NCBI GenBank assembly: GCA_900016865.1
Contig: FIZI01000006.1
Coordinates: 163,224-227,223, forward strand
Source of the DNA: an uncultured Clostridia bacterium
GTDB taxonomy: Bacteria > Bacillota > DTU014
Direction of reading: 5' to 3'
Length of the DNA: 64,000 nucleotides
The notes under the pieces are model-generated. The model saw only the letters and a program-made list of their open reading frames with translations. It had not been told where the DNA came from and did not search any database. Position numbers and translations under genes: made by a program. Positions 1 through 64,000 of the stretch are shown here, piece after piece. How positions within the stretch are numbered: the first letter of the stretch is position 1; each line of letters starts with the position of its first letter.

Positions 1-1
1 A

Positions 2-322
2 AGTCCGATTAGTCTGTTGCCGATCGTGTTTCTCTTTTTTGCATGGAAGAGAGAGCGAGCCAATGGGGCGTATATACTGTTTAGATACCTGATAAGGCGG
101 GAGTCCGAGATACTTTCCGATCGGATAATGGCAGTGCAGCAGCTTGTTGCAACCAAGGACGTGACGATTAGGGAGGTCCTGCACCATATCTCGCCTCAGC
201 GGTATCACTTGATAGTTGTCCTTGATGCCAATCTGGAGACACTAGGGGTTATAGGAGAGAAACAGCTCTTGGACTCGTTCTTGGCGGGCAACGGAGACGT
301 ACCTCTCGAGGCACTGCTTTAG
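2..322 (+). CDS. C-terminal fragment of an M50 site-2 protease (SpoIVFB-like)
   Basis: Only the last 106 or so codons are inside the window; the frame is open from base 2, so the gene starts upstream. The visible part begins with the end of a hydrophobic segment (PIVFLFFAW) followed by a charged stretch. It finishes with a CBS-like half, about 65 residues with YHLIVVLD and LGVIGE strands. SpoIVFB-type intramembrane zinc proteases end this way. The catalytic HExxH and NPDG motifs would lie upstream and cannot be checked. The position just ahead of the TIGR03960/TIGR03936 pair and rng agrees, since spoIVFA-spoIVFB often sit there in spore formers. If correct, it would cleave a membrane-bound pro-sigma factor during sporulation. 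Another CBS-bearing M50 protease is the alternative. Confidence 0.6.
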   Translation, partial: SPISLLPIVFLFFAWKRERANGAYILFRYLIRRESEILSDRIMAVQQLVATKDVTIREVLHHISPQRYHLIVVLDANLETLGVIGEKQLLDSFLAGNGDVPLEALL

Positions 323-388
323 GCCTTCAGCGAGAAGTCTTGATGGGAGCAAGTCGGCTGGAACGGTCAGTTGTAGGAGGATTGCTTG

Positions 389-2272
389 GTGGAACTTGGA
401 GCATCACTACGACAAAAGGTCTTGAATGATATTCTTCCTTTGGTAGAAAAACCAGGGCGATACATAGGAGGAGAACACAACTCGGTCAGCAAACCATGGG
501 ACAGCGTCAGCACTCGATTCCTGTTTGCATTTCCCGATGTCTATGACGTTGGGATGTCCTATCTAGGCCTGCGAGTTCTATACCATCTCATAAACCAGCG
601 CGAGGATGCTCTCTGTGAACGCGCCTTCGCACCTTGGCCTGACATGGAGGCTCTCATGCGCTCCAACGGCATCCCATTGTACTCGCTAGAGTCATTTACT
701 CCTGCCCGCAGGTTTGATATCATCGGCTTTACACTCCAGTACGAACTCAATTACACGAACGTGCTCAACATGCTGGACCTGTCCAATATCCCGGTCAGAT
801 CTTCTGACAGGGATGAGTCGCATCCGTTGATCATAGCAGGCGGGCCCGTTGTGTACAATCCCGAACCAATGGCTGATTTCATCGATGCGTTCGTGATCGG
901 CGATGGCGAAGAGGTCATCAACGAGATATTGGACATGATGGCCTCAAACGACCGCTCAAGGGATCGATTGGGATTGCTCAAAGAGCTGGCACAAATCGAA
1001 GGAGTGTACGTTCCTCGGTTTTACGACATACGCTATTCTGGGCTGTCTGTTTCGAGCTTCTCTGCTGATGCGGGCGTTCCTGATCGGATTGTGCCAAGGA
1101 GAGTCAGGGATCTGGAGAGCGTGCCTTTTCCGGATGAAGTCATAGTGCCGCTTGTCGATACGGTCCATGACAGAGCTATGGTCGAACTTTTTAGGGGATG
1201 TACGAGAGGTTGCAGGTTCTGTCAGGCAGGGATCATATATAGGCCGGTTCGAGAGCGCAGGCCGGAGACAGTTCGCAAGCACGTACTTAGTCAGTTGGAT
1301 TCTACTGGGTACAACGAGGTATCGTTGATGTCACTGAGCAGCGCCGATTACTCATCTATAGAGGCGCTCATAGGCTCTTTGGCGGGTGACTGTGACAGCC
1401 GCAAAGTCACAGTGTCTTTGCCATCGCTCAGGGTTGATTCGTTCTCCATAGGTTTGGCGAACCGACTTCAGGGATTGCGCAAGTCTAGCATAACGTTCGC
1501 GCCCGAGGCCGGGACCCAGCGCATGCGCGATGTCATCAACAAGAACGTAACAGAGGACGACCTGATGGAAGCTGCGCGCGCGGCCTTTGCACACGGGTGG
1601 ACGACAATAAAGCTGTACTTCATGATCGGCCTCCCGTTTGAGACCGATGAGGACGTCCTCGGCATCGCAGAGCTGGCGCACAAGGTGATTGATCAGGGCA
1701 GGCAGGTTATCCGAGACGCGGGCGGGAACCCGGGGCGTGCCAAGGTTCACGTATCTGTCGCTTCGTTCGTGCCAAAGCCGCACACTCCGTTTCAGTGGGT
1801 TAGACAGGACAGCCGTGAGGAGTTCGAAAGGAAAATCGGCCTCTTGCGGCGGTCTATTCGGTCAAGGGCTATTAAGCTAAGCTGGAATGACCCGGACATC
1901 AGTCTCCTGGAAGCGGCGCTATCTAGGGGCGATCGTCGTGTCGGCAATGTGATCGAAAAGGCCTGGTCTATGGGATGCAGGTTTGATGGATGGGACGAGT
2001 TGTTCGAACCGGAGAAGTGGTGGGATGCTTTTCGATCGTGCGAAATCGATCCTGAGTACATCGGCACGACAGACCGTGATGTGTCCTCGACACTTCCGTG
2101 GGATCATATATCGACAGGCGTGAGCAAGTCGTTCTTGCTGGCAGAGCTACGACGTGCCGAGCGAGGCGAAACGACTCCGGATTGCCGCTCTGATCGCTGC
2201 ACTGGCTGCGGCGTATGTCCCTCGCTCGAGGTTTCGACAGTGCTCTCAACAGGAGGAACTGCTGATGCCTAG
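389..2272 (+). CDS. TIGR03960 family B12-binding-like radical SAM protein
   Basis: A protein of about 627 residues with an N-terminal cobalamin-binding-like Rossmann region and a central radical SAM barrel. The [4Fe-4S] ligands are C271, C275 and C278 in the CTRGCRFC motif. The C-terminal tail carries a further small cysteine cluster (DRCTGCGVCP) that may hold another cluster or metal. The family is widespread in Bacillota next to a TIGR03936 partner, but its substrate is not known to me. The start is either TTG 386 or GTG 389; AGGAGG at 375-380 is 8 bases from the GTG, so GTG is preferred. The downstream partner gene overlaps its 3' end by 8 bases, which implies translational coupling. Confidence 0.9.
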   Translation: MELGASLRQKVLNDILPLVEKPGRYIGGEHNSVSKPWDSVSTRFLFAFPDVYDVGMSYLGLRVLYHLINQREDALCERAFAPWPDMEALMRSNGIPLYSLESFTPARRFDIIGFTLQYELNYTNVLNMLDLSNIPVRSSDRDESHPLIIAGGPVVYNPEPMADFIDAFVIGDGEEVINEILDMMASNDRSRDRLGLLKELAQIEGVYVPRFYDIRYSGLSVSSFSADAGVPDRIVPRRVRDLESVPFPDEVIVPLVDTVHDRAMVELFRGCTRGCRFCQAGIIYRPVRERRPETVRKHVLSQLDSTGYNEVSLMSLSSADYSSIEALIGSLAGDCDSRKVTVSLPSLRVDSFSIGLANRLQGLRKSSITFAPEAGTQRMRDVINKNVTEDDLMEAARAAFAHGWTTIKLYFMIGLPFETDEDVLGIAELAHKVIDQGRQVIRDAGGNPGRAKVHVSVASFVPKPHTPFQWVRQDSREEFERKIGLLRRSIRSRAIKLSWNDPDISLLEAALSRGDRRVGNVIEKAWSMGCRFDGWDELFEPEKWWDAFRSCEIDPEYIGTTDRDVSSTLPWDHISTGVSKSFLLAELRRAERGETTPDCRSDRCTGCGVCPSLEVSTVLSTGGTADA

Positions 2273-2948
2273 GGTCAGAATTCGCATGCACAAACTCGGC
2301 AGATACGCTTATCTGTCCCATCTGGATATGGTCCGCGTGCTCGAACGAGCTATTCGAAGAGCGGGATTGCGCTTGGCATACTCACAGGGGTTCAACCCGC
2401 ACCCCAAAATCAGTTTCGGGGCTCCGTTAGCCGTAGGGGTCACCAGTACCTGCGAAGTGGCAGACGTCGAGTTTGACGGCAGTGTGTCGCCTGATGAGAT
2501 AATCAACAAGTTGAACGAGCAGTTGCCTGAAGGCATGAAGGTTGACAAAGCCGTCTTGATTGACCGGAGGGCTAAGAGCCTGATGTCCGAGATAGCAGCC
2601 GCACGCTACATAATCAGGATGACGCTGGCTGGTCCTGAGCTTGGACAGCTTGAAGATTCGATCAAACAGTTGCTTGATCGGGATCAGTTGCTCCTTGAGA
2701 AGACCAGAGATGGAGATGTCAAAGTAGTCGATGTTCGTCCGTACATATTAGACATGAAGGCAATGGCAGGAGAGACCCTGCAAATCGAGGCGTGTCTGCG
2801 TACAGGAAGCAAAGGCAACCTGCGCCCCGACGACCTAGTCACTGTAATGCGTCAATACGGCGTCCTGCCGCCAGAGACGATCGGAGTGCGAATACATCGC
2901 ATTGAACTCCTCGTCGAGCGCGATGGGCGTCTGGTATCTGCGATCTAG
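2265..2948 (+). CDS. TIGR03936 (DUF2344) radical-SAM-associated protein
   Basis: A protein of 227 residues beginning MPRVRIRMHKLGRYAYLSHL, the usual start of the DUF2344 family that accompanies or is fused to TIGR03960 radical SAM proteins. In some lineages the two parts form a single polypeptide, which suggests a complex here. The start is ATG 2265 behind AGGAGG (2251-2256). The frame is open further upstream, but that part lies inside the preceding gene and is not the natural start. It has no cysteine cluster of its own. The biochemical role is unknown; RNA modification or a role near ribosome maturation is only inferred from the stable linkage to rng-rplU-rpmA. Confidence 0.88.
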   Translation: MPRVRIRMHKLGRYAYLSHLDMVRVLERAIRRAGLRLAYSQGFNPHPKISFGAPLAVGVTSTCEVADVEFDGSVSPDEIINKLNEQLPEGMKVDKAVLIDRRAKSLMSEIAAARYIIRMTLAGPELGQLEDSIKQLLDRDQLLLEKTRDGDVKVVDVRPYILDMKAMAGETLQIEACLRTGSKGNLRPDDLVTVMRQYGVLPPETIGVRIHRIELLVERDGRLVSAI

Positions 2949-3031
2949 CCGATGCGCCGGGTAAGTCGGGGCCAGCAATCAAGCGGGTTGAGCAAACATG
3001 CCCGCGTTTTTTGGAAGGCGAGGATCGCATT

Positions 3032-4741
3032 GTGTCTACTGAAATTGTGGTAAACTCCGAGAACCTGGAGACTAGAGCAGCCGTCCTGGAGGACGGCAAG
3101 TTGGTCGAAGTGCATTACGAACGCAACGTCTCCCGGCGGCTGGCCGGGAACATCTACCTTGGCAAAGTCGTCAGAGTTCTCCCGGGAATGCAAGCTGCGT
3201 TTGTTGACATTGGCCTTGACAAGAACGCCTTCTTGTACATCGATGACATCAGTGAGTCTGCATGCGATTCCGGGGGCATTGGAGAAAGCGAAAGGTGCGG
3301 CAGCGACCGCATGAGGGCCAAGTCGATTTCCAGGCTCGTAGCCAGTGGACAGCAGCTGCTTGTGCAGGTTGCGAAGGAACCTACCGGCACCAAGGGAGCT
3401 CGTGTTACAACCAATGTCACCTTGCCAGGCAGATACATAGTATTGATGCCGACTGCCGACCATGTCGGGGTATCGAGAAGAATCGAGTCAGAGGATGAGA
3501 GAAGCCGCCTAAGGGGCATGGCTTTGAGCCTAGATCGCAGGGGAATGGGCATGATAGTCAGGACCGCTGCTGAAGGCGTGTCCGAGGAGGATCTCCAAGG
3601 CGATTTTGACTTTCTGGTAAGTGTATGGGAGAAAATCTGCAGCAAGAGCAAGAGGTCCGATGCTCCTGCACTCATGCACCGCGAGTATGACTTAGTCTAC
3701 AGGCTCATCCGCGATTTCGTGGATGAGAGTGTCAACCGCTTGATTATCGACTCTGCAGATGAGTACCGCAGAGCTGTTGACCTGGTTTCTACGGTCATGC
3801 CGTGGTTTCGAGACAGGGTCCAACACTACTTAGGCAAGACTCCAATCCTGCAGCACTACGGAGTGGAACCCCAACTGTCCAGGGCGTTCAGTCGAAAGGT
3901 ATGGTTGGATTGCGGTGGATACATAGTGATTGATCCGACAGAGGCGCTCGTCAGTATTGACGTGAACACCGGCAAGTTCACCGGAACCACCAGTCTTGCA
4001 GACACGGTGTTGAGAACCAACATGGAAGCGGCAGCTGAGATTGCCAGACAGCTGAGATTGAGAAATCTGGGCGGAATCATAGTCATTGACTTCATTGATA
4101 TGGAAAGACCGGAGGACAGAGAGAAGGTACTTGCCAGACTCAAAGAAGAGTTGGCCCGAGACCGGACTAGGACGAACGTCATCGGGTTTACCGGCCTGGG
4201 ACTCGTCGAATTGACCAGGAAGAAGGTTCGCCAGAGTCTTGACGACCTTATGACAAAAGAGTGCCCTCTCTGTGACGGCAAAGGCCGGGTCCCGTCTGAA
4301 GCGACGACCGCGATTTCTGCAGAGCGAGAGATCGCCGCGGCCGCCAGAGTGAGCGAGGGGAAGCCATTGCTGGTGGAGGCGCATCCGTCTGTTGCCGCTT
4401 TGCTCATTGGTGTGGGTGGACAGAATCTGGAGCGGATGGAAAGGGATTTGGGCATATCGCTGTATATCAAAGGACGGCCTGATGTCCGGATTGACAAAGT
4501 GATCATTACTCCTTTGGACGACGAAGCTCTGGCAGCTCAACTGGTCGCTCCGGTATCACCGGGTCAGCAAGTCGATGTTGAGATCGAGAGCAGGCACATA
4601 GCGAACGAGAGCGACGGAATCGCTCGCGTGGACGGCTACGTCTTGGATGTCGATGGAGCCGGAGACAGAGTAGGGGACGTTGTCCGAGTCGAGGTCACCA
4701 AGGTCTTTAGGACATATGCGCGAGCGGTCATCGTGTCTTGA
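3032..4741 (+). CDS. rng: Ribonuclease G/E family endoribonuclease
   Basis: A 569-residue RNase G/E protein. It has an N-terminal S1-like RNA-binding domain (about 35-125) and the RNase H-like and DNase I-like catalytic regions. The Mg-binding aspartates are D310 (SIDVNTG) and D353 (IDFIDM), spaced 43 apart as in E. coli RNase E D303/D346. The zinc-link motif is C411-P-L-C414. There is no long disordered scaffold tail, so it is of RNase G size. It makes single-strand cuts in rRNA precursors and mRNA in the cytoplasm. GTG 3032 (MSTEIVVNSENLETR) is chosen over TTG 3011 because GGCGAGGA lies 8 bases upstream and family members start this way. Its stop codon overlaps the -35 box of the rplU promoter. 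Confidence 0.95.
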   Translation: MSTEIVVNSENLETRAAVLEDGKLVEVHYERNVSRRLAGNIYLGKVVRVLPGMQAAFVDIGLDKNAFLYIDDISESACDSGGIGESERCGSDRMRAKSISRLVASGQQLLVQVAKEPTGTKGARVTTNVTLPGRYIVLMPTADHVGVSRRIESEDERSRLRGMALSLDRRGMGMIVRTAAEGVSEEDLQGDFDFLVSVWEKICSKSKRSDAPALMHREYDLVYRLIRDFVDESVNRLIIDSADEYRRAVDLVSTVMPWFRDRVQHYLGKTPILQHYGVEPQLSRAFSRKVWLDCGGYIVIDPTEALVSIDVNTGKFTGTTSLADTVLRTNMEAAAEIARQLRLRNLGGIIVIDFIDMERPEDREKVLARLKEELARDRTRTNVIGFTGLGLVELTRKKVRQSLDDLMTKECPLCDGKGRVPSEATTAISAEREIAAAARVSEGKPLLVEAHPSVAALLIGVGGQNLERMERDLGISLYIKGRPDVRIDKVIITPLDDEALAAQLVAPVSPGQQVDVEIESRHIANESDGIARVDGYVLDVDGAGDRVGDVVRVEVTKVFRTYARAVIVS

Positions 4742-4767
4742 CAATGCTATGTAGTGCGTGGTAAACT
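4738..4767 (+). promoter_or_regulatory. Sigma-A-type promoter of rplU-prp-rpmA
   Basis: TTGACA (4738-4743), an 18-base spacer and TAAACT (4762-4767) preceded by an extended -10 TGG. The -35 box includes the stop codon of rng, so rplU can be transcribed independently of the upstream genes. The predicted transcript start is near 4774. Confidence 0.65.
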
Positions 4768-4773
4768 CGCATG

Positions 4774-4881
4774 GTGAGTTTGAGGACTGTTTGTTCTCTT
4801 TTCCAACCGCGCGGAACGGGCAGTTCAAGAGGGCAACGGCTCCGCCTTGTATCCGGCGAGTATGTTAAGAGAGGTGTGTTT
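4774..4881 (+). promoter_or_regulatory. 5' leader of rplU (candidate L21 leader)
   Basis: About 108 untranslated bases separate the predicted transcript start from the rplU ATG. The stretch is G+C-rich and contains possible short stems, for example CGCC/GGCG at about 4839-4860. Ribosomal protein L21 genes of Bacillota often carry a structured leader (Rfam L21 leader) thought to mediate feedback control. I cannot confirm a match to that family by eye, so this is an inference from position and length. Confidence 0.35.
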
Positions 4882-5193
4882 ATGTACGCAGTCATTGAAA
4901 CGGGCGGGAAGCAATACCGCGTGTCCAAGGGCGACGTGATTCGCGTCGAGAAGCTAGATGCCGAAGTTGGAACGACTGTTGAGTTTGACAAAGTGTTGCT
5001 GGTTGCAGGCGAGGACTCTGTCAAAGTCGGCCGCCCGTATGTGGACAACGCGAGCGTTTCTGGAAAGGTCCTGCGCCAGGACAAGGCACGCAAGATCTTG
5101 GTATTCCGCTACAAGCCCAAGAAAAACGTTCGTGTGCGAAAGGGCCATCGTCAACCCTTTACAGAGGTAGAAATCACAGCGATAAATGCATAG
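4882..5193 (+). CDS. rplU: 50S ribosomal protein L21
   Basis: A 103-residue protein starting [14 protein letters not shown], the hallmark L21 N-terminus, with the C-terminal [16 protein letters not shown]-type region. It binds 23S rRNA near L20 in the large subunit. The ATG follows AGAGAGGTG (4868-4876). The frame is open back to 4771, but that part is the untranslated leader. It is the first gene of the rplU-prp-rpmA unit, the standard Bacillota order, in which the protease that matures L27 sits between L21 and L27. Confidence 0.98.
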
Positions 5194-5222
5194 CGCTCAT
5201 TGAGCGATGGAGATGGTAGGCT

Positions 5223-5561
5223 GTGATTTCAGTGAAGATCTTGAGAAACAGTGCCTCAAGGATCGTCGGGTTTGAGGTGTCGGGGCACGCCAATTATGCC
5301 GAATATGGCCAAGACATAGTGTGTGCTGCAGTCTCGGCACTGTGTATTGCCATCGCAAACGGCTTGGAACGACATTGCCGCGCTCCTGTTAGCATAGAGA
5401 CCTCTGATGGATACATGCGGGTTGTTTCCGAGCTGACAGAGCGCGGAGAGATTGATAACTCGTCCGGGGTGTTGTATGATACTCTTGTGGATGCGCTGAG
5501 AGGGATTTCCGAGCAATACCCTGGCAGGATCAGCATAGTCACAGACTGTGTTAGCTCTTGA
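5223..5561 (+). CDS. prp: Ribosomal-processing cysteine protease Prp
   Basis: A 112-residue member of the Prp (YsxB) family. It removes the N-terminal extension of ribosomal protein L27 in Bacillota and related phyla. The catalytic pair is visible at the expected positions: H22 in GHANYAEYG and C34 in DIVCAAVS. GTG 5223 is the start, with a modest purine-rich site upstream. It lies between rplU and rpmA as in Staphylococcus and Bacillus. The L27 encoded next door carries the substrate motif, so enzyme and target are both present. It acts in the cytoplasm before or during large-subunit assembly. Confidence 0.94.
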   Translation: MISVKILRNSASRIVGFEVSGHANYAEYGQDIVCAAVSALCIAIANGLERHCRAPVSIETSDGYMRVVSELTERGEIDNSSGVLYDTLVDALRGISEQYPGRISIVTDCVSS

Positions 5562-5634
5562 CAGAGCTATAACCTAGTTCTCATAAGGCGTATATTTCTC
5601 GTCTTGCAATCGCTCGGAGAAGGGGGTGTTCCAC

Positions 5635-5925
5635 TTGATTCGCTTTGACTTGCAGCTGTTTGCTCAGAAGAAGGGCGTTGGCAGCTCGAGAAATGGCCGT
5701 GACAGCGCGGCTAAGCGCCTGGGTGTCAAGCGTCACGCCGGTGAGTTTGTCAGAGCCGGCAGCATCATAGTGCGTCAGAGAGGGACCAAGATTCATCCAG
5801 GCCTGAACGTAGGAATCGGAAAGGACGATACGTTGTTCGCTAAGATAGATGGATACGTGGCGTTTGAACGCGTTGGCAAGGCTACCAAGCGCGCAAGCGT
5901 CTATCCAGGAAGGATCGCTGGCTGA
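5635..5925 (+). CDS. rpmA: 50S ribosomal protein L27 with Prp-cleavable extension
   Basis: A 96-residue L27 starting at TTG 5635 as [18 protein letters not shown]. The segment FDLQLFA before QKKGVG corresponds to the LQFFA-type motif that Prp cuts after about residue 9, exposing the mature N-terminus that reaches the peptidyl transferase centre. GGAGAAGGGGG (5616-5626) lies 8 bases before the TTG; an in-frame GTG at 5626 overlaps that site and is rejected. The LQ-L-FA version differs from the commoner LQFFA. It ends the rplU-prp-rpmA unit and is followed by a strong terminator. Confidence 0.96.
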
Positions 5926-5963
5926 TTCAGCTGATCCGGTTGATCTCAGTTGAACTTGCCGAG

Positions 5964-5989
5964 GCGCTGATCACCGTCAGCGCTTTTTT
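5964..5989 (+). terminator. Rho-independent terminator after rpmA
   Basis: Perfect 7-bp stem GCGCTGA / TCAGCGC with a 6-base loop, followed directly by six T. It ends the rplU-prp-rpmA transcript. Confidence 0.85.
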
Positions 5990-6213
5990 CGTAGCATGTA
6001 TGGCTTACAGCTGTCCAGCGGCGCCTTGGAAGATCAACAACGTAGGGTTGGGAGCGCTCCAGCCGGCTACAATAACTTCTGCCCGGACTTATTAGGCCAT
6101 TGGCTCCGCTGACGGCTTTGTCGTTTGGAGCCCTAATGGCTGATCGCAGATTTATCGCATCTAGGAGTTATCCTTTGTAGTGATTCAGGGATGCAGTCAG
6201 GAGTAGATGCTTA

Positions 6214-7515
6214 GTGTTTATAGATTCTGTGAGGATTACAGTCAAAGCCGGCAGGGGTGGCGACGGCGCGATTAGCTTTCACCGTGAGAAATACGTCCCT
6301 AGAGGAGGTCCAGATGGCGGTGACGGTGGAAAAGGGGGAGATGTTGTCGTCGCTGTAGACCCGCAGATGTCTACTCTTGCAGCGTTGGCGCGCAGGAGAC
6401 GGTATGTAGCTGAAAACGGGACTCCCGGCGCAGGAAACAGGCGCTTTGGGCGAGACGGTGAAGACCTGGTCATAAAGGTCCCAAAGGGGACAGTGATAAG
6501 AAACGCGGCAACTGGCGAGCTTATTGCCGATCTCCAAAATGAAGACGACTCGGTAGTGGTTGCCAGGGGCGGTGTGGGCGGCAAGGGCAATGCGAGGTTT
6601 GCCACTCCGACACGGCAAACTCCAAGGATCGCTGAAAAGGGCGAGCCTGGCGAGCAACTTGAGATCGAATTGGAGCTGAAGCTCATATCGGATGTCGGTA
6701 TAGTCGGTTTCCCGAATGCAGGGAAGTCTACCTTGATCTCTCGAGTGTCCGCTGCTAAGCCGAAGATAGCCGATTATCCATTCACCACGCTTGAACCCAA
6801 TCTGGGCGTGGTCTCACTCGACAACGGAGAGTCATTCGTCCTCGCAGACATACCGGGATTGATCGAGGGCGCTCACAAAGGAGCAGGTCTCGGACACACA
6901 TTCCTGCGTCACATTGAGAGAACCAGGTTGCTCATACACCTGGTTGACGTCAGTCCAACTTCTTTTCGAGATCCGATTGAGGACTACGAGAAGATCAACG
7001 AAGAGCTCCGCCTCTATAGTCCTGCTCTAGGCAGCAAGCCGCAGGTTGTCGCAGCCAACAAGATGGACATCCCCGGTTCTGAAGAGGCGTTCGAACGACT
7101 TCGAAATCATCTTGCTGACAGCGGGGTTGAGTGCTATCCGATCTCAGCAGTGACCGGTCAAGGCGTACGCACTCTTCTCTATGCAGCGTTCAACAAACTG
7201 AAACAGCTGCCGCGGGAGGATGCGGAGGAGAGTTTCGTCAAACCGGGTCACATCGAGGTTGTTCATGGACGTACATATGACGAGATAGCCATACGGCGCG
7301 AGGATGGCATCTTTGTTGTCGAAGGTGGCGATTTGGAGAGAAGAGTAGCTTTGGTTGATTTGCATAATCTCGATGCTCTGCGCTATGTCCACGCGATTTT
7401 GCGCAAGAGGGGAGTAATCGATGAACTGAGGGCAGCAGGAGTGAAGGACGGCGATACTGTCCGGATTGGAGATACGGAGTTTGTATACTCTGATGAGGCG
7501 GAGTGGCAGGGGTGA
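6214..7515 (+). CDS. obgE: GTPase Obg (ribosome assembly, stress and sporulation)
   Basis: A 433-residue Obg protein. The glycine-rich Obg fold is at about 1-157 (GRGGDGAISFHREK and many GG repeats). The GTPase domain has G1 GFPNAGKST at 165-173, G3 DIPGLIEGA and G4 NKMD. A C-terminal OCT domain covers roughly the last 80 residues. It binds the 50S subunit and ppGpp and is essential; in Bacillus it is also needed for entry into sporulation. The start is GTG 6214 with CAGGAG upstream. The 5' region (about 5990-6213) contains an imperfect hairpin at 6096-6140 (GCCATTGGCTCC against GGAGCCCTAATGGC), but I find no clear promoter. It overlaps proB by 13 bases. Confidence 0.97.
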   Translation: MFIDSVRITVKAGRGGDGAISFHREKYVPRGGPDGGDGGKGGDVVVAVDPQMSTLAALARRRRYVAENGTPGAGNRRFGRDGEDLVIKVPKGTVIRNAATGELIADLQNEDDSVVVARGGVGGKGNARFATPTRQTPRIAEKGEPGEQLEIELELKLISDVGIVGFPNAGKSTLISRVSAAKPKIADYPFTTLEPNLGVVSLDNGESFVLADIPGLIEGAHKGAGLGHTFLRHIERTRLLIHLVDVSPTSFRDPIEDYEKINEELRLYSPALGSKPQVVAANKMDIPGSEEAFERLRNHLADSGVECYPISAVTGQGVRTLLYAAFNKLKQLPREDAEESFVKPGHIEVVHGRTYDEIAIRREDGIFVVEGGDLERRVALVDLHNLDALRYVHAILRKRGVIDELRAAGVKDGDTVRIGDTEFVYSDEAEWQG

Positions 7516-8648
7516 GACGAGTGGAGGCCGACTCAGGCAATGTGGACGTCAAACGTCTGGTTGTGAAGATTGGAACAAGTTCGCTCATGAATGACACTGG
7601 CGAACTCGCAATCAAGAGGATTAGAAGTATTTGTGCAGACATAACTGCAGTGGCAGCCGAAGGGATTGATGTGGCGCTGGTGACCTCCGGAGCTATCGGT
7701 CTTGGCAGAAAGCGGCTTCGTATGCAAAATCGGCCCAGAACCATTCCGGAGAAACAGGCAGCTGCCGCGGTTGGCCAGAGCGAGTTGGTTCAGGTATATG
7801 ACCGGGTGTTTGCAGAGTTCGGGATTGTGGTTGGGCAGGTACTCGTCACTCGCGATGACATGAAGGCGAGAGGGCGATACCTCAATCTCATCAATACGTT
7901 TCGCAAGCTGTTCGAATTCGGGGTCATCCCCATAGTCAATGAAAACGACACTGTAGCAGTCGAAGAACTGCGATTCGAGAACAACGATGTGCTCTCGGCT
8001 TTGGTCGCGTGTGCTATTGACGCTGATCTTCTCGTGCTATTGACTGACATTGACGGTTTTTATACAGCTGATCCTCATACGGATCAAAATGCCACGCGCT
8101 ACAGTGTTGTGGACGAGCTGACTTTGGACATCCTCGAACAAGCTACAGGCCCTGCAAGCTCGTATGGAACCGGGGGTTTTCGCACGAAGCTGGAGGCTGC
8201 GAGGATCTGTATGTCTTCAGGGCTAGAAATGGTCATAGCGGGTGCAGACACTGAGAATGTCATCAGTGGTGTTCTTTCTGGCTGGGAGATTGGGACGCGG
8301 TTTGTACCCAAACGTCACCACTTGACCGGAAGGAAAAGATGGTTTGCCTTCAACCTCCCGATTCAAGGCAAAGTCGTCGTAGACGACGGAGCCAAGGAGG
8401 CTGTCAAGTATAACGGTAAGAGCCTCCTGCCAAGCGGCATTACGAGTGTCAGCGGCGAGTTCTCACACGGAGACCTGGTCTCAATCTGCGGACTGGACGG
8501 CATAGAGTTTGCGCGCGGACTGGTGAACTACAGCAGCCGCGAGGTAGATTTGATCAAGGGAAGCAACAGTGCCGACATACAGGAAATACTGGGGTACAAG
8601 GACTACGATGTGGTAATACACAGGGACAACCTAGTGTGTCTTGCATGA
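7503..8648 (+). CDS. proB: Glutamate 5-kinase
   Basis: A protein of about 381 residues with an N-terminal amino-acid kinase domain (VVKIGTSSL, VTSGAIGLG, VNENDTV) and a C-terminal PUA domain over roughly the last 95 residues. It phosphorylates L-glutamate to gamma-glutamyl phosphate, the first and feedback-controlled step of proline synthesis. The start is uncertain among in-frame GTG codons at 7503, 7512, 7521 and 7542; all but the last overlap or abut obgE. The enzyme-like sequence begins at VKRLVVKIG. proA follows after 26 bases, so the two act as an operon, the labile product being passed to ProA. Confidence 0.95.
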   Translation: MAGVRRVEADSGNVDVKRLVVKIGTSSLMNDTGELAIKRIRSICADITAVAAEGIDVALVTSGAIGLGRKRLRMQNRPRTIPEKQAAAAVGQSELVQVYDRVFAEFGIVVGQVLVTRDDMKARGRYLNLINTFRKLFEFGVIPIVNENDTVAVEELRFENNDVLSALVACAIDADLLVLLTDIDGFYTADPHTDQNATRYSVVDELTLDILEQATGPASSYGTGGFRTKLEAARICMSSGLEMVIAGADTENVISGVLSGWEIGTRFVPKRHHLTGRKRWFAFNLPIQGKVVVDDGAKEAVKYNGKSLLPSGITSVSGEFSHGDLVSICGLDGIEFARGLVNYSSREVDLIKGSNSADIQEILGYKDYDVVIHRDNLVCLA

Positions 8649-8674
8649 TGAATCCCTGATTCGAGGAGGGTGCC

Positions 8675-9952
8675 ATGTATACTTCAGATGTAGCCTGTGA
8701 GGTGAGGAAAAAGGCCGAGATGGCGAAGCGCGCAGCCAGGGCCTTGCGCAACCTGTCCAGAGACACAAAGGACGCAGCGTTGCGTGCGATGGCTCAAGCT
8801 CTCGAGGACAACGAGAACGCCATACTTGAGTCCAACAGCATCGACATGGCCAATGGGGAAAAGAAGGGACTCGGTGACGCACTCCTGGACCGGCTGAAGC
8901 TCAATCACGCACGCATAATGGCGATGGCCGAAGGGTTGCGGGAGCTTGCAAACCTGGAAGACCCGGTTGGAACTGTGTCAGAATTGACGCGCAGGCCGAA
9001 TGGTCTTCTCGTAGGGAAGATGCGAGTCCCGCTCGGGGTGATCGGCTTTGTGTTCGAGTCGAGGCCCAACGTCACTGCGGACACTTCTGGGCTCTGTATC
9101 AAGTCCGGCAACGCCATAATCATGCGCGGTGGGTCCGAGGCGTACAACTCCAACAGAATCCTGACCAAGCTGCTTGCTGATGCGGCGGTGTCCTGCGGCA
9201 TACCTCAAGGCGCAATACAGTTGGTCGAATCAACGGATAGAGAGGGCGTCCGCGCTCTGGCGACTAGCGACGACCTGATTGATCTCATGATAGTGCGGGG
9301 CGGTGAACAGCTGGTGCGAGCCGTCAGCGAGTATGCAACTGTGCCCCTCATCAAGCATGGGAAGGGCCTGTGCCACGTGTACTTGGACAAGGACGCGGAT
9401 GTGGCCAAGGCCGTTGAGATTGCGTTCAACGCCAAGGTGGACAGACCGGGAGTGTGCAACGCAATGGAGACCTTGCTTGTGCACAAGGACATTGCACAAG
9501 CATGCCTGCCGCAGCTAGTCGCAAGACTCTGTGAATCCGGCGTAGAGCTTGTCGGATGTCCTCGCACGGTGGACTTGCTTAAGGACCATTGCGACATAAA
9601 GCTTGCGAACGACTCTGACTGGGATGCCGAGTACTTAGCCTTAAAGCTTTCTATCAAGATTGTCGACAGCTATGAAGAAGCGGTTGATCATATATGCTCA
9701 TATGGGTCCGGCCACACTGAGGCGATAGTGACAGAAAACCATTCATTGGCCATGCAGTTTCTTGATGACGTCGACGCTTCGGTTGTGCTCGTGAACGCTT
9801 CAACACGGTTCAACGATGGGTTCCAGTTGGGGCTAGGCGCAGAACTGGGTATTAGCACCCAGAAATTGCATGCAAGGGGCCCTATGGGATTGAAAGAGCT
9901 GACGTGCGAGAAATTCGTTGTATTGGGGCAGGGTCAAGTAAGAGAGGCCTAG
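8675..9952 (+). CDS. proA: Gamma-glutamyl phosphate reductase
   Basis: A 425-residue enzyme of the aldehyde dehydrogenase superfamily that reduces gamma-glutamyl phosphate to glutamate-5-semialdehyde with NADPH, the second step of proline synthesis. The catalytic cysteine is C261 in PGVCNAMETLLV. Also typical are VIGFVFESRPNVTAD near 115 and SGHTEAIVTEN near 345. The ATG at 8675 follows GAGGAGGG (8663-8670). It is coupled to nadD, whose ATG begins directly after its stop codon. No proC is present in the window. Confidence 0.97.
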   Translation: MYTSDVACEVRKKAEMAKRAARALRNLSRDTKDAALRAMAQALEDNENAILESNSIDMANGEKKGLGDALLDRLKLNHARIMAMAEGLRELANLEDPVGTVSELTRRPNGLLVGKMRVPLGVIGFVFESRPNVTADTSGLCIKSGNAIIMRGGSEAYNSNRILTKLLADAAVSCGIPQGAIQLVESTDREGVRALATSDDLIDLMIVRGGEQLVRAVSEYATVPLIKHGKGLCHVYLDKDADVAKAVEIAFNAKVDRPGVCNAMETLLVHKDIAQACLPQLVARLCESGVELVGCPRTVDLLKDHCDIKLANDSDWDAEYLALKLSIKIVDSYEEAVDHICSYGSGHTEAIVTENHSLAMQFLDDVDASVVLVNASTRFNDGFQLGLGAELGISTQKLHARGPMGLKELTCEKFVVLGQGQVREA

Positions 9953-10588
9953 ATGACCATGAGTGAACCAGAGAGAGTCGAGCGACTGGGGCTGATGGGG
10001 GGCACATTTGATCCGATCCATTATGGACACCTCGTAGCCGCAGAAGCGGCTCGAGTGGATTTTGGGTTGGATAGAGTCATATTCGTCCCATCCGGCCATC
10101 CGCCTCACAAGACTGGTAAGTCGATAACTAGTGGGTGGGACCGGTTTGTCATGACTATGATGGCAGTGTCGGACAACCCTTATTTTGATGTATCAGACAT
10201 TGAGATCAAGAGAGAGGGGCTGTCCTTTGCCATCGACACGGTTCGCGAGTTCAAGTACACTCTAGAGGTCGGCTCGGAGATCTACTTCATCACAGGGGCA
10301 GACGCGTGCCTGGAGATTTTCAGCTGGAAGGACTCGAAGCAGCTGCTCTCAGAGTGCAAAGTGATCGCCGCTACCAGGCCTGGTATTTCGCGAGCCCATC
10401 TGAGGGAAGAGATAGCTAGGCTCTACCCCGATTTCGCAGACCGCTTTTTTGTACTTGAGGTCCCGGCACTCGCAATATCGTCGACCGACATCCGAACACG
10501 CGTAGGAGAGGGGAGGTCCATACGATACCTCCTTCCCGAGTCTGTAAGGCAGTACATAAAAAGGCGGAGGCTGTATCGCAGTGGTTGA
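9953..10588 (+). CDS. nadD: Nicotinate-nucleotide adenylyltransferase
   Basis: A 211-residue nucleotidyltransferase that adenylates nicotinate mononucleotide to deamido-NAD. Visible motifs are GGTFDPIHYGH (nucleotide binding), VPSGHPPHK, TGADA and the C-terminal ISSTDIR. ATG 9953 immediately follows the proA stop codon; a second ATG at 9959 is equally possible. AAGAGAGG upstream serves as the ribosome site. It overlaps yqeK by 8 bases. The nadD-yqeK-LCP-rsfS order is widespread in Bacillota. Confidence 0.96.
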   Translation: MTMSEPERVERLGLMGGTFDPIHYGHLVAAEAARVDFGLDRVIFVPSGHPPHKTGKSITSGWDRFVMTMMAVSDNPYFDVSDIEIKREGLSFAIDTVREFKYTLEVGSEIYFITGADACLEIFSWKDSKQLLSECKVIAATRPGISRAHLREEIARLYPDFADRFFVLEVPALAISSTDIRTRVGEGRSIRYLLPESVRQYIKRRRLYRSG

Positions 10589-11225
10589 TCTGGACATCCT
10601 GTTGGCCGGGTCGTACAATATCAGTAGGGGCAATCTGCGAAAGCAGGTTGATGAGGAGACGATCCTGCACAAGTTGTCGGAGCTCCTCGATGCGGACAAG
10701 TTGACGCACTCTCTCGGGGTGCGCGACGAGTGTGTCGCTTTGGCCGTTCGATACGGAGCAGATGTCGAGAAGGCCAGATTAGCCGGTCTGGTGCACGACT
10801 GCGCCAGGGGTCTGGACAACGACCAGTTGCTGAGGCTCGCTACTCGGTACAAGATCGACGTCAGCAACTGGGAAGATTTTGACCTGTCACTCATGCATGG
10901 ACCCGTCGGCGCGTGCCTGGCTCGGGAGCTGTTTGGCATATCTGATGAAGAGATTCTGCACGCGGTGGCTGTGCACACTGTAGGCTGCAAAGACATGGGT
11001 TTGCTTGATCTCGTGTTATTTGTGGCGGATTACATAGAACCCAATCGCACGTTCGAAGGAGTAGAAGATATTAGGACTGCTGCAGAGCAATCTTTGGAGT
11101 CGGCTGCTGTCACGGGATACGCTGCTACATTGCGGCACCTGTTGGAAACAAATAGACTCATTCACCCAAGTACCATCCACTCCAGGAATAGCCTGTTGGC
11201 GAAGCTGTTGAAGTCTGAGGCGTGA
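10581..11225 (+). CDS. yqeK: YqeK-type HD-domain Ap4A hydrolase
   Basis: A 214-residue HD-domain protein with KLTHSLGVRDECVALA, GLVHDCARG and the downstream metal-ligand region VFVADYIEPNR. YqeK enzymes hydrolyse diadenosine tetraphosphate symmetrically to ADP with bound iron. The N-terminal 30 or so residues precede the HD fold and are less typical. GTG 10581 overlaps nadD, so translation is likely coupled. The family was formerly listed as bis(5'-nucleosyl)-tetraphosphatase, unrelated to ApaH. Confidence 0.92.
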   Translation: MVDLDILLAGSYNISRGNLRKQVDEETILHKLSELLDADKLTHSLGVRDECVALAVRYGADVEKARLAGLVHDCARGLDNDQLLRLATRYKIDVSNWEDFDLSLMHGPVGACLARELFGISDEEILHAVAVHTVGCKDMGLLDLVLFVADYIEPNRTFEGVEDIRTAAEQSLESAAVTGYAATLRHLLETNRLIHPSTIHSRNSLLAKLLKSEA

Positions 11226-11245
11226 GCCGATAAGGAGTGAGCGAT

Positions 11246-12217
11246 TTGGCAGAGGTGAAGAGAAGACCGTTTAGGGTTGCATTGGTTGCTCTGGTGGCAG
11301 CCATAGTTCTCGGCACCGGAATATACTTTCAGTTTTTCCGAGAGGGCGAACCTGATCAGCAGGTGATGTCTCCGCAGTTGCGGTTGACAGGTCCGGATGA
11401 TGCGGCTTTAGGGTTAACTCCTACTGCTGAAACTGGGTCGGACGACGGAATGGTTGGCACCGACAAGCCTAGCGAGCCCCTGGGCGCCTCTGGAAGCGCA
11501 CCGTTGGTCGTGGTATTTGGGATTGAGCGCTTTGGTGAGACGTCTCGGCCGGATGCAGTAGCTGTGATTGGAGTTGACGAGCAGACAGGCTGCCCGATAG
11601 TAGTAGCTCTTCGGCCGGATCAAGAACTCGGCGACGACAGAACTATTGCATCAGCCTACGAGCGTTTAGGGCCCCTGCCAGTCACTAAGTCTATCGGGTC
11701 ATTACTATCGCTTCCCCTGGCTCACTACATCACTCTAGACTATCAGGTTTTCGAGTCGATGATTGACAAGCTCGGTGGCGTTCAAGTCGCTGTGGATGAG
11801 GCTTTTGCTGCTACCAGCGCGGACGGGTCTCGAGTTACACTCAAGCCCGGGAATCAGAACCTAAACGGTAAGCAGGCGCTTGCTTACATAAGGTACAAGT
11901 GGGCGGGCGACGAAACGGCACGGATGCAGAGGCATGCTGCCTTTCTCCAAGCGCTGAGATCGCGACTGTCTCAGAGGAATATTGTCGTCATGCTGCCATC
12001 GCTGATTCGCGACGTTTTTGCCTTGGTCGAGACTAACGTCACGTTGACGGCTGCACTGTCAATCGCTGAGCAGATGCGCTGGTCCGAGATGAGCAACTAT
12101 AGGCTGATTGTAGTCGCAGACGGAGTCTCCGGCAGTGACGACTTCGTCGTATTTGGCAATCCCGCGGAGTTTGTAGCATCCGGTATACGATTTGCGGGTG
12201 TCGATCAGGCTCTGTAA
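11246..12217 (+). CDS. LytR-CpsA-Psr (LCP) family glycopolymer transferase
   Basis: About 323 residues: a short cytoplasmic N-terminus, one membrane segment (about 8-28) and an extracellular LCP domain. The domain shows PDAVAVIGVDEQTG, DYQVFESMIDKLGGVQV and the arginine-containing LNGKQALAYIRYKW followed by RMQRH. LCP enzymes attach teichoic acids or other glycopolymers from lipid carriers to peptidoglycan. TTG 11246 is chosen because AAGGAG (11232-11237) is 8 bases upstream; GTG 11237 would overlap that site. The segment between the membrane anchor and the domain is Pro/Gly/Ser-rich. Presence between yqeK and rsfS is common. Confidence 0.9.
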   Translation: MAEVKRRPFRVALVALVAAIVLGTGIYFQFFREGEPDQQVMSPQLRLTGPDDAALGLTPTAETGSDDGMVGTDKPSEPLGASGSAPLVVVFGIERFGETSRPDAVAVIGVDEQTGCPIVVALRPDQELGDDRTIASAYERLGPLPVTKSIGSLLSLPLAHYITLDYQVFESMIDKLGGVQVAVDEAFAATSADGSRVTLKPGNQNLNGKQALAYIRYKWAGDETARMQRHAAFLQALRSRLSQRNIVVMLPSLIRDVFALVETNVTLTAALSIAEQMRWSEMSNYRLIVVADGVSGSDDFVVFGNPAEFVASGIRFAGVDQAL

Positions 12218-12270
12218 TGGCGGGTAGCAGCACCTGATGTTAATGACGGCGCGCCTAGTACACTGCTGGT

Positions 12271-12690
12271 ATGGGGGTTGGTCTGTTGTCAACGGAAACT
12301 AACAGCTATGTGAGTTCTATCGTAGAGAGGCTTCTTGACAGGAAGGCTGAGGACATAGTCATTCTTGATATCAGCGAGGTATCGTTGATTGCCGACTGCT
12401 TCATTGTGTGCACGTGTAGGAGCAATCCTCATCTGAAGACAGTAGATGAGGCGTTGGATGAGGAAGCAGCGGAATTGGGTGTGTCTTGGCACAAAAAGGA
12501 GGGCACTCCCGAAGCTGGATGGATCTTACACGACTTTTCCTCTGTAATAGTCCACCTGTTTCTTTCTGAACAGCGGGAGTACTACAGTCTAGAACGTCTG
12601 TGGAGGGATGCCAGGCAAGTTCCTGTGGAGTCGCTGCTGCCACGCAGGGACTCACAGCTTGTCGAGGACGGTGGACGAATCTCAGAATAG
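12271..12690 (+). CDS. rsfS: Ribosomal silencing factor RsfS
   Basis: A protein of about 139 residues with the RsfS core KAEDIVILDIS, DCFIVCTCRSN (normally SN-Q in this position), WHKKEGTPEAGWILHDFSSVIVHLF and the C-terminal YYSLERLW. It binds L14 on the 50S subunit and blocks joining with 30S when nutrients are scarce. ATG 12271 and TTG 12286 are both possible starts; GGGGG at 12273-12277 favours the TTG, which would give MSTETNSYVSSIVERLL. It is the last gene of the obg-to-rsfS run. Confidence 0.94.
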   Translation: MGVGLLSTETNSYVSSIVERLLDRKAEDIVILDISEVSLIADCFIVCTCRSNPHLKTVDEALDEEAAELGVSWHKKEGTPEAGWILHDFSSVIVHLFLSEQREYYSLERLWRDARQVPVESLLPRRDSQLVEDGGRISE

Positions 12691-12735
12691 GGCAGGGGCT
12701 GACCTCATAGGATCAAGTGAATAGACTGTCGCTTA

Positions 12736-13485
12736 ATGGAGAGACGTCGCGTGCGGATGATGATGGCAACTGCCGTCCTCGGGCTCATCGCCGGAGTCGG
12801 AGGGACTACGCTTGGCGGATTGCTTGTAGTGTGGCTGGGACGAGTTGCTGACAGGTATCTTTCTCCTCTGCTTGCCTTTGCCGCGGGTGTGATGCTGTCG
12901 CTAGTTGTATTTGACATGATGCCATCGGCTCTCAGCGCCTCCGGCCCTGTACACACATGCATCGGTGCAGGAATCGGTTTTGTTGCTATCTATGTGTCCG
13001 AGAAGGTCGTTCGAGTCTTGGAGCGCCGCATGCTTGGTAGCCAAGATACACTGGTCTCGATTGGGTTGACGGTCGGAGCTGCGATTGGACTGCACAACTT
13101 CGCAGAGGGCCTTGCAATAGGCGCAGGCCTGGTGATAATGGTCGAGCTCGGCATTACCGTTGCGGTACTCATCACAATACACAACATCCCTGAAGGCATG
13201 GCCATGGCAGTTCCCTTCAAGCTAAGGGGCATGAGATCAGTTACAATACTCCTGCTCACTACGCTAGCGGGTTTGCCGATGGGTGCTGGTGCTTTGATCG
13301 GCTACTTCGGCAGCGTCTCCCGAGCATTTCTGGGGTTCAGCTTAGCGTTTTCTTTGGGTGCCATGGTCTATGTGAGTGTTATTGATCTGATTCCTTCATC
13401 TGTGCGTCTATCCTCCAGGTCCGAAGCGCTTATCGGACTCTTGGGCGGAGTCTTGTTGGGCTTCTTGGCTGTTTGGGCGATATGA
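12736..13485 (+). CDS. ZIP family divalent metal transporter
   Basis: A 249-residue polytopic membrane protein with about eight hydrophobic segments and the paired ZIP metal-site motifs HNFAEG (transmembrane 4) and HNIPEG (transmembrane 5). It is closest to the bacterial ZupT/GufA-type ZIP proteins that import zinc, and sometimes iron or manganese. The ATG at 12736 lacks a clear ribosome site; a triple ATG at 12757-12765 could be used instead. It faces the exporter gene on the opposite strand. No metal-regulatory operator is evident upstream, where only 45 bases separate it from rsfS. Confidence 0.92.
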   Translation: MERRRVRMMMATAVLGLIAGVGGTTLGGLLVVWLGRVADRYLSPLLAFAAGVMLSLVVFDMMPSALSASGPVHTCIGAGIGFVAIYVSEKVVRVLERRMLGSQDTLVSIGLTVGAAIGLHNFAEGLAIGAGLVIMVELGITVAVLITIHNIPEGMAMAVPFKLRGMRSVTILLLTTLAGLPMGAGALIGYFGSVSRAFLGFSLAFSLGAMVYVSVIDLIPSSVRLSSRSEALIGLLGGVLLGFLAVWAI

Positions 13486-13567
13486 CCGTGAGTTGCGACA
13501 GGGCGCCTTAGAGACCAGTCCTGGGCGGGCTTCCTCCGAGTCTGCCTGTCTTCTTGCTCATACCATC

Positions 13568-14011
13568 CTAACTCAGCAGTATCTTAGCACCGATTGCGAT
13601 CAACGCTATTGCAGCGAATTTTAGGGGAGTGAACGGGAGCTTCTCAGCTCCGAGGATCCCGAGATGGTCTATGAGTGCGGCTGTCAACAGCTGCATCACG
13701 ATGATGCCGGTCGTACCTGCTGCAGTGTTGACTTTACTAAGGCTGTAAGCCACTGCGTAGATAATCAGCACATTGAGCGGACCTCCCAAGAGGGTGTACC
13801 ACTTGACTCTTGTTATCTCGGCCAGGTTTTCACGCTCGACGCCCCCGATGAGGACAACGGTTGCCAGGATCGCAGTTGCTAGCAGGTGCACCACAAAGGT
13901 AGCTCCAAAGAGGCCTAGGCCCCGTGACAACTCCGAGTTGAGCTTGCCCTGAGTCGCCATTGTAGCTCCTGCCAGTCCTGCAGCTATCAATGCCACTATT
14001 TTTTCACCCAT
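13568..14011 (-). CDS. DMT/YdcZ-like (DUF606) small membrane transporter
   Basis: A 147-residue protein with five likely membrane segments. It begins MGEKIVALIAAGLAGATMATQGKLN, and the polar motif QGKLNSELS after the first helix is typical of the YdcZ/DUF606 branch of the drug/metabolite transporter superfamily. These are half-size proteins that may act as dimers; substrates are unknown. It is read from the - strand with GGGGG about 8 bases before the ATG. It is the only - strand gene besides rpsT and sits alone between convergent and divergent neighbours, so it may be an addition to an otherwise conserved block. Confidence 0.85.
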   Translation of the reverse strand: MGEKIVALIAAGLAGATMATQGKLNSELSRGLGLFGATFVVHLLATAILATVVLIGGVERENLAEITRVKWYTLLGGPLNVLIIYAVAYSLSKVNTAAGTTGIIVMQLLTAALIDHLGILGAEKLPFTPLKFAAIALIAIGAKILLS

Positions 14012-14195
14012 TGAACGGCCCCCAGAGAATCCAGATTGGCTACAGCGCCAGCATCCGTTAGGGTCTCCGAGGTGTCGCCACGGGATACGTCCTTCAACGA
14101 GTCAGGTGTGTGTATGCTGGTTTGAGGCGAGGAACCGAAAGGACAAGGGTGGAATTTGTAGAACATAGCTAAGGCGATCAATAAGGATAGGGAGG

Positions 14196-14528
14196 ATGAT
14201 GGAAGTGATTGTATCTACTACTCCCACGCTGCAGGGAAAGCGCATTACCAAGTACTTGGGTATCGTTACCGGTGAGGCGATACTTGGAGCGAATGTGTTT
14301 CGCGACATGTTGGCTGGTATTCGGGATATCATTGGCGGGCGGTCCGGAGCGTACGAACAGGAGCTGCGCAAAGCAAAAGACATTGCGTTGAAGGAAATGA
14401 TGGACCAAGCGAGGTCTTTGGGAGCAACGGCGGTTGTGGGTATCGATCTGGACTATGAGACTATAGGCAATAGCATGCTTATGGTGAGCGCAAGCGGAAC
14501 TGCAGTGGTTTGTGAAGATGAGCAGTAG
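14196..14528 (+). CDS. YbjQ/UPF0145 heavy-metal-binding-domain family protein
   Basis: A 110-residue protein with the complete YbjQ (DUF74) pattern: [24 protein letters not shown], then [26 protein letters not shown], then a long helix and [16 protein letters not shown]. Members form pentamers or decamers in crystal structures; the physiological role is unsettled. ATG 14196 or the adjacent ATG 14199 follows AGGGAGG. It stands alone, with no partner gene on either side. Confidence 0.93.
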
Positions 14529-14785
14529 CCTGGCTATGGCGTGGCAGGCACGCGGGCGCATGCGTGCTGAGTCCGGGTGGCTCTAAGTACATATAGTCTG
14601 ATTTGCGTATGTGGGTAAACGTAGATGACGAGAAAAGATCTCGTCTCTTGATAGACACGGCATACGGGTCCGGTGTAGTATCAGTGCAACTGCACCCAAT
14701 ATTTGGAAGGGTGTCCGAGCAGGTTAAGCTCTCAACCCCTGCTCGAAGAGCGGTGACAACGCCAACGGTTCGTCCATCGTGTGTG
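14529..14785 (+). other. Gene-free stretch with two hairpins before tRNA-Ala
   Basis: I see no convincing gene here. Two perfect stems stand out: GACGAGA / TCTCGTC (14627-14633 with 14639-14645) and CGAGCAGG / CCTGCTCG (14716-14723 with 14738-14745, 14-base loop). Neither is followed by a run of T, so they are weak as terminators. They could be the 3' end of the ybjQ transcript or a small structured RNA. A 66-codon open frame at 14603-14803 starts with TTG, has no ribosome site and resembles nothing I know. Confidence 0.4.
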
Positions 14786-14814
14786 TTGACTTCGGTGAAA
14801 TGATGGTCTATAAT
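14786..14814 (+). promoter_or_regulatory. Promoter of tRNA-Ala
   Basis: TTGACT (14786-14791), a 17-base spacer and a perfect TATAAT (14809-14814). Transcription would start near 14821, about 22 bases ahead of the mature tRNA 5' end. Confidence 0.85.
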
Positions 14815-14842
14815 AGACATCGGCGCTTGGAGAGACATATAT

Positions 14843-14918
14843 GGGGCTGTAGCTCAGTTGGGAGAGCGCCTGAATGGCATTCAGGAGGTCGTGGGTTCGA
14901 TTCCCATCGGCTCCACCA
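14843..14918 (+). tRNA. tRNA-Ala (anticodon GGC)
   Basis: A complete 76-base cloverleaf: acceptor GGGGCTG with CGGCTCC (two G-T pairs), D arm GCTC/GAGC, anticodon stem CCTGA/TCAGG with loop ATGGCAT (anticodon GGC, reading GCC and GCU), and T arm GTGGG/CCCAT with TTCGATT loop. The 3' ACCA is encoded (CCA at 14916-14918). It has its own promoter and terminator and is a single-gene transcript. Confidence 0.98.
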
Positions 14919-14925
14919 GACAAAT

Positions 14926-14947
14926 CCGGCTAAAGCCGGGTTTTTTT
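14926..14947 (+). terminator. Terminator after tRNA-Ala
   Basis: Stem CCGGC / GCCGG with a TAAA loop followed by a G and seven T (14941-14947), eight bases after the CCA end. Confidence 0.9.
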
Positions 14948-15098
14948 GTGTACTCGCCTAGCTATCGCCGTGCAATATCACTCCTTTCGCAGGTATGAGA
15001 TTTGGAGGGGAAAGGCGCCCCTCTTGAGAAAGCAGACTGCGATTGCATATCAGGCAGGCCTGCATACTGATTCATACCTCTGATTGGGGGTGAGCCAC

Positions 15099-15524
15099 GT
15101 GAGATTCTCAACGCGGGAGACTAGAGCCGCATTGGTTTGCTTGATCGCGTCATGCTTTTTTGCGATAGGGTTGGCCGGAGCAAGGGACAAACCGCAGATC
15201 AATTTGTACGTCGTAGACGATTGGCCGGTCTCCGACTCGGGTTATCTGGAAGTTCCTGTGACTGAGCGTCAGTATTCAGAGGCTCCGGCCGAATCGAGTG
15301 CGTACATATACACGCCGAGCCTCGTGCAAGTCCTTAATGAGTATGGGATTGACGAATGGCAGACCATCAAAGGTATTGGGCCTTCGCTAGCCAGCCGAAT
15401 AGTCGACTATCGCGACGCCAACGGCCCGTTTGAGTCCATTGATGATCTCCTAGGTGTGTCCGGCATAGGCCCTGCGAAGCTTTCGCAGATAGAGTCTGGC
15501 TTGCGAGCGCAGTGGGGGTGGTGA
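15099..15524 (+). CDS. comEA: ComEA-like helix-hairpin-helix DNA receptor (short form)
   Basis: 141 residues: one N-terminal membrane anchor or signal segment (about 9-29), a linker of some 50 residues and a C-terminal pair of helix-hairpin-helix motifs (IKGIGPSLASRIVDYR and VSGIGPAKLSQIE). In ComEA these bind incoming double-stranded DNA outside the membrane. The order before comEC supports the assignment. It is shorter than usual: there is no SLBB-like domain, and the common INLNTA lead-in to the first hairpin is replaced by LVQVLNEYGIDEWQ. GTG 15099 follows GGGGGTGA (15086-15093). An inverted repeat at 15049-15071 (ATCAG/CTGAT around GCAGG/CCTGC) and a GAGGGG/CCCCTC hairpin at 15005-15023 precede the gene. 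Confidence 0.8.
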   Translation: MRFSTRETRAALVCLIASCFFAIGLAGARDKPQINLYVVDDWPVSDSGYLEVPVTERQYSEAPAESSAYIYTPSLVQVLNEYGIDEWQTIKGIGPSLASRIVDYRDANGPFESIDDLLGVSGIGPAKLSQIESGLRAQWGW

Positions 15525-15530
15525 CCCTGA

Positions 15531-18098
15531 GTGCTTGCGATAACAGTAGCGTTTTTCGTAGCGGGGTGCGTGATTCCCCTCGCATCTTGGGTCACGTTTG
15601 ACTGTATCGCTCCGGCTTTGCCATTGGCGTCTTGGGTTGTGGCAGGAGCAGGCCTTGCTTTGTTGGGCAGGAGGCGGGCCCGCCTCTGGTTGGCAGTCCT
15701 GTCATTTCTGGCAGGGTATTCTCTTGCACGTTCAGAGGCGGCAGAGGTTGCCTTGGATTACGCCTGGTGTGAGGCAGTATCTGCTACCCAGAGTGAGGCC
15801 GCCTTCCTCTGTCGCGTTGACGACATTTCGAACATGTTTGCAACCCGCCCCTCGATGGTCGTGACCCTGATCCCAGCGGATTCGGGAGCCATCCATGAGC
15901 TGAGCGTGAGACATCCGCGACTGCTGGTCTATCTTGAGACGGATCCAAGAGATCAGGGTGATTCTGGAACCAAACTGCCTCTTGAGGGCGATACTGTCGA
16001 GATCTATGGAAGGATCGATCCGGTCAAGGGCCCTAAGTTTTTTGGCGGTGTCAATCCGCGTGCGACTTACCTGCCACGCAAGATCGTAGGAGTCGTGTCT
16101 GACGCCACTGTGATTTCGATTCGCGAAGGCTCCGACGGAGGGCCTCGGGCGCCGTTGTGTTTGGAGCTGAGGAGAGTCCTCAGCTCTATCAGAGTGATGC
16201 TCTCCTCAGCCGTGCAGGAGGCACTGCCGGAGGCAGAGGCTGGGATAGTGATGTCCGGCTTTTTAGGCATGCAAGGCACCTTGCCGGACTACGTCGACGA
16301 TGCCATGCGGAGAGCAGGGATCTCACACCTGCTGAGTGTTTCGGGGATGCATGTAAGCATGGTGGCTGCAGGTATTGCTCTGCTCTTGGGGGCCCTTACC
16401 AGTGACCCCAAAAAGGCGAGGCTGTTCGGTGTTCCGGTTGTCTGCCTTTATGCCGTATTGGCAGGTGCCAGAGTGTCGGTGCTGAGAGCTCTGCTCATGT
16501 TCACCCTTGCGTCGCTGTCCGTTGCCGGAGCACTAGGCTGGTCACAGAGAAGGATTGCGGAGTTCGTTGCACTTGTTCTCATGATTGCCAATCCCCTGCA
16601 GTTGGCGCAGGTTTCGTTTCAGCTTTCGTTTGGCGCTACTTACGGCATTATCGTGTTGTCGTCTCTATGGCCAAGGAGGCGCCAGGACATATCTGGCGTC
16701 AAGTCGGTTTCATCCAGTGTGCGGACGTGGCTGGCTAACATGGCGATTGTCAGCCTGGGAGCTCAGGCCGGTGTGGTTCCGATCTTGGCATTCCACTTCA
16801 GGTCGCTGCCACTGATAGGCGGACCGGCTACTGTCCTCGCATCTCCGTTGTTCGTGTTGGGCGTCGGCTTCACTCTGGCTGGACTTGCAGCGGGGGCCGT
16901 AGGACTTGGAGTTGTCTCTGTCTTGCTGATCAGGCTGGGAAGTGTGTTCCTTAGGGCATTGATCTCAGGTGCAGTCGTCCTCGGACGCATGGAGTATTGC
17001 TGCATTGACCTGCCGTGGACGTGGTCGCGGGCAATAGCCTGCGGAGTAGCTTCAGTCTGGATCCCTCTCCTATCAGTGCGCAGAAACAACCTTACCAGGG
17101 CACCGAAGTTCAACAGATGGTCTGTTGCAGCAGTCGGGGCAATCGTCTCTGTCTCAGTGATCCTCGCAGGGGCAAGTCAGATAGCTGCGAAGTCTCAGTT
17201 CGAGTTGTATGTCCTTTCAGTCGGTCAAGGGGATTGCGTTGTATGCGTGACTCCCGGTGATCGCACTCTTGTTGTAGACGCGGGCCCCGCATTTCAGGGC
17301 AGCGGGTATAGCTTCAACGCGGGCGAGTCCGTGCTATTGCCCTTTCTCAAATGGCGAGGGATAAGCCATGTCGACGTGTTCATTCTGACTCACTTCCACG
17401 ATGACCATTTCGGAGGCCTATCGGCGCTAGTTGACAGGGGCATGGTCTCAGTAATCTGCTCTCCGGATCCATTGATGCTGCGGAGTTTGCTCGAGCGAGA
17501 GGAGCTCGGATCGGTCGACACCACAGTAGACCAATCGGAGGAGATATCAGGGCAGCTTCCGCTGTTGGTTAGACTAAAGGCCGGAGACGTCATCAGAGTC
17601 GGTGATGTAGTCGTAGATGTGCTTTGGCCTTCAAGTGAGTTGGAGTTGAGCGGGGACGAAAACGCCAGAAGCATCGTGCTTCTCCTAACGTATCACCAGC
17701 TCAACGTTATGTTGACCGGCGACATTGGAGCCGATCAAGAAATCGAGATCGTCAACCGTCTCCGCAACTCCGAGCAGTCTGTTCACTCGTCGCCGAGTAG
17801 AACAAGGCCCCTACTATCGAGCGGTCTTGAGGTGCTCAAAGTGGCGCATCACGGGTCACGGCATTCGTCGTCGCATGTATTCCTTAGGTCACTGTCTCCG
17901 TGGTTGTCAATAATATCTACAGGTACCAACAGGCACGGGCATCCGTCGCCTGAAGCTATTTCGAGGATCACTCGTTATTCGGAGGTTGTCATAAGGACAG
18001 ATGAGGATGGCTCGGTCAAGGTTTGGTCTGACGGGAGTCATCTGAAAGCGGTGACCTCTCGTGGCCGCCCTGTCACTCGGCATCTTCCCTTGATGTGA
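15531..18098 (+). CDS. comEC: ComEC/Rec2 DNA-uptake channel
   Basis: An 855-residue polytopic protein. It has N-terminal membrane segments with a DUF4131-like soluble portion, then the Competence domain (from about residue 240, GISHLLSVSGMHVSM and following helices). The C-terminal metallo-beta-lactamase domain (from about 560) has SVGQGDCVV, DAGP, T-H621-F-H623-D-D-H626 and KVAHHGSRHSS. It moves single-stranded DNA across the membrane; the beta-lactamase-like domain is thought to degrade the other strand. GTG 15531 lies six bases after the comEA stop. Its presence implies a transformation or nutrient DNA uptake route, although no pilus genes are in the window. Confidence 0.95.
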   Translation: MLAITVAFFVAGCVIPLASWVTFDCIAPALPLASWVVAGAGLALLGRRRARLWLAVLSFLAGYSLARSEAAEVALDYAWCEAVSATQSEAAFLCRVDDISNMFATRPSMVVTLIPADSGAIHELSVRHPRLLVYLETDPRDQGDSGTKLPLEGDTVEIYGRIDPVKGPKFFGGVNPRATYLPRKIVGVVSDATVISIREGSDGGPRAPLCLELRRVLSSIRVMLSSAVQEALPEAEAGIVMSGFLGMQGTLPDYVDDAMRRAGISHLLSVSGMHVSMVAAGIALLLGALTSDPKKARLFGVPVVCLYAVLAGARVSVLRALLMFTLASLSVAGALGWSQRRIAEFVALVLMIANPLQLAQVSFQLSFGATYGIIVLSSLWPRRRQDISGVKSVSSSVRTWLANMAIVSLGAQAGVVPILAFHFRSLPLIGGPATVLASPLFVLGVGFTLAGLAAGAVGLGVVSVLLIRLGSVFLRALISGAVVLGRMEYCCIDLPWTWSRAIACGVASVWIPLLSVRRNNLTRAPKFNRWSVAAVGAIVSVSVILAGASQIAAKSQFELYVLSVGQGDCVVCVTPGDRTLVVDAGPAFQGSGYSFNAGESVLLPFLKWRGISHVDVFILTHFHDDHFGGLSALVDRGMVSVICSPDPLMLRSLLEREELGSVDTTVDQSEEISGQLPLLVRLKAGDVIRVGDVVVDVLWPSSELELSGDENARSIVLLLTYHQLNVMLTGDIGADQEIEIVNRLRNSEQSVHSSPSRTRPLLSSGLEVLKVAHHGSRHSSSHVFLRSLSPWLSIISTGTNRHGHPSPEAISRITRYSEVVIRTDEDGSVKVWSDGSHLKAVTSRGRPVTRHLPLM

Positions 18099-18175
18099 AT
18101 CCAGGCTGAATCTCAGGGTTAGGCTTAGCAGGCTGCTGCATCGCCGGAGGTTGGTGCTACGGGGAGGTGGTGCAG

Positions 18176-18201
18176 TCGACAAGTCTGCGGCATGGTATAA
18201 T
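18176..18201 (+). promoter_or_regulatory. Extended -10 promoter before holA
   Basis: TGG directly followed by TATAAT (18196-18201). A TCGACA at 18176-18181 resembles a -35 box, but the 14-base spacer is short, so the extended -10 probably carries recognition. Confidence 0.5.
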
Positions 18202-18280
18202 GAAATCGTTCACCGATGCCGGGCTAGTTGTTGCGATTAACAGGCAGGTCTGCCACTTGTAGCCTATATTAGGAGGCAAG

Positions 18281-19258
18281 TTGCGCAAAATGGGTACCGA
18301 ACCAAAGAGTATCTATGCATTTCTCGGAGACAATGAGTTCCTCAAGGAAGAAGAGCAAAGCAAAGTGATTTCAAGATATGCCTCTGGCACTGACAACCCT
18401 GAAATCGTCGAGCTCGACGGGTCAGACAGCTCTTTTCAAGATATAGAGACCGCCATTTTGAGCAGGGCGATGTTCTCGCAGTCGAAGATAGTGCGCATAC
18501 GCAGGGTTGATGAGATGCCCGGTGAAAGGCAGAGCCGGTTGGCCGACGTTTTGGCCGAGCTTGCAGGCGACACTTTGGTCATACTGTCTGCTGTTGCGCT
18601 GGATGGCCGGGGGAAGCTCATGAAGACGCTCAAGTCGCTTGGGACTGTCAGAGAGTTTCGAAACATGTATCAGCGTGATGCAGTACAGTGGTGTCGCGAC
18701 CGTGCGAAGCACTACAAGATAAGGCTAGGCCCGCGAGAGGCGGAGTTGCTGGTGGAGCTCATAGGCACTGATCTCTCAAGGATCGACAAGGAGCTTGAGA
18801 AGATGTCTCTCTACCTCGGGGAGCCCGGTGCGGTCGTTACCAAGGAAGTGGTGCAACGCGTAGCCGGATCAGGAGGCGATGTCGTCATCTTTGACCTGCT
18901 TGATGCTATCGGCTGCCGCGACGCCAATCGGGCAGTTCTGCTGCTTCGTAGGCTGCTGCAGGCAGGAGAGCCTCCGGTAAAGGTCCAGTTCATCATCGGC
19001 AGACACGTCAGGGATTTGCTGCAGGTCGCATCAATGTCTAGGTCCGGGTTTCGACAAGATGACATCATAGCCAACCTTAAGCTTCACCCATACAGAGCAC
19101 GTAAGCTGTTTGCTCAAGCGTCTAATTTCGAAGTCAAAGAGCTAGAGGCTTTGCTTGAGCAGGTGCTGTCCTCAGACCTCAAGATCAAGTCGTCCGAACT
19201 CACTCCCGGATGTTGGCTGGAATTGCTGGTTCACCGTGCGTGTATCGGCACCAACTGA
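18281..19258 (+). CDS. holA: DNA polymerase III delta subunit
   Basis: A 325-residue clamp-loader delta subunit: IYAFLGDNEFLKEEE at the start, VILSAVALDGRGKLMKTLKSLG in the AAA+-like middle, LIGTDLSRIDKELEKMSLYLG and the collar-domain region toward the C-terminus. Like other delta subunits it lacks a functional Walker A. It opens the beta sliding clamp. TTG 18281 follows AGGAGG with only 4 bases; ATG 18290 is 13 bases away, so the TTG is more likely. The comEA-comEC-holA-rpsT(reverse) order is conserved in Bacillota. Confidence 0.94.
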   Translation: MRKMGTEPKSIYAFLGDNEFLKEEEQSKVISRYASGTDNPEIVELDGSDSSFQDIETAILSRAMFSQSKIVRIRRVDEMPGERQSRLADVLAELAGDTLVILSAVALDGRGKLMKTLKSLGTVREFRNMYQRDAVQWCRDRAKHYKIRLGPREAELLVELIGTDLSRIDKELEKMSLYLGEPGAVVTKEVVQRVAGSGGDVVIFDLLDAIGCRDANRAVLLLRRLLQAGEPPVKVQFIIGRHVRDLLQVASMSRSGFRQDDIIANLKLHPYRARKLFAQASNFEVKELEALLEQVLSSDLKIKSSELTPGCWLELLVHRACIGTN

Positions 19259-19272
19259 GTCTGTACAAATGC

Positions 19273-19301
19273 AAAAAGGACTGCATCTTGCTCTGCAGTC
19301 C
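19273..19301 (-). terminator. Terminator of rpsT
   Basis: On the - strand the perfect 8-bp stem GGACTGCA / TGCAGTCC with an 8-base loop is followed by five T (AAAAA at 19273-19277 on +). It ends rpsT and separates it from convergent holA. Confidence 0.85.
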
Positions 19302-19361
19302 CAGAAACCTATCAAACGGCACGAGTCAGTCGTGATCAGGATGTACTTCGAGGATCGGTTG

Positions 19362-19634
19362 CTACACTGACTGACTCAGGGCGTGAAGTCTCTTGGCCAG
19401 TGCCGACTTCTTCCTAGCGGCAGTGTTCTTGTGAAGAACTCCCTTCTTAGCCGCCTTATCTATGACACTGGCAGCCATTCTGTACCGCTCTTTCGCTTGC
19501 TCAACATCACCTGCATCAGCTACAGCGTTGAACCGCTTGATAGCTGTCTTCACCGAGGAGCGAATCGCTGTATTCCTTGCAGTCCGTTTGGCGATGTACC
19601 TGACTCTCTTTGCTGCTGATTTGGTGTTGGGCAT
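19362..19634 (-). CDS. rpsT: 30S ribosomal protein S20
   Basis: A 90-residue S20 (MPNTKSAAKRVRYIAKRTARN), lysine/arginine/alanine-rich and helical, binding 16S rRNA early in 30S assembly. The start is ATG at 19634 on the - strand with GAGGAGGTGATTTCG just upstream; the frame is open 15 codons further but without a ribosome site. It is a single-gene transcript with its own promoter and terminator, convergent with holA. S20 often represses its own translation; I see no specific leader structure. Confidence 0.97.
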   Translation of the reverse strand: MPNTKSAAKRVRYIAKRTARNTAIRSSVKTAIKRFNAVADAGDVEQAKERYRMAASVIDKAAKKGVLHKNTAARKKSALAKRLHALSQSV

Positions 19635-19780
19635 CGAAATCACCTCCTCGTCTGTGGCTCGAGCCGACTCAACTACCATGTGGTCAGCTCACTTCAAATC
19701 GGCCCATGAGTGCCTAATGATAGATTGACGATTGGGGGAACCTTAACACTGAGCCGAGTATCCGGCCGCATATCAGTGTC

Positions 19781-19809
19781 ATTCTAACATGTGCTCAGGG
19801 CAAACGCAA
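19781..19809 (-). promoter_or_regulatory. Promoter of rpsT
   Basis: Read on the - strand: TTGCGT (19809-19804), 17 bases and TAGAAT (19786-19781) preceded by an extended -10 TGT. This gives a leader of about 140 bases before the rpsT ATG. Confidence 0.6.
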
Positions 19810-19816
19810 CATCAAC

Positions 19817-20128
19817 ATGAGGTTGAAGTATAAGGGAGCGATATTAGTGCTCTTGTACTCGTCGGGTGAAAGCCTGCGCTTCGCAGCCGAAGACTTTGAG
19901 TGGGTCATGCCAGTAAAAAAGCTGCCCTGTGCCAAACTTGTACCTCTATGCAAAGGAGTAGTCCTGGCTCTCCACAATCGTAGCCCAGGTGAAGGCGTGC
20001 TGCTGTGCTGGATCTTGGAGGTCAAGGCAATCGCCGCGGTCCTAGAAGACGGCGGCTTTGAGGTCCTGGACATGTCCGAATCTGATTCAAGGCTGGATAC
20101 GCCGAGCGCTACTACAGCAAACGACTAG
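19817..20128 (+). CDS. Uncharacterised 103-residue protein, possibly CheW-like
   Basis: I do not firmly recognise this protein. Residues 5-60 have a beta-strand pattern (AILVLLYSSGESLRFAAEDF, then VMPVKKLPCAKLVPLCKGVV and GVLLCWI). It recalls the CheW fold, in which a strand, an a-E-D-V region, a loop with LP--P and a G-V strand follow in order. The tail after about 85 is polar. There is no good ribosome site before ATG 19817, and a - strand open frame overlaps it. The protein-like composition and placement 13 bases before the gpr start favour a real gene cotranscribed with gpr. No chemotaxis gene is nearby. Confidence 0.4.
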   Translation: MRLKYKGAILVLLYSSGESLRFAAEDFEWVMPVKKLPCAKLVPLCKGVVLALHNRSPGEGVLLCWILEVKAIAAVLEDGGFEVLDMSESDSRLDTPSATTAND

Positions 20129-20141
20129 GAGGCGCCACGAA

Positions 20142-21188
20142 TTGATAGATCAGAGTTCAATTGAGGAGATGCGTTTGATATCAAGAGCTTTTCATTCTAG
20201 ATCGGAGTGGATAGATGGTACAGATCAGCCGGGGCTCAGGAGCGTGCGCACAGACTTGGCAGTTGAGGCTCGAGATCTGGCGTCGGAAAGGGCAGGAAGG
20301 GAACCGGACGGGATCGTTAGCCAGGAGGAGAGTGGTGAATATACCAAGACAGTTACGGTAAAGGTCATGACCCCTGAAGCTGAACGCATAACAGGAAAAC
20401 AGATTGGCACATATGTTACGATTGAGTGCCCGGACATCAGAATAAGCACAAGAGCAGCCAAGGACGAGACTGCCAAGACACTGTCGTCTCATCTTGCAAC
20501 CATGCTCCAAGACAGCAGGGTAATGCCTGACGACGAAGTGCTGGTTGCCGGACTCGGCAATTGGAATGCCACGCCTGACGCGATCGGCCCGGCAGTAGTC
20601 GGCAAATTGCTCGTAACAAGGCATCTAGGCAGGATGCTGCCTCCGGAAAAACGGGGTGGCCTTAGGCCCGTGTCAGCACTGTCGCCAGGGGTCCTTGGAC
20701 TTACAGGTATCGAAACTGCGGAGATCATTGCCTCGGTCGTAGAGAAGACTAGGCCCAAAGCTGTCATCGTGATTGACGCGTTGGCTGCCAGAAGCACGTC
20801 GCGCATCGGCACGTCTATTCAGATAGGCAATACAGGTATACATCCCGGCTCCGGTGTCGGAAACCGTCGTTTCGGCATAACTTCAGATAGTCTGGGTGTT
20901 CCTGTGATCGCAGTCGGTGTACCAACAGTGGTTGACGTTACTACAATAGTCATGGATGTTTTTGAGATCATGAATAAGACGGGTGATTCTGGCTTAGTTC
21001 AACTACCCGCGGACAGGATGAGAGAGGCAGTCGTGCAAATGATCGGGCCCGGCATGTCCCAGATGGTTGTCACTCCAAAGGAGATAGACGTAATAGTTGA
21101 AATGATGTCCACTGTAGTAGCCGGAGGCCTAAACATAGCTCTGCATGAGTCACTCACAGAGGATGAAATCTACGAGTACCTGCACTGA
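20142..21188 (+). CDS. gpr: GPR germination protease (spore endopeptidase)
   Basis: A 348-residue GPR-type protease that starts degradation of small acid-soluble spore proteins during germination. Recognisable segments are RTDLAVEAR near 36, VAGLGNWNATPDAIGP, ALSPGVLGLTGIETAEII, IDALAARSTSRIGTSIQI and TGIHPGSGVGNRR. The roughly 35 residues ahead of RTDLA include the propeptide that is removed to activate the enzyme in the developing spore. TTG 20142 is used, with AGGAGG at 20127-20132; the open frame continues to 20058 without a site. spoIIP follows, as in many spore formers. In Bacillus gpr is a sigma-G gene; I find no confident sigma-G box here. Confidence 0.95.
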   Translation: MIDQSSIEEMRLISRAFHSRSEWIDGTDQPGLRSVRTDLAVEARDLASERAGREPDGIVSQEESGEYTKTVTVKVMTPEAERITGKQIGTYVTIECPDIRISTRAAKDETAKTLSSHLATMLQDSRVMPDDEVLVAGLGNWNATPDAIGPAVVGKLLVTRHLGRMLPPEKRGGLRPVSALSPGVLGLTGIETAEIIASVVEKTRPKAVIVIDALAARSTSRIGTSIQIGNTGIHPGSGVGNRRFGITSDSLGVPVIAVGVPTVVDVTTIVMDVFEIMNKTGDSGLVQLPADRMREAVVQMIGPGMSQMVVTPKEIDVIVEMMSTVVAGGLNIALHESLTEDEIYEYLH

Positions 21189-21220
21189 GCAGTCTCCGTC
21201 GGTTTCAATGTGACGACTGC
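21189..21220 (+). terminator. Possible weak hairpin terminator after gpr
   Basis: Directly after the gpr stop codon GCAGTC pairs with GACTGC, with GTC/GAC nested inside. There is no T run, so termination would be weak or factor-dependent; it may instead stabilise the 3' end. Confidence 0.3.
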
Positions 21221-21342
21221 CGCAATCTCTTGCAGCGATAGAGCGTCCTTCTGCTAATAACTACGGATGCGGCCGCGCTCAGAATAACGAGTTAGTCCGA
21301 CGAATATAGATTGTGTGAACAGCGCAGTCGGAGGAAACACGG

Positions 21343-22722
21343 ATGGATTGCTCAGCCCACTTAAAGAAGGCAAAGCGTAGGCATAGGTTAAGACGGAGCC
21401 GGGGCGGTGCAAGGGTAGATTCGATGCTTGCACTGCTGACTGTGTTGCTAGTCGTTCTGAGCGTGGCCTCTGTATCGCTGTGCCTATGGATGGTCGGCAC
21501 GGGACAAGTCGAAGTGAGGTTAACTACACCTAGGCTCGGTGAACAGATGGCGTCAGGAGCGCGTAGTGCGGCACAGGCAGTTCGCTCAATGATAACGGGC
21601 AAGTCTTCCCTTGGCATCTCTGGATCGAGGCTGCTCATGTCAGCGTTGCCCAGTGCAGGATTTGATGAACCGCCGGTGCTTCAGACCTCGGATTCTGCCG
21701 AACCTGAGGACTTGGTCGTTGAAATCGTTCCGGTCCTAGAATCAGTGGGCGAGGTCCTGACTAGCGGAGTTGCGGCTAACCCATTACAGACTGTATACTC
21801 CCAACTCCCAGGACTCGGGGGAGGATGGAGAACCGGTCCTGCAGAGGAGTTGGGAGAGCATTCGTCACTGGGCGATGTCAGGTTGCTGCCTCTTTTTGAC
21901 CTCAAGCCAGTATCTTCGGCCTGGCTCATGCGCAGTGACGAGCCTTCTCCTGCCGGAGCTGTGCCGGGGCCTCTCGCACAACCGAGTGACCGCTACGGTC
22001 AGAGGATACACAGTGTTCCAGCGTTGGGGAGGCCTGTCGTTCAAGGTATTCGCACAGACCGGTCGCTGCAGGTCCCAACTGTGATTGGCCATATGCGGGT
22101 CTATGGCCAAGATCCTGTGATAGCCATCTATCACACTCACTCCTCCGAAGCCTACCAAGCATCTCAAGGTGCTGCGTACCTGTGGGGTAGCGAGGACGGG
22201 GTTGTTAGCGTTGGAGAGGCCTTGGCTGAGGCCCTGTGGACAGACTACGGCGTCTCTGTTGTCCATTCCAAGGCGTTCCATGACGTGGAGGAGTTTAGAA
22301 ACGCATATAGCAGGTCGGCAGTTACGGCCGAGTCGATGGTCAAGCGATATAGCAACCTCAAGCTGGTGCTGGACATACACAGAGACGCAACAGGAAACGA
22401 CTCCGGAGCGACTGTGACTATTGGAGGGATACGAGTAGCTCAAGTCTTGCTTCTTGTCACTACAGACAAATACGGCCTACCGCATCCTCAGTGGCGTAGA
22501 AATCTGGCAGCTGCCCAGAAGTTGGACTCCGTAATTTCAGCGCTGTATCCCGGCCTCAGTAGGGGCGTGAGGCAACGCGACGACGGGCGGTTCAACCAAC
22601 ACCTGCACCCAGGTTGTATCCTCATGGAGGTCGGCGACGTCAACAACGACAAGGAGGAGGCGGTCAATGCCGCCAAGCTGCTGGCTCATGCTATCGCGGT
22701 GTTCCTGTCAACAGGGACCTGA
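21343..22722 (+). CDS. spoIIP: Stage II sporulation protein P (amidase/endopeptidase)
   Basis: A 459-residue protein with a basic N-terminus, one membrane segment (about 27-50), a long variable linker and the C-terminal SpoIIP domain (from about 245). The zinc-site residues are in IYHTHSSEAY, then VVHSKAFHD, LVLDIHRDA and LMEVGDVNN near the end. With SpoIID and SpoIIM it thins septal peptidoglycan and drives engulfment. The ATG 21343 follows GGAGG (21330-21334). Position after gpr is standard. In Bacillus it is read in the mother cell from sigma-E; the 154-base upstream region holds no box I would defend. Confidence 0.94.
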   Translation: MDCSAHLKKAKRRHRLRRSRGGARVDSMLALLTVLLVVLSVASVSLCLWMVGTGQVEVRLTTPRLGEQMASGARSAAQAVRSMITGKSSLGISGSRLLMSALPSAGFDEPPVLQTSDSAEPEDLVVEIVPVLESVGEVLTSGVAANPLQTVYSQLPGLGGGWRTGPAEELGEHSSLGDVRLLPLFDLKPVSSAWLMRSDEPSPAGAVPGPLAQPSDRYGQRIHSVPALGRPVVQGIRTDRSLQVPTVIGHMRVYGQDPVIAIYHTHSSEAYQASQGAAYLWGSEDGVVSVGEALAEALWTDYGVSVVHSKAFHDVEEFRNAYSRSAVTAESMVKRYSNLKLVLDIHRDATGNDSGATVTIGGIRVAQVLLLVTTDKYGLPHPQWRRNLAAAQKLDSVISALYPGLSRGVRQRDDGRFNQHLHPGCILMEVGDVNNDKEEAVNAAKLLAHAIAVFLSTGT

Positions 22723-22728
22723 TGCACC

Positions 22729-22974
22729 GTGCTGCCTACCCGCTCAAGCACTGAGAAGGCTAGGCGCCGCCTCAAAGTAGCGCTGATCTTCACCTTTTTC
22801 TTGTTGCTAGCCGGTGTGCTCGCGTTCATCGCAGTGTTGGACGCGTCATTAGCCGATGAGAATCCCTCTCTTCAGTTAGACAAGTCGCCATCTGTTGCCT
22901 TTCAGGAAACCCTCCAACCCTACATCGACTGGTTGCTCGGCATTTGCCAAAAGGCTCGAGATATACTGCACTGA
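22729..22974 (+). CDS. Small single-pass membrane protein, unknown
   Basis: 81 residues: a positively charged N-terminus (RRSSTEKARRRLK-like), one hydrophobic segment at about 17-39 and a short extracytoplasmic tail ending in a helix with FQETLQPYIDWLLG. I do not recognise a family. GTG 22729 begins 6 bases after spoIIP and lacks a strong ribosome site, so it probably depends on spoIIP translation and would be expressed during engulfment. It could be a sporulation accessory protein; that is inference from position only. Confidence 0.55.
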   Translation: MLPTRSSTEKARRRLKVALIFTFFLLLAGVLAFIAVLDASLADENPSLQLDKSPSVAFQETLQPYIDWLLGICQKARDILH

Positions 22975-23179
22975 TACTACACCGGACTCGTATGCGGTAC
23001 CTAACAAAAGACGAGATTTTTCCTCGTCATATGCATTGACCTATATACACAAATCAGACCCTATATATGTGTAGAGCCACCCAGACTCAACACGCATTCG
23101 CCCGCGTGCCTGCCGCAAAAACCCCTATAGATCCACCCTTTCGCCGCTTGACTCGATGCGGCCTTCAAAGGCACGTTGG
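22975..23179 (+). other. Intergenic region before lepA with hairpin and repeat
   Basis: No gene is visible. The stem GACGAG / CTCGTC (23010-23015 with 23023-23028) has T in the loop and A residues before it; read on the - strand it is followed by TTTTG. A near-direct repeat GAC-CTATATA (23038-23047) and GACC-CTATATA (23057-23067), spaced 19-20 bases, may be two regulator or promoter half-sites. The remaining 110 bases are C-rich and otherwise featureless. Confidence 0.4.
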
Positions 23180-23208
23180 TTGAAGGGGATTTTGGCCGAT
23201 GGTATAAT
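23180..23208 (+). promoter_or_regulatory. Promoter of lepA
   Basis: TTGAAG (23180-23185), a 17-base spacer and TATAAT (23203-23208) with an extended -10 TGG. The predicted start is close to 23214, at the edge of a perfect palindrome. Confidence 0.8.
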
Positions 23209-23213
23209 TACAT

Positions 23214-23228
23214 AGCGCTTCAAGCGCT
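23214..23228 (+). promoter_or_regulatory. Palindrome at the lepA transcript start
   Basis: AGCGCTT-C-AAGCGCT, two perfect 7-base arms around one base, five bases after the -10 box. It could be an operator, or a 5' hairpin with a TTCAA loop in the mRNA; a TTTGTTT tract follows, so partial attenuation is also possible. Confidence 0.5.
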
Positions 23229-23286
23229 TTGTTTCGGGTTGACAGCTGCCGATTCTCTAGAAATCCCTTAACTGGAGGAGTGTTTG

Positions 23287-25092
23287 TTGGACCAGTCTGC
23301 GATTAGGAATTTTTGCATAATCGCGCACATAGATCACGGAAAATCGACGTTGGCAGATCGCATACTCGAGAACACCGGTACGGTCAGTGAGCGCGAGATG
23401 ACTAACCAGGTGTTGGACAACATGGACCTAGAGCGCGAACGCGGGATTACCATTAAGCTAAAGTCCGTCAGGCTCGAGTACACTTCGAGAGAAGGAGCCA
23501 AGTATCTGTTTAACTTGATTGATACTCCCGGCCACGTCGACTTCTCATATGAGGTATCTAGAAGCCTAGCTGCGTGTGAGGGCGCGTTGCTAGTGGTCGA
23601 TGCTACCCAGGGGATAGAAGCGCAGACCCTGGCTACTGCGTATATGGCAATGGAGCATGATCTGACGTTGATCCCCGTGATCAACAAGATTGACCTGCCC
23701 AGTGCCGACCCAGATAGGGTAAAGCAGGAGATCGAAGATATATTGGGGCTTGATGCGTCTGAAGCGCTATTGGTGAGCGCCAAGACCGGCCAGGGAGTCA
23801 TAGAGGTGTTGGAGGCCATAGCGAATCGAATTCCCCCTCCCACGGGCGATCCAGCCAGTCAACTTCGCGCACTCATTTTCGATTCCCACTACGATTCATA
23901 CAGGGGAGCGATTGCCTACGTAAGAGTTGTTGACGGCGTTCTGACCAAGGGAATGCGGATTCGCATGATGGCAACAGGGAAGGAGTTTGAGGTCACAGAG
24001 CTGGGCGTCTTTAGGCCTTTCATGGACCACGTTGATTCTCTGAAAACCGGAGAGGTCGGGTTCGTAGTGGCGAGCATGCGGGACGTGAAGGACTGCTTGG
24101 TCGGCGATACAATCACTGATGCGCAGTCTCCTGCTCCGGAGCCTTTGCCAGGATACAGAAGGGTAAAGCCAATGGTCTACTGCGGGCTTTATCCATCCGA
24201 GAACAACGACTACGGTGAACTCCGTGCGGCTCTTGAGAAACTGCAGCTCAACGACTCCGCGCTCGCGTTTGAGCCGGAAACATCGGCTGCTCTTGGATAT
24301 GGGTTTAGGTGCGGATTTCTTGGCCTCCTGCACATGGAAGTGGTCCAGGAGCGACTGGAGCGGGAATACGATCTCGACATTGTTACAACTGCTCCGAATG
24401 TCACATATCAGGTTGTGACTGCCGACGGCCAAGAGATTGAGGTAGACAACCCGGCAAAGTGGCCTGAATCCGTCAAGGTACTATCGGTCCGGGAGCCTTT
24501 TGTGAGGGTGTCAGTAGTGGCGCCAAAGGACTACGTCGGTGCGGTGATGGACGTCTTCACAGAAAAGCGCGGAGTATACAGGGAGATGAACTTCATCAGC
24601 CCAGAGCGAGCCATAATCGTCTACGATACGCCGTTGAGCGAGATACTTGTTGATTTCTTTGACATGGTGAAGTCCAGAACCCGCGGCTACGCTTCTATTG
24701 ACTATGAATTTGATTCGTACAGAGAGTCTGACCTCGTTAAGCTGGAGATTCTGATAAACGGACGCCCTGTAGATGCTTTGTCTGTCATCGTTCACAGGGA
24801 CAAGGCACAGGCTATGGGCCGAGGGCTGGTAAGCAGACTCAGGAAGATAATACCGCGCCAGATGTTTGATGTGCCTATTCAGGCGGCGATAGGCAGCAGA
24901 GTGATCGCCAGAGAGACTATCAAGGCCAAACGCAAGGATGTGCTGGCTAAGTGTTATGGTGGTGACGTCACGCGAAAACGCAAGCTTCTTGAGAGGCAAA
25001 AAGAGGGGAAGAAGCGTATGAAACAGCTGGGAAACGTCGAGGTTCCTCAGGATGCGTTCATGGCCGTGCTCAGGGTAGATGGGGACGAGTGA
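23287..25092 (+). CDS. lepA: Elongation factor 4 (LepA), ribosome-bound GTPase
   Basis: A translational GTPase of about 601 residues. The G domain has [11 protein letters not shown] (G1), RERGITIK (G2), DTPGHVDF (G3), NKIDLP (G4) and SAKTG (G5). EF-G-like domains II, III and V follow, and the LepA-specific C-terminal domain includes [25 protein letters not shown]. It acts on 70S ribosomes during initiation or stalled elongation and contributes to 30S assembly. The start is TTG 23284 or TTG 23287; GGAGGAG (23274-23280) has better spacing to 23287. It overlaps hemW by 4 bases. Confidence 0.97.
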
Positions 25093-26303
25093 CTAGTGTG
25101 GATAGGCTTGAGCCCTGCGGCCTGTACATCCATATTCCGTTTTGCCTTCGGAAGTGCTCCTACTGCGACTTCGTCTCATACAGAATAAGCTCGTATGACA
25201 CTGCAAGGTACTGTTCGGCGGTGGTGCGGGAGATGCAGTTGGTGCTTGGAAGTAGCCGCCGCATTTCGGTCGCCGATGATGGGTTGCTGTCACAGGCGAG
25301 CATTGAAGGATTGCGGCCGACGACTGTTTATATTGGAGGCGGGACGCCCACCGTGCTTCCAGTTGAACAGCTCGGGGCTTTGATAACGTCGATTTGGCGC
25401 GTCGTGGTCCCTCATCAAGATTACTCGGAGTGCGACATCGAATTTACAGTAGAAGCGAACCCTGAGACACTGTCTGAGGAGTACCTCTCCGAGCTTCGTC
25501 GGCTGGGTGTCAACAGACTCAGTATCGGGTTGCAGTCCACTATGGACAAATACCTTTCTATGCTGGGCCGGCCCCATTCGTTTGACGAGTTTGTGAAGTC
25601 ATACAGGCTCGCCGTTCAATCAGGCTTTCATAACATATCAGTTGATCTGATCTACGGGTTGCCAGGCCAGACTCTAGAGGAATGGCGCGAAGACCTATCC
25701 AGGGTAGTGGAACTCACGCCTTCGCACATATCGTGTTATGCTCTCACGCTGAGTGACGGTACTGCCTTGTCTGAAGAAGTCAGGTCCTTTAGGCTTCCAG
25801 AACCGCAGGAGGACCTTGTCGCCGACATGTACCACGATACAGTGTCAGTATTGACCGAGTCAGGTTACTGCCACTACGAGATCTCCAACTTCGCAGCGCC
25901 GGGCATGGAATGCAAGCACAATATGAACTACTGGTTAAACGGGTACTACGTTGGGCTGGGTGTGGCCGCACATGCCCACCTCAGAGGAGTCCGGTATGCC
26001 AATACGGCCGAGGTTGAGAGATATATCAACCGAGTAGAGGCAGGGATCTTCATGCCTGAACACGTAGAGGCCGTCAGCCCTGCGAGAGAGCTTTCGGATT
26101 CGTTCATTTTGGGCCTGCGTACTGCAAGAGGTGTGAACCTCAAAGAACTGGCGGAGCGGTTTGGAGAGGCGCCTGTTGCGGAGCTAGCTGGGCGGCTCGA
26201 GAGGTTCGTAGACATCGGGCTCGTCGAGTCGTCCGAAGGGCAGATCAGACTGACTGAGCAAGGCATGATTCTCTCAAACGAGATAATGGCAGAGGTGCTG
26301 TAA
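25089..26303 (+). CDS. hemW: HemW-type radical SAM heme chaperone
   Basis: A 404-residue protein of the HemN/HemW family. The SAM cluster ligands are C19, C23 and C26 ([12 protein letters not shown]); also present are [24 protein letters not shown] and [11 protein letters not shown]. HemW lacks the extra cysteine ahead of the triad that marks coproporphyrinogen dehydrogenase HemN, and here the sequence before C19 fits HemW. Known members carry heme to respiratory enzymes; older annotations call it oxygen-independent coproporphyrinogen oxidase. The GTGA overlap with lepA means coupled translation. lepA-hemW-hrcA is the classical Bacillota order. Confidence 0.95.
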
Positions 26304-26364
26304 AAGCGCAGCTAACGTGGGGTGTTTTCTTGAACCGAGAGGAGGTCGAAGCAAGGAGCGGGTC

Positions 26365-26394
26365 TTGACAAGGCCAAGGCTAGGGTGGTATTTT
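26365..26394 (+). promoter_or_regulatory. Promoter of the hrcA-grpE-dnaK-dnaJ operon
   Basis: TTGACA (26365-26370), 18 bases, TATTTT (26389-26394) with an extended -10 TGG. The predicted start near 26401 places the CIRCE operator at about +6, the usual arrangement for HrcA repression. Confidence 0.8.
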
Positions 26395-26406
26395 GAGGTT
26401 GATGCA

Positions 26407-26433
26407 TTATCACTCGCGCGGTTAGAGTGCTAA
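26407..26433 (+). promoter_or_regulatory. CIRCE operator (HrcA binding site)
   Basis: TTATCACTC-N9-GAGTGCTAA. It differs from the consensus TTAGCACTC-N9-GAGTGCTAA by one base (T for G in the left arm). HrcA, encoded by the next gene, would bind here and repress its own operon until heat shock occupies the GroE chaperonin. Confidence 0.96.
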
Positions 26434-26449
26434 CAGGGGAGAAGTAGGT

Positions 26450-27484
26450 ATGATGGACAAGCGCAAGCAAATCATACTCCTCGCCGTAACGACCGACTAC
26501 ATCCAGACAGCAGAGCCGGTGGGGTCTCGGTCCATCGTGAAGCACTACAGGCTTGGGATCAGCCCAGCCACCGCTCGAAATGAGATGGCTGATCTGGAGG
26601 AGAGCGGCTACTTGACGCAACCACATACATCCGCAGGTCGGATTCCCTCCGATAAGGGATACAGGTTCTACGTCGACGTACTGATGGATGCTTATCGCCT
26701 CAAGAAGTCAGAACTACGGACGATAGCTGAGCGGATGGAGCGCAAGCGCCGCGACGTCGAAAACCTCATTGCAGACGTTGTAAGACTGCTGGCTGACATG
26801 TGTGAGAGTGCGGCGGTTGTACTTGGGCCGGTAATAAACAGGTCGAGGTACAAGCACATCAGCTTCGCACCCATGCCTCGCGGCAAGGTTATGGTGATTC
26901 TAGTTGCTACGCCGGGCATCGTTGATAGTCAAATCGTCGATGCCAGGCAGGATTTGAGCCAAGAGGATCTCAATGTGATCGCGAACTTCCTCAACGAGAA
27001 GCTAGAAGGACGGTATCTGTCGGACATCGACGATGCGACTATCGCGAAGCTCTCTAGCGAGGTATCGAGATATACATCTCTGATGAACGGGACAGAAGAG
27101 TTCCTGAGAGCCTCCCTACAGACCAGTGACGATATCAAGATGTACCTTGATGGAGCTAGTCAAGTGCTAGTTCAGCCTGAATTCCAAGATTTGGAGAGGG
27201 TTCGGACTCTGTTTGAGTGCTTGGAGCGCAGAGATGTGGTCCGTTCGGTGCTCAAGAAGGCCGACTCGAGCGGGCGAATCACTGTGACCATTGGCAGAGA
27301 AAACGACATCGAAGGCCTGAAGGAATGCAGTGTGATCCAAGCTGGCTATGGATATGGAGGCGATATTACCGGATCCATAGCAGTCATCGGGCCTACTCGC
27401 ATGAATTATGCAAGAGTGATGTCCATCATTGAGCACGTTTCTCAGAGCTTGAGCAGTACTCTAGACCGCTTGTACTCAGGCTGA
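26450..27484 (+). CDS. hrcA: Heat-inducible transcription repressor HrcA
   Basis: A 344-residue HrcA with an N-terminal winged helix (KRKQIILLAVTTDYIQTAEPVGSRSI, SPATARNEMADLEESGYLTQPHTSAGR-type region, about 3-75), a GAF-like middle and a C-terminal domain ending in DRLYSG. It dimerises on the CIRCE element located 17 bases upstream of its own ATG. ATG 26450 or 26453 follows AGGGGAGAAG. It is the first gene of the class I heat-shock operon, so it autoregulates. Confidence 0.97.
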   Translation: MMDKRKQIILLAVTTDYIQTAEPVGSRSIVKHYRLGISPATARNEMADLEESGYLTQPHTSAGRIPSDKGYRFYVDVLMDAYRLKKSELRTIAERMERKRRDVENLIADVVRLLADMCESAAVVLGPVINRSRYKHISFAPMPRGKVMVILVATPGIVDSQIVDARQDLSQEDLNVIANFLNEKLEGRYLSDIDDATIAKLSSEVSRYTSLMNGTEEFLRASLQTSDDIKMYLDGASQVLVQPEFQDLERVRTLFECLERRDVVRSVLKKADSSGRITVTIGRENDIEGLKECSVIQAGYGYGGDITGSIAVIGPTRMNYARVMSIIEHVSQSLSSTLDRLYSG

Positions 27485-27591
27485 CAGAGCGCGTCTTTCG
27501 GCAGTTGGCAGGTTAACTACTGACAGAACCGTGCGGAACGCTGCCTAGGTGTTCCAGGTGGGTATTGTCCGCGTGTGGGTTGTGGCAGAAG

Positions 27592-27620
27592 CGGGGCTTG
27601 GTGCTATCGCCTTAGCCCCG
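27592..27620 (+). promoter_or_regulatory. mRNA hairpin between hrcA and grpE
   Basis: CGGGGCT pairs with AGCCCCG, and inside it GGTG pairs with CGCC around a CTAT loop; the structure ends 12 bases before the grpE ribosome site. In B. subtilis the dnaK operon mRNA is cut between hrcA and grpE and a stem-loop protects the downstream part. This hairpin is in the same place and could do the same. Confidence 0.6.
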
Positions 27621-27644
27621 TCAGATGTGTCTGGAGGGGTAATA

Positions 27645-28268
27645 ATGCCTGATAAAGCTATGGATGACGAGAATCGACAGTGTGGAGATTGCACTACTCC
27701 GCCTACTGAAACTGACTGCACAAGTCATAATACCGATGAGTGTACATCGAGCAGTTGCGAAGGCCCTGCAACTGAGGACGCTTGCCAAGAGACGTCGACC
27801 GTAGATGATCTCCTCGACCAACTCAAGAAGGCTGAGAAAGAGATCGAAGAGCTCAACAGTAGGTATTTGAGGGCTCTGGCTGACTATGACAACGCCAAGA
27901 AAAGAGCGAAGGCCGAACAAGAAAGTCTGCGCTTGGCAGTTGTCTGCGACCTGGTCGAGAATCTGTTGCCGGCGATTGACAATCTTGATCGCGCTATTGA
28001 ATCCGGCGAGTGCTCAGATGTTCAGGCTTTGGTCGAGGGAGTTAAGATGGTGCGTTCTCAAATAATGGACGCTATAGAAGCTGAGGGCGTCAAGTGCATA
28101 GATGCAGTCGGGACTCAGTTTGACCCAAACAAGCATGATGCAGTGATGGTGACCGAACTCGAAGGATATGAAGACAACGTAGTTGTAGAGGAGTTTCAAA
28201 AGGGATATGAAGCTCATGGGCGGGTCATTCGTCCTTCAATGGTCAAAGTAAACAAGGTGCGGGATTGA
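27645..28268 (+). CDS. grpE: Nucleotide exchange factor GrpE with Cys-rich tail
   Basis: A 207-residue GrpE. A disordered N-terminus of about 50 residues is followed by the long dimer-forming helix ([34 protein letters not shown]), the four-helix bundle and the C-terminal beta wing ([25 protein letters not shown]). It releases ADP from DnaK. Unusual: the N-terminal tail holds six cysteines (13, 16, 25, 33, 38, 47), including CGDC, where other GrpE proteins have an acidic, cysteine-free tail. ATG 27645 follows GGAGGGG (27633-27639). The frame stays open to 27549, but that part overlaps the intergenic hairpin. Confidence 0.96.
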
Positions 28269-28291
28269 GGTGCAAAAGGAGGCAACTGACA

Positions 28292-30118
28292 ATGGGACGA
28301 GTGGTAGGCATAGATCTGGGGACGACAAATTCAGTGGTAGCTGTCATAGAGGGCGGTGAAGCCACTGTTATCCCAAATGCCGAAGGTGGACGAACAACTC
28401 CTTCAGTAGTTGGGTTCTCGAAGACCGGAGAGAGGTTGGTAGGCCAGGTTGCAAAGCGTCAGGCTGTGACCAATCCAGACCGGACGGTCGGTTCGATCAA
28501 GCGCCAGATGGGAACCAACTACAAGGTCACTATAGATGACAAGGAATACACGCCTCAAGAGATCTCTGCAATGATCCTTCAAAAGCTTAAGGCAGATGCT
28601 GAGGCATACTTAGGAGATAAGGTCACTAAGGCAGTGATTACCGTGCCTGCGTATTTCTCTGACAGCCAGAGGACTGCTACGAGAGATGCAGGCGTTATTG
28701 CCGGCCTTGAGGTGTTGAGGATCATCAACGAGCCGACAGCTGCGGCTTTGGCGTACGGTCTTGACAAAGAAGAAGACCAGACGATCCTCGTCTTTGACTT
28801 GGGCGGCGGAACGTTTGACGTCTCCATTCTAGAGCTTGGTGACGGGGTCTTTGAAGTCAAAGCGACGAGCGGAAACAACCGCCTTGGTGGAGATGACTTC
28901 GATGAACGCCTGGTCAACTACATGGCAGAGGAGTTCAAGAAGGAGCACGGCATTGACCTGCGAAACGACAAGATGGCGCTTCAGCGATTGAGAGAGGCTG
29001 CAGAGAAAGCAAAGATCGAGCTTTCGGGACTTATGAGTGCCAATGTCAACTTGCCGTTTATAACTGCCGATCAGGATGGTCCAAAGCACTTGGATATGAC
29101 GATTACGAGGGCCAAGTTCAATGAACTGACGCACGATTTGGTTGAGGCGACTTTGGGTCCAATAAGACAGGCGTTGTCTGACGCTGGAATGACCCCTGCG
29201 GACATAGACAAGGTCATTTTGGTGGGTGGCTCAACCAGAATTCCTGCGGTTCAGGATGCAGTCAAGAACATGATCGGCAAGGAGCCGCACAAGGGAGTAA
29301 ACCCAGATGAGTGCGTTGCTCTTGGTGCTGCTATTCAGGCAGGAGTGTTGGCAGGCGAAGTCAAGGACGTTCTCCTGCTCGACGTCACACCGCTGTCACT
29401 TGGTATAGAGACTCTGGGCGGTGTGTTTACCAAGCTAATCGAGAGAAACACGACTATACCTACAAGCAAGTCGCAGATTTTCTCGACAGCGGCAGACGGG
29501 CAGACAGCTGTTGACATACATGTCTTGCAGGGAGAAAGGCCTCTGGCTAAGGACAACCTGACATTGGGCAGGTTCCGGCTTGAGGGGATTCCCCCTGCAC
29601 CGCGGGGTGTGCCCCAGATCGAAGTCACTTTTGACATTGACGCCAACGGCATTGTCAATGTGTCTGCCAAGGACCTCGGCACCGGGAAGGAACAGAAGAT
29701 TACGATCACCTCTTCAGGTGGGCTGTCTGAGGAAGACATCCAGCGCATGATCAAGGAGGCTGAGTCTCATGCTGAAGAGGACCGCAGGCAGAAGGAGCTT
29801 ATTGAAGCAAAGAACAACGCAGACTCAATAGCCTATCAGGCGGAGAAGACTTTGAATGACCTGGGAGACAAGGTTTCCCCGGACAAGAAGAGCGCAGTTG
29901 AGAGTGCTGTTGCAGAATTGAGGAGCGCAGCCAGTGGAGACGATATCCAGGCCATAAAGGACAAGATAGACGCTCTAACCAAGGTCCTGTACGACGTGTC
30001 TCAAGGAGTCTACCAGAGCCAGGCGGGTCCCGAGCCTGGAAGCCCGACGGGCGCAGGTTCGGATGACGCTGGTGAGACAGTAGATGCTGAGTTCAAAGAA
30101 GTAGATGGTAATGACTGA
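28292..30118 (+). CDS. dnaK: Chaperone DnaK (Hsp70)
   Basis: A 608-residue Hsp70. The ATPase domain (about 1-360) has [13 protein letters not shown], the phosphate 1 and 2 motifs and [16 protein letters not shown]. The conserved linker [16 protein letters not shown] leads to the substrate domain (about 370-510) and a helical lid with an acidic tail ending in EFKEVD. It binds exposed hydrophobic segments in an ATP cycle set by DnaJ and GrpE. ATG 28292 is preceded by AAGGAGG at 28276-28282, 9 bases away; the open frame upstream overlaps grpE and is not used. It has the insert-containing Gram-negative-like or Gram-positive form; I did not resolve which. Confidence 0.98.
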
Positions 30119-30153
30119 GTTGCCGCTAGAGTTTGCTAAGGCGGTGTGTGTTG

Positions 30154-31275
30154 TTGAGTAAACGCGACTACTACGAGGTTCTCGGGGTTGATAGAAACGC
30201 CAGCCAAGAAGAGATCAAGAGGGCATACAGGAAGCTGGCGCGCAAATATCACCCAGATGTTACCGGTGGGGACAAAGAGGCTGAGGCGAAGTTCAAGGAA
30301 GTCAATGAAGCCTACGAAGTCCTCAGCGATGAGCAGAAGCGTGCTCACTACGATAGATTTGGGCATTCCGAACCAGGCAGTTTCGGCGGAGCCGGAGGCT
30401 TTGGCTTTGGCGACATGGATGACATATTTGATATTTTCTTCGGAGGAACCCATCGTCGCTCGCCAAGTTCAGGGCCGAGGCGCGGCAGTGATATCAGGTT
30501 CGATATGACTATTAGCCTGGAAGAGGCTGCCACGGGACTCGAAAGAGAAGTAGAGATCAGGCGGTACAATACGTGCTCCACGTGCGGAGGTTCCGGGGCT
30601 AGCCCAGGGTCGAGTATGGTCACCTGCGGCCAGTGTCAAGGGACTGGCCAGGTTGGCACTACGCAATCAACGCCATTTGGACGGTTTTCGACGTACCAAA
30701 CCTGCCCGAGATGTCGCGGCGAAGGCAAGATAATCGAGAACCCCTGCACCGAATGTGGCGGGCAGGGCAGGACACATGGTTCGCGGAGGATCAAGGTGAC
30801 TGTGCCGCCAGGCGTTGACAGCGGCACAAGGCTGCGAGTGGCCGGAGAAGGCGAGGCAGGCTACAGGGGAGGCCCACCTGGCGATTTGTACATCTACGTG
30901 TTCGTCAGAGAGCACGATGTCTTCAAACGCGAAGGCCAGGACCTGTTTTTGGAGTTGCCGATTGAGTTCAGCCAGGCTGCACTCGGAGCAGAACTTGAGG
31001 TTCCGACGCTTGAGGGCCGCGCCAAGATGACTATTCCTGCCGGAACCCAGCCTGGGAGAGTGTTCAGACTGAGGGGCAAAGGTATGCCGTCTCTGAGAGG
31101 CTTCGGCCGCGGTGATCTGCATGTCAGGATCAGTATCGCAGTCCCTACAAATCTCAGTGGCGAAGAAGAGGCATTGCTGAGACGGTTCGCTGAGCTTCGA
31201 GGGGAAAAGGTCGCTCCTACCAAGGACAAGGGGCTGTTCAAAAGGGTCAAAGACATGTTCGAGAAGCACGCGTGA
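30154..31275 (+). CDS. dnaJ: Chaperone DnaJ (Hsp40)
   Basis: A 373-residue type I DnaJ. The J domain has the H33-P-D tripeptide. It is followed by a Gly/Phe region ([21 protein letters not shown]) and four zinc-finger repeats [24 protein letters not shown] and CTECGGQG. Two substrate-binding barrel domains complete it. It delivers clients to DnaK and stimulates its ATPase. TTG 30151 and TTG 30154 are both in frame; TAAGGCGG at 30137-30144 favours 30154, giving [12 protein letters not shown]. The frame is open to 30133. The operon appears to read on into prmA. Confidence 0.97.
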
Positions 31276-31318
31276 GGCCCTCTGAAACTGCGTGTTCTCT
31301 AAGGAGTCAGCAGAGGCT

Positions 31319-32242
31319 ATGAAGTGGCACAGAGTACAAATAGATGTCCCGGCTGAGCACGCAGATTTTGCGGGCGATGTGTTGTGGCAGATAGGGAGCA
31401 GGGGTGTTGAATATATCGACCCCTGCGACCTGTTCTGGCGCAGAGGCCCGTCACCCGAAGACGAGATTGAGACGGCAAGACCATCTCCTATGCCGGAGTC
31501 ACCTCACGTCAGTGTGATCGGGTATTTCGCATTTGACCGAGATGCATCGGATATTGCAGCAGCAGTGAGGGATGCTCTCCGCAGAGGCAGAGTCCCTGTA
31601 GCGCAGATAGGCTTGGAGCTTATGGATGATTCCGAGTGGCAGGACGAATGGAAGCGCGGTTTTCAGCCTCTGCGCCTCAGTGAGCGAATAACCGTGGTGC
31701 CTGCGTGGGAGCAGGTGACGCGGCGGCCGGGCGAGATCGTAGTAAGACTGGATCCCGGCATGGCCTTTGGGACCGGCAGCCATCCGACTACTGTCATGTG
31801 TGCACGCATGCTCGAGCGCTCTGTCCGGCCCGGATGCAGAGTCCTTGATCTTGGGACAGGTTCGGGCGTTTTGGCGATACTTAGTGCCTTCTTGGGTTCT
31901 GCACAGGTGACTGCGGTCGACATAGATGCGGTCGCGGTTGAAAAGGCAATGCAGAATGTCGAACTCAACGAGCTGACCGATGTTGTAGCCGTTCGGCAAG
32001 GAGACCTTGTTGAAGGAATCGAAGGCTCCTATGATGTTGTCGTTGCCAACATCGTTGCGGATGTGATTATTCGCCTTCTGCCTGACGTCAATAGGGTGCT
32101 GGCCCCTGATGGCAAGCTGATAGTCTCTGGAATCATAGAGGAGCGAAAGGATGAGTGCCTCGGTGCTGCCTTGGCTGAGGGTTTGGAAGTAGTTGAGGTC
32201 CACAAAGACGGTGAATGGGTTGGAGCGCTTCTCAGACTGTGA
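31319..32242 (+). CDS. prmA: Ribosomal protein L11 methyltransferase
   Basis: About 307 residues: an N-terminal L11-recognition domain (KWHRVQIDVPAEHADF to about 100) and a class I methyltransferase domain with the SAM motif VLDLGTGSGVLAI and post-motif DVVVANIVADVI. The DPGMAFGTGSHPTT signature is specific for PrmA. It trimethylates ribosomal protein L11. ATG 31319 is preferred over GTG 31292, with AAGGAG at 31301-31306. It follows dnaJ and precedes rsmE, a common Bacillota arrangement. Confidence 0.95.
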   Translation: MKWHRVQIDVPAEHADFAGDVLWQIGSRGVEYIDPCDLFWRRGPSPEDEIETARPSPMPESPHVSVIGYFAFDRDASDIAAAVRDALRRGRVPVAQIGLELMDDSEWQDEWKRGFQPLRLSERITVVPAWEQVTRRPGEIVVRLDPGMAFGTGSHPTTVMCARMLERSVRPGCRVLDLGTGSGVLAILSAFLGSAQVTAVDIDAVAVEKAMQNVELNELTDVVAVRQGDLVEGIEGSYDVVVANIVADVIIRLLPDVNRVLAPDGKLIVSGIIEERKDECLGAALAEGLEVVEVHKDGEWVGALLRL

Positions 32243-32254
32243 GGTATCGGGGCT

Positions 32255-32998
32255 ATGTCTCTTCGCAGGTTTTTCGTCACGCCTGAAGCTATTGCTGGCA
32301 ATACGTTTACCATTACCGGCGCTGACGCCAAGCACATCGCCAGTGTCTTGCGTATGGGCAGAGGCGATCAGATTGAGCTTGTGGTCGGGGACGGCCGCAG
32401 CTGCACAGCGACCATCGTGTCAGCGTCTCCCTCTCAGATCACAGGGGAGATCGTGTCTACGAGCATCTGCAGCAACGAGCCTGAAGTTCTGATCAGTCTC
32501 ATCCAGTGCTTGCCTAAGGGCGACAAAATGGATCTAGTGGTCCAGAAGTGCGTCGAGATTGGCGTCACCAGCATTGTCCCAGCTATTAGTGACCGGACTG
32601 TGGTAAGGCTCCAGACCGAGCGCGCGCAGAAAAAGGCCGCTCGGTGGAGGAGAATCGCTGAGGAAGCCTGCAAACAGTGCGGAAGGTCATCGCTTCCGAC
32701 GATCTCCGATGTCATTTCGTTTGAGGATGCAGTGCGTTCTGCACCGCCCGACTCCCTCAAGCTGATTCCATATGAGCTCGAGAGCGAGCGCTCGCTTAAG
32801 CAGCAATTGGAGAAATCCGATCCGACCAGCGTCGTGGTCTGCATAGGCCCAGAGGGTGGCTTCTCGCAGGACGAGGTGTCCTTTGCCGAGTCGCACGGGT
32901 TCATTCCAGTCACGCTGGGCAACCGCATCCTGAGAACAGAGACTGCCGGGCTCGTTGTTGCCGCCTGTATACTGTATCATATGGATGAGCTTGGGTAG
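32255..32998 (+). CDS. rsmE: 16S rRNA (uracil-1498-N3)-methyltransferase
   Basis: A 247-residue SPOUT-family methyltransferase with an N-terminal PUA-like domain (RRFFV, DAKHIASVLRMGRGDQIELVVGDG). The knotted catalytic domain has LIQCLPKGDKMDLVVQKCVEIGV, IGPEGGFSQDEV and the terminal LGNRILRTETAGLVV. It methylates U1498 of 16S rRNA in the assembled 30S subunit. ATG 32255 starts 12 bases after prmA with only a weak purine site. Confidence 0.96.
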   Translation: MSLRRFFVTPEAIAGNTFTITGADAKHIASVLRMGRGDQIELVVGDGRSCTATIVSASPSQITGEIVSTSICSNEPEVLISLIQCLPKGDKMDLVVQKCVEIGVTSIVPAISDRTVVRLQTERAQKKAARWRRIAEEACKQCGRSSLPTISDVISFEDAVRSAPPDSLKLIPYELESERSLKQQLEKSDPTSVVVCIGPEGGFSQDEVSFAESHGFIPVTLGNRILRTETAGLVVAACILYHMDELG

Positions 32999-33050
32999 CC
33001 AGGAAACCGTAGAGCAGGTTGAGTAGCGGCCTGTCCGTGAGGTGCTGTTT

Positions 33051-34397
33051 TTGAGAACCGACTCTAAGAAAGTAGCCTTTTACACACTTGGGTGCAAGGT
33101 CAATCAGTACGATTCGGCGGCTGTTGCCGCTTTGTTTCGTAAGCGGGGCTTTGAAGTCGTTCCGTTTGACGAAGATGCTGATGTCTATATAGTCAACACC
33201 TGCACCATAACAGCTACTGGAGATGCCAAGTCCAGACAGGTCTTAAGGAGGGCTAGACGCAAGAGCGATACGGCCGTAGTGGTTGCGATGGGATGCTATG
33301 CACAGACTGACGCCGGTCGGGTTGCCAGGACGACAGGCGCGGATTTGGTCTTTGGCACAGGCGATCATCATCAGATAGTAGACGCTGTCATAGACTTATT
33401 GAAAGTCGGCCGAGGCAACTGCGAACGCATAAGGGTGAGGCCTGTCTGCGAATACGACTCGTTTCAGGATCTCTTTGCCGAAGACGCTCTTGATCGGACT
33501 CGCGCTCTGGTCAAGATTCAGGACGGCTGCGATCAATATTGCACTTACTGCAAGGTCCCTTATGCACGGGGGCGTGTGCGAAGCAGGCCGCTGGAAAGCG
33601 TTGTCGAGCAGGTGAAGCTCCTAGTGGACACGGGATACAAAGAGATCGTGCTGATAGGCACTCACCTTGGCCTATATGGCCGTGACTTGAGTGATAAGAA
33701 AAGCTTAGCCTCGGCAGCGGCTGCTGTTGCTGAGATCGATGGCGTATATCGAGTGCGTTTTGGATCGATCGAATGCACTGAGGTAACACCCGAGCTGTTG
33801 GACGTTATGAGCAGCCATGGCAATATCTGCAGACATTTGCACATCCCTCTCCAGTCAGGTGATGACAGCGTTTTGAGAAGAATGGGCAGGCCATATGATA
33901 CTCGGACATATCTCGAAGCGATCTCTGCAGTGCGCGGTCGCGTGGAGGGGTGTGCCATCAGCACTGATGTGATGATGGGCTTCCCAGGAGAGACAGAGTC
34001 AGAGTTCAAGCAAAGCATGAGGTTTGTCGAGGAGTGCGGGTTTACTCGCCTCCACGTATTTGCGTATTCCAGGAGGCCGGGCACACCGGCTGCTGATGCC
34101 GAATGTCAAGTGGCTCGGGATGTGAAGGCTCGCAGGGTTGCGGAGATGGCCGCCCTTGGGAGAGATCTCTCTCTGCGCTATCACCAAACGATGATCGGCA
34201 GATCGTTCGAAGTCCTTGTAGAGGACGTCACACCCGACACTGACATGGCATTCGGGTACACTGACACTTATGTCAAGGTAGGCGTTTCTTCCGGCCGCGG
34301 CGCCCCGGCCCGGAACACGGTGGTTTCTGTCCGAGTTGAATCCGCAGATGCCGAGTGTGTGTACGGGGTGGATGAAGGAGATATCGGCCCGGTCTAG
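33051..34397 (+). CDS. mtaB: tRNA t6A37 methylthiotransferase MtaB
   Basis: A 448-residue radical SAM methylthiotransferase. The N-terminal MTTase domain has three cluster cysteines (TLGCKVNQ with C15, NTCTI, MGCYAQ). The radical SAM triad is in DGCDQYCTYCKVPYARG, and a C-terminal TRAM domain ends near the stop. The KVNQYDS start and the triad context fit MtaB, which converts t6A to ms2t6A at position 37, more than RimO or MiaB. TTG 33051 is chosen over GTG 33042 from the GTGAGGTG site at 33037-33044. Confidence 0.94.
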   Translation: MRTDSKKVAFYTLGCKVNQYDSAAVAALFRKRGFEVVPFDEDADVYIVNTCTITATGDAKSRQVLRRARRKSDTAVVVAMGCYAQTDAGRVARTTGADLVFGTGDHHQIVDAVIDLLKVGRGNCERIRVRPVCEYDSFQDLFAEDALDRTRALVKIQDGCDQYCTYCKVPYARGRVRSRPLESVVEQVKLLVDTGYKEIVLIGTHLGLYGRDLSDKKSLASAAAAVAEIDGVYRVRFGSIECTEVTPELLDVMSSHGNICRHLHIPLQSGDDSVLRRMGRPYDTRTYLEAISAVRGRVEGCAISTDVMMGFPGETESEFKQSMRFVEECGFTRLHVFAYSRRPGTPAADAECQVARDVKARRVAEMAALGRDLSLRYHQTMIGRSFEVLVEDVTPDTDMAFGYTDTYVKVGVSSGRGAPARNTVVSVRVESADAECVYGVDEGDIGPV

Positions 34398-34438
34398 AAC
34401 ATCTGATATGTGATTTTCGGATGTGGGAGGTGAGTTGA

Positions 34439-34789
34439 ATGTCGACGCAGGATTGTCTCTTCTGCAAGATCGTCTCTGGTGCCGTACCTTCGGATCGAGT
34501 GTACGAAGATGAGGACGTCTTTGCCTTCAGAGACATCAATCCACAAGCACCGACCCATATCCTTGTGATCCCTAAGAGGCACATCTCGTCTGTTGCAGAC
34601 CTTACGGACTCTGATGTCGATATCGCAGGCAAACTGATGGTTGTTGCATCCAAGCTCGCGGGTTCATGTGGGATCGCGGGTAGGGGGTTCCGTCTTGTAG
34701 TCAATGCCGGTGATGAAGGGGGTCAATCCGTAAATCATCTTCATCTCCATCTGCTCGGCGGCAGGCGTCTAGGCTGGCCTCCTGGTTGA
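34439..34789 (+). CDS. HIT family (HINT-type) nucleotide phosphoramidase
   Basis: A 116-residue histidine-triad protein with CLFCKIVSGAVPS near the start, ILVIPKRHI, and the catalytic triad HLHLHLLGGRRLGWPPG at the very end. HINT-branch members hydrolyse nucleoside phosphoramidates such as aminoacyl-AMP. GGGAGGTGA at 34424-34432 precedes ATG 34439. It lies between mtaB and rpsU, as in many Bacillota. Confidence 0.95.
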   Translation: MSTQDCLFCKIVSGAVPSDRVYEDEDVFAFRDINPQAPTHILVIPKRHISSVADLTDSDVDIAGKLMVVASKLAGSCGIAGRGFRLVVNAGDEGGQSVNHLHLHLLGGRRLGWPPG

Positions 34790-34810
34790 TGATTGTATCG
34801 TTGTGTCACT

Positions 34811-34827
34811 TGCGACTTCAAGTCGCA
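34811..34827 (+). repeat. Palindrome TGCGACTT-C-AAGTCGCA after the HIT gene
   Basis: Two perfect 8-base arms around a single C, 21 bases after the HIT stop codon and 20 bases ahead of the rpsU -35 box. As RNA it would be a 6-bp stem with a TTCAA loop. There is no T run, so it is a poor terminator; an operator is possible. It shares the CTTCAAG core with the palindrome before lepA. Confidence 0.55.
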
Positions 34828-34846
34828 GACTTCGATTGGTCAACCA

Positions 34847-34876
34847 TTTACACCAGTTGCTGATTTGAGTTAGAAT
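34847..34876 (+). promoter_or_regulatory. Promoter of rpsU
   Basis: TTTACA (34847-34852), 18 bases, TAGAAT (34871-34876). A perfect 12-base palindrome ACTGAATTCAGT (34885-34896) lies at the expected transcript start. Confidence 0.65.
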
Positions 34877-34882
34877 AGGCAG

Positions 34883-35096
34883 TGACTGAATTCAGTTACG
34901 CAGGCCAATTCGTCTCTTTATGATAGATGGATTGCCGCGGGATCTCACGCACTGTGCCCTCGTGCCGGACGGAGCGTGTGATCCGGCCTATCTCTCACTA
35001 GAGAATGTAAGCGGTATTCCGGCGGACCGGTGTCGGTGGTCAGTGGGGCTGACTCGAGTCCGGTCTGCCTTCGCTGGGCAGAGGGGAGGGGATAGT
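34883..35096 (+). promoter_or_regulatory. Long 5' leader of rpsU with two hairpins
   Basis: If transcription starts near 34883, rpsU has an untranslated leader of about 214 bases. It starts with the palindrome ACTGAATTCAGT. It contains the stem GCCGGA / TCCGGC (34964-34969 with 34982-34987) and, directly against the ribosome site, TCTGCC / GGCAGA (35064-35069 with 35077-35082). The S21 frame happens to be open through most of this stretch from ATG 34920, but that ATG has no ribosome site. A regulatory leader is plausible, not proven. Confidence 0.4.
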
Positions 35097-35282
35097 GTGG
35101 CAGAGGTCAAAGTCGGCAAGAACGAATCCCTTGACAGTGCTCTAAGGCGTTTCAAGAGGCAGTGCAGAATCACAGGAGTGCTGTCTGATGCCCGTAGACA
35201 TGAGCGCTACGAGAAGCCGAGCGTTCGACGAAAAAAGAAGTCCGATAATGCTCGCAGGCGCGCAGCTAGGCGCAGCAGATAG
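35097..35282 (+). CDS. rpsU: 30S ribosomal protein S21
   Basis: A 61-residue S21 ([21 protein letters not shown]) with the very basic C-terminal helix ending RRRAARRSR. It joins the platform of the 30S subunit near the anti-Shine-Dalgarno region. GTG 35097 follows GAGGGGAGGGG (35081-35091). In most Bacillota yqeY follows rpsU; here it does not, and nfeD comes next after 125 bases. Confidence 0.96.
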
Positions 35283-35323
35283 GCAGCTGTGTTTTCGTAC
35301 CACTGTCAGACTGGCGTGCAATG

Positions 35324-35356
35324 ACCCGGAGGAGCCTAGATGCGATCTCCGGGTTT
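35324..35356 (+). terminator. Probable weak terminator after rpsU
   Basis: ACCCGGAG pairs with CTCCGGGT (35324-35331 with 35347-35354) and is followed by only two more T. It lies between rpsU and nfeD. Confidence 0.45.
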
Positions 35357-35407
35357 CGCGTATCTGGATGCTTCACAGACGCCAATACTCGCTGGGAGGT
35401 TGGCACC

Positions 35408-36760
35408 ATGGCTACTCGTAGTCGAAACAGACTTCTCCTACTCGTCCTTGTTGCGTTAATCGCGTGCCTGGCCTATCTACCTCTAGTCGACGCGCCGGCT
35501 GCTGCCCAAACCACTCCAACGCCTGTCAATGTCTCCGTGATTCGCGTTCACGGCGATATAGATCCAGGCATGGCTGCGTTCGTAAGGCGAGTTCTCAAGA
35601 CCGCAGAGGATTCAGCCAGTGGCGTCGTAGTTATTGACATACGCACCTTTGGCGGCCTCCTCGAATCCGCGATAGAGATCAGAGACGCTATTGTAGATGC
35701 ACGCGTTCCGACCATCGCGTTTGTTAAAGATAGGGCTCATTCGGCAGGCGCGCTCATTACGCTCGCGGCGGAGCACGTGGCTGTGTCCCAAGGGGGGACT
35801 TTCGGTTCTGCAGAGCCTCGCGTCGTGGCCGGGTTCGGACTCCAGTCTGCGGACTCCAAGACCATATCTGCACTTCGGGCTGAGTTTGAATCCACTGCGA
35901 GGCTGAGGGGCAGGGACTCACAGCTTGCTGCGGCTATGGTTGATGCCACGATCGAGATCCCGGGTGTCGTTGCTCGCGGTGATCTGCTAAACGTAGGCGG
36001 AGAGCAAGCAGTCAGTCTCGGCCTTGCCGACATCGTAGCTACGAGTGTCGAAGACGCACTCGCACAGCTGGGATATATCCCTGTTCGCGTGACGGTCCAT
36101 GAACAGTCCATGGCGGAGAGGGTAGCGGGTTTTGTCAGCGGGTCGCCTGTGATTGCAGTGATTTTGCTGGTCGTTGGTTTGGTGGGGGTTGTCGTCGAGA
36201 TAGCGACTCCAGGCTTCGGAGTACCCGGCACAGTTGGGATCCTCGCACTAGCGGTGTTCTTTGGTGGGCGAATGATAGCCGGACTGGCCGGTTGGGAAAG
36301 CGTAGTCTTGCTAGTCGCCGGATTTGCACTCTTGTTGATTGAGGTTTTTGCTATCCCTGGGTTTGGTATCGCAGGTATAGTCGGAATAGTCGTCATCTTC
36401 ATAGCGATTGGAAGCGTTTTTGCAACTGTAACGGAAGCCTTGTCAGTGATAGCCGCTTCGCTTCTCATCTCTGTCGTCGGTCTAGTCATCCTTGCACGGT
36501 ACCTGAGCAGGTTTGATGTGTTGGGCAGGATTGTGCTGCGTACAAGCTCAACGACAGATGCGGGATATGTCGCAGGTCCGCCGATGGACCATTTGCTAGG
36601 GGCTATTGGTGAGACGGAGACGATTCTAAGGCCTTCAGGAACTGTGCGGATTGATGATCGCCGAATCGACGCGGTCTCTGAGGGTGAATTCCTGCCAAAG
36701 GGGGTCCTCGTGGAGGTTATCGACGTATCTGGGAATAGAGTTAAGGTAAGGAGAAAGTAG
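35408..36760 (+). CDS. NfeD-family membrane serine protease-like protein
   Basis: A 450-residue long-form NfeD protein: signal or anchor segment (about 8-30), a ClpP/SppA-like periplasm-side domain with GDIDPGMAAFV, IRTFGGLLESA and the probable nucleophile serine in AHSAGALITLAA, then four or five membrane segments and a C-terminal OB-fold (GAIGETETILRPSGTVRI to end). Long NfeD proteins occur with flotillin/stomatin partners, which they may process or anchor; floA follows. ATG 35408 has GGGAGG at 35394-35399. The frame is open to 35321 but that part overlaps the rpsU hairpin. Confidence 0.92.
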   Translation: MATRSRNRLLLLVLVALIACLAYLPLVDAPAAAQTTPTPVNVSVIRVHGDIDPGMAAFVRRVLKTAEDSASGVVVIDIRTFGGLLESAIEIRDAIVDARVPTIAFVKDRAHSAGALITLAAEHVAVSQGGTFGSAEPRVVAGFGLQSADSKTISALRAEFESTARLRGRDSQLAAAMVDATIEIPGVVARGDLLNVGGEQAVSLGLADIVATSVEDALAQLGYIPVRVTVHEQSMAERVAGFVSGSPVIAVILLVVGLVGVVVEIATPGFGVPGTVGILALAVFFGGRMIAGLAGWESVVLLVAGFALLLIEVFAIPGFGIAGIVGIVVIFIAIGSVFATVTEALSVIAASLLISVVGLVILARYLSRFDVLGRIVLRTSSTTDAGYVAGPPMDHLLGAIGETETILRPSGTVRIDDRRIDAVSEGEFLPKGVLVEVIDVSGNRVKVRRK

Positions 36761-36789
36761 TAGTTCTAAGTATGGGAGGTTGATGTCTG

Positions 36790-37788
36790 GTGTGGTACAT
36801 CCCTGTAGCCATCATCGTGATAGTAGTCGTGGGTATCTTTGTCTTACTCAACTTCGTCCCAATACCGCTGTGGATTTCTGCTGTGGCGTCAGGCGTTAAG
36901 ATCGGCATCCTCGATCTTGTGTTTATGAGACTTCGAAGAGTGCCTCCTCATGGGATCGTGATTCCCATGATCAAGGCGGTTAAGGCTGGCCTGCCTGTAA
37001 GTGTGGACAAACTCGAAGCCCACTATTTGGCAGGCGGCAACGTCGATAGAGTGATTGACGCGCTGATCGCTGCGCACCGTGCAGATATCGCGCTGTCGTT
37101 TGAGAGGGCTGCTGCGATAGATTTGGCAGGAAGAAACGTGCTCGAAGCGGTCCAGATGAGCGTCAATCCCAGGGTTATCGAGACACCGGTAGTCGCGGCA
37201 GTTGCCAAGAACGGAATCGAAGTCAAGGCAAAGGCGCGAGTAACGGTTAGGGCAAATATTGATCGCCTTGTCGGCGGTGCAGGTGAGGCGACAATTATTG
37301 CGAGGGTTGGCGAAGGCGTAGTCACGACTGTGGGTTCTGCCGAGTCACACGCAGAAGTCCTTGAAAATCCCGATCGCATCTCCAGTACAGTCTTGGCCAG
37401 AGGATTGGACGCAGGTACAGCGTTTGAGATACTTTCTATAGACATCGCTGACGTCGATGTTGGCAGAAACATCGGTGCACAACTTCAGATGGATCAGGCT
37501 GAAGCCGACAAGAACATCGCTCAGGCAAAGGCCGCAGAGCGCAGGTTTGCTGCACTTGCGCTTGAGCAGGAGATGAGAGCCAGAGTACAGGAAATGCGTG
37601 CTAGAGTTGTCGAGGCAGAGGCCGAGGTTCCTAAGGCTCTCGCTGAGGCACTGCGTTCAGGCAATCTGGGAGTCATGGACTACTACAGAATGCTCAATAT
37701 CAAAGCCGACACAGATATGCGTACTGCTATCTCAGGTGCTGACAAAGGTGCACGCAGTGACACGCCGCCTCCGGAAAGCGCTCAGTGA
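36790..37788 (+). CDS. floA: Flotillin-like protein FloA
   Basis: A 332-residue FloA (YqfA): short N-terminal hydrophobic hairpin (about 2-25), [20 protein letters not shown], an SPFH/PHB-like domain and a coiled region rich in Ala/Glu/Arg (about 235-290), then a polar tail. FloA assembles membrane microdomains and affects sporulation signalling and protein turnover in Bacillus. GTG 36790 has GGGAGG 9 bases upstream. It follows nfeD by 29 bases, the typical partnership. Confidence 0.95.
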
Positions 37789-37797
37789 TCGGGGTGA

Positions 37798-38349
37798 ATG
37801 GCTGTGCGAGACCCCATCAGTTTGTTGGTAGGCCTTTACGTGTTGATTAGCATTGTGTCCGGCATTTTAGCGGCCGCGCGCAAGCGCTCGCAGACTCAGC
37901 CTAGCCGCGGCAAGCCGGTCACAGTACCGCAGCAGCCGGTCACACCTGCAGGTGAACACATTCCTCAGATGGTCCTTGCAGACTTCGATGAGGCCGAGCC
38001 TGCCGCTGAGAGGAAGCGTGACGTTGCACTAGACGATCTCGCCTTGGAGACTCAGACGATCTACAGTGAGGAGTTACCAGACGTAGAGGAGGGCCTTGAG
38101 GAACTGGTCGGAGAGGACCTGCCTGATTCGGCTTGGGATGATGACTCTATCAGTGACGCCATTGACCGCGTCAGACCGACGGTCACTGGAGTAGGCACTG
38201 GCCCTAGAGAAGCACCCGTATCGACTCGGCTGTCATCTTCAGCTGCTGCCAGGCATTTGGTGACTCAACGGGAATGGCTTAAGGCCGCAGTGGTTGCTGC
38301 GGAGGTTCTCTCAGAGCCTCGTGCAGTGAGAATGTGGACTAGTTTGTAG
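37798..38349 (+). CDS. Membrane-anchored acidic protein of unknown function
   Basis: 183 residues: one N-terminal hydrophobic helix (about 7-26), a basic stop-transfer (AARKRS), a proline-rich piece and a long acidic disordered middle (about 60-125, many Asp/Glu). A conserved-looking C-terminal helix, REWLKAAVVAAEVLSEPRAVRMW, completes it. I recall uncharacterised proteins near floA/yqfC in other Bacillota ending in a similar aEiL--PrA motif, but cannot name a family. ATG 37798 overlaps the reading end of floA by spacing of 9 bases and has GGGGTGA upstream. Cotranscription with floA suggests a membrane-domain role. Confidence 0.7.
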   Translation: MAVRDPISLLVGLYVLISIVSGILAAARKRSQTQPSRGKPVTVPQQPVTPAGEHIPQMVLADFDEAEPAAERKRDVALDDLALETQTIYSEELPDVEEGLEELVGEDLPDSAWDDDSISDAIDRVRPTVTGVGTGPREAPVSTRLSSSAAARHLVTQREWLKAAVVAAEVLSEPRAVRMWTSL

Positions 38350-38427
38350 AGGTTTGCTTGCCCCCATCCTGTGAGGTAATCAAGCCTAGCCGATAGGCAT
38401 AGGTTATTAATCAGAGGAGGGGGCTCT

Positions 38428-38724
38428 ATGTCTACGAGGCGTGTTAGAGGCGTGCGCAGCAGCTTGGCGGAGACACTTGACATCCCTCGGGAGGTGGTGG
38501 TTGACCTGCCCAAGCTAACGATGGTGGGCAGGTTTGAGGTTACCTTGGAAAACCACAAAGGGATAGTGGAGTTTCACCCGACCATAGTCCGGTTGAGGAC
38601 CTCAGCTGGCGCTTTGGCTGTCACAGGATCGTCTCTTACGCTGAGCGAGCTTTCCTCCAGCAAGGTTACAATCCGTGGCGTTATTGACTCTGCTCAGTAC
38701 AGCGCAACCGGGAGGGGGCAATAG
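38428..38724 (+). CDS. yqfC: Sporulation protein YqfC
   Basis: A 98-residue YqfC/YabP-family protein. The core is LDIPREVVVDLPKLTMVGRFEVTLENHKGIVEF followed by VRLRTSAGALAVTGSSLTL, predicted as short beta strands. YqfC is made in the mother cell under sigma-E in Bacillus; its biochemical role is unclear. ATG 38428 follows AGAGGAGGGGG. The 78-base gap before it holds a small hairpin GCCTA/TAGGC (38384-38398). It overlaps yqfD by one base. Confidence 0.93.
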   Translation: MSTRRVRGVRSSLAETLDIPREVVVDLPKLTMVGRFEVTLENHKGIVEFHPTIVRLRTSAGALAVTGSSLTLSELSSSKVTIRGVIDSAQYSATGRGQ

Positions 38725-39962
38725 TGATCCTCGACCGCCTGCGGGCGTTTTTCTCGGGCACTTTGGTAATCAAGGTTCGCGGGGCGGATCTTGAGGAGTT
38801 CATCAATGCTGCCAGCAGAGATGGGATCACACTCAGGTCAGTCAAGAGACACGGCCGGTACTTGTTGACGTGCAGAGTGGCTATGTCTGACTACCGCAAG
38901 TTGAGACGCCTCCTGCCTCAGCAGCGATTTAGGTCAGAAATAGTCGGCAAACACGGCTTTCCGGTCACCATGCGCCGCATTCGCAGTCGCCGGATGCTCA
39001 TTTTAGGATTGGCGGCAGCTGTTGGGCTTCTCTACTACATGTCCTCGTTCGTGTGGTTTATCAGAGTAACCGGAAATGAGGCATTGCCTGAAGATGCGAT
39101 TAGGCAGTTTATTGAGAGCCGGGGAGTAAGACGGGGGATCCGCAAGTTCGAGATAGATGCTGACGAGCTGGAAAAAGAGCTCGCTATCGAATTCCCTAGG
39201 ATTTCGTGGGTGGCAGTCAGACTTCAAGGTACCTTGCTGAGCATAGATTTAGCAGAGAAGCTCACACCCACACCCGAGGAGTCGAAGGCTCTTGATGTCG
39301 TGGCAGCCAAGTCTGGCTTGATTGTTACGTTTATCCCGTTAGCCGGTGTTCCGCTTATTCGCGAAGGCGACACTGTCGAAGCGGGTCAAGTGCTTGTCAG
39401 GGCTCAGGCTGCTTCCGGGTATATGGACGGAACGAGCGGTGCTTCCGACTCTGCCGAGGTGATCAATGCCAGGGCGGTTGTTGAGGCGAGGGTTTGGTAC
39501 CAGGCGTCTGCCCAGGTGAAGCTGCTAGACACCGAGGTCGTACGAACTGGCAGAGTGAAGACTACGCGAAAACTCCATGTATTCGGGTTGAGTATCCCGC
39601 TTGGGATCCCCGGGAAGGGTTTCGCACACAGCGAGTGCGAAGAGCGCAGCGATACGATCTTGCTCTGGCCCGGAAGCCGTATTGGATTGAACACCACGGT
39701 GGTGACCTGCCATGAGACGGCCTTGTATCCCGTGGTTCGCACACTCGAGCAGGCCCGTACTGAGGCTATACGAAATGCCAGAACGCAGGCTCTAGAAAAG
39801 GTGCCTGAGGGAGTAGAAGTGGTTGATGAAATAGCTACTGTGTCGGTCTCGGGAGAGGGTGAGAATGCCGTGGTTCATGTCGAGTTCACGGTCGAGACGA
39901 TAGAGGACATAGGCGTATTGCGCGCATCTCAGGGAGACGATTCGCTTTTCCCCAATCCGTGA
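38724..39962 (+). CDS. yqfD: Sporulation protein YqfD
   Basis: A 412-residue YqfD: an N-terminal cytoplasmic region of about 90 residues, one membrane segment near 93-110 (LILGLAAAVGLLYYMSSFVW) and a large extracytoplasmic part with POTRA-like and hybrid-barrel-like strands (FIRVTGNEALPEDAIRQFI, PLIREGDTVEAGQVLV). It is a mother-cell sporulation protein always coupled to yqfC. GTG 38724 uses the last base of the yqfC stop codon. Confidence 0.94.
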   Translation: MILDRLRAFFSGTLVIKVRGADLEEFINAASRDGITLRSVKRHGRYLLTCRVAMSDYRKLRRLLPQQRFRSEIVGKHGFPVTMRRIRSRRMLILGLAAAVGLLYYMSSFVWFIRVTGNEALPEDAIRQFIESRGVRRGIRKFEIDADELEKELAIEFPRISWVAVRLQGTLLSIDLAEKLTPTPEESKALDVVAAKSGLIVTFIPLAGVPLIREGDTVEAGQVLVRAQAASGYMDGTSGASDSAEVINARAVVEARVWYQASAQVKLLDTEVVRTGRVKTTRKLHVFGLSIPLGIPGKGFAHSECEERSDTILLWPGSRIGLNTTVVTCHETALYPVVRTLEQARTEAIRNARTQALEKVPEGVEVVDEIATVSVSGEGENAVVHVEFTVETIEDIGVLRASQGDDSLFPNP

Positions 39963-40003
39963 TTGGCATTTCTATAGATTACCGGTATAGCCGTTTGTCG
40001 CCC

Positions 40004-40031
40004 TTGACACTCAAGGCATTGACTGTATACT
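40004..40031 (+). promoter_or_regulatory. Promoter of phoH
   Basis: TTGACA (40004-40009), 16 bases, TATACT (40026-40031). The -35 box is inside a short inverted repeat CCTTG/CAAGG (40002-40016). It allows vegetative expression of the phoH-to-era genes apart from the sporulation genes upstream. Confidence 0.65.
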
Positions 40032-40067
40032 TATCCTACAAGCCCTTATGTCTGTAGGGAGGGGGAA

Positions 40068-41084
40068 TTGTCCGTTTTGTCGCAGCAAAAGGTGCAGCAG
40101 GCATATACTCTAGAGAATAATCAAGTGGCCGCCTTGGTCAGCGGACAGAAAGATACAAATCTTCGACTAATAGAGAGGTCACTCGGTGTAATCGTCTTGG
40201 GTAGAGGAAACGAGCTGTCGCTGGTAGGACCTGCGGATGCAGTAGAGAAAGCTGTCCGAGTGCTGGACGACTTGACTGATGTGTCAAAGCTGGGCGGGCA
40301 TTTGACCAGTAAGGACGTTCACTATGCGATACAGTTGGCGAAATCATCAGATCCGGTGACTCTTTGTCAGCTGTCGCAAGACGTGATTCAGGTTACAGCC
40401 AGAGGGCATCAGATCAGGCCAAAGACCCTTGGACAGAAGAAGTACGTAGATGCTATTCGCAGCAATGATATTGTTTTTGGCATTGGCCCGGCAGGCACAG
40501 GCAAGACGTATCTTGCCGTAGCTATGGCAGTTGCAGCTTTGAGGAGCAAGGCCGTCAGTCGGCTTATCCTTGTTAGGCCTGCAGTTGAGGCGGGAGAACA
40601 CCTTGGATTTTTGCCCGGTGATCTCTTGAACAAGGTCGATCCGTACCTCAGGCCGCTGTACGATGCCCTGTTTGAGATCTTCGGCCCGGAGCAGTATGAG
40701 AAATACCGCGAGAACAACACAATTGAGGTCGCACCACTTGCGTACATGAGAGGCAGGACTCTTGATGACGCGTTTATTATTTTGGATGAGGCACAGAATA
40801 CTACTTCCGAACAGATGAAGATGTTTTTGACTCGCCTTGGTTTTGGGTCTAAAGCAGTAGTGACTGGAGATCTGACCCAAGTTGACCTCCCAAGCCGTCA
40901 TTACTCGGGTTTGCATGTTGTTCAGGGTGTTCTGAAAGAGATCGAGGGTATAGAGTTTGTCTATCTGACAAATAAGGATGTTGTCAGACACGAGTTGGTT
41001 CAGCGGATCGTAGAAGCGTATGACCGGTACGAAAGAGCTCGCTCGCAGGTTCAGTCCGGGCGCAAGCAGGCTCGAAAGGGATGA
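40068..41084 (+). CDS. phoH: PhoH-like (YbeZ/PhoL) P-loop ATPase
   Basis: A 338-residue PhoH-family protein. A KH-like N-terminal part (LERSLGVIVLGRGNELSLVG-type, here IERSLGVIVLGRG) is followed by the ATPase with Walker A GPAGTGKT, GEHLGFLPGDL, Walker B AFIILDEAQNTT and TGDLTQVDLP. It is linked to YbeY in rRNA and RNA metabolism across bacteria. TTG 40068 follows AGGGAGGGGG. It is the first gene of the phoH-pgpH-ybeY-dgkA-cdd-era block. Confidence 0.96.
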   Translation: MSVLSQQKVQQAYTLENNQVAALVSGQKDTNLRLIERSLGVIVLGRGNELSLVGPADAVEKAVRVLDDLTDVSKLGGHLTSKDVHYAIQLAKSSDPVTLCQLSQDVIQVTARGHQIRPKTLGQKKYVDAIRSNDIVFGIGPAGTGKTYLAVAMAVAALRSKAVSRLILVRPAVEAGEHLGFLPGDLLNKVDPYLRPLYDALFEIFGPEQYEKYRENNTIEVAPLAYMRGRTLDDAFIILDEAQNTTSEQMKMFLTRLGFGSKAVVTGDLTQVDLPSRHYSGLHVVQGVLKEIEGIEFVYLTNKDVVRHELVQRIVEAYDRYERARSQVQSGRKQARKG

Positions 41085-41090
41085 GATGCG

Positions 41091-43433
41091 TTGTCCCGAT
41101 TTGTCGGATCACTGCGCAAGTTGATAAGATCTTTGGCTGAGCTCCTAGCGCGACAGCCTGTGAGGATCTCGTTGATTGTTGCGGTAACAACGGTATTGAC
41201 TATAGCTATATTAGGCATGGGGCTGATCCCGGCAGGATACGATCTCTCTGAGGGAGATGTCGCCACGACGGACATCCGAGCCCCGCGAACAGTCTTGGAC
41301 CCGGTCGAGACCGAGCGCAGGCAGATAGCTGCCGAACAAGCTGCGATTGAGCAGGCGCGCGAGAACCTCGAGTACTACATGATCGACCCTTACGCATCTT
41401 CGGATGCTGTTAGCGATCTGCAGTATATCCTCTCGGGAGTTTCTGATGCCCGTCAGCAGCTGTTTTACGAAGAGGTAGTCGTTGATCTTCAAGATGAAGT
41501 CACGGAGCCGAATGCCGATACGCCTGATACTGGCGACGCTTATCAGGACAAGCTGTCCGATCAAGCTGTTACAACCATCAGGCGCAAGGACCCTCCTCCA
41601 ACCACTGCCGAGATCGAGACTGCAGCCGCTGTGCTCGCCGAGCGACTGTGGAGTGAGCGCGGAATCGAGCTGCGAATCGGCACGTTGCGAACTCTCCTTC
41701 AGACTGAGGCCGCAGCCCTTGATCTGGTCGAAGCTAGGGTTTCAGCGATCTTGGAGGACATCCTAAGTGCCAACAAGATCCCGGCATCAGAGGTCATGGC
41801 CAACCGAAACGAAGCCGAGAGGCGTGTCCGCAATTTGGGATTCAGTCCAGATTTGACCAACGCTGTGGTCGAGATCTCGAGAATTCTAGTTGACGAAAAC
41901 CTGATTCCGGATTCGAAGAAGCTGGAGGCTATACGCAAGCAGGCTAGGAGACTGGCAGAACCCGCCTACATCAGAGAAGGCGAGATCATTGTCAGATCAG
42001 GCGAAGTTGTAACGATCGAGGACCTTAGGATTATCCAAGAGCTTGGACTGCTTGGAAGAGGCACAGGATGGCTGTCTCTGTTGGGTATAGTGGTCTTCGT
42101 CAGCTTGGCCGGTGCTTTTGTTGCAATATACGCGGCCAAGTACTATCCCAGTCTTTCAGAGAACACATCGGAGCTCGTGCTGTACTCGTTAGTCATGGTA
42201 CTGACAATCGGACTCACACAGCTCATTGCTATTATCTTGCCAGCGTCAAGTACCGGAGGTTCGGGTTTCCTTGTCCCAGTGGCCTTTGCGGCCTTGCTGA
42301 TAGGTGTACTGATCGACACGAGGATAGCAGTGATATCCGCCGTTGTGTTGAGCGCGGTTGTCGGGCTTGTGTTCAGGGGGCGTTATGAGTTTGCATTGGT
42401 CGGTCTTGTGGGTGGAGTAACCGGAGCATTGAGCATTTCGCGACACAGCGACAGATCCGGGCTCATGCGGTCTGGGTTCATAGTCGCGGCTGTTCAGATG
42501 CTGGCTGTGTCGTCGATCTACATGATGACCTCCAACTTCAACCTGGTTTTTGCAGTCATTCAGGCGGGGATCACGGGGATGATGAGCGCGGTTTTGACTA
42601 TCGGTTCGCTCCCGTTCCTCGAAAACTTGTTCGGCGTGACGTCGTCGATTAGGTTTTTGGAGCTGGCGAATCCGAATCATCCGCTCCTGAAGCGGATGCT
42701 ATTGGAGGCTCCAGGCACTTATCACCACAGCGTAATTGTAGGCAACTTGGCAGAGGCGGCGGCAAACGACATAGGCGCTGACGGCGTCTTAGTGAGGGTC
42801 GGAGCCCTTTATCACGATATTGGCAAGCTGAAGCGGCCATACTTCTTTATAGAGAACCAACTTACTGATGACAATCCACACGACAAACTGTCTCCAAGCC
42901 TAAGTACACTCATCATCACTTCGCACGTGAGGGACGGAGTGGAAATGGCCCGCGAGGCTAGGTTGCCCAGTGAGATAGTTGATGTAATAGAGCAGCACCA
43001 CGGCACAACTCTCGTATCGTACTTCCACAGGCGGGCTCAGGAAAACGCGGAGAAATCAGATGAGTCTGGCGAGGTGGATGAGAAAGACTTCAGATACGAC
43101 GGCCCTCGTCCGCAAACGCCTGAGGCGGCTCTAGTAATGCTCGGCGATTCGGTTGAAGCAGCTGTGCGTTCCTTGAGTAAACCGACTCCTGATAGGATCG
43201 AAAACCTTGTCCGGCGGATCATTAAGGATCGGTTGAACGACGGCCAGTTTGATGAGTGTCGCATCACTCTTAGAGATCTCGATACCGTTGCCAATGCCTT
43301 TGTCCGGGTGCTGACAGGCATATTCCATGCAAGGGTAGAATACCCCGAGGCTGTGATAAGGGAGATGCAGAAGCGAGATGAAGGTCACCGTGCATATCGA
43401 CCACGCGAGAAGTCCGGTGAAGATAACGGCTGA
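41091..43433 (+). CDS. pgpH: 7TM-HD phosphodiesterase PgpH (c-di-AMP)
   Basis: A 780-residue protein: an N-terminal membrane segment (about 24-46), a large extracytoplasmic 7TMR-HDED domain (about 50-320), some seven membrane segments (about 325-530) and a cytoplasmic HD domain (from about 545). The HD domain contains GTYHHSVIVGNLAEAAA, GALYHDIGKLKRPYFFIENQ, SHVRDGVEMAR and HHGTTLVSYF. PgpH enzymes hydrolyse cyclic di-AMP to pApA. TTG 41091 begins 6 bases after phoH behind AAAGGGATGAG. Its last 56 bases also encode the start of ybeY. Confidence 0.95.
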   Translation: MSRFVGSLRKLIRSLAELLARQPVRISLIVAVTTVLTIAILGMGLIPAGYDLSEGDVATTDIRAPRTVLDPVETERRQIAAEQAAIEQARENLEYYMIDPYASSDAVSDLQYILSGVSDARQQLFYEEVVVDLQDEVTEPNADTPDTGDAYQDKLSDQAVTTIRRKDPPPTTAEIETAAAVLAERLWSERGIELRIGTLRTLLQTEAAALDLVEARVSAILEDILSANKIPASEVMANRNEAERRVRNLGFSPDLTNAVVEISRILVDENLIPDSKKLEAIRKQARRLAEPAYIREGEIIVRSGEVVTIEDLRIIQELGLLGRGTGWLSLLGIVVFVSLAGAFVAIYAAKYYPSLSENTSELVLYSLVMVLTIGLTQLIAIILPASSTGGSGFLVPVAFAALLIGVLIDTRIAVISAVVLSAVVGLVFRGRYEFALVGLVGGVTGALSISRHSDRSGLMRSGFIVAAVQMLAVSSIYMMTSNFNLVFAVIQAGITGMMSAVLTIGSLPFLENLFGVTSSIRFLELANPNHPLLKRMLLEAPGTYHHSVIVGNLAEAAANDIGADGVLVRVGALYHDIGKLKRPYFFIENQLTDDNPHDKLSPSLSTLIITSHVRDGVEMAREARLPSEIVDVIEQHHGTTLVSYFHRRAQENAEKSDESGEVDEKDFRYDGPRPQTPEAALVMLGDSVEAAVRSLSKPTPDRIENLVRRIIKDRLNDGQFDECRITLRDLDTVANAFVRVLTGIFHARVEYPEAVIREMQKRDEGHRAYRPREKSGEDNG

Positions 43434-43902
43434 GGATATGTCTGTCATACGCAAGAGCGTTGAGGAGGCGCTTAGTCCGGAGTACGTGAGAGACGCTGAG
43501 AGCGGTATAGCCGGCTTTTTGTCTGACGATGACCGCCTTGAGGTAAACGTCTTGCTTGTCTCCAACCAGGATATCAAGGCGCTCAACAGTGAATATCGTG
43601 GAATAGACAGGGTTACTGACGTGTTGTCGTTTTGGAGCGACTTCGAACCTTGCGAGATCGAAAGGCTGAGAAAAGCCGGTGAAGCGGTGCCCATCGGAGA
43701 TGTGGTCATCTCGACCGAAAAGGCAGGCGAGCAGTCGCAGGAGTTTGGCCATTCGTTCAGGCGGGAGTTGGCCTACTTGGTGGTCCACGGTGTCTTGCAC
43801 CTGGTGGGATATGATCATCAAGTTGAGGAGCAGAAGTGCAGGATGAGGCAGGCTGAAGAGCGAATACTGTCCGGCCTCGGCTTGACTCGAACTCAACAGT
43901 AA
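43378..43902 (+). CDS. ybeY: Endoribonuclease YbeY
   Basis: A 174-residue YbeY with the zinc motif HGVLHLVGYDH near residue 140 and the RGIDRVTDVLSFW core. It matures the 3' end of 16S rRNA and takes part in ribosome quality control. ATG 43378 lies inside pgpH (56-base overlap); it is preferred over ATG 43438 because the first residues MKVTVHIDHARSPVKI match the conserved N-terminal beta strand with its ID--R motif, and GGGAGATG lies upstream. A region of about 20 extra residues (around 38-52) makes it slightly longer than usual. Confidence 0.95.
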   Translation: MKVTVHIDHARSPVKITAEDMSVIRKSVEEALSPEYVRDAESGIAGFLSDDDRLEVNVLLVSNQDIKALNSEYRGIDRVTDVLSFWSDFEPCEIERLRKAGEAVPIGDVVISTEKAGEQSQEFGHSFRRELAYLVVHGVLHLVGYDHQVEEQKCRMRQAEERILSGLGLTRTQQ

Positions 43903-43924
43903 TGATCGCGTGAGGCGAACAGGT

Positions 43925-44302
43925 ATGGCTTATATGCGGGCTAGGAATCTGCGTGAGAGCTTCAGATACGCTCTGGCAGGGCTATGGCACGCCTTTGTCA
44001 CTCAAAGGAACATGAGAGTTCACGCATGTGCAGCGGCAGTTGCGGCTGTTGCCGGTGTGGCCCTGGGATTTAGCAGAGTAGAGATGGCAGTGTTGGTCTT
44101 GACCATAGTGGCTGTCCTTGCCGCTGAGCTTTTTAACACGTCTGTTGAGGCGGTCGTGGATCTTCTTGCGCAGCAGCACAACGAGTTTGCCAGAGTTGCC
44201 AAGAACGTGGCAGCCGGGGCAGTCCTCGTATGTGCGGTAGGGTCGGTCCTCGTCGGATTGCTGCTATTTCTGCCACATGTTCGTGAGGTCATATTCAATT
44301 AG
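43925..44302 (+). CDS. dgkA: DgkA-type undecaprenol/diacylglycerol kinase
   Basis: A 125-residue integral membrane kinase with an N-terminal amphipathic part (LRESFRYALAGLWHAFVTQRNMRVH), three membrane segments and the signature AAELFNTSVEAVVDLL. In Gram-positive bacteria this family phosphorylates undecaprenol and helps recycle the cell-wall lipid carrier. ATG 43925 has GTGAGG upstream at good spacing; GTG 43910 would add five residues. It sits between ybeY and cdd as in Bacillus. Confidence 0.95.
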   Translation: MAYMRARNLRESFRYALAGLWHAFVTQRNMRVHACAAAVAAVAGVALGFSRVEMAVLVLTIVAVLAAELFNTSVEAVVDLLAQQHNEFARVAKNVAAGAVLVCAVGSVLVGLLLFLPHVREVIFN

Positions 44303-44322
44303 TCCAATGATTTGTGAACTGA

Positions 44323-44335
44323 CTGTTTGAAACAG
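44323..44335 (+). repeat. Palindrome CTGTTT-G-AAACAG before cdd
   Basis: Perfect 6-base arms around one G in the 92-base gap between dgkA and cdd. A second imperfect stem-loop (CTGAGACGT with ACGTCAG) follows at 44351-44372. Function unknown; no promoter is obvious. Confidence 0.45.
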
Positions 44336-44394
44336 GGCACTTAGAGCCATGCTGAGACGTCCTTCAACGTCAGGCCTCTCGGGAGGGATATGCA

Positions 44395-44808
44395 GTGAAC
44401 GACGAGCAGAGGCTTGGATTGGTGAAAGCCGCGAGGTCCGCAGCTTTGAATGCGTACGCTCCGTACAGCCGATTTCGTGTAGGCGCCGCTTTGCTCACGG
44501 TAGACGGCAAGGTCTATACAGGATGCAATGTAGAGAATGCATCGTACCCTGCGACTGTTTGTGCTGAGCGTGTGGCGATATGTAAGGCCGTTTCCGAAGG
44601 AGAGACGCGATTTGAGGCGATCGCCATAGCGTGTGATTCACGCAGGCCGTGTTCGCCATGCGGCATCTGCCGTCAGGTCATGGCTGAATTTGCACCTGAC
44701 ATGCGGGTCATTATGGTAGGTGAGGACTCAGTGATCGAGCAGCGGGTTACTGACTTGCTTCCTTACGGTTTTGGCCCTGGCTATCTTACCGACAATGAGG
44801 ATGAGTGA
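44395..44808 (+). CDS. cdd: Cytidine deaminase
   Basis: A 137-residue homotetramer-type cytidine deaminase: YSRFRVGAALLT, GCNVENASYPATVCAERVA with zinc ligand C56 and proton shuttle E58, and PCSPCGICRQV with zinc ligands C89 and C92. It converts cytidine and deoxycytidine to the uridine forms for pyrimidine salvage. GTG 44395 follows GGGAGGG (44381-44387). It overlaps era by 4 bases (GTGA), the usual cdd-era coupling. Confidence 0.97.
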   Translation: MNDEQRLGLVKAARSAALNAYAPYSRFRVGAALLTVDGKVYTGCNVENASYPATVCAERVAICKAVSEGETRFEAIAIACDSRRPCSPCGICRQVMAEFAPDMRVIMVGEDSVIEQRVTDLLPYGFGPGYLTDNEDE

Positions 44809-45737
44809 CTGCCTTGACTACTGATGTGTCCAGAAATGATTCTGCTTTTGTGTCTGGATTTGTCGCATTGGTTGGAAGGCCCAATGTGGGCAAGTCCACC
44901 CTGATGAACAGAATGGTCGGCTCCAAGGTCTCCATAGTCTCTGAGAAGCCTCAGACCACGAGGAATATTATCAGAGGTGTTGTAAACGGCGAGGGGTACC
45001 AGATAGTGCTCGTAGACACACCCGGGATCCATAAGCCGCACCACAGGCTGGGGACGATGATGGTGTCGCGAGCGAGGAAAGCCCTCGCTGATATTGACGT
45101 TGTGTTGTTTCTTGTCGACTCGTCTGCACAGATAGGTGGTGGCGACAGATACATAGCGGAGGAGCTTTCCCAGATCGAGTCGCCGGTCATTCTCTGTCTC
45201 AACAAGATCGATCTGGTCGAATCCAGCCGTCGCAACGAGCTTCTGGCAGAGGCTTCAACGCTAGGCCCCTTTTTGGGCCCTAAGACACTGTCAGCGGTCA
45301 CTGGAGAAGGCATAGATGAATTACTGGCCACTTTGGTGTCGCTGCTTGCGCCTGGCCCCATGTATTACCCAGAGGGGATGGTCTCAGACAGCCCCGAGCA
45401 GTTTATCGTCGGTGAGATTATACGCGAGAAGGTGCTGCAACTGACTGAGCAAGAGGTGCCCCACAGCGTTGTTGTTGAAGTCGAGTCTATGAGTGAGCGC
45501 GAGGACAAGCCTTTATTGGACATAGCTGCCAATATCTACGTCGAGCGACTAAGCCAAAAGGGGATTGTTATCGGCGCAGGCGGACGCCTTCTCAAAGAAA
45601 TAGGGACACGGGCGAGGCTGGAGCTTGAGGACTTGTTCAACTGCAAGGTCAACCTCCAGTTGTGGGTAAAGCACAAGGAGAACTGGCGCAAGGATGAGAG
45701 AGCGTTGAGGAGATTTGGCTACTATGAGAGTGAGTGA
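44805..45737 (+). CDS. era: GTPase Era
   Basis: A 310-residue GTPase with G1 GRPNVGKST, G2 TTRN, G3 DTPGIH, G4 NKID and a C-terminal KH domain with GGRLLKEIGTRARLELE. It binds the 3' end of 16S rRNA and acts in late 30S assembly. The N-terminal 18 or so residues before FVALVGRPN are variable. In Bacillus era is followed by recO; here queA overlaps its end by 14 bases instead, so recO is not at its common site. Confidence 0.97.
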   Translation: MTALTTDVSRNDSAFVSGFVALVGRPNVGKSTLMNRMVGSKVSIVSEKPQTTRNIIRGVVNGEGYQIVLVDTPGIHKPHHRLGTMMVSRARKALADIDVVLFLVDSSAQIGGGDRYIAEELSQIESPVILCLNKIDLVESSRRNELLAEASTLGPFLGPKTLSAVTGEGIDELLATLVSLLAPGPMYYPEGMVSDSPEQFIVGEIIREKVLQLTEQEVPHSVVVEVESMSEREDKPLLDIAANIYVERLSQKGIVIGAGGRLLKEIGTRARLELEDLFNCKVNLQLWVKHKENWRKDERALRRFGYYESE

Positions 45738-46749
45738 CTTCGACTACGAACTTCCTTTGGAGCTCATCGCCCAATCTCCAGTTGAGCCCAGAGACCAATC
45801 GCGGCTGCTCGTCGTGCACAGAAAGGAGCGCCTGCTGGAAGACAGGCGTTTTTGTGATATAGGAGACTATTTGGACGCAGGTGACGCATTGGTCATCAAC
45901 AACACGCGTGTGATCGCAGCCCGGCTTTTTGGACGCAGAAGGTCGACAGGCGCAAAGATCGAGACACTGCTCTTGCGAGAAATCCGAAAGGACACTTGGC
46001 ATTGCTTGGTCCGCCCTGGAAGGCGGGTGTTGCCCGGGGACGTCATTGAGTATCCGGAGCATTTGGTGGGATACGTGGAGGATCGCACTGATGATGGAGG
46101 CCGATTGATTAGGTTTGAGAGTCCTCGCCCTCTGAATGCTGTAATAGACGAGGTCGGGAACATCCCTCTGCCTCCTTATATCAAGCAAGAGCTGAAGGTT
46201 CCCGAAAGGTACCAAACTGTTTACGCATCCAGACGGGGTTCTGTTGCGGCACCTACCGCAGGCCTTCATTTCACACCTGAGCTGCTTTCGAAGCTTCGCC
46301 GCCGCGGCGTAAGGCTGGTAGAGGTCACCCTTCATGTCGGTATTGGGACATTCCGCCCTGTGACCGAAGACGTAGTCGAGCAGCATCGAATGCATTCTGA
46401 GGTCTTTGAGGTGTCCTCCGACGCTGCTCAAGTAATCAACGAGGTCAAGGAACAAGGGAAGTCTGTAGTTGCGGTCGGGACTACTTCAGTCCGGTCGCTC
46501 GAATCAGCCTGGGATGAGAGTCGGAAGCGTGTTGTACCCACTCGTTCAGAGACTGATATGTTCATCTATCCGGGCTATCGGTTTAGGGTTGTGGACAAAC
46601 TCATTACCAACTTCCACTTGCCAAAATCCACTCTGCTGATGCTGGTATGTGCGTTTGCAGATCGTGAACTGGTGCTTGAGGCTTATAGACACGCGATAAA
46701 AGAGCGATATAGGTTCTTCAGCTTCGGTGATGCGATGTTGGTCTTGTAA
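45724..46749 (+). CDS. queA: S-adenosylmethionine:tRNA ribosyltransferase-isomerase
   Basis: A 341-residue QueA (MRVSDFDYELPLELIAQSP, VINNTRVIAARLFGRR, GNIPLPPYI, APTAGLHFT, HVGIGTFRPV, TNFHLPKSTLLMLV). It adds the epoxycyclopentane moiety from SAM to preQ1 in tRNA, making epoxyqueuosine. ATG 45724 gives the canonical start and has GAGGAGA upstream; TTG 45715 is the alternative. It is coupled to era upstream and tgt downstream. ruvAB, a common upstream neighbour, is absent. Confidence 0.96.
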   Translation: MRVSDFDYELPLELIAQSPVEPRDQSRLLVVHRKERLLEDRRFCDIGDYLDAGDALVINNTRVIAARLFGRRRSTGAKIETLLLREIRKDTWHCLVRPGRRVLPGDVIEYPEHLVGYVEDRTDDGGRLIRFESPRPLNAVIDEVGNIPLPPYIKQELKVPERYQTVYASRRGSVAAPTAGLHFTPELLSKLRRRGVRLVEVTLHVGIGTFRPVTEDVVEQHRMHSEVFEVSSDAAQVINEVKEQGKSVVAVGTTSVRSLESAWDESRKRVVPTRSETDMFIYPGYRFRVVDKLITNFHLPKSTLLMLVCAFADRELVLEAYRHAIKERYRFFSFGDAMLVL

Positions 46750-46757
46750 GGAGGTAA

Positions 46758-47882
<1,125 letters not shown>

Positions 47883-47947
47883 ATGGGAGGGATTCGTCCG
47901 GGCGCATGGAATACTAGATCTTGTACGATTTGAGGGGGGTATTGAGA

Positions 47948-48277
47948 ATGCATTCACTGTTCCAGAGTTGGCTGATGGCGACGAACGGAACAACCGAACC
48001 CCAGCAGGTAAGCGGCCTAGCGGCTCTAATCGCGAGTATTCTGCCGTTTGCCGTTGTCTTGGGGGTTTTCTACTTCTTCATCATCAGGCCCCAACAACAG
48101 CAGCAAAAAGCCCGCGAGGCAATGCTTGATGCGCTTGAAAAGGGCGACAAAGTAGTCACCACCGGTGGCATTTATGGTGAGATAGTCGAGCTTCGCGACG
48201 AGACGATAATTCTCAAGGTGGCTGACAAGGTTCAACTCAAGATGACTCGTTCTGCGGTAGCTAAGGTCATCGACTGA
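47948..48277 (+). CDS. yajC: Preprotein translocase subunit YajC
   Basis: A 109-residue YajC: one membrane helix at about 22-46 (LAALIASILPFAVVLGVFYF-like), the conserved IRPQQQQQK that follows, and KGDKVVTTGGIYGEIVELRDE. It associates with SecDF to support export. ATG 47948 follows GAGGGGGG with 8 bases; TTG codons at 47921 and 47942 are in frame but less well placed. It is transcribed with tgt, while secD has its own promoter. Confidence 0.94.
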   Translation: MHSLFQSWLMATNGTTEPQQVSGLAALIASILPFAVVLGVFYFFIIRPQQQQQKAREAMLDALEKGDKVVTTGGIYGEIVELRDETIILKVADKVQLKMTRSAVAKVID

Positions 48278-48346
48278 AGCTGGCCTGCGGATTATTTCGC
48301 CCGCTTAAGTGCATGAACTATGGTGGACTCGGGCCTGCCGTTCAAA

Positions 48347-48375
48347 TTGACAAGCCATAACGTCCCACCTATAAT
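48347..48375 (+). promoter_or_regulatory. Consensus promoter of secD-secF
   Basis: TTGACA (48347-48352), exactly 17 bases, TATAAT (48370-48375): a perfect sigma-A consensus. It starts about 32 bases before the secD ATG and makes secDF independent of yajC. Confidence 0.9.
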
Positions 48376-48413
48376 GGTATTTGTGCCTTGTTCGATGAAA
48401 GGGGATTTCTTGG

Positions 48414-49679
48414 ATGAGCCGTCGGAATGCACTGGGCTTGGTCCTCGTCATAGGCGTCACTCTGATTGCTACGGCCGTAGCGGTCTATCAGGGCATGAAG
48501 AACGTGGATCGATTTGGGACGCCAATCAACCTTGGCCTGGAACTTCAGGGCGGGATAAGCGTTGTCCTGGAGGTTTTGCCTCCGCCGGATGGCGCTGAGC
48601 TGACAGAAGAAATGCTGGATGATGTTGCCGAGGCAGTCAGGCGTCGCGTCGACGAGTTTGGCGTCGCAGAGTCGACAGTGCAGCGGCTCAGGGGCGGCGA
48701 CAGCCGCCGCATCGTTGTCGAACTCCCGGGCATCACTGACCTGGAGTCTGCCCGAGAAGTCATAGGAAGCCAGGGAGTGCTGGTCTTTAAGATCGGCGAT
48801 GAGATAGTGATGAGCGGGAGTGACAAACTGAGGACTGCAGTTGCTGGTTTTGGCGGCGATTACGGCCGTCAGCCAGCTCTCAAACTGTCTTTCAGCAAAG
48901 AGGGCGGCCGTATCATCCGAGAGGCGAGCCGAACCAATATCGGCAATGTCTTGACTGTCTACCTTGACGACGCGGAGATCCTAAGCGGGATCATCAAGAG
49001 TGAGCTCGGAGAGGATGTCGAGGTCACTGGTAGCGGTGTCACCCTGGAGTGGGCAAAAACTCAAGCCGCGATCCTGAGAGGCGGGGTCTTGCCCGCACCG
49101 ATACAAGAGAGGGAGGCGAGAAGCGTCAGCCCTGTCCTGGGTGAGCGCATCGTCTACCTGAGCTTTTTGGCAGGTGTTGTAGGCATCGCGCTTGTGTTGA
49201 TCTTTATGGCCGTAGTATACAAGGTCCCGGGACTTATTGCAGATTTCGCACTCGTTGTATATATGCTGATAGTCTATTCAGCGTTTGTCAGTATTGGGGC
49301 CACGTTGTCGTTGTCCGGTATTGCAGGCTTCGTCCTGTCTGTGGGTATGGCTGTAGACGCAAACATCGTAATTTTTGAACGCATAAAGGAAGAGCGGCTG
49401 AGCGGAAAGCGACTGCGCAGTGCCATTGATGCAGGGTTTAGGAGGGCTCTGGCAGCAGTCCTAGACGCCAACATAACTACTCTGATAGTAGCGGCCATCC
49501 TCTACTACTTCGGAACCGGCCGTGTCCAGGGATTCGCCTTGACGCTCGGTATTGGTATTTTGGCGAGCCTATTCACTGCCATCACAGTGACGAAGGTGCT
49601 CCTCAGCGTGGTTGTTGACATCAACCCGGAGCGCAGTGCCCACTACTTCGGCGGCAGGGAGATGAAACAGAGTGTATGA
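48414..49679 (+). CDS. secD: Protein translocase subunit SecD
   Basis: A 421-residue SecD: N-terminal membrane segment (about 5-23), LGLELQGGISVVLEV, a compact periplasm-side domain (P1-like, about 40-230) and five further membrane segments with AGFVLSVGMAVDANIVIFERIKEE. With SecF it uses proton motive force to pull exported chains outward. ATG 48414 follows AAAGGGGA. The periplasmic domain is shorter than in E. coli SecD, usual for this group. It overlaps secF by 8 bases. Confidence 0.96.
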   Translation: MSRRNALGLVLVIGVTLIATAVAVYQGMKNVDRFGTPINLGLELQGGISVVLEVLPPPDGAELTEEMLDDVAEAVRRRVDEFGVAESTVQRLRGGDSRRIVVELPGITDLESAREVIGSQGVLVFKIGDEIVMSGSDKLRTAVAGFGGDYGRQPALKLSFSKEGGRIIREASRTNIGNVLTVYLDDAEILSGIIKSELGEDVEVTGSGVTLEWAKTQAAILRGGVLPAPIQEREARSVSPVLGERIVYLSFLAGVVGIALVLIFMAVVYKVPGLIADFALVVYMLIVYSAFVSIGATLSLSGIAGFVLSVGMAVDANIVIFERIKEERLSGKRLRSAIDAGFRRALAAVLDANITTLIVAAILYYFGTGRVQGFALTLGIGILASLFTAITVTKVLLSVVVDINPERSAHYFGGREMKQSV

Positions 49680-50559
49680 CATTATTTCTAGGCGGAAGCT
49701 GTTCTATCTTGTTTCCGGAGCCATCATCTTGGTTGGCTTGATATCCCTGGCGACGAGAGGACTCAACCTAGGCATAGATTTTACCAGTGGTTCACTACTT
49801 CAGCTGCAGTTTGACAGGGAGGTCACTGTGGCTGAGATATACGAGGTGCTTTCCTCTGACGAGGTGGAGGCACTTGGAGTAACGAAGTCCTCTGTACGCG
49901 TAAGCGGTGACCGTCGCACTGCGATGGTGACTATCAACCCGATTTCCCGTGCTGCTGAGGCGGAGCTGTTGGATGTCATCGCCAACACGATTGGGGCAGT
50001 GGAGCTGCTCAGTTCAGACCGGGTAGATCCAATAGTGGGAGGGGAACTTGTCCGCAAGGCAATCATTGCCCTGGCTCTTTCTGCAGTAGGGATTTTGGTG
50101 TATGTGTCGCTTCGTTTTGAGCCTAGGTTTGCGGGTGCCGGGGTAATGGCGTTGATCCACGACGTGCTCGTAGTTCTCACCGTGTTCTCCGTGTTCCAGG
50201 TTGAGGTCAACAGCCCGTTCATAGCCGGCATCTTGACTGTCATCGGATACTCGATCAACGCCACCATCGTGGTGTTTGACAGGATCAGAGAGAACATGGC
50301 AAAGGGACTTACCAACAGCCTCGAGGAACTAGCGAATATTAGCGTCAATCAAACTCTCAAGAGATGCTTATACACGAGTTTAACAACGGCGTTTACTGCA
50401 GGGGCATTGCACTTCCTCGGAGCTGCCTCTATTCGAGACTTGACGCTTTCCTTCTTGATCGGCCTAGTTGCCGGAACATATTCATCAACCTGTGTGGCTG
50501 CGGGTATGTGGCTTGACTTGCGGGAGTGGTCGCAGCGGCGAGCTGTTGCAGCCAGATAG
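49672..50559 (+). CDS. secF: Protein translocase subunit SecF
   Basis: A 295-residue SecF: GLNLGIDFTSGSLLQLQFD after the first membrane segment, a small external domain and five more segments with IHDVLVVLTVFSVF, GYSINATIVVFDRIRENM and the terminal FLIGLVAGTYSS. It forms the SecDF complex. GTG 49672 overlaps secD; AGGGAG lies just upstream. The C-terminal tail is short. Confidence 0.96.
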   Translation: MYDIISRRKLFYLVSGAIILVGLISLATRGLNLGIDFTSGSLLQLQFDREVTVAEIYEVLSSDEVEALGVTKSSVRVSGDRRTAMVTINPISRAAEAELLDVIANTIGAVELLSSDRVDPIVGGELVRKAIIALALSAVGILVYVSLRFEPRFAGAGVMALIHDVLVVLTVFSVFQVEVNSPFIAGILTVIGYSINATIVVFDRIRENMAKGLTNSLEELANISVNQTLKRCLYTSLTTAFTAGALHFLGAASIRDLTLSFLIGLVAGTYSSTCVAAGMWLDLREWSQRRAVAAR

Positions 50560-50584
50560 CAGAGGCGTTAATCCGGGCGTTTGT

Positions 50585-50611
50585 GGACCGTTCGAGCACT
50601 GCTTGAGCGGT
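50585..50611 (+). terminator. Long hairpin after secF
   Basis: A near-perfect stem of 13 pairs including G-T (GACCGTTCGAGCA with TGCTTGAGCGGTC) around one base. No T run follows, so it may slow or partly end transcription before recJ. Remaining bases of this gap show no promoter. Confidence 0.45.
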
Positions 50612-50654
50612 CTATCCTTATCAGTTAGGCAATCACCAGTGGGAGTCATGTGTT

Positions 50655-52406
50655 GTGCAAAGTACCGCAGAGTGGATTATCACCGAGACAGATGCATCAA
50701 AGGTTAGGCAGCTTCAGACTGCACTGGGACTGTGCGAGCCGGTGGCTAGAGCGCTTGTCAACCGTGGCGTGAGTACGGAGAAGGAGGCTCGGAGGTTCCT
50801 GCAGCCGGACCTGTCGGATCTTCACGATCCTTATCTGTTTCGCGACATGAAGGCAGCTGTCACTAGAATCGTTAGGGCTATCAAACAAGAAGAGCCAATC
50901 GTCATTTACGGCGACTATGATGTTGACGGGATTACGGGCACTGCCATCCTTGTAAAGTTCATCCGTAGACTGGGAGGACGAGTGACTTCTTACATCCCTG
51001 ATCGGCAAGAAGGCTACGGCCTCAATTGCGGGGCGATTCGCTCCCTGGCTGAGCAAGGCTGCAAACTCGTGGTGACTGTTGACTGCGGGATAAGCTCTCA
51101 CGAAGAGATCGCCCTAGGCTACAGTCTTGGAATGGAGTTTGTCATAACAGATCATCACGAACCGCCTCCAGAGCTGCCAAGAGCTGAGGCGATCATCAAT
51201 CCTAAGGTCGCAGGGTCGGGCTACCCGTTTTCTGGGCTTGCCGGCGTAGGTGTAGCGTTCAAAGTCATCGAAGCCATTGTAAGGGTTGCGAGCAAGAAGT
51301 CAGACATATCCTGTTACTTGAACGAGTATCTTGATCTGGCTGCACTGGGGACAGTTGCAGATATGGTTCCGATGGTCGACGAGAACCGGGTCATCGTTCG
51401 GACTGGCCTGCCCTTGATCGGCGAAGGGCGCAGCCACGGACTTGCCGCGCTCCTTAGGGTTGCGGAAATCGAAGGCAAAGAGGTAAGCGTGCGCGATGCA
51501 CTCTTTGGATTGGCGCCTCGGATAAACGCTGCCGGCCGGATGGGCAGCCCATATCTCGCACTCGATCTCTTGTTGTCCACAGACAGACTTGACGCGTGCA
51601 GAAAAGCCCAGGATATGGACAGTCTGAATCAGAGCCGCAGGGGCGTTCAGCAGGAGATACTCGAAGATATCCTCTTGGGTCTACCGTCGCCGGTTGACTA
51701 CGAAGAGGGAATCATTGTGGCTGTTGGGGACGATTGGCATCCCGGGGTAGTGGGGCTGGTTGCCTCTAAGATCACAGAGATGTACTATAGACCCGCAGTC
51801 GTGCTTTCCCGTGAGTGCGGACAGGCCCGCGGTTCTGCGAGGAGCATACCTGGGTTTGACATGTATGATGCGCTGTTTAGGTGCAGAGATTTGCTCAGCG
51901 AATTTGGAGGGCACCAGCAGGCTGCGGGGCTGACGGTCAAGGAAGACAAAATCGATGAGCTAACAGAAAGACTGAAACGCATCGCCAGAGAGACACTTGA
52001 CCTCCGGCTGCTGGTTCGCCAGATTCACGTTGACAGCGTGCTGAGGAGCCCCGACCTAAACATGGATCTCGCAAAGCAAGTACAACGGCTTGAACCGTTT
52101 GGCGAGTCGAATCCGCCTCCGCTCTTCTTGGTGCCCAATATTCCTGTGATCGAGTACAGGACCGTGGGAGCCGATTCACGCCATCTCAAACTTACACTCG
52201 GTACAGCCGACGCACCCGTCGATGTGATCGCGTTTGGCCAAGGCGACCTGGCTATGACTATCCTCAATAACCGCATCGAAACGATTGATGTCGTCGGTGA
52301 GGTTACTGTAAACGAATGGAATGGGCGAGAGCAACTGCAGATAATAGCGTACGACTTCGCTCCTGCCGGGTCGGCAGTTGAGGGTGATTCACATACAGAT
52401 CAGTAG
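50655..52406 (+). CDS. recJ: Single-strand DNA-specific exonuclease RecJ
   Basis: A 583-residue DHH/DHHA1 protein with GDYDVDGITGTAIL (motif I), VTVDCGIS (motif II), FVITDHHEPP (DHH motif), GLAGVGVAFKV and the DHHA1 glycine signature SARSIPGFDMYDALF...FGGHQQAAG. It degrades single-stranded DNA 5' to 3' in recombination and mismatch repair. GTG 50655 gives MQSTAEWIITE. It overlaps rel by 29 bases. An apt gene, which often lies between recJ and rel, is absent. Confidence 0.96.
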   Translation: MQSTAEWIITETDASKVRQLQTALGLCEPVARALVNRGVSTEKEARRFLQPDLSDLHDPYLFRDMKAAVTRIVRAIKQEEPIVIYGDYDVDGITGTAILVKFIRRLGGRVTSYIPDRQEGYGLNCGAIRSLAEQGCKLVVTVDCGISSHEEIALGYSLGMEFVITDHHEPPPELPRAEAIINPKVAGSGYPFSGLAGVGVAFKVIEAIVRVASKKSDISCYLNEYLDLAALGTVADMVPMVDENRVIVRTGLPLIGEGRSHGLAALLRVAEIEGKEVSVRDALFGLAPRINAAGRMGSPYLALDLLLSTDRLDACRKAQDMDSLNQSRRGVQQEILEDILLGLPSPVDYEEGIIVAVGDDWHPGVVGLVASKITEMYYRPAVVLSRECGQARGSARSIPGFDMYDALFRCRDLLSEFGGHQQAAGLTVKEDKIDELTERLKRIARETLDLRLLVRQIHVDSVLRSPDLNMDLAKQVQRLEPFGESNPPPLFLVPNIPVIEYRTVGADSRHLKLTLGTADAPVDVIAFGQGDLAMTILNNRIETIDVVGEVTVNEWNGREQLQIIAYDFAPAGSAVEGDSHTDQ

Positions 52407-54546
52407 TTTAGTGAAGAAGGCAAGAAGATACCTTCCGCCTGACCAAGTCCGGCGCATTGAGGATGCGTGCGAGTTCGCAGTCGCAGCCCACGAGGGCCAG
52501 CTTCGCGACTCGGGTGAGGAGTATATCCAGCACCCGATTGCAGTAGCTGACATTCTCTTGGAGCTCGAAATGGATGCGACCACGGTAGTTGCCGGCCTTC
52601 TTCATGATGTACTCGAAGATACTGATACTACTCGAGAAGAACTTGCAAGCAGGTTCGGCGATAGCGTTGCGGTGCTGGTCGACGGGGTCACGAAACTGAC
52701 GAAGCTGGCTTTCCTCACAAGGCGCGAGCAACAGATCGAAAACTTGAGAAAGATGTTCCTCGCTATGGCCCGCGACGTCAGAGTCATTATCATCAAACTC
52801 GCAGACCGTCTGCACAACATGCGAACTCTTAGGCACCTGCCGGTCGATCGCCAGAGACGGGTTGCCGAGGAGACTTTGGAGATATTTGCTCCACTTGCCA
52901 ACCGATTGGGTATATGGAGGATCAAGTGGGAGCTGGAGGACCTATGCTTGCGCTATCTGCAGCCGCAAGAGTATTACAAGCTGGTTGAAATGGTGGCCAA
53001 GAAGCGCAGCGAGCGTGAAGGCTTTATTGACGAGCTCAAGCGGGTACTGTCTGCGGAATTGGATAGAGCTGGAATAAGCCACGAAGTGCAGGGGCGTCCA
53101 AAGCACTTCTACAGCATCTATCAAAAGATGAAACGGCAGGGCAAGTCCTTTGAAGAGGTCTATGACCTATTGGCAGTCAGAGTGATCGTGCCGGAGGTAA
53201 AGGACTGTTACGAGGCATTGGGTGTTGTTCACACTTTATGGAAGCCTGTGCCCGGCCGTTTTAAGGATTACATCGCCATGCCCAAGTCCAATATGTATCA
53301 ATCGCTCCACACGACTGTGATCGGGCCCCTTGGAGAACCGTTTGAGCTGCAGATTCGCACGAGGGAGATGCACCGAATAGCCGAATACGGAATCGCTGCT
53401 CACTGGCAATACAAGGAATCTGGTGATAGCACCGTCAATCCCGATGAGAGGATCTCTTGGCTGAGACAGCTCCTCGAGTGGCAAAGAGAGACACATGACG
53501 CTCAGGAGTACATGGACAACCTGCGGATCGACCTCTTCGACGATGAGGTCTTCGTGTTTACTCCCAAAGGGGATGTGAAAAACCTGCCTAAAGGGTCTAC
53601 TCCTGTAGACTTCGCGTACGCGGTCCACAGTGAAGTTGGCCACAAGTGCACTGGCGCCAAGGTCAACGGCAGGATCGTGCCTCTCGACTACAAGCTAAAG
53701 AACGGGGATATTGTAGAGATACTGACCAGCAAGACCATTGGCGGCCCAAGCCGTGACTGGCTCGCGTTTGTAAAGACCTCCAAAGCCCGAAACCGTATCA
53801 GGCAGTGGGTCAAAGAGGAACAGAAAGAGGAGAGCATACTGAAAGGCCGCGAGCTCCTTGAGCGTGAACTGCGCAAGCGCGGGTTAGAGGTCCATGAGTT
53901 TTTGCGGGATGAGAAGCTTAAGGAGGCAGCAGAGCGGTTTGGATTCGTCGAACCGGTTGACTTGCTTGCATCAATCGGATATGGGAAGCTTTCGGCACAG
54001 CAGGTCATAACAAAGCTGGTGCCCCCTGAGGCTGAAGAGCCTGCTCCTGCTGCACAGCAGCCTCTCGTTTCCGGCGAGAGTTACAGGGCGCGCAGAGCTG
54101 AGGGAATCCTGGTCAAGGGAGTGACCAACCTGGCGGTCCGCCTGTCCAGGTGCTGCAACCCTGTGCCGGGCGATGAGATCGTCGGTTATATCACCAGAGG
54201 CCGCGGCGTTTCAATACACAGGCGGGATTGCCCAAATGTCGGATTTTTGTCCGAGGAGCCGGAGCGCGCGATTGAGGTTGAGTGGGATTTCACAAGAACC
54301 AACAGCGCCTATCCGGTCGAACTCCAGATCGAGGCAGTAGACAAGCCGGCCTTGCTCACCGACATCTTGATAGCGATTTCAAACGCCAAGACGACAGTTA
54401 CCGCAGTCAATGCGAGGACCCAGAAAAGCGGATCTGCGTTCATTGATATTGTGGTGAATATTCGAGACGTTGATCACATGCGTGAAGTCATCAGGCGAAT
54501 TAACCAGGTTGAGGGTATAGTCGGAGTCCGGAGGGCTGTCCCGTAA
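52378..54546 (+). CDS. relA: Bifunctional (p)ppGpp synthetase/hydrolase Rel
   Basis: A protein of about 722 residues. The HD hydrolase domain retains EEYIQHPIAVADIL and GLLHDVLEDT, so it should be active. The synthetase domain has GRPKHFYSIYQKM and EVYDLLAVRVIV. A TGS domain (VFVFTPKGDVKNLPKGSTPVDFAYAVHSEVGH), helical and zinc-finger-like CCNP region and a C-terminal ACT domain follow. It makes and removes the stringent alarmone in response to uncharged tRNA. The start is uncertain: TTG 52378, GTG 52384 or GTG 52411; the first two lie inside recJ. Confidence 0.96.
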   Translation: MRVIHIQISSLVKKARRYLPPDQVRRIEDACEFAVAAHEGQLRDSGEEYIQHPIAVADILLELEMDATTVVAGLLHDVLEDTDTTREELASRFGDSVAVLVDGVTKLTKLAFLTRREQQIENLRKMFLAMARDVRVIIIKLADRLHNMRTLRHLPVDRQRRVAEETLEIFAPLANRLGIWRIKWELEDLCLRYLQPQEYYKLVEMVAKKRSEREGFIDELKRVLSAELDRAGISHEVQGRPKHFYSIYQKMKRQGKSFEEVYDLLAVRVIVPEVKDCYEALGVVHTLWKPVPGRFKDYIAMPKSNMYQSLHTTVIGPLGEPFELQIRTREMHRIAEYGIAAHWQYKESGDSTVNPDERISWLRQLLEWQRETHDAQEYMDNLRIDLFDDEVFVFTPKGDVKNLPKGSTPVDFAYAVHSEVGHKCTGAKVNGRIVPLDYKLKNGDIVEILTSKTIGGPSRDWLAFVKTSKARNRIRQWVKEEQKEESILKGRELLERELRKRGLEVHEFLRDEKLKEAAERFGFVEPVDLLASIGYGKLSAQQVITKLVPPEAEEPAPAAQQPLVSGESYRARRAEGILVKGVTNLAVRLSRCCNPVPGDEIVGYITRGRGVSIHRRDCPNVGFLSEEPERAIEVEWDFTRTNSAYPVELQIEAVDKPALLTDILIAISNAKTTVTAVNARTQKSGSAFIDIVVNIRDVDHMREVIRRINQVEGIVGVRRAVP

Positions 54547-54594
54547 CAGCCCGTCATCGCGGTCTCTGCGGCCTTCATGAGGGGGTCTAAATAC

Positions 54595-55044
54595 ATGAGA
54601 GCAATCGTGCAGCGTGTGTCGGAGGCCCGCGTCGAGGTCGACCGCCAGGTCGTCGGCAGCATTGGGCGCGGGTTTCTTGTGCTCCTCGGAGTCGGCCAAG
54701 GCGATTCCGAGGAGGATCTACAGTATATGGTCGATAAAATCCTAAACCTCAGGGTCTTTGAAGACGACGAGGGAAAGATGAATCTATCGCTTCTTGATGT
54801 AGAAGGCGAGATGTTGGTCGTGTCCCAGTTCACCCTATACGGTGACTGCAGAAAGGGCAGGCGACCGAGCTTCAGCCGTGCAGCGGGCCCTGAGTTGGCT
54901 GAGCCGATGTACAACAGATTCGTCAGCGAGGTCGCAAGGCGTGGAGTGCGCGTGGAAAAGGGCGTATTCGGTGCAATGATGTCTGTGTTCCTCTGCAACG
55001 ACGGGCCGGTTACGTTGATGATCGACAGCGAGCGCTCGTTTTGA
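54595..55044 (+). CDS. dtd: D-aminoacyl-tRNA deacylase
   Basis: A 149-residue DTD with the two active-site signatures [20 protein letters not shown] and [11 protein letters not shown]. It removes D-amino acids and achiral glycine wrongly attached to tRNA. ATG 54595 ([15 protein letters not shown]) follows GAGGGGGT; the frame is open 18 bases further. The rel-dtd-MBL order is conserved in Bacillota. Confidence 0.96.
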
Positions 55045-55073
55045 GCTATCGCAGTCTTTTGGGGGAGTGACTC

Positions 55074-55694
55074 ATGATTATCGAGCGCGTGAGTGTCGGC
55101 GAGCTCGAGGCCAACTGCTATATTGTCGCGTGTAAGTCTACTCGCAAGGCCATCGTCATCGATCCCGGTGACGAAGGGCCTAAAATCGCCGACTATATTG
55201 ATGCAAATGGTTACCACTTGGAGGCCTTGGTTGCAACGCACGGCCATTTCGACCATATCGGTGCATGTGCATATCTAAAGGAGCAGTTTCAGGCACAGAT
55301 GGCGATTCATGCCCTTGATGCAGGTATGCTCGTTGATCCCATGAAAAACCTGTCTGGGATGTTTCCCGGGCTCGAACGGGTCGTAGCCCCACCTGCGGAT
55401 GTGATCTTGGATTCGGATGACACTGTGACTGCAGGTAGGCTGTCGTTGAGCGTAGTGCATACGCCGGGCCACACACCGGGCAGCATCTGCTTGGTTGGAC
55501 CGGGGGTCCTGTTCTCTGGCGATACGCTCTTTCGCAACGGCGTTGGAAGGACGGATTTTCCGGGGGGCGATCCAGACATGTTGAGTGAGTCGTTGAGCCG
55601 TCTCGTATTCGCCCTGGACGATGACGTTCGCATCTACCCTGGACATGGCCCGGACACGACTGTAGGCCGAGAGCGAACCCGCGGTTTAGTGTGA
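55074..55694 (+). CDS. Metallo-beta-lactamase fold hydrolase (glyoxalase II-like)
   Basis: A 206-residue single-domain enzyme with IDPGDEG, ATHGHFDHIGA (zinc ligands), VVHTPGHTPGSIC, FSGDTLFRNGVGRTD and YPGHGPDTT. It resembles YqgX-type hydroxyacylglutathione hydrolase homologues. Substrate is unknown; bacillithiol or other thioesters are possible, but nothing in the sequence decides. ATG 55074 follows GGGGGAGTGA. Confidence 0.9.
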   Translation: MIIERVSVGELEANCYIVACKSTRKAIVIDPGDEGPKIADYIDANGYHLEALVATHGHFDHIGACAYLKEQFQAQMAIHALDAGMLVDPMKNLSGMFPGLERVVAPPADVILDSDDTVTAGRLSLSVVHTPGHTPGSICLVGPGVLFSGDTLFRNGVGRTDFPGGDPDMLSESLSRLVFALDDDVRIYPGHGPDTTVGRERTRGLV

Positions 55695-55705
55695 ATTTGA
55701 GTTCG

Positions 55706-55734
55706 TTGACAGCCTTGGGGAAGTCCTATACAAT
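55706..55734 (+). promoter_or_regulatory. Promoter of the SurA/TPR gene and hisS
   Basis: TTGACA (55706-55711), 17 bases, TACAAT (55729-55734). It gives a leader of about 85 bases before ATG 55826. Confidence 0.7.
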
Positions 55735-55825
55735 AGCGTTGCATGCTCGGGTTTATCTCCGGTTTTGACTGCCTTGAGTCTGTTGTTTTGGCTGTCCTGG
55801 GCCTATTGTTAAGGAGGTTGGCTTG

Positions 55826-57058
55826 ATGTTCATCCGCAAGACAAGTGACCGCTTCAAGAAAGCGGTAGTCTGGATTGTGGCAGCAGCGTTTGTGCTGTCT
55901 ACTGGTATCATAGGTATCTACGCACTAGTCGATCGTCGATCCGGAGGCGTTCCCTCGGCTATGGCTTCGGATATAGCCAGTGTAAATGGCCGAGGTATAG
56001 ACTATTGGTCTTTTATTGAGAACTTCTACGCCGTTTACCAGCAATATCCGTACTTCAGCCCGGGTGAGTCGCAGTACTGGTTGAGGTCCTATGTTCTGGA
56101 TCAGATGATAGCGCGGGAGCTTCTAAGAGCTGAAGCTGAGAGGTCCTCCATCAAGGTGGACGAGGCAGTAGTGAATGAGACGATAGATGGGTACAAAGCC
56201 TTGTTTTCAGACTCTGATGAGTTCCGCGATTATTTGATGAGCAGAGGCATGACCGAAGCGGACCTTCGCAGGTCTGTACGTTCGAGTTTGATGATTGAGG
56301 CATATGTGGAGAAGCTGCAGGAGCAAGCGGTGGTGACCGAAGAGGAGATCAATGCAGAGTTTGAGGCTCGCTTGACCGAAGATGAGGACCTCGTCTTTGA
56401 CGACGTGAAAGACACTATCGAAGGTGAGCTGCTCGCGAAGAAAAGGGACGAGTTGCTGATCGCTCATATTGAGGAGCTGAGAGCGGCCGCCAAGGTTGAG
56501 ATCTTCGACCCTGTCATCAACGCTATCAACGCCGCCGAATCTGGTGACTTCGAGACTGCAGCGAAGTACTACAACGAAGCTGTAGAAGCCGGAAGCAGCG
56601 ACCCGTATCTGCATCTCGCTTTGGCCCGTGTGCTCGAGAAACTCGAGGATATGGATGGCGCGCTTGCTGCCTATGAGAAAGCTGCCGAGGTCGATGGCGG
56701 TGTGACGGCTGAGGTCCATCTGCAGCTAGGATTGGCTTACAACGAGAGAGGAATGACAGATCTGGCCGTTGAGGCATTCCGAAAGGCCAGTGAGATTGAC
56801 GGCGAGACAGACCCATATCTGCACAGCATTCTCGAGAGTGAGTTCGAGGGGCTAGGCCTAACAGAGGACGCCGAAAGAGAGCGGCAGATCATCGACAAGA
56901 TCTCTGAAGAGACTGCGAAGATGTATGAGGAATGGCTGAAGCAGCTCGAAGAGGCTCAGCAGACAGCTGAGTCGGACGATTCATCAGAAGACGCAGAGGA
57001 AACTGCCGAGCAGAGTGGGGAGCCGTCTTCTGGCAGTGAGCAATCAGAAGAGCAGTAG
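55826..57058 (+). CDS. SurA N-domain/TPR protein lacking the isomerase domain
   Basis: 410 residues. A membrane anchor (about 12-34) is followed by a SurA/PrsA-type N-terminal chaperone domain (ASVNGRGIDYWSFIENFY to EEEINAEFE, about 50-190). Directly after comes a helix, VKDTIEGELLAKKRDELLIAHIEELR, which in parvulins lies behind the PPIase domain; the roughly 90-residue PPIase domain itself is missing. Then come about three TPR repeats (GDFETAAKYYNEAVEAGSSDPYLHLALARVLEK and two more) and a Glu/Ser-rich tail. It is probably an extracytoplasmic holdase or scaffold. ATG 55826 follows AAGGAGGT; TTG 55823 is adjacent. Confidence 0.85.
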   Translation: MFIRKTSDRFKKAVVWIVAAAFVLSTGIIGIYALVDRRSGGVPSAMASDIASVNGRGIDYWSFIENFYAVYQQYPYFSPGESQYWLRSYVLDQMIARELLRAEAERSSIKVDEAVVNETIDGYKALFSDSDEFRDYLMSRGMTEADLRRSVRSSLMIEAYVEKLQEQAVVTEEEINAEFEARLTEDEDLVFDDVKDTIEGELLAKKRDELLIAHIEELRAAAKVEIFDPVINAINAAESGDFETAAKYYNEAVEAGSSDPYLHLALARVLEKLEDMDGALAAYEKAAEVDGGVTAEVHLQLGLAYNERGMTDLAVEAFRKASEIDGETDPYLHSILESEFEGLGLTEDAERERQIIDKISEETAKMYEEWLKQLEEAQQTAESDDSSEDAEETAEQSGEPSSGSEQSEEQ

Positions 57059-57100
57059 GGCCTTGGAGAGGCAGGTACTGTTTCGTCGGAGGATTGATCG

Positions 57101-58378
57101 ATGAGATACTCGGCACCTAGGGGCACGCGTGATATTCTGCCTGGAGAGATCGAGAAATGGCAGCACGTTGAAGGCCGTATTCACCGAATCTGCGAACTCT
57201 ACGGATACAAGGAAATCCGGACTCCGATGTTCGAACAGACTGAGCTGTTTGTCCGTGGAATCGGAGAAGTTACAGATATTGTTGAAAAGGAAATGTACAC
57301 CTTTGCAGACAAGGCCAATCGCAGTATGACGCTGCGGCCTGAGGGCACCGCTCCTGTTGCGCGGGCGTTTATCGAGCACAAGCTCTATGCAGAGGCTCAG
57401 CCCGTGAAGCTCTACTATATCGGGCCGATGTTTCGCTACGAGCGGCCGCAAGCCGGGCGGTACAGGCAGTTCAGCCAGTTCGGCGTTGAGGCTTTTGGCA
57501 GCATGGATCCGATGCTTGATGCTGAAATCATTAGCCTTGCGCATGACTTCTACGTGAGCTTAGGCCTCGATCAGATCAAGGCGAGAATCAACACGATCGG
57601 GTGCCCCGAGTGCCGGCCACGCTACCAAGGGCACATCAAGCAGGTACTGTCCGGGAGGCTGGACCAGCTGTGCAGGAATTGCCAGCAGCGGTATGAACGC
57701 AACCCTATGAGGATCCTGGACTGCAAGAATGAGCGCTGCAGCGGGATCGCATCTGAAGTAGGTTCAATAGATCCGTTTCTTTGCGACGAATGCTCAGAGC
57801 ATTTCGAGGCTGTAAAGACGTCTTTGGACGAGTTGTCTATACCGTATGTGATCGATCCTGCAATAGTGAGGGGCTTTGACTACTACACCAAGACAGTGTT
57901 TGAGTTCGTAGCCGAGGGTATTGGTGCGCAGGACGCGATTGGGGGCGGCGGCCGTTACGACGGCCTCATTGAGTCTTGCGGGGGCCCTGCGACGCCGGGC
58001 GTGGGGTTTGCTGCTGGACTGGACCGCCTGCTCTTGGCTATGGAGGCCAACGGAATCGAGCCAGCTGTCTCAAACAGGCTGGGGTGCTTTGTAGTAGCAC
58101 CGGATAAGGGCTCGAGGATAAGGTCCGCCTGTTTGGTCTCGTCACTCAGAAGGCTGGGCGTGTCTGCAGATATGGACTATGTTGGCCGCAGTATGAGCAG
58201 GCAACTGAAGCATGCAAGCAGGCTTGATGCTCGGTGCGTAGCCATTTTGGGCGAGGACGAGCTGGCTAGAGGTGTGACTCAGGTAAGGGACATGGATCGC
58301 GGCGAGCAGTGGGAGGTGCCGCTTTCTGAGGCGGCAAGTCGCATCGCAGACTTCGTGCGCTCTGTGTCCGGCGAGTAG
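57101..58378 (+). CDS. hisS: Histidyl-tRNA synthetase
   Basis: A 425-residue class II HisRS: RGTRDILPGEIEKW, motif 2 (PVKLYYIGPMFRYERPQAGRYRQFSQFGVE), the histidine signatures RGFDYYTKTVFEF and GGGRYDGL, and a C-terminal anticodon-binding domain. An insert with CPECRPRYQ, LCRNCQQRYERNPMRILDCKNERC and LCDECSEHF holds several cysteines, a known Bacillota HisRS trait. ATG 57101 follows CGGAGGATT. The usual partner aspS is not next to it, and I see no T-box leader in the 42-base gap. Confidence 0.97.
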   Translation: MRYSAPRGTRDILPGEIEKWQHVEGRIHRICELYGYKEIRTPMFEQTELFVRGIGEVTDIVEKEMYTFADKANRSMTLRPEGTAPVARAFIEHKLYAEAQPVKLYYIGPMFRYERPQAGRYRQFSQFGVEAFGSMDPMLDAEIISLAHDFYVSLGLDQIKARINTIGCPECRPRYQGHIKQVLSGRLDQLCRNCQQRYERNPMRILDCKNERCSGIASEVGSIDPFLCDECSEHFEAVKTSLDELSIPYVIDPAIVRGFDYYTKTVFEFVAEGIGAQDAIGGGGRYDGLIESCGGPATPGVGFAAGLDRLLLAMEANGIEPAVSNRLGCFVVAPDKGSRIRSACLVSSLRRLGVSADMDYVGRSMSRQLKHASRLDARCVAILGEDELARGVTQVRDMDRGEQWEVPLSEAASRIADFVRSVSGE

Positions 58379-58408
58379 GTTGATGGCTCCATGGATTTTA
58401 ATGGATGC

Positions 58409-58437
58409 TTGATCGGATCAGAGTAGTGTGCTATAAT
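58409..58437 (+). promoter_or_regulatory. Strong promoter of the 6S RNA candidate
   Basis: TTGATC (58409-58414), 17 bases, perfect TATAAT (58432-58437). It starts 30 bases after hisS and drives a region with no start codon plus ribosome site for more than 200 bases. Confidence 0.8.
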
Positions 58438-58443
58438 GAACCT

Positions 58444-58660
58444 GCTAAACACAACCAATGAGTCGATCGGCCCTACTGTGTACGTGGTCAAACTGACTTA
58501 TAATATTCCAACACAAATAACGTTGGGACCTAACTCTGTCGGTGGCGTGCATGCCTTCTAGCAGAGGACGCACAAAGTCGATGGGAGGGTTCCGCCCTGG
58601 AGGAATCGGGGATACGTTATAGGTCAGTGATAGCGGCATGGTGGGGCTTATTCTGTTGTA
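58444..58660 (+). ncRNA. ssrS: Probable 6S RNA (bsrA/ssrS-like)
   Basis: Two sets of distant complementarity frame a 6S-like rod. The closing stem pairs ACAAC (58451-58455) with GTTGT (58655-58659), and GGCCCTAC (58469-58476) with GTGGGGCT (58641-58648). Next comes an open bulge of 15 and 12 bases. A 12-bp helix then pairs ACTGACTTATAA (58492-58503) with TTATAGGTCAGT (58617-58628), with one G-T. The apical part has ATTCC/GGAAT and a hairpin AGGG/CCCT. 6S RNA binds sigma-A RNA polymerase by mimicking an open promoter. B. subtilis bsrA lies at the same place, ahead of yrvM (tcdA). The exact ends and terminator are not resolved. Confidence 0.68.
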
Positions 58661-58673
58661 CGGAAGTGTTGCT

Positions 58674-59381
58674 ATGGAACACTGGCTAGATCGAACTCGG
58701 CTCGTCCTTGGAGAATCAGCCCTGGAGAAACTATGTGAGAGCTCGGTAGCTGTTGCCGGTTTGGGCGGGGTTGGTTCATGGGCCGCCGAAGCGCTGGCAC
58801 GTGCAGGCATTGGCCGGTTGATCCTCATTGACTCCGACGTAGTTGAGCTGACGAACATCAATAGGCAGTTGATTGCAACCACAAGCACTATAGGCAGGCC
58901 AAAGGTTGAGGTGGCGCGTGAGAGAATCGCAGACATCAATAGTGCATGTGACGTGACAGTACATAACGTGTTCTTGGATTCGGCTGTCATCCAGCAGGTC
59001 ATTCCCAAGCAAGTGCATTTCGTGGTGGATGCCATCGACTCAGTCTCCTCCAAAGTCAGCCTTGCAGCCTACTGTGTTTCGCATAGCATTGGAATAATCT
59101 CGTGCATGGGGGCAGGCAATAGGCTTGACCCTCTTCGCTTCAAGATCGCCGACGTCTCAGAGACCAAAGTGTGCCCGCTGGCGCGAGCATATAGGCAAGA
59201 ACTCCGCAAGCTGGGGATCAATACTGGTGTCACAGTAGTGTTTTCCGATGAGAAACCGGTAAAGACCGGAGTTAGGATCCCTGGGAGTGTTTCCTTTGTC
59301 CCTCCGGTTGCAGGACTTATAATGGCTGGTTGGGTCGTCAAGGAGTTGATCGGCGACTGCTGCTCCTCATCGGAGGATTGA
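58674..59381 (+). CDS. tcdA: tRNA threonylcarbamoyladenosine dehydratase TcdA
   Basis: A 235-residue E1-like ThiF-family protein with the ATP-binding GLGGVGSWAAEALARAGIG, LIDSDVVELTNINRQ and CYVDAIDS-like VVDAIDSVSSK. The E1-type adenylation fold activates the t6A carboxylate and cyclises it to ct6A in ANN-reading tRNAs. ATG 58674 (MEHWLDRTRLVLGESAL) is chosen over GTG 58638, which would start inside the 6S RNA closing stem. The B. subtilis homologue is yrvM, with the same neighbours. Confidence 0.94.
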   Translation: MEHWLDRTRLVLGESALEKLCESSVAVAGLGGVGSWAAEALARAGIGRLILIDSDVVELTNINRQLIATTSTIGRPKVEVARERIADINSACDVTVHNVFLDSAVIQQVIPKQVHFVVDAIDSVSSKVSLAAYCVSHSIGIISCMGAGNRLDPLRFKIADVSETKVCPLARAYRQELRKLGINTGVTVVFSDEKPVKTGVRIPGSVSFVPPVAGLIMAGWVVKELIGDCCSSSED

Positions 59382-59450
59382 GGCCGGGATCTTGCGGCTT
59401 TGTCGACCGTTTGCCTATAGATTGAGTAGGATGATGCAGGGGGGATTTAG

Positions 59451-60857
59451 GTGGACCTATTCCGGACCGAAGAAGGGCTTGACGCACCAGATAATGCCGC
59501 GGACTGTGCGCCTGACTGCGAGGACTCCCTGCCACTTGCCGAGAGGATGAGGCCAAGAACGCTCGACGAGATCGTAGGTGCAGATCACATCCTTGGGCCT
59601 TCGAAGTGGCTCAGAATCTTGATAGAGGCAGATAGAGTACCCTCGATGATTCTATACGGAAGGCCAGGAACCGGCAAGACGACGATCGCTCGTGTCATTG
59701 CCAGAGTTACGAAGCGAAGGTTTTACAGCATGAACGCGGTGATGTCCGGAGTTGCAGATATCCGCAGGGTCGTAGATCGAGCTCAGGACGATCTGAAGGC
59801 GAGGCGGCGGCGTTCGATCTTGTTCATAGACGAGATCCACAGGTTCAACAAAGCTCAACAAGACGCTTTGCTTCCGTTTGTGGAGAGTGGGGTGATTGCC
59901 CTCATTGGTGCCACGACAGAGAACCCCATGTTTAGCCTTGTTGGGCCGCTGTTGTCCCGCACTCGAATCGTAGAGCTGAACCCGTTAACTGATGACGATA
60001 TATCGTTGATAGTCAAGCGGGGCCTTCAGAAGGAAAACGAACAGCCTGGCAATAGGCCGCGAGTGGCCATCCAACCGGACGCACTCGGCCACCTCGTGCG
60101 TTCTGCAGGTGGAGATGCCCGCGTCGCACTCAATATTCTCGAGGCTGCCTGTTACTTAGCACGAGATAGGGCGAAGTCCGGTGCCAAGGCAAGTCCCGGG
60201 CAGAGAGAAACGGGTGCAGCCGAGTCTGAAGCTATGATCGATCTCTTGATCGTTGAAGAGGCGAGCGGCAAGACTGCTGCTTCGTACGACAGAAGCGGGG
60301 ACAACCACTACGACATTGCTTCAGCATTGATCAAGAGCATTCGAGGATCAGATCCTCAGGCGGCCGTTTACTGGCTTGGGCGTATGATTTACGCAGGAGA
60401 GGACCCGAGGTTTATCGCAAGACGCCTGGTCATTTCTGCAAGCGAAGACATCGGCATGGCCAATCCCAACGCCCTTCTCATAGCTGAGGCAGCTGCACAG
60501 GCTGTCGAGCGGATCGGCATGCCTGAGGCGCGGATCATACTGGCACATGTAGCTATCTTTCTAGCAAGCAGCGCCAAGAGCAATTCTGCGTACATAGCAA
60601 TCGAGCGTGTACTCAAGACGATAGAGGAGGGTGGCAACTACCAGGTTCCAAATCACCTGAGGGATGCCAGTTACAGAGGTGCGAGCCGGCTAGGGCGCGG
60701 CAAGGGCTATAAGTACCCTCACGACTACCCCGGCCACTATGTAAAGCAACAGTACTTGCCCGATCAATTGGCAAACGTAGAGTTCTACACCCCTAGCGAC
60801 CAAGGCTATGAACGGAGAGTGTCAGAACGACTGAATAGCCTGCGTAATGGAGGTTGA
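59451..60857 (+). CDS. rarA: Replication-associated recombination protein RarA (MgsA)
   Basis: A 468-residue AAA+ ATPase related to clamp loaders. It has PLAERMRPRTLDEIVGADHILG, Walker A GRPGTGKTT, Walker B ILFIDEIHRFNKAQQDALLP, sensor 1 GATTENP and a C-terminal tetramerisation domain (NHYDIASALIKSIRGSDPQAAVYWLGRMI, PNHLRDASY, YKYPHDYPGHYV). It acts at stalled forks. A short N-terminal extension of about 30 residues with three cysteines precedes the core. GTG 59451 follows AGGGGGGA. Confidence 0.95.
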   Translation: MDLFRTEEGLDAPDNAADCAPDCEDSLPLAERMRPRTLDEIVGADHILGPSKWLRILIEADRVPSMILYGRPGTGKTTIARVIARVTKRRFYSMNAVMSGVADIRRVVDRAQDDLKARRRRSILFIDEIHRFNKAQQDALLPFVESGVIALIGATTENPMFSLVGPLLSRTRIVELNPLTDDDISLIVKRGLQKENEQPGNRPRVAIQPDALGHLVRSAGGDARVALNILEAACYLARDRAKSGAKASPGQRETGAAESEAMIDLLIVEEASGKTAASYDRSGDNHYDIASALIKSIRGSDPQAAVYWLGRMIYAGEDPRFIARRLVISASEDIGMANPNALLIAEAAAQAVERIGMPEARIILAHVAIFLASSAKSNSAYIAIERVLKTIEEGGNYQVPNHLRDASYRGASRLGRGKGYKYPHDYPGHYVKQQYLPDQLANVEFYTPSDQGYERRVSERLNSLRNGG

Positions 60858-60936
60858 GATGTTTTTGGGCAAGTGTGACGGGAGAGGTGTGTACGCTTCC
60901 TAGCGGCCAGCTTGATACAGCGGCCTGAAATATAGT

Positions 60937-60965
60937 TTGACAGGACAATTGCCGCATGCTAAAAT
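60937..60965 (+). promoter_or_regulatory. Promoter of iscS-iscU-mnmA
   Basis: TTGACA (60937-60942), 17 bases, TAAAAT (60960-60965) with an extended -10 TGC. It lies in a 340-base gap without a gene (60858-61197) that otherwise holds the palindrome just downstream and a hairpin near the iscS start. In B. subtilis cymR occupies this gap; no such gene is present here. Confidence 0.8.
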
Positions 60966-60976
60966 CGAATTGTCGA

Positions 60977-61003
60977 TAAATCCGATAGATTTTATCGGGT
61001 TTA
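60977..61003 (+). promoter_or_regulatory. Rrf2/IscR-like operator palindrome before iscS
   Basis: Arms TAAATCCGATA and TATCGGGTTTA pair over 11 positions (one T-G) around a GATTT centre, beginning about six bases after the predicted transcript start. Position and architecture fit a repressor of the Rrf2 family (IscR or CymR), which control isc and cysteine genes. It could also fold as an RNA hairpin. Confidence 0.55.
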
Positions 61004-61162
61004 CATGAAACACACAATGAGTGACGGGAGGCCTGGTTAACTGGTGGACCAGTCCACAACCGATTCCGCGTGCATCCGCCCTTTGCTACAGAGGAAGTCT
61101 ACTGGAGTACCGGATGCTTTTTGAGGCGATTGAACCTGTCCGGGAAGGAGGGTCAGCAATCT

Positions 61163-61187
61163 GACGCCTGGCGATCAATCAGGCGTC
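61163..61187 (+). promoter_or_regulatory. Hairpin between ribosome site and iscS start
   Basis: Perfect 8-bp stem GACGCCTG / CAGGCGTC. A strong AAGGAGGG lies upstream at 61145-61152, 45 bases before ATG 61198; folding of the hairpin shortens that distance to about 20 bases. Confidence 0.5.
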
Positions 61188-61197
61188 GGCTGTCACC

Positions 61198-62379
61198 ATG
61201 AAGAGGATATACATGGATTATGCGGCCACTACTCCTACATCACCCGAAGTGCTTGATGCAATGAGGCCTTACATGCTCGAAGATTTCGGTAATCCTTCAA
61301 GCATTCATTCGTTCGGCCGCGAAGCCAAGAAAGCTCTGGATGATGCTAGAGGGAAAGTGGCGTCTCTGCTCTCTGTTGCACCTGAGGAAATCGTATTTAC
61401 ATCTGGAGGATCCGAATCCACGAATTTGGCGATTAAGGGATGTGCAACCGCGAACGCCAAGAGAGGAAGACATATCATAACCAGCAGCATTGAACACCAC
61501 GCGTGTCTCGATGCTGTGAAATACCTGGCGAGGAACGGGTTTGAAGCCACCTATCTTCCTGTAGACGGTGATGGAGTCATTGACCTCAATGCCTTGAGAG
61601 CCGCAATTCGAGATGATACGGTCCTTGTGTCTGTGATCCACGCAAGCAATGAGGTTGGGACTATACAACCCGTCAAAGAGATCATAGAGATCGCACATGA
61701 AAAGGGCGCTTTGGTTCATCTTGATTCGGTACAGACCGTAGGCGCTATTCCTGTAAACATTAGGGAGCTCGGCGCAGACCTCGTATCTATGTCTGCACAC
61801 AAGTTCTACGGGCCTAAGGGTGTAGGCGCTCTGTATGTTAGAAAGGGAGTCAGAATCACACCGCTGATTCACGGAGGCCCACATGAAAAAAAGCGCCGAG
61901 CAGGCACACAAAATGTAGCAGGAGCAGTCGGGATGGCCAAAGCACTTGAACTGGCCGTCGAACAGATGGATCAAGAGGTCCCCAGGCTGACTCGGCTCAG
62001 GGAAAAAATGATAGACGCCATCCTCTCACGGATTGACCATGTAAGGATCAATGGGCATCGGACACGCAGGCTTCCAAACAATGTGAACGTCAGCATTGAA
62101 TACGTCGAAGGCGAGGCAATACTGCTGAATCTCGATGTCAAAGGAATCGCGGTATCCAGCGGCTCGGCCTGTTCGTCTGAATCGCTTTCCCCGTCTCATG
62201 TGCTGCTGGCTATGGGCGTGCCGCCTGAGGTTGCGCACGGCTCGTTGAGGCTTAGTATGGGAAGAGGCACGACTGAGGATGACGTCGACTATGTCGTGGA
62301 GGCTTTGGTGGATATAGTGGCCAAGTTGCGACAGATGTCACCCTTGTACGTATCTGGCCCATGTGATTGCAAGGGCTGA
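61198..62379 (+). CDS. iscS: Cysteine desulfurase IscS/NifS
   Basis: A 393-residue class V aminotransferase-fold enzyme. It contains MDYAATTPTSPEVLDAM, SSIEHHAC, HLDSVQTVG, pyridoxal-phosphate lysine K202 in SMSAHKFYGPKG and the persulfide cysteine C325 in SGSACSSESLSPSHVL. It supplies sulfur for iron-sulfur clusters through IscU and for 2-thiouridine through MnmA, both encoded next. ATG 61198 keeps the commonly conserved KRIYMDYAAT start; ATG 61213 has AAGAGGA close upstream and may be the true start. Confidence 0.96.
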   Translation: MKRIYMDYAATTPTSPEVLDAMRPYMLEDFGNPSSIHSFGREAKKALDDARGKVASLLSVAPEEIVFTSGGSESTNLAIKGCATANAKRGRHIITSSIEHHACLDAVKYLARNGFEATYLPVDGDGVIDLNALRAAIRDDTVLVSVIHASNEVGTIQPVKEIIEIAHEKGALVHLDSVQTVGAIPVNIRELGADLVSMSAHKFYGPKGVGALYVRKGVRITPLIHGGPHEKKRRAGTQNVAGAVGMAKALELAVEQMDQEVPRLTRLREKMIDAILSRIDHVRINGHRTRRLPNNVNVSIEYVEGEAILLNLDVKGIAVSSGSACSSESLSPSHVLLAMGVPPEVAHGSLRLSMGRGTTEDDVDYVVEALVDIVAKLRQMSPLYVSGPCDCKG

Positions 62380-62416
62380 GACCGGCTAGCCGTCCTTCTG
62401 AAAGGAGGCATCTTCA

Positions 62417-62815
62417 GTGTATAGCGAGAAAGTAATGGATCACTTCACTAACCCTCGCAATGTGGGGGAGATCATAGACCCTGACGGAGTCGGGCAGGTT
62501 GGCAACCCCGTGTGTGGGGATGTCATGAGGATTACGATACAAGTCGAAGACGGCAGGATAGCAGACGTCAAGTTCAGGACCTTTGGTTGTGGAGCAGCAA
62601 TAGCGACTAGCAGCATGATCACAGAGATGGCCAAAGGCAAGACTCTTGAAGAGGCGCTCAAGCTGACCAACTCGGCTGTCGCAAGAGCACTGGACGGCTT
62701 GCCCCCTGCAAAGCTGCACTGCTCAAATCTCGCAGCCGATGCTTTGCACGAGGCTATTAGCGACTATTACGCTAAGACACGGACGCGCGGTCAGGCATTG
62801 AAGGTGGGAGGATGA
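62417..62815 (+). CDS. iscU: Iron-sulfur cluster scaffold IscU/NifU
   Basis: A 132-residue scaffold with the three cluster cysteines C33 (GNPVCGD), C58 (FGCGAAIA) and C102 (LHCSNLAADAL), and MDHFTNPRNVGEI near the start. Clusters are built on it with sulfur from IscS. GTG 62417 follows AAAGGAGG (62401-62408). The C-terminal tail of about 15 residues is charged. The trio iscS-iscU-mnmA is typical of clostridia. Confidence 0.96.
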   Translation: MYSEKVMDHFTNPRNVGEIIDPDGVGQVGNPVCGDVMRITIQVEDGRIADVKFRTFGCGAAIATSSMITEMAKGKTLEEALKLTNSAVARALDGLPPAKLHCSNLAADALHEAISDYYAKTRTRGQALKVGG

Positions 62816-62822
62816 CCGCTGA

Positions 62823-64000
62823 ATGACAGTTGGCGCAAACCGACCGATCACCAGTGACCTGCGCGAGAGAGTGCTTTCGGGCGTGACTGTAGATGCAAAT
62901 GCAACTGTGGCTGTGGCGATGAGCGGAGGCGTTGATAGCTCAGTAGTTGCAGCTCTACTCAAACATCTCGGTTTTCATGTAATAGGCGTGACCATGAACG
63001 TCTGGCCCGAGTCCACTCAAGGAGCTGCCGAAGACGCTCAAGAGGTCGCAGATGCACTTGGCATCTCTCACCACGTTATCGATTTGAGAGAGCAGTTTCG
63101 CAAACTGGTGGTTGACGAATTCTGCCGCGAGTACGCAAGAGGCCGGACTCCTAATCCTTGCGTTATGTGCAATCCTCGGATTAAGTTCGGCCTTCTTTTC
63201 AGCCACGCGATGCAGCTTGGTGCAGATTGGTTGGCTACAGGCCACTATGTCCGGGTTACCCGCGATCCTGATTCCGGCCGTTACCTCTTGCTGAAAGGAA
63301 TTGACCCCCGAAGAGACCAGTCTTACGTGCTCTATCGCCTCACTCAAGATCAGCTCTCTCGGGTCCTGTTTCCCCTCGGAGGTTACCACAAACAAGAAGT
63401 CCGTGCTATGGCAGAGGACTTCGGGTTGTCAGTCGCAGACCGGAGCGAGAGCCGGGAGATCTGCTTTGTTCCGGATGACGACTACCGAGGCTTCTTGAGA
63501 AAACACGGAGCAGCCTCTGCTGATTGCTCTTTGGGCCGGGCCGCAAAGAGTCAGTGCAACAGAAAAGGAGCCATATTGAACACAAGCGGCGATGTTCTAG
63601 GAACGCATGACGGAATCGAGAACTTCACAGTAGGCCAGCGCAAGGGGCTTGGGATTGCTTTAGGCCGGAGACTGTACGTTGTCGAGCTTGATCCTGAGAC
63701 CAACTCGGTTATTGTAGGAGACGAGTCTGAGTTGTACTCATCTGAGTTGGTGGCAGGTGATTGCAACTGGATCAGCATAGATCGTCCCTCAGACTACATG
63801 CGTGCGTCTGCCAAGATCAGGTATGCGTCTCCACCGATCGGTGTCACCGTGCTCAGAGGCTCAGACAGCGGGGACCGCATCAGAGTAGTGTTTGATGAAC
63901 CAGTGCGAGCAGTCACTCCCGGACAAGCCGTGGTGCTTTATTTGGGAGACACAGTGGTTGGAGGCGGCACCATAGAAAGAGCGGTCAGAAAGCGCAGGAC
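62823..64000 (+). CDS. mnmA: tRNA-uridine 2-sulfurtransferase MnmA (3' end cut off)
   Basis: The frame runs from ATG 62823 to the window edge with no stop, about 392 codons, so at most a few residues should be missing. It has the PP-loop AVAMSGGVDSSVVAALL, catalytic cysteines in TPNPCVMCNPRIKF and SREICFVPDDDY, ATGHYVR, DQSYVLYRL and the C-terminal beta-barrel. It makes 2-thiouridine at position 34 of Lys, Glu and Gln tRNAs with sulfur from IscS. The N-terminus has about 30 residues ahead of the PP-loop, longer than usual; a later start is possible. Confidence 0.95.
   Translation, partial: MTVGANRPITSDLRERVLSGVTVDANATVAVAMSGGVDSSVVAALLKHLGFHVIGVTMNVWPESTQGAAEDAQEVADALGISHHVIDLREQFRKLVVDEFCREYARGRTPNPCVMCNPRIKFGLLFSHAMQLGADWLATGHYVRVTRDPDSGRYLLLKGIDPRRDQSYVLYRLTQDQLSRVLFPLGGYHKQEVRAMAEDFGLSVADRSESREICFVPDDDYRGFLRKHGAASADCSLGRAAKSQCNRKGAILNTSGDVLGTHDGIENFTVGQRKGLGIALGRRLYVVELDPETNSVIVGDESELYSSELVAGDCNWISIDRPSDYMRASAKIRYASPPIGVTVLRGSDSGDRIRVVFDEPVRAVTPGQAVVLYLGDTVVGGGTIERAVRKRR

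Follow-up and report, generated by a model that had tools for sequence, protein, structure and literature searches.

A conserved predicted IscR/CymR-type operator in front of iscS and its candidate Rrf2 repressor, encoded in trans next to cysK, in an uncultured Clostridia bacterium

Several described systems resemble the arrangement reported here. IscR of Thermincola potens is described as sensing Fe-S levels (PMC9338935). CymR of Bacillus subtilis and Staphylococcus aureus (PDB 2y75 and 3t8r) belongs to the same protein family as P0001, the candidate regulator identified in this study; CysK is reported as its partner (PMC2940859, PMC3828012), and it is characterized as having no cluster (PMC9338935), whereas P0001 has three cysteines. 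In C. perfringens, the genes rrf2-iscS-iscU-trmU (cpe1786-cpe1783) are reported to increase 3- to 6-fold in expression when cysteine is limiting (PMC2940859). In C. acetobutylicum, the Rrf2 gene CAC2236 lies next to cysK (CAC2235) and has predicted CymR/IscR-like sites, while a second Rrf2 protein, CAC1675, is assigned as IscR, and the IscR and CymR motifs are described as similar (PMC3828012).

The locus compared with these systems lies in a 64,000-nucleotide stretch of DNA (the window) from an uncultured Clostridia bacterium. Its iscS-iscU-mnmA operon has the same target gene order as C. perfringens, but the regulator gene that adjoins iscS in that species is absent from this place. The candidate P0001 differs from T. 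potens IscR in that its gene lies in a cysK operon rather than before iscS and in that its cluster is a prediction. It shares with C. acetobutylicum the position of an Rrf2 gene beside cysK, although the two roles that are divided there between CAC2236 and CAC1675 would fall here to one IscR-type protein. Given the C. acetobutylicum precedent and the C. perfringens response, no new kind of system is needed, and the locus is most likely a rearranged member of the known IscR/CymR kind in which the regulator gene sits with cysK. In the literature searched, we found no description of a cysK-linked iscR with the operator left at iscS. What had been a palindrome without a regulator can now be treated as a named pair of one operator and one candidate protein.

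All genes discussed in the window are on the forward strand. The upstream neighbor, rarA (59451-60857), encodes an AAA ATPase with NCBIfam PRK13341/RarA-type matches that fall below curated cut-offs. It is followed by an iscS/nifS cysteine desulfurase gene (61198-62379; TIGR03402, 556 bits, cut-off 530.75), an iscU/nifU scaffold gene (62417-62815; TIGR03419, 210 bits, cut-off 187.9), and mnmA for a tRNA 2-thiouridine synthase (62823-64000; NF001138, 410 bits, cut-off 284), the frame of which is open at the window end. A preliminary description of this DNA had noted that no regulator gene is encoded in the 340-base gap that separates rarA from iscS. We found zero Rrf2 ORFs in the gap, and blastn and tblastn searches with P0001 for a decayed rrf2 gave just one chance 9-base DNA match, so that this observation stands. 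The accompanying statement that relatives carry cymR or iscR before iscS is also borne out, with rrf2 directly 5' of iscS at 22 loci (counted on the iscS side). Farther upstream, we note a 6S RNA (58467-58651, forward strand; RF00013, 63.9 bits, gathering threshold 46.4) between hisS and a tcdA-like gene.

The promoter of iscS-iscU-mnmA is, as judged from its elements, of a strong sigma-70 type, with a -35 element TTGACA (60937-60942) and a -10 element TAAAAT (60960-60965) separated by a 17-bp spacer. Transcription would start near 60972. The predicted IscR/CymR-type operator, identified by matrix score and position, is a 27-nt imperfect palindrome at 60977-61003 (about +5 to +31), with arms TAAATCCGATA and TATCGGGTTTA that pair at 10 of 11 positions around a 5-nt center. 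It would thus lie just inside the transcript, as the preliminary description had proposed. The remainder of the leader (61004-61197) is structured and without an rrf2 remnant; the fold of 60973-61215 had a z score of -2.17, with 7 of 200 shuffles as good. Within this long leader, a hairpin (GACGCCTG/CAGGCGTC) stands immediately 5' of the iscS start codon, and the only other genome of the same family in our comparison (G001) has a different stem at the corresponding place, as judged by eye. An alternative iscS start is possible at a second ATG (ATGGATTATGCG; window positions 61198-61215; ribosome site AAGAGG), and both ATGs are also present in G001.

Symmetry of this kind is unexceptional. Five of 63,974 window positions had at least 11 of 13 complementary pairs, and 22 such cases occurred in 2 million positions of a Markov control. 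Because a bare palindrome is not rare, we built a weight matrix from promoters of 22 relatives from the phylum in which rrf2 lies between the promoter and iscS, none of them from the window's family. The matrix was seeded by a symmetric guess and refined on the same 22 loci, which include one poor scorer (L033, 10.6). The window operator scored 21.05 bits, the runner-up in the 64 kb scored 7.74, and none of 2 million positions of Markov sequence reached the operator's score, and a chance palindrome was rejected on this score. Just after its -10, the site also matches the consensus TAATTCCTACTAAATTAGTAGGAATTA of the IscR/CymR-type operators found at Bacillota-like iscR-iscS promoters. Conservation in close relatives had been suggested as a check, and the palindrome is kept both across the phylum and in G001, where, likewise without rrf2 in the gap, a site scoring 22.0 occupies the same place after the -10. 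In a MAFFT alignment, the unequal length of the two iscS leaders (operator-to-iscS-start distance 194 nt in the window genome and 88 nt in G001) put the operator out of register, and matrix positions were used instead. Together, the score and position predict that the palindrome before iscS truly binds a regulator and belongs to a known class of such sites.

A profile search of the window's genome (96.86% complete) found two full Rrf2 genes, along with a fragment that matched weakly, below the threshold; one of the full genes, that for P0001, encodes three cluster-type cysteines, which answers a check proposed in the preliminary description. This gene is directly downstream of cysK on contig C18, away from the iscS operon that is the usual, though not strictly defining, place of such genes. 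The best PDB match of P0001 is 4cic_A, over residues 2-150 (156.6 bits, compared with 123.5 for CymR 2y75 and 107.6 for IscR 4hf1). We take 4cic to be T. potens IscR, and by these matches P0001 appears closer to that protein than to CymR or proteobacterial IscR. The match to 4cic also provides a predicted fold. Against the NCBIfam equivalogs, P0001 scored 165.2 for CymR (NF047409, a model spanning all of P0001; cut-off 195) and 143.2 for IscR (TIGR02010; cut-off 207.55), under the cut-off in both cases.

Residues expected to matter for sensing and DNA reading are highly conserved. Our alignment held 34 proteins, one per genome and P0001 included (G009, G015, G023, and G030 were left out). The three cysteines of P0001, C92, C101, and C107 (C-x8-C-x5-C), were present in all 34, and a Fe-S cluster is predicted from them. 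The 4cic chain has serines at these positions, presumably deliberate mutations of the cluster ligands. Among the reading residues, E43 and Q44 were each found in 33 of 34 proteins and R59 in 34 of 34. We take Q44 and R59 to be DNA contacts in IscR. For E43, a table in PMC9338935 lists a DNA contact in E. coli IscR. With matching reading residues in P0001 and a conserved operator, iscS is therefore most likely controlled in trans by an IscR/CymR-type repressor. The earlier suggestion that the palindrome is read by a regulator encoded elsewhere is supported to this extent, with P0001 as the likely reader. We consider it very probable, on comparative sequence grounds, that the palindrome is the operator of P0001 and that this protein acts in trans, from a gene immediately after cysK, as a Rrf2 repressor of the Gram-positive IscR type. 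In a tree of 45 Rrf2 proteins, those of the window genome and G001 were joined (99/98), and the place of the pair among the others was not settled. As a separate observation, the promoter region of the second full Rrf2 gene, that for P0002 (L002 1420-1475), contains a near-palindrome of another kind, GTATTCGAGTAC, with a TldD/PmbA-like gene upstream.

The cysK-P0001 gene order is common to the window genome and G001, in which the partner protein is 73% identical to P0001. Elsewhere in the genome, a search for the same palindrome had been recommended, and a related site was indeed found at the cysK promoter, just after the -10. This site scored 9.7 in the window genome and 3.4 in G001, and it is weak by matrix alone, since a score of 10 or more occurs in about 1.6% of random 400-bp windows. 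Between the two genomes, 30 of 36 columns were conserved in the segment extending from the -10 across the left half-site and center, compared with 17 of 29 in the stretch preceding this segment and 41 of 93 in the one following it. We read the cysK-P0001 promoter as having a putative weaker, partly conserved copy of the iscS operator. Strong sites, scoring up to 27.8, are frequent at cysK in other relatives. The cysK-iscR spacer is about 290 bases long, GC-rich, and repeat-like in G001 (L118 1201-1490), compared with 48 bases in the window genome.

Genome-wide scans of the window genome and G001 with the degenerate pattern AWWHCCNAYNNWWTTNNTNGGDWWT, allowing up to 2 mismatches, placed sites at promoters only before iscS (both genomes) and cysK (window genome). 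Extra places, three in the window genome and two in G001, were inside ORFs or without a recognizable promoter and were rejected; in L182, the place matched by the pattern was not the best matrix window, which scored 8.7 and lay elsewhere. A first pattern scan with AATCCRAT-N(6,10)-ATYGG had given two further places, L115 and L116, and we rejected L115 as an extra site, its best matrix score being only 1.2. No IscR-type site was found at a sufC-sufB/D-like gene pair (L223 513-2172; matrix best 5.4). The genome has one SUFBD-core gene with respect to this pair.

The position of the operator suggests how control could work. A P0001 dimer bound at about +5 to +31 would block initiation or promoter escape, keeping iscS-iscU-mnmA repressed while the cell has ample clusters, and perhaps ample cysteine, and freeing the operon on shortage. 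Repression would be lifted once the cluster is lost or cysteine runs short, and the rise seen in C. perfringens on cysteine limitation fits a cysteine input at iscS. Through the site at the cysK-iscR promoter, the regulator would also feed back on its own gene, and cysteine synthesis would be coupled to the cysteine-using desulfurase. In the line leading to the window's family, iscR may have left, or been lost from, its place before iscS while the operator stayed.

Other readings of the palindrome fit the evidence less well. P0002 is a full Rrf2 protein (PF02082, 104 bits) with three cysteines of its own (C-x6-C-x4-C) and could be the one that reads the iscS operator. We consider this very unlikely and rejected P0002 as the reader because in it the positions of E43, Q44, and R59 of P0001 and its relatives are occupied by S, K, and P, and because its own promoter region holds no matrix site (the best score in L002, 5.3, lies inside the gene). 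P0002 also sits on a very long branch of the Rrf2 tree. A different possibility is that the iscS site is a vestige of a lost iscR gene, read by no protein now, as might be suspected from the missing regulator gene in the gap and the partly degenerate cysK copies. This seems highly improbable, given that the G001 site scores as high (22.0) despite an iscS protein only 78% identical and a leader of 88 rather than 194 nt, and that a regulator with matching reading residues is present in the genome.

The palindrome could also work in RNA, as a 5' leader hairpin involved in stability or attenuation, instead of as a DNA operator, and the folded leader does place it in an 11-pair hairpin. However, the sites of relatives agree in sequence, with CC and GG as their most constant positions, and in many of them the palindrome is imperfect. 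They precede many unrelated leaders, and by inspection the G036 site overlaps the -10. Rfam searches at gathering thresholds gave zero matches in the iscS leader, including at the palindrome. Of the readings considered, a function in RNA is the least probable, and an operator bound by P0001 remains our preferred explanation.

Separation of the regulator gene from iscS is not confined to the window's family. By coordinates, among the genomes whose iscS locus was available for comparison, the best Rrf2 gene was not directly 5' of iscS in eight (G000, the window genome; G001; G002; G021; G029; G034; G035; and G036), a count that does not include G023, whose best Rrf2 gene is about 10 kb from iscS. 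Six of the eight (G000, G001, G002, G021, G029, and G036) had an operator scoring at least 17.8 before iscS. In G034 and G035, no operator was found before the iscS examined (1.3 and 5.6), though these are also without an adjacent gene. From our reading of the ORFs, the separated Rrf2 genes have cysK upstream in G000, G001, and G036, cysK downstream in G021, an iscU-like gene as neighbor in G034, and a sufC-like ABC gene in G002. Adjacency of iscR and iscS is thus not fixed, and the iscS operator persists in six of eight cases after separation. Support is poor for the deep tree branches on which a date for the relocation would depend.

The C-terminal end of P0001 raises the question of whether a single Gram-positive protein combines Fe-S with cysteine sensing. 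The last four residues of P0001 are MYYI, the same as in 4cic, and 16 of the 34 aligned proteins, P0001 included, end in [ML]Y[YH]I. P0001 thereby has the aromatic-Ile tail that would be expected in a complex of the CymR-CysK type, and a similar ending, YMFYI, is found in G009 and G023 on CymR-like proteins that lack cysteines. We infer that the tail is of the CymR type and may bind CysK. CysK is reported to bind another partner, CdiA, via a C-terminal Ile peptide, GYGI (PMC12895370). Since the tail is CymR-type, joint Fe-S and cysteine (CysK) sensing can be proposed as an extension. It is possible, albeit rather doubtful, that P0001 and its tailed relatives are two-input regulators, with a Fe-S cluster held via C92/C101/C107 and CysK docking via a CysE-like MYYI tail, and with the gene having moved into the cysK operon in the window's family. 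If true, a single protein would adjust both iscS and cysK according to Fe-S status as well as cysteine supply.

A count across genomes is consistent with a link between the tail and control of cysK. A cysK operator was found in 10 of 18 tailed and 3 of 20 untailed genomes (Fisher p = 0.016, uncorrected for kinship). G016, G027, and G033, which lack the main Rrf2 protein, were left out of this count; G021 was scored as without a site (its operator lies before the rrf2-cysK pair); other Rrf2 copies of G035 were outside the tail scoring; and the count drew mostly on CysK matches of about 1e-75 or stronger. CysK itself was present in 41 of 41 genomes, so its presence cannot discriminate. The serine acetyltransferase-like proteins, which score below the cysE cut-off, end in PQIRKK in the window genome and PQIRRK in G001. 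With no terminal Ile in this best serine acetyltransferase match, IscR would remain as the partner of CysK that has an Ile tail.
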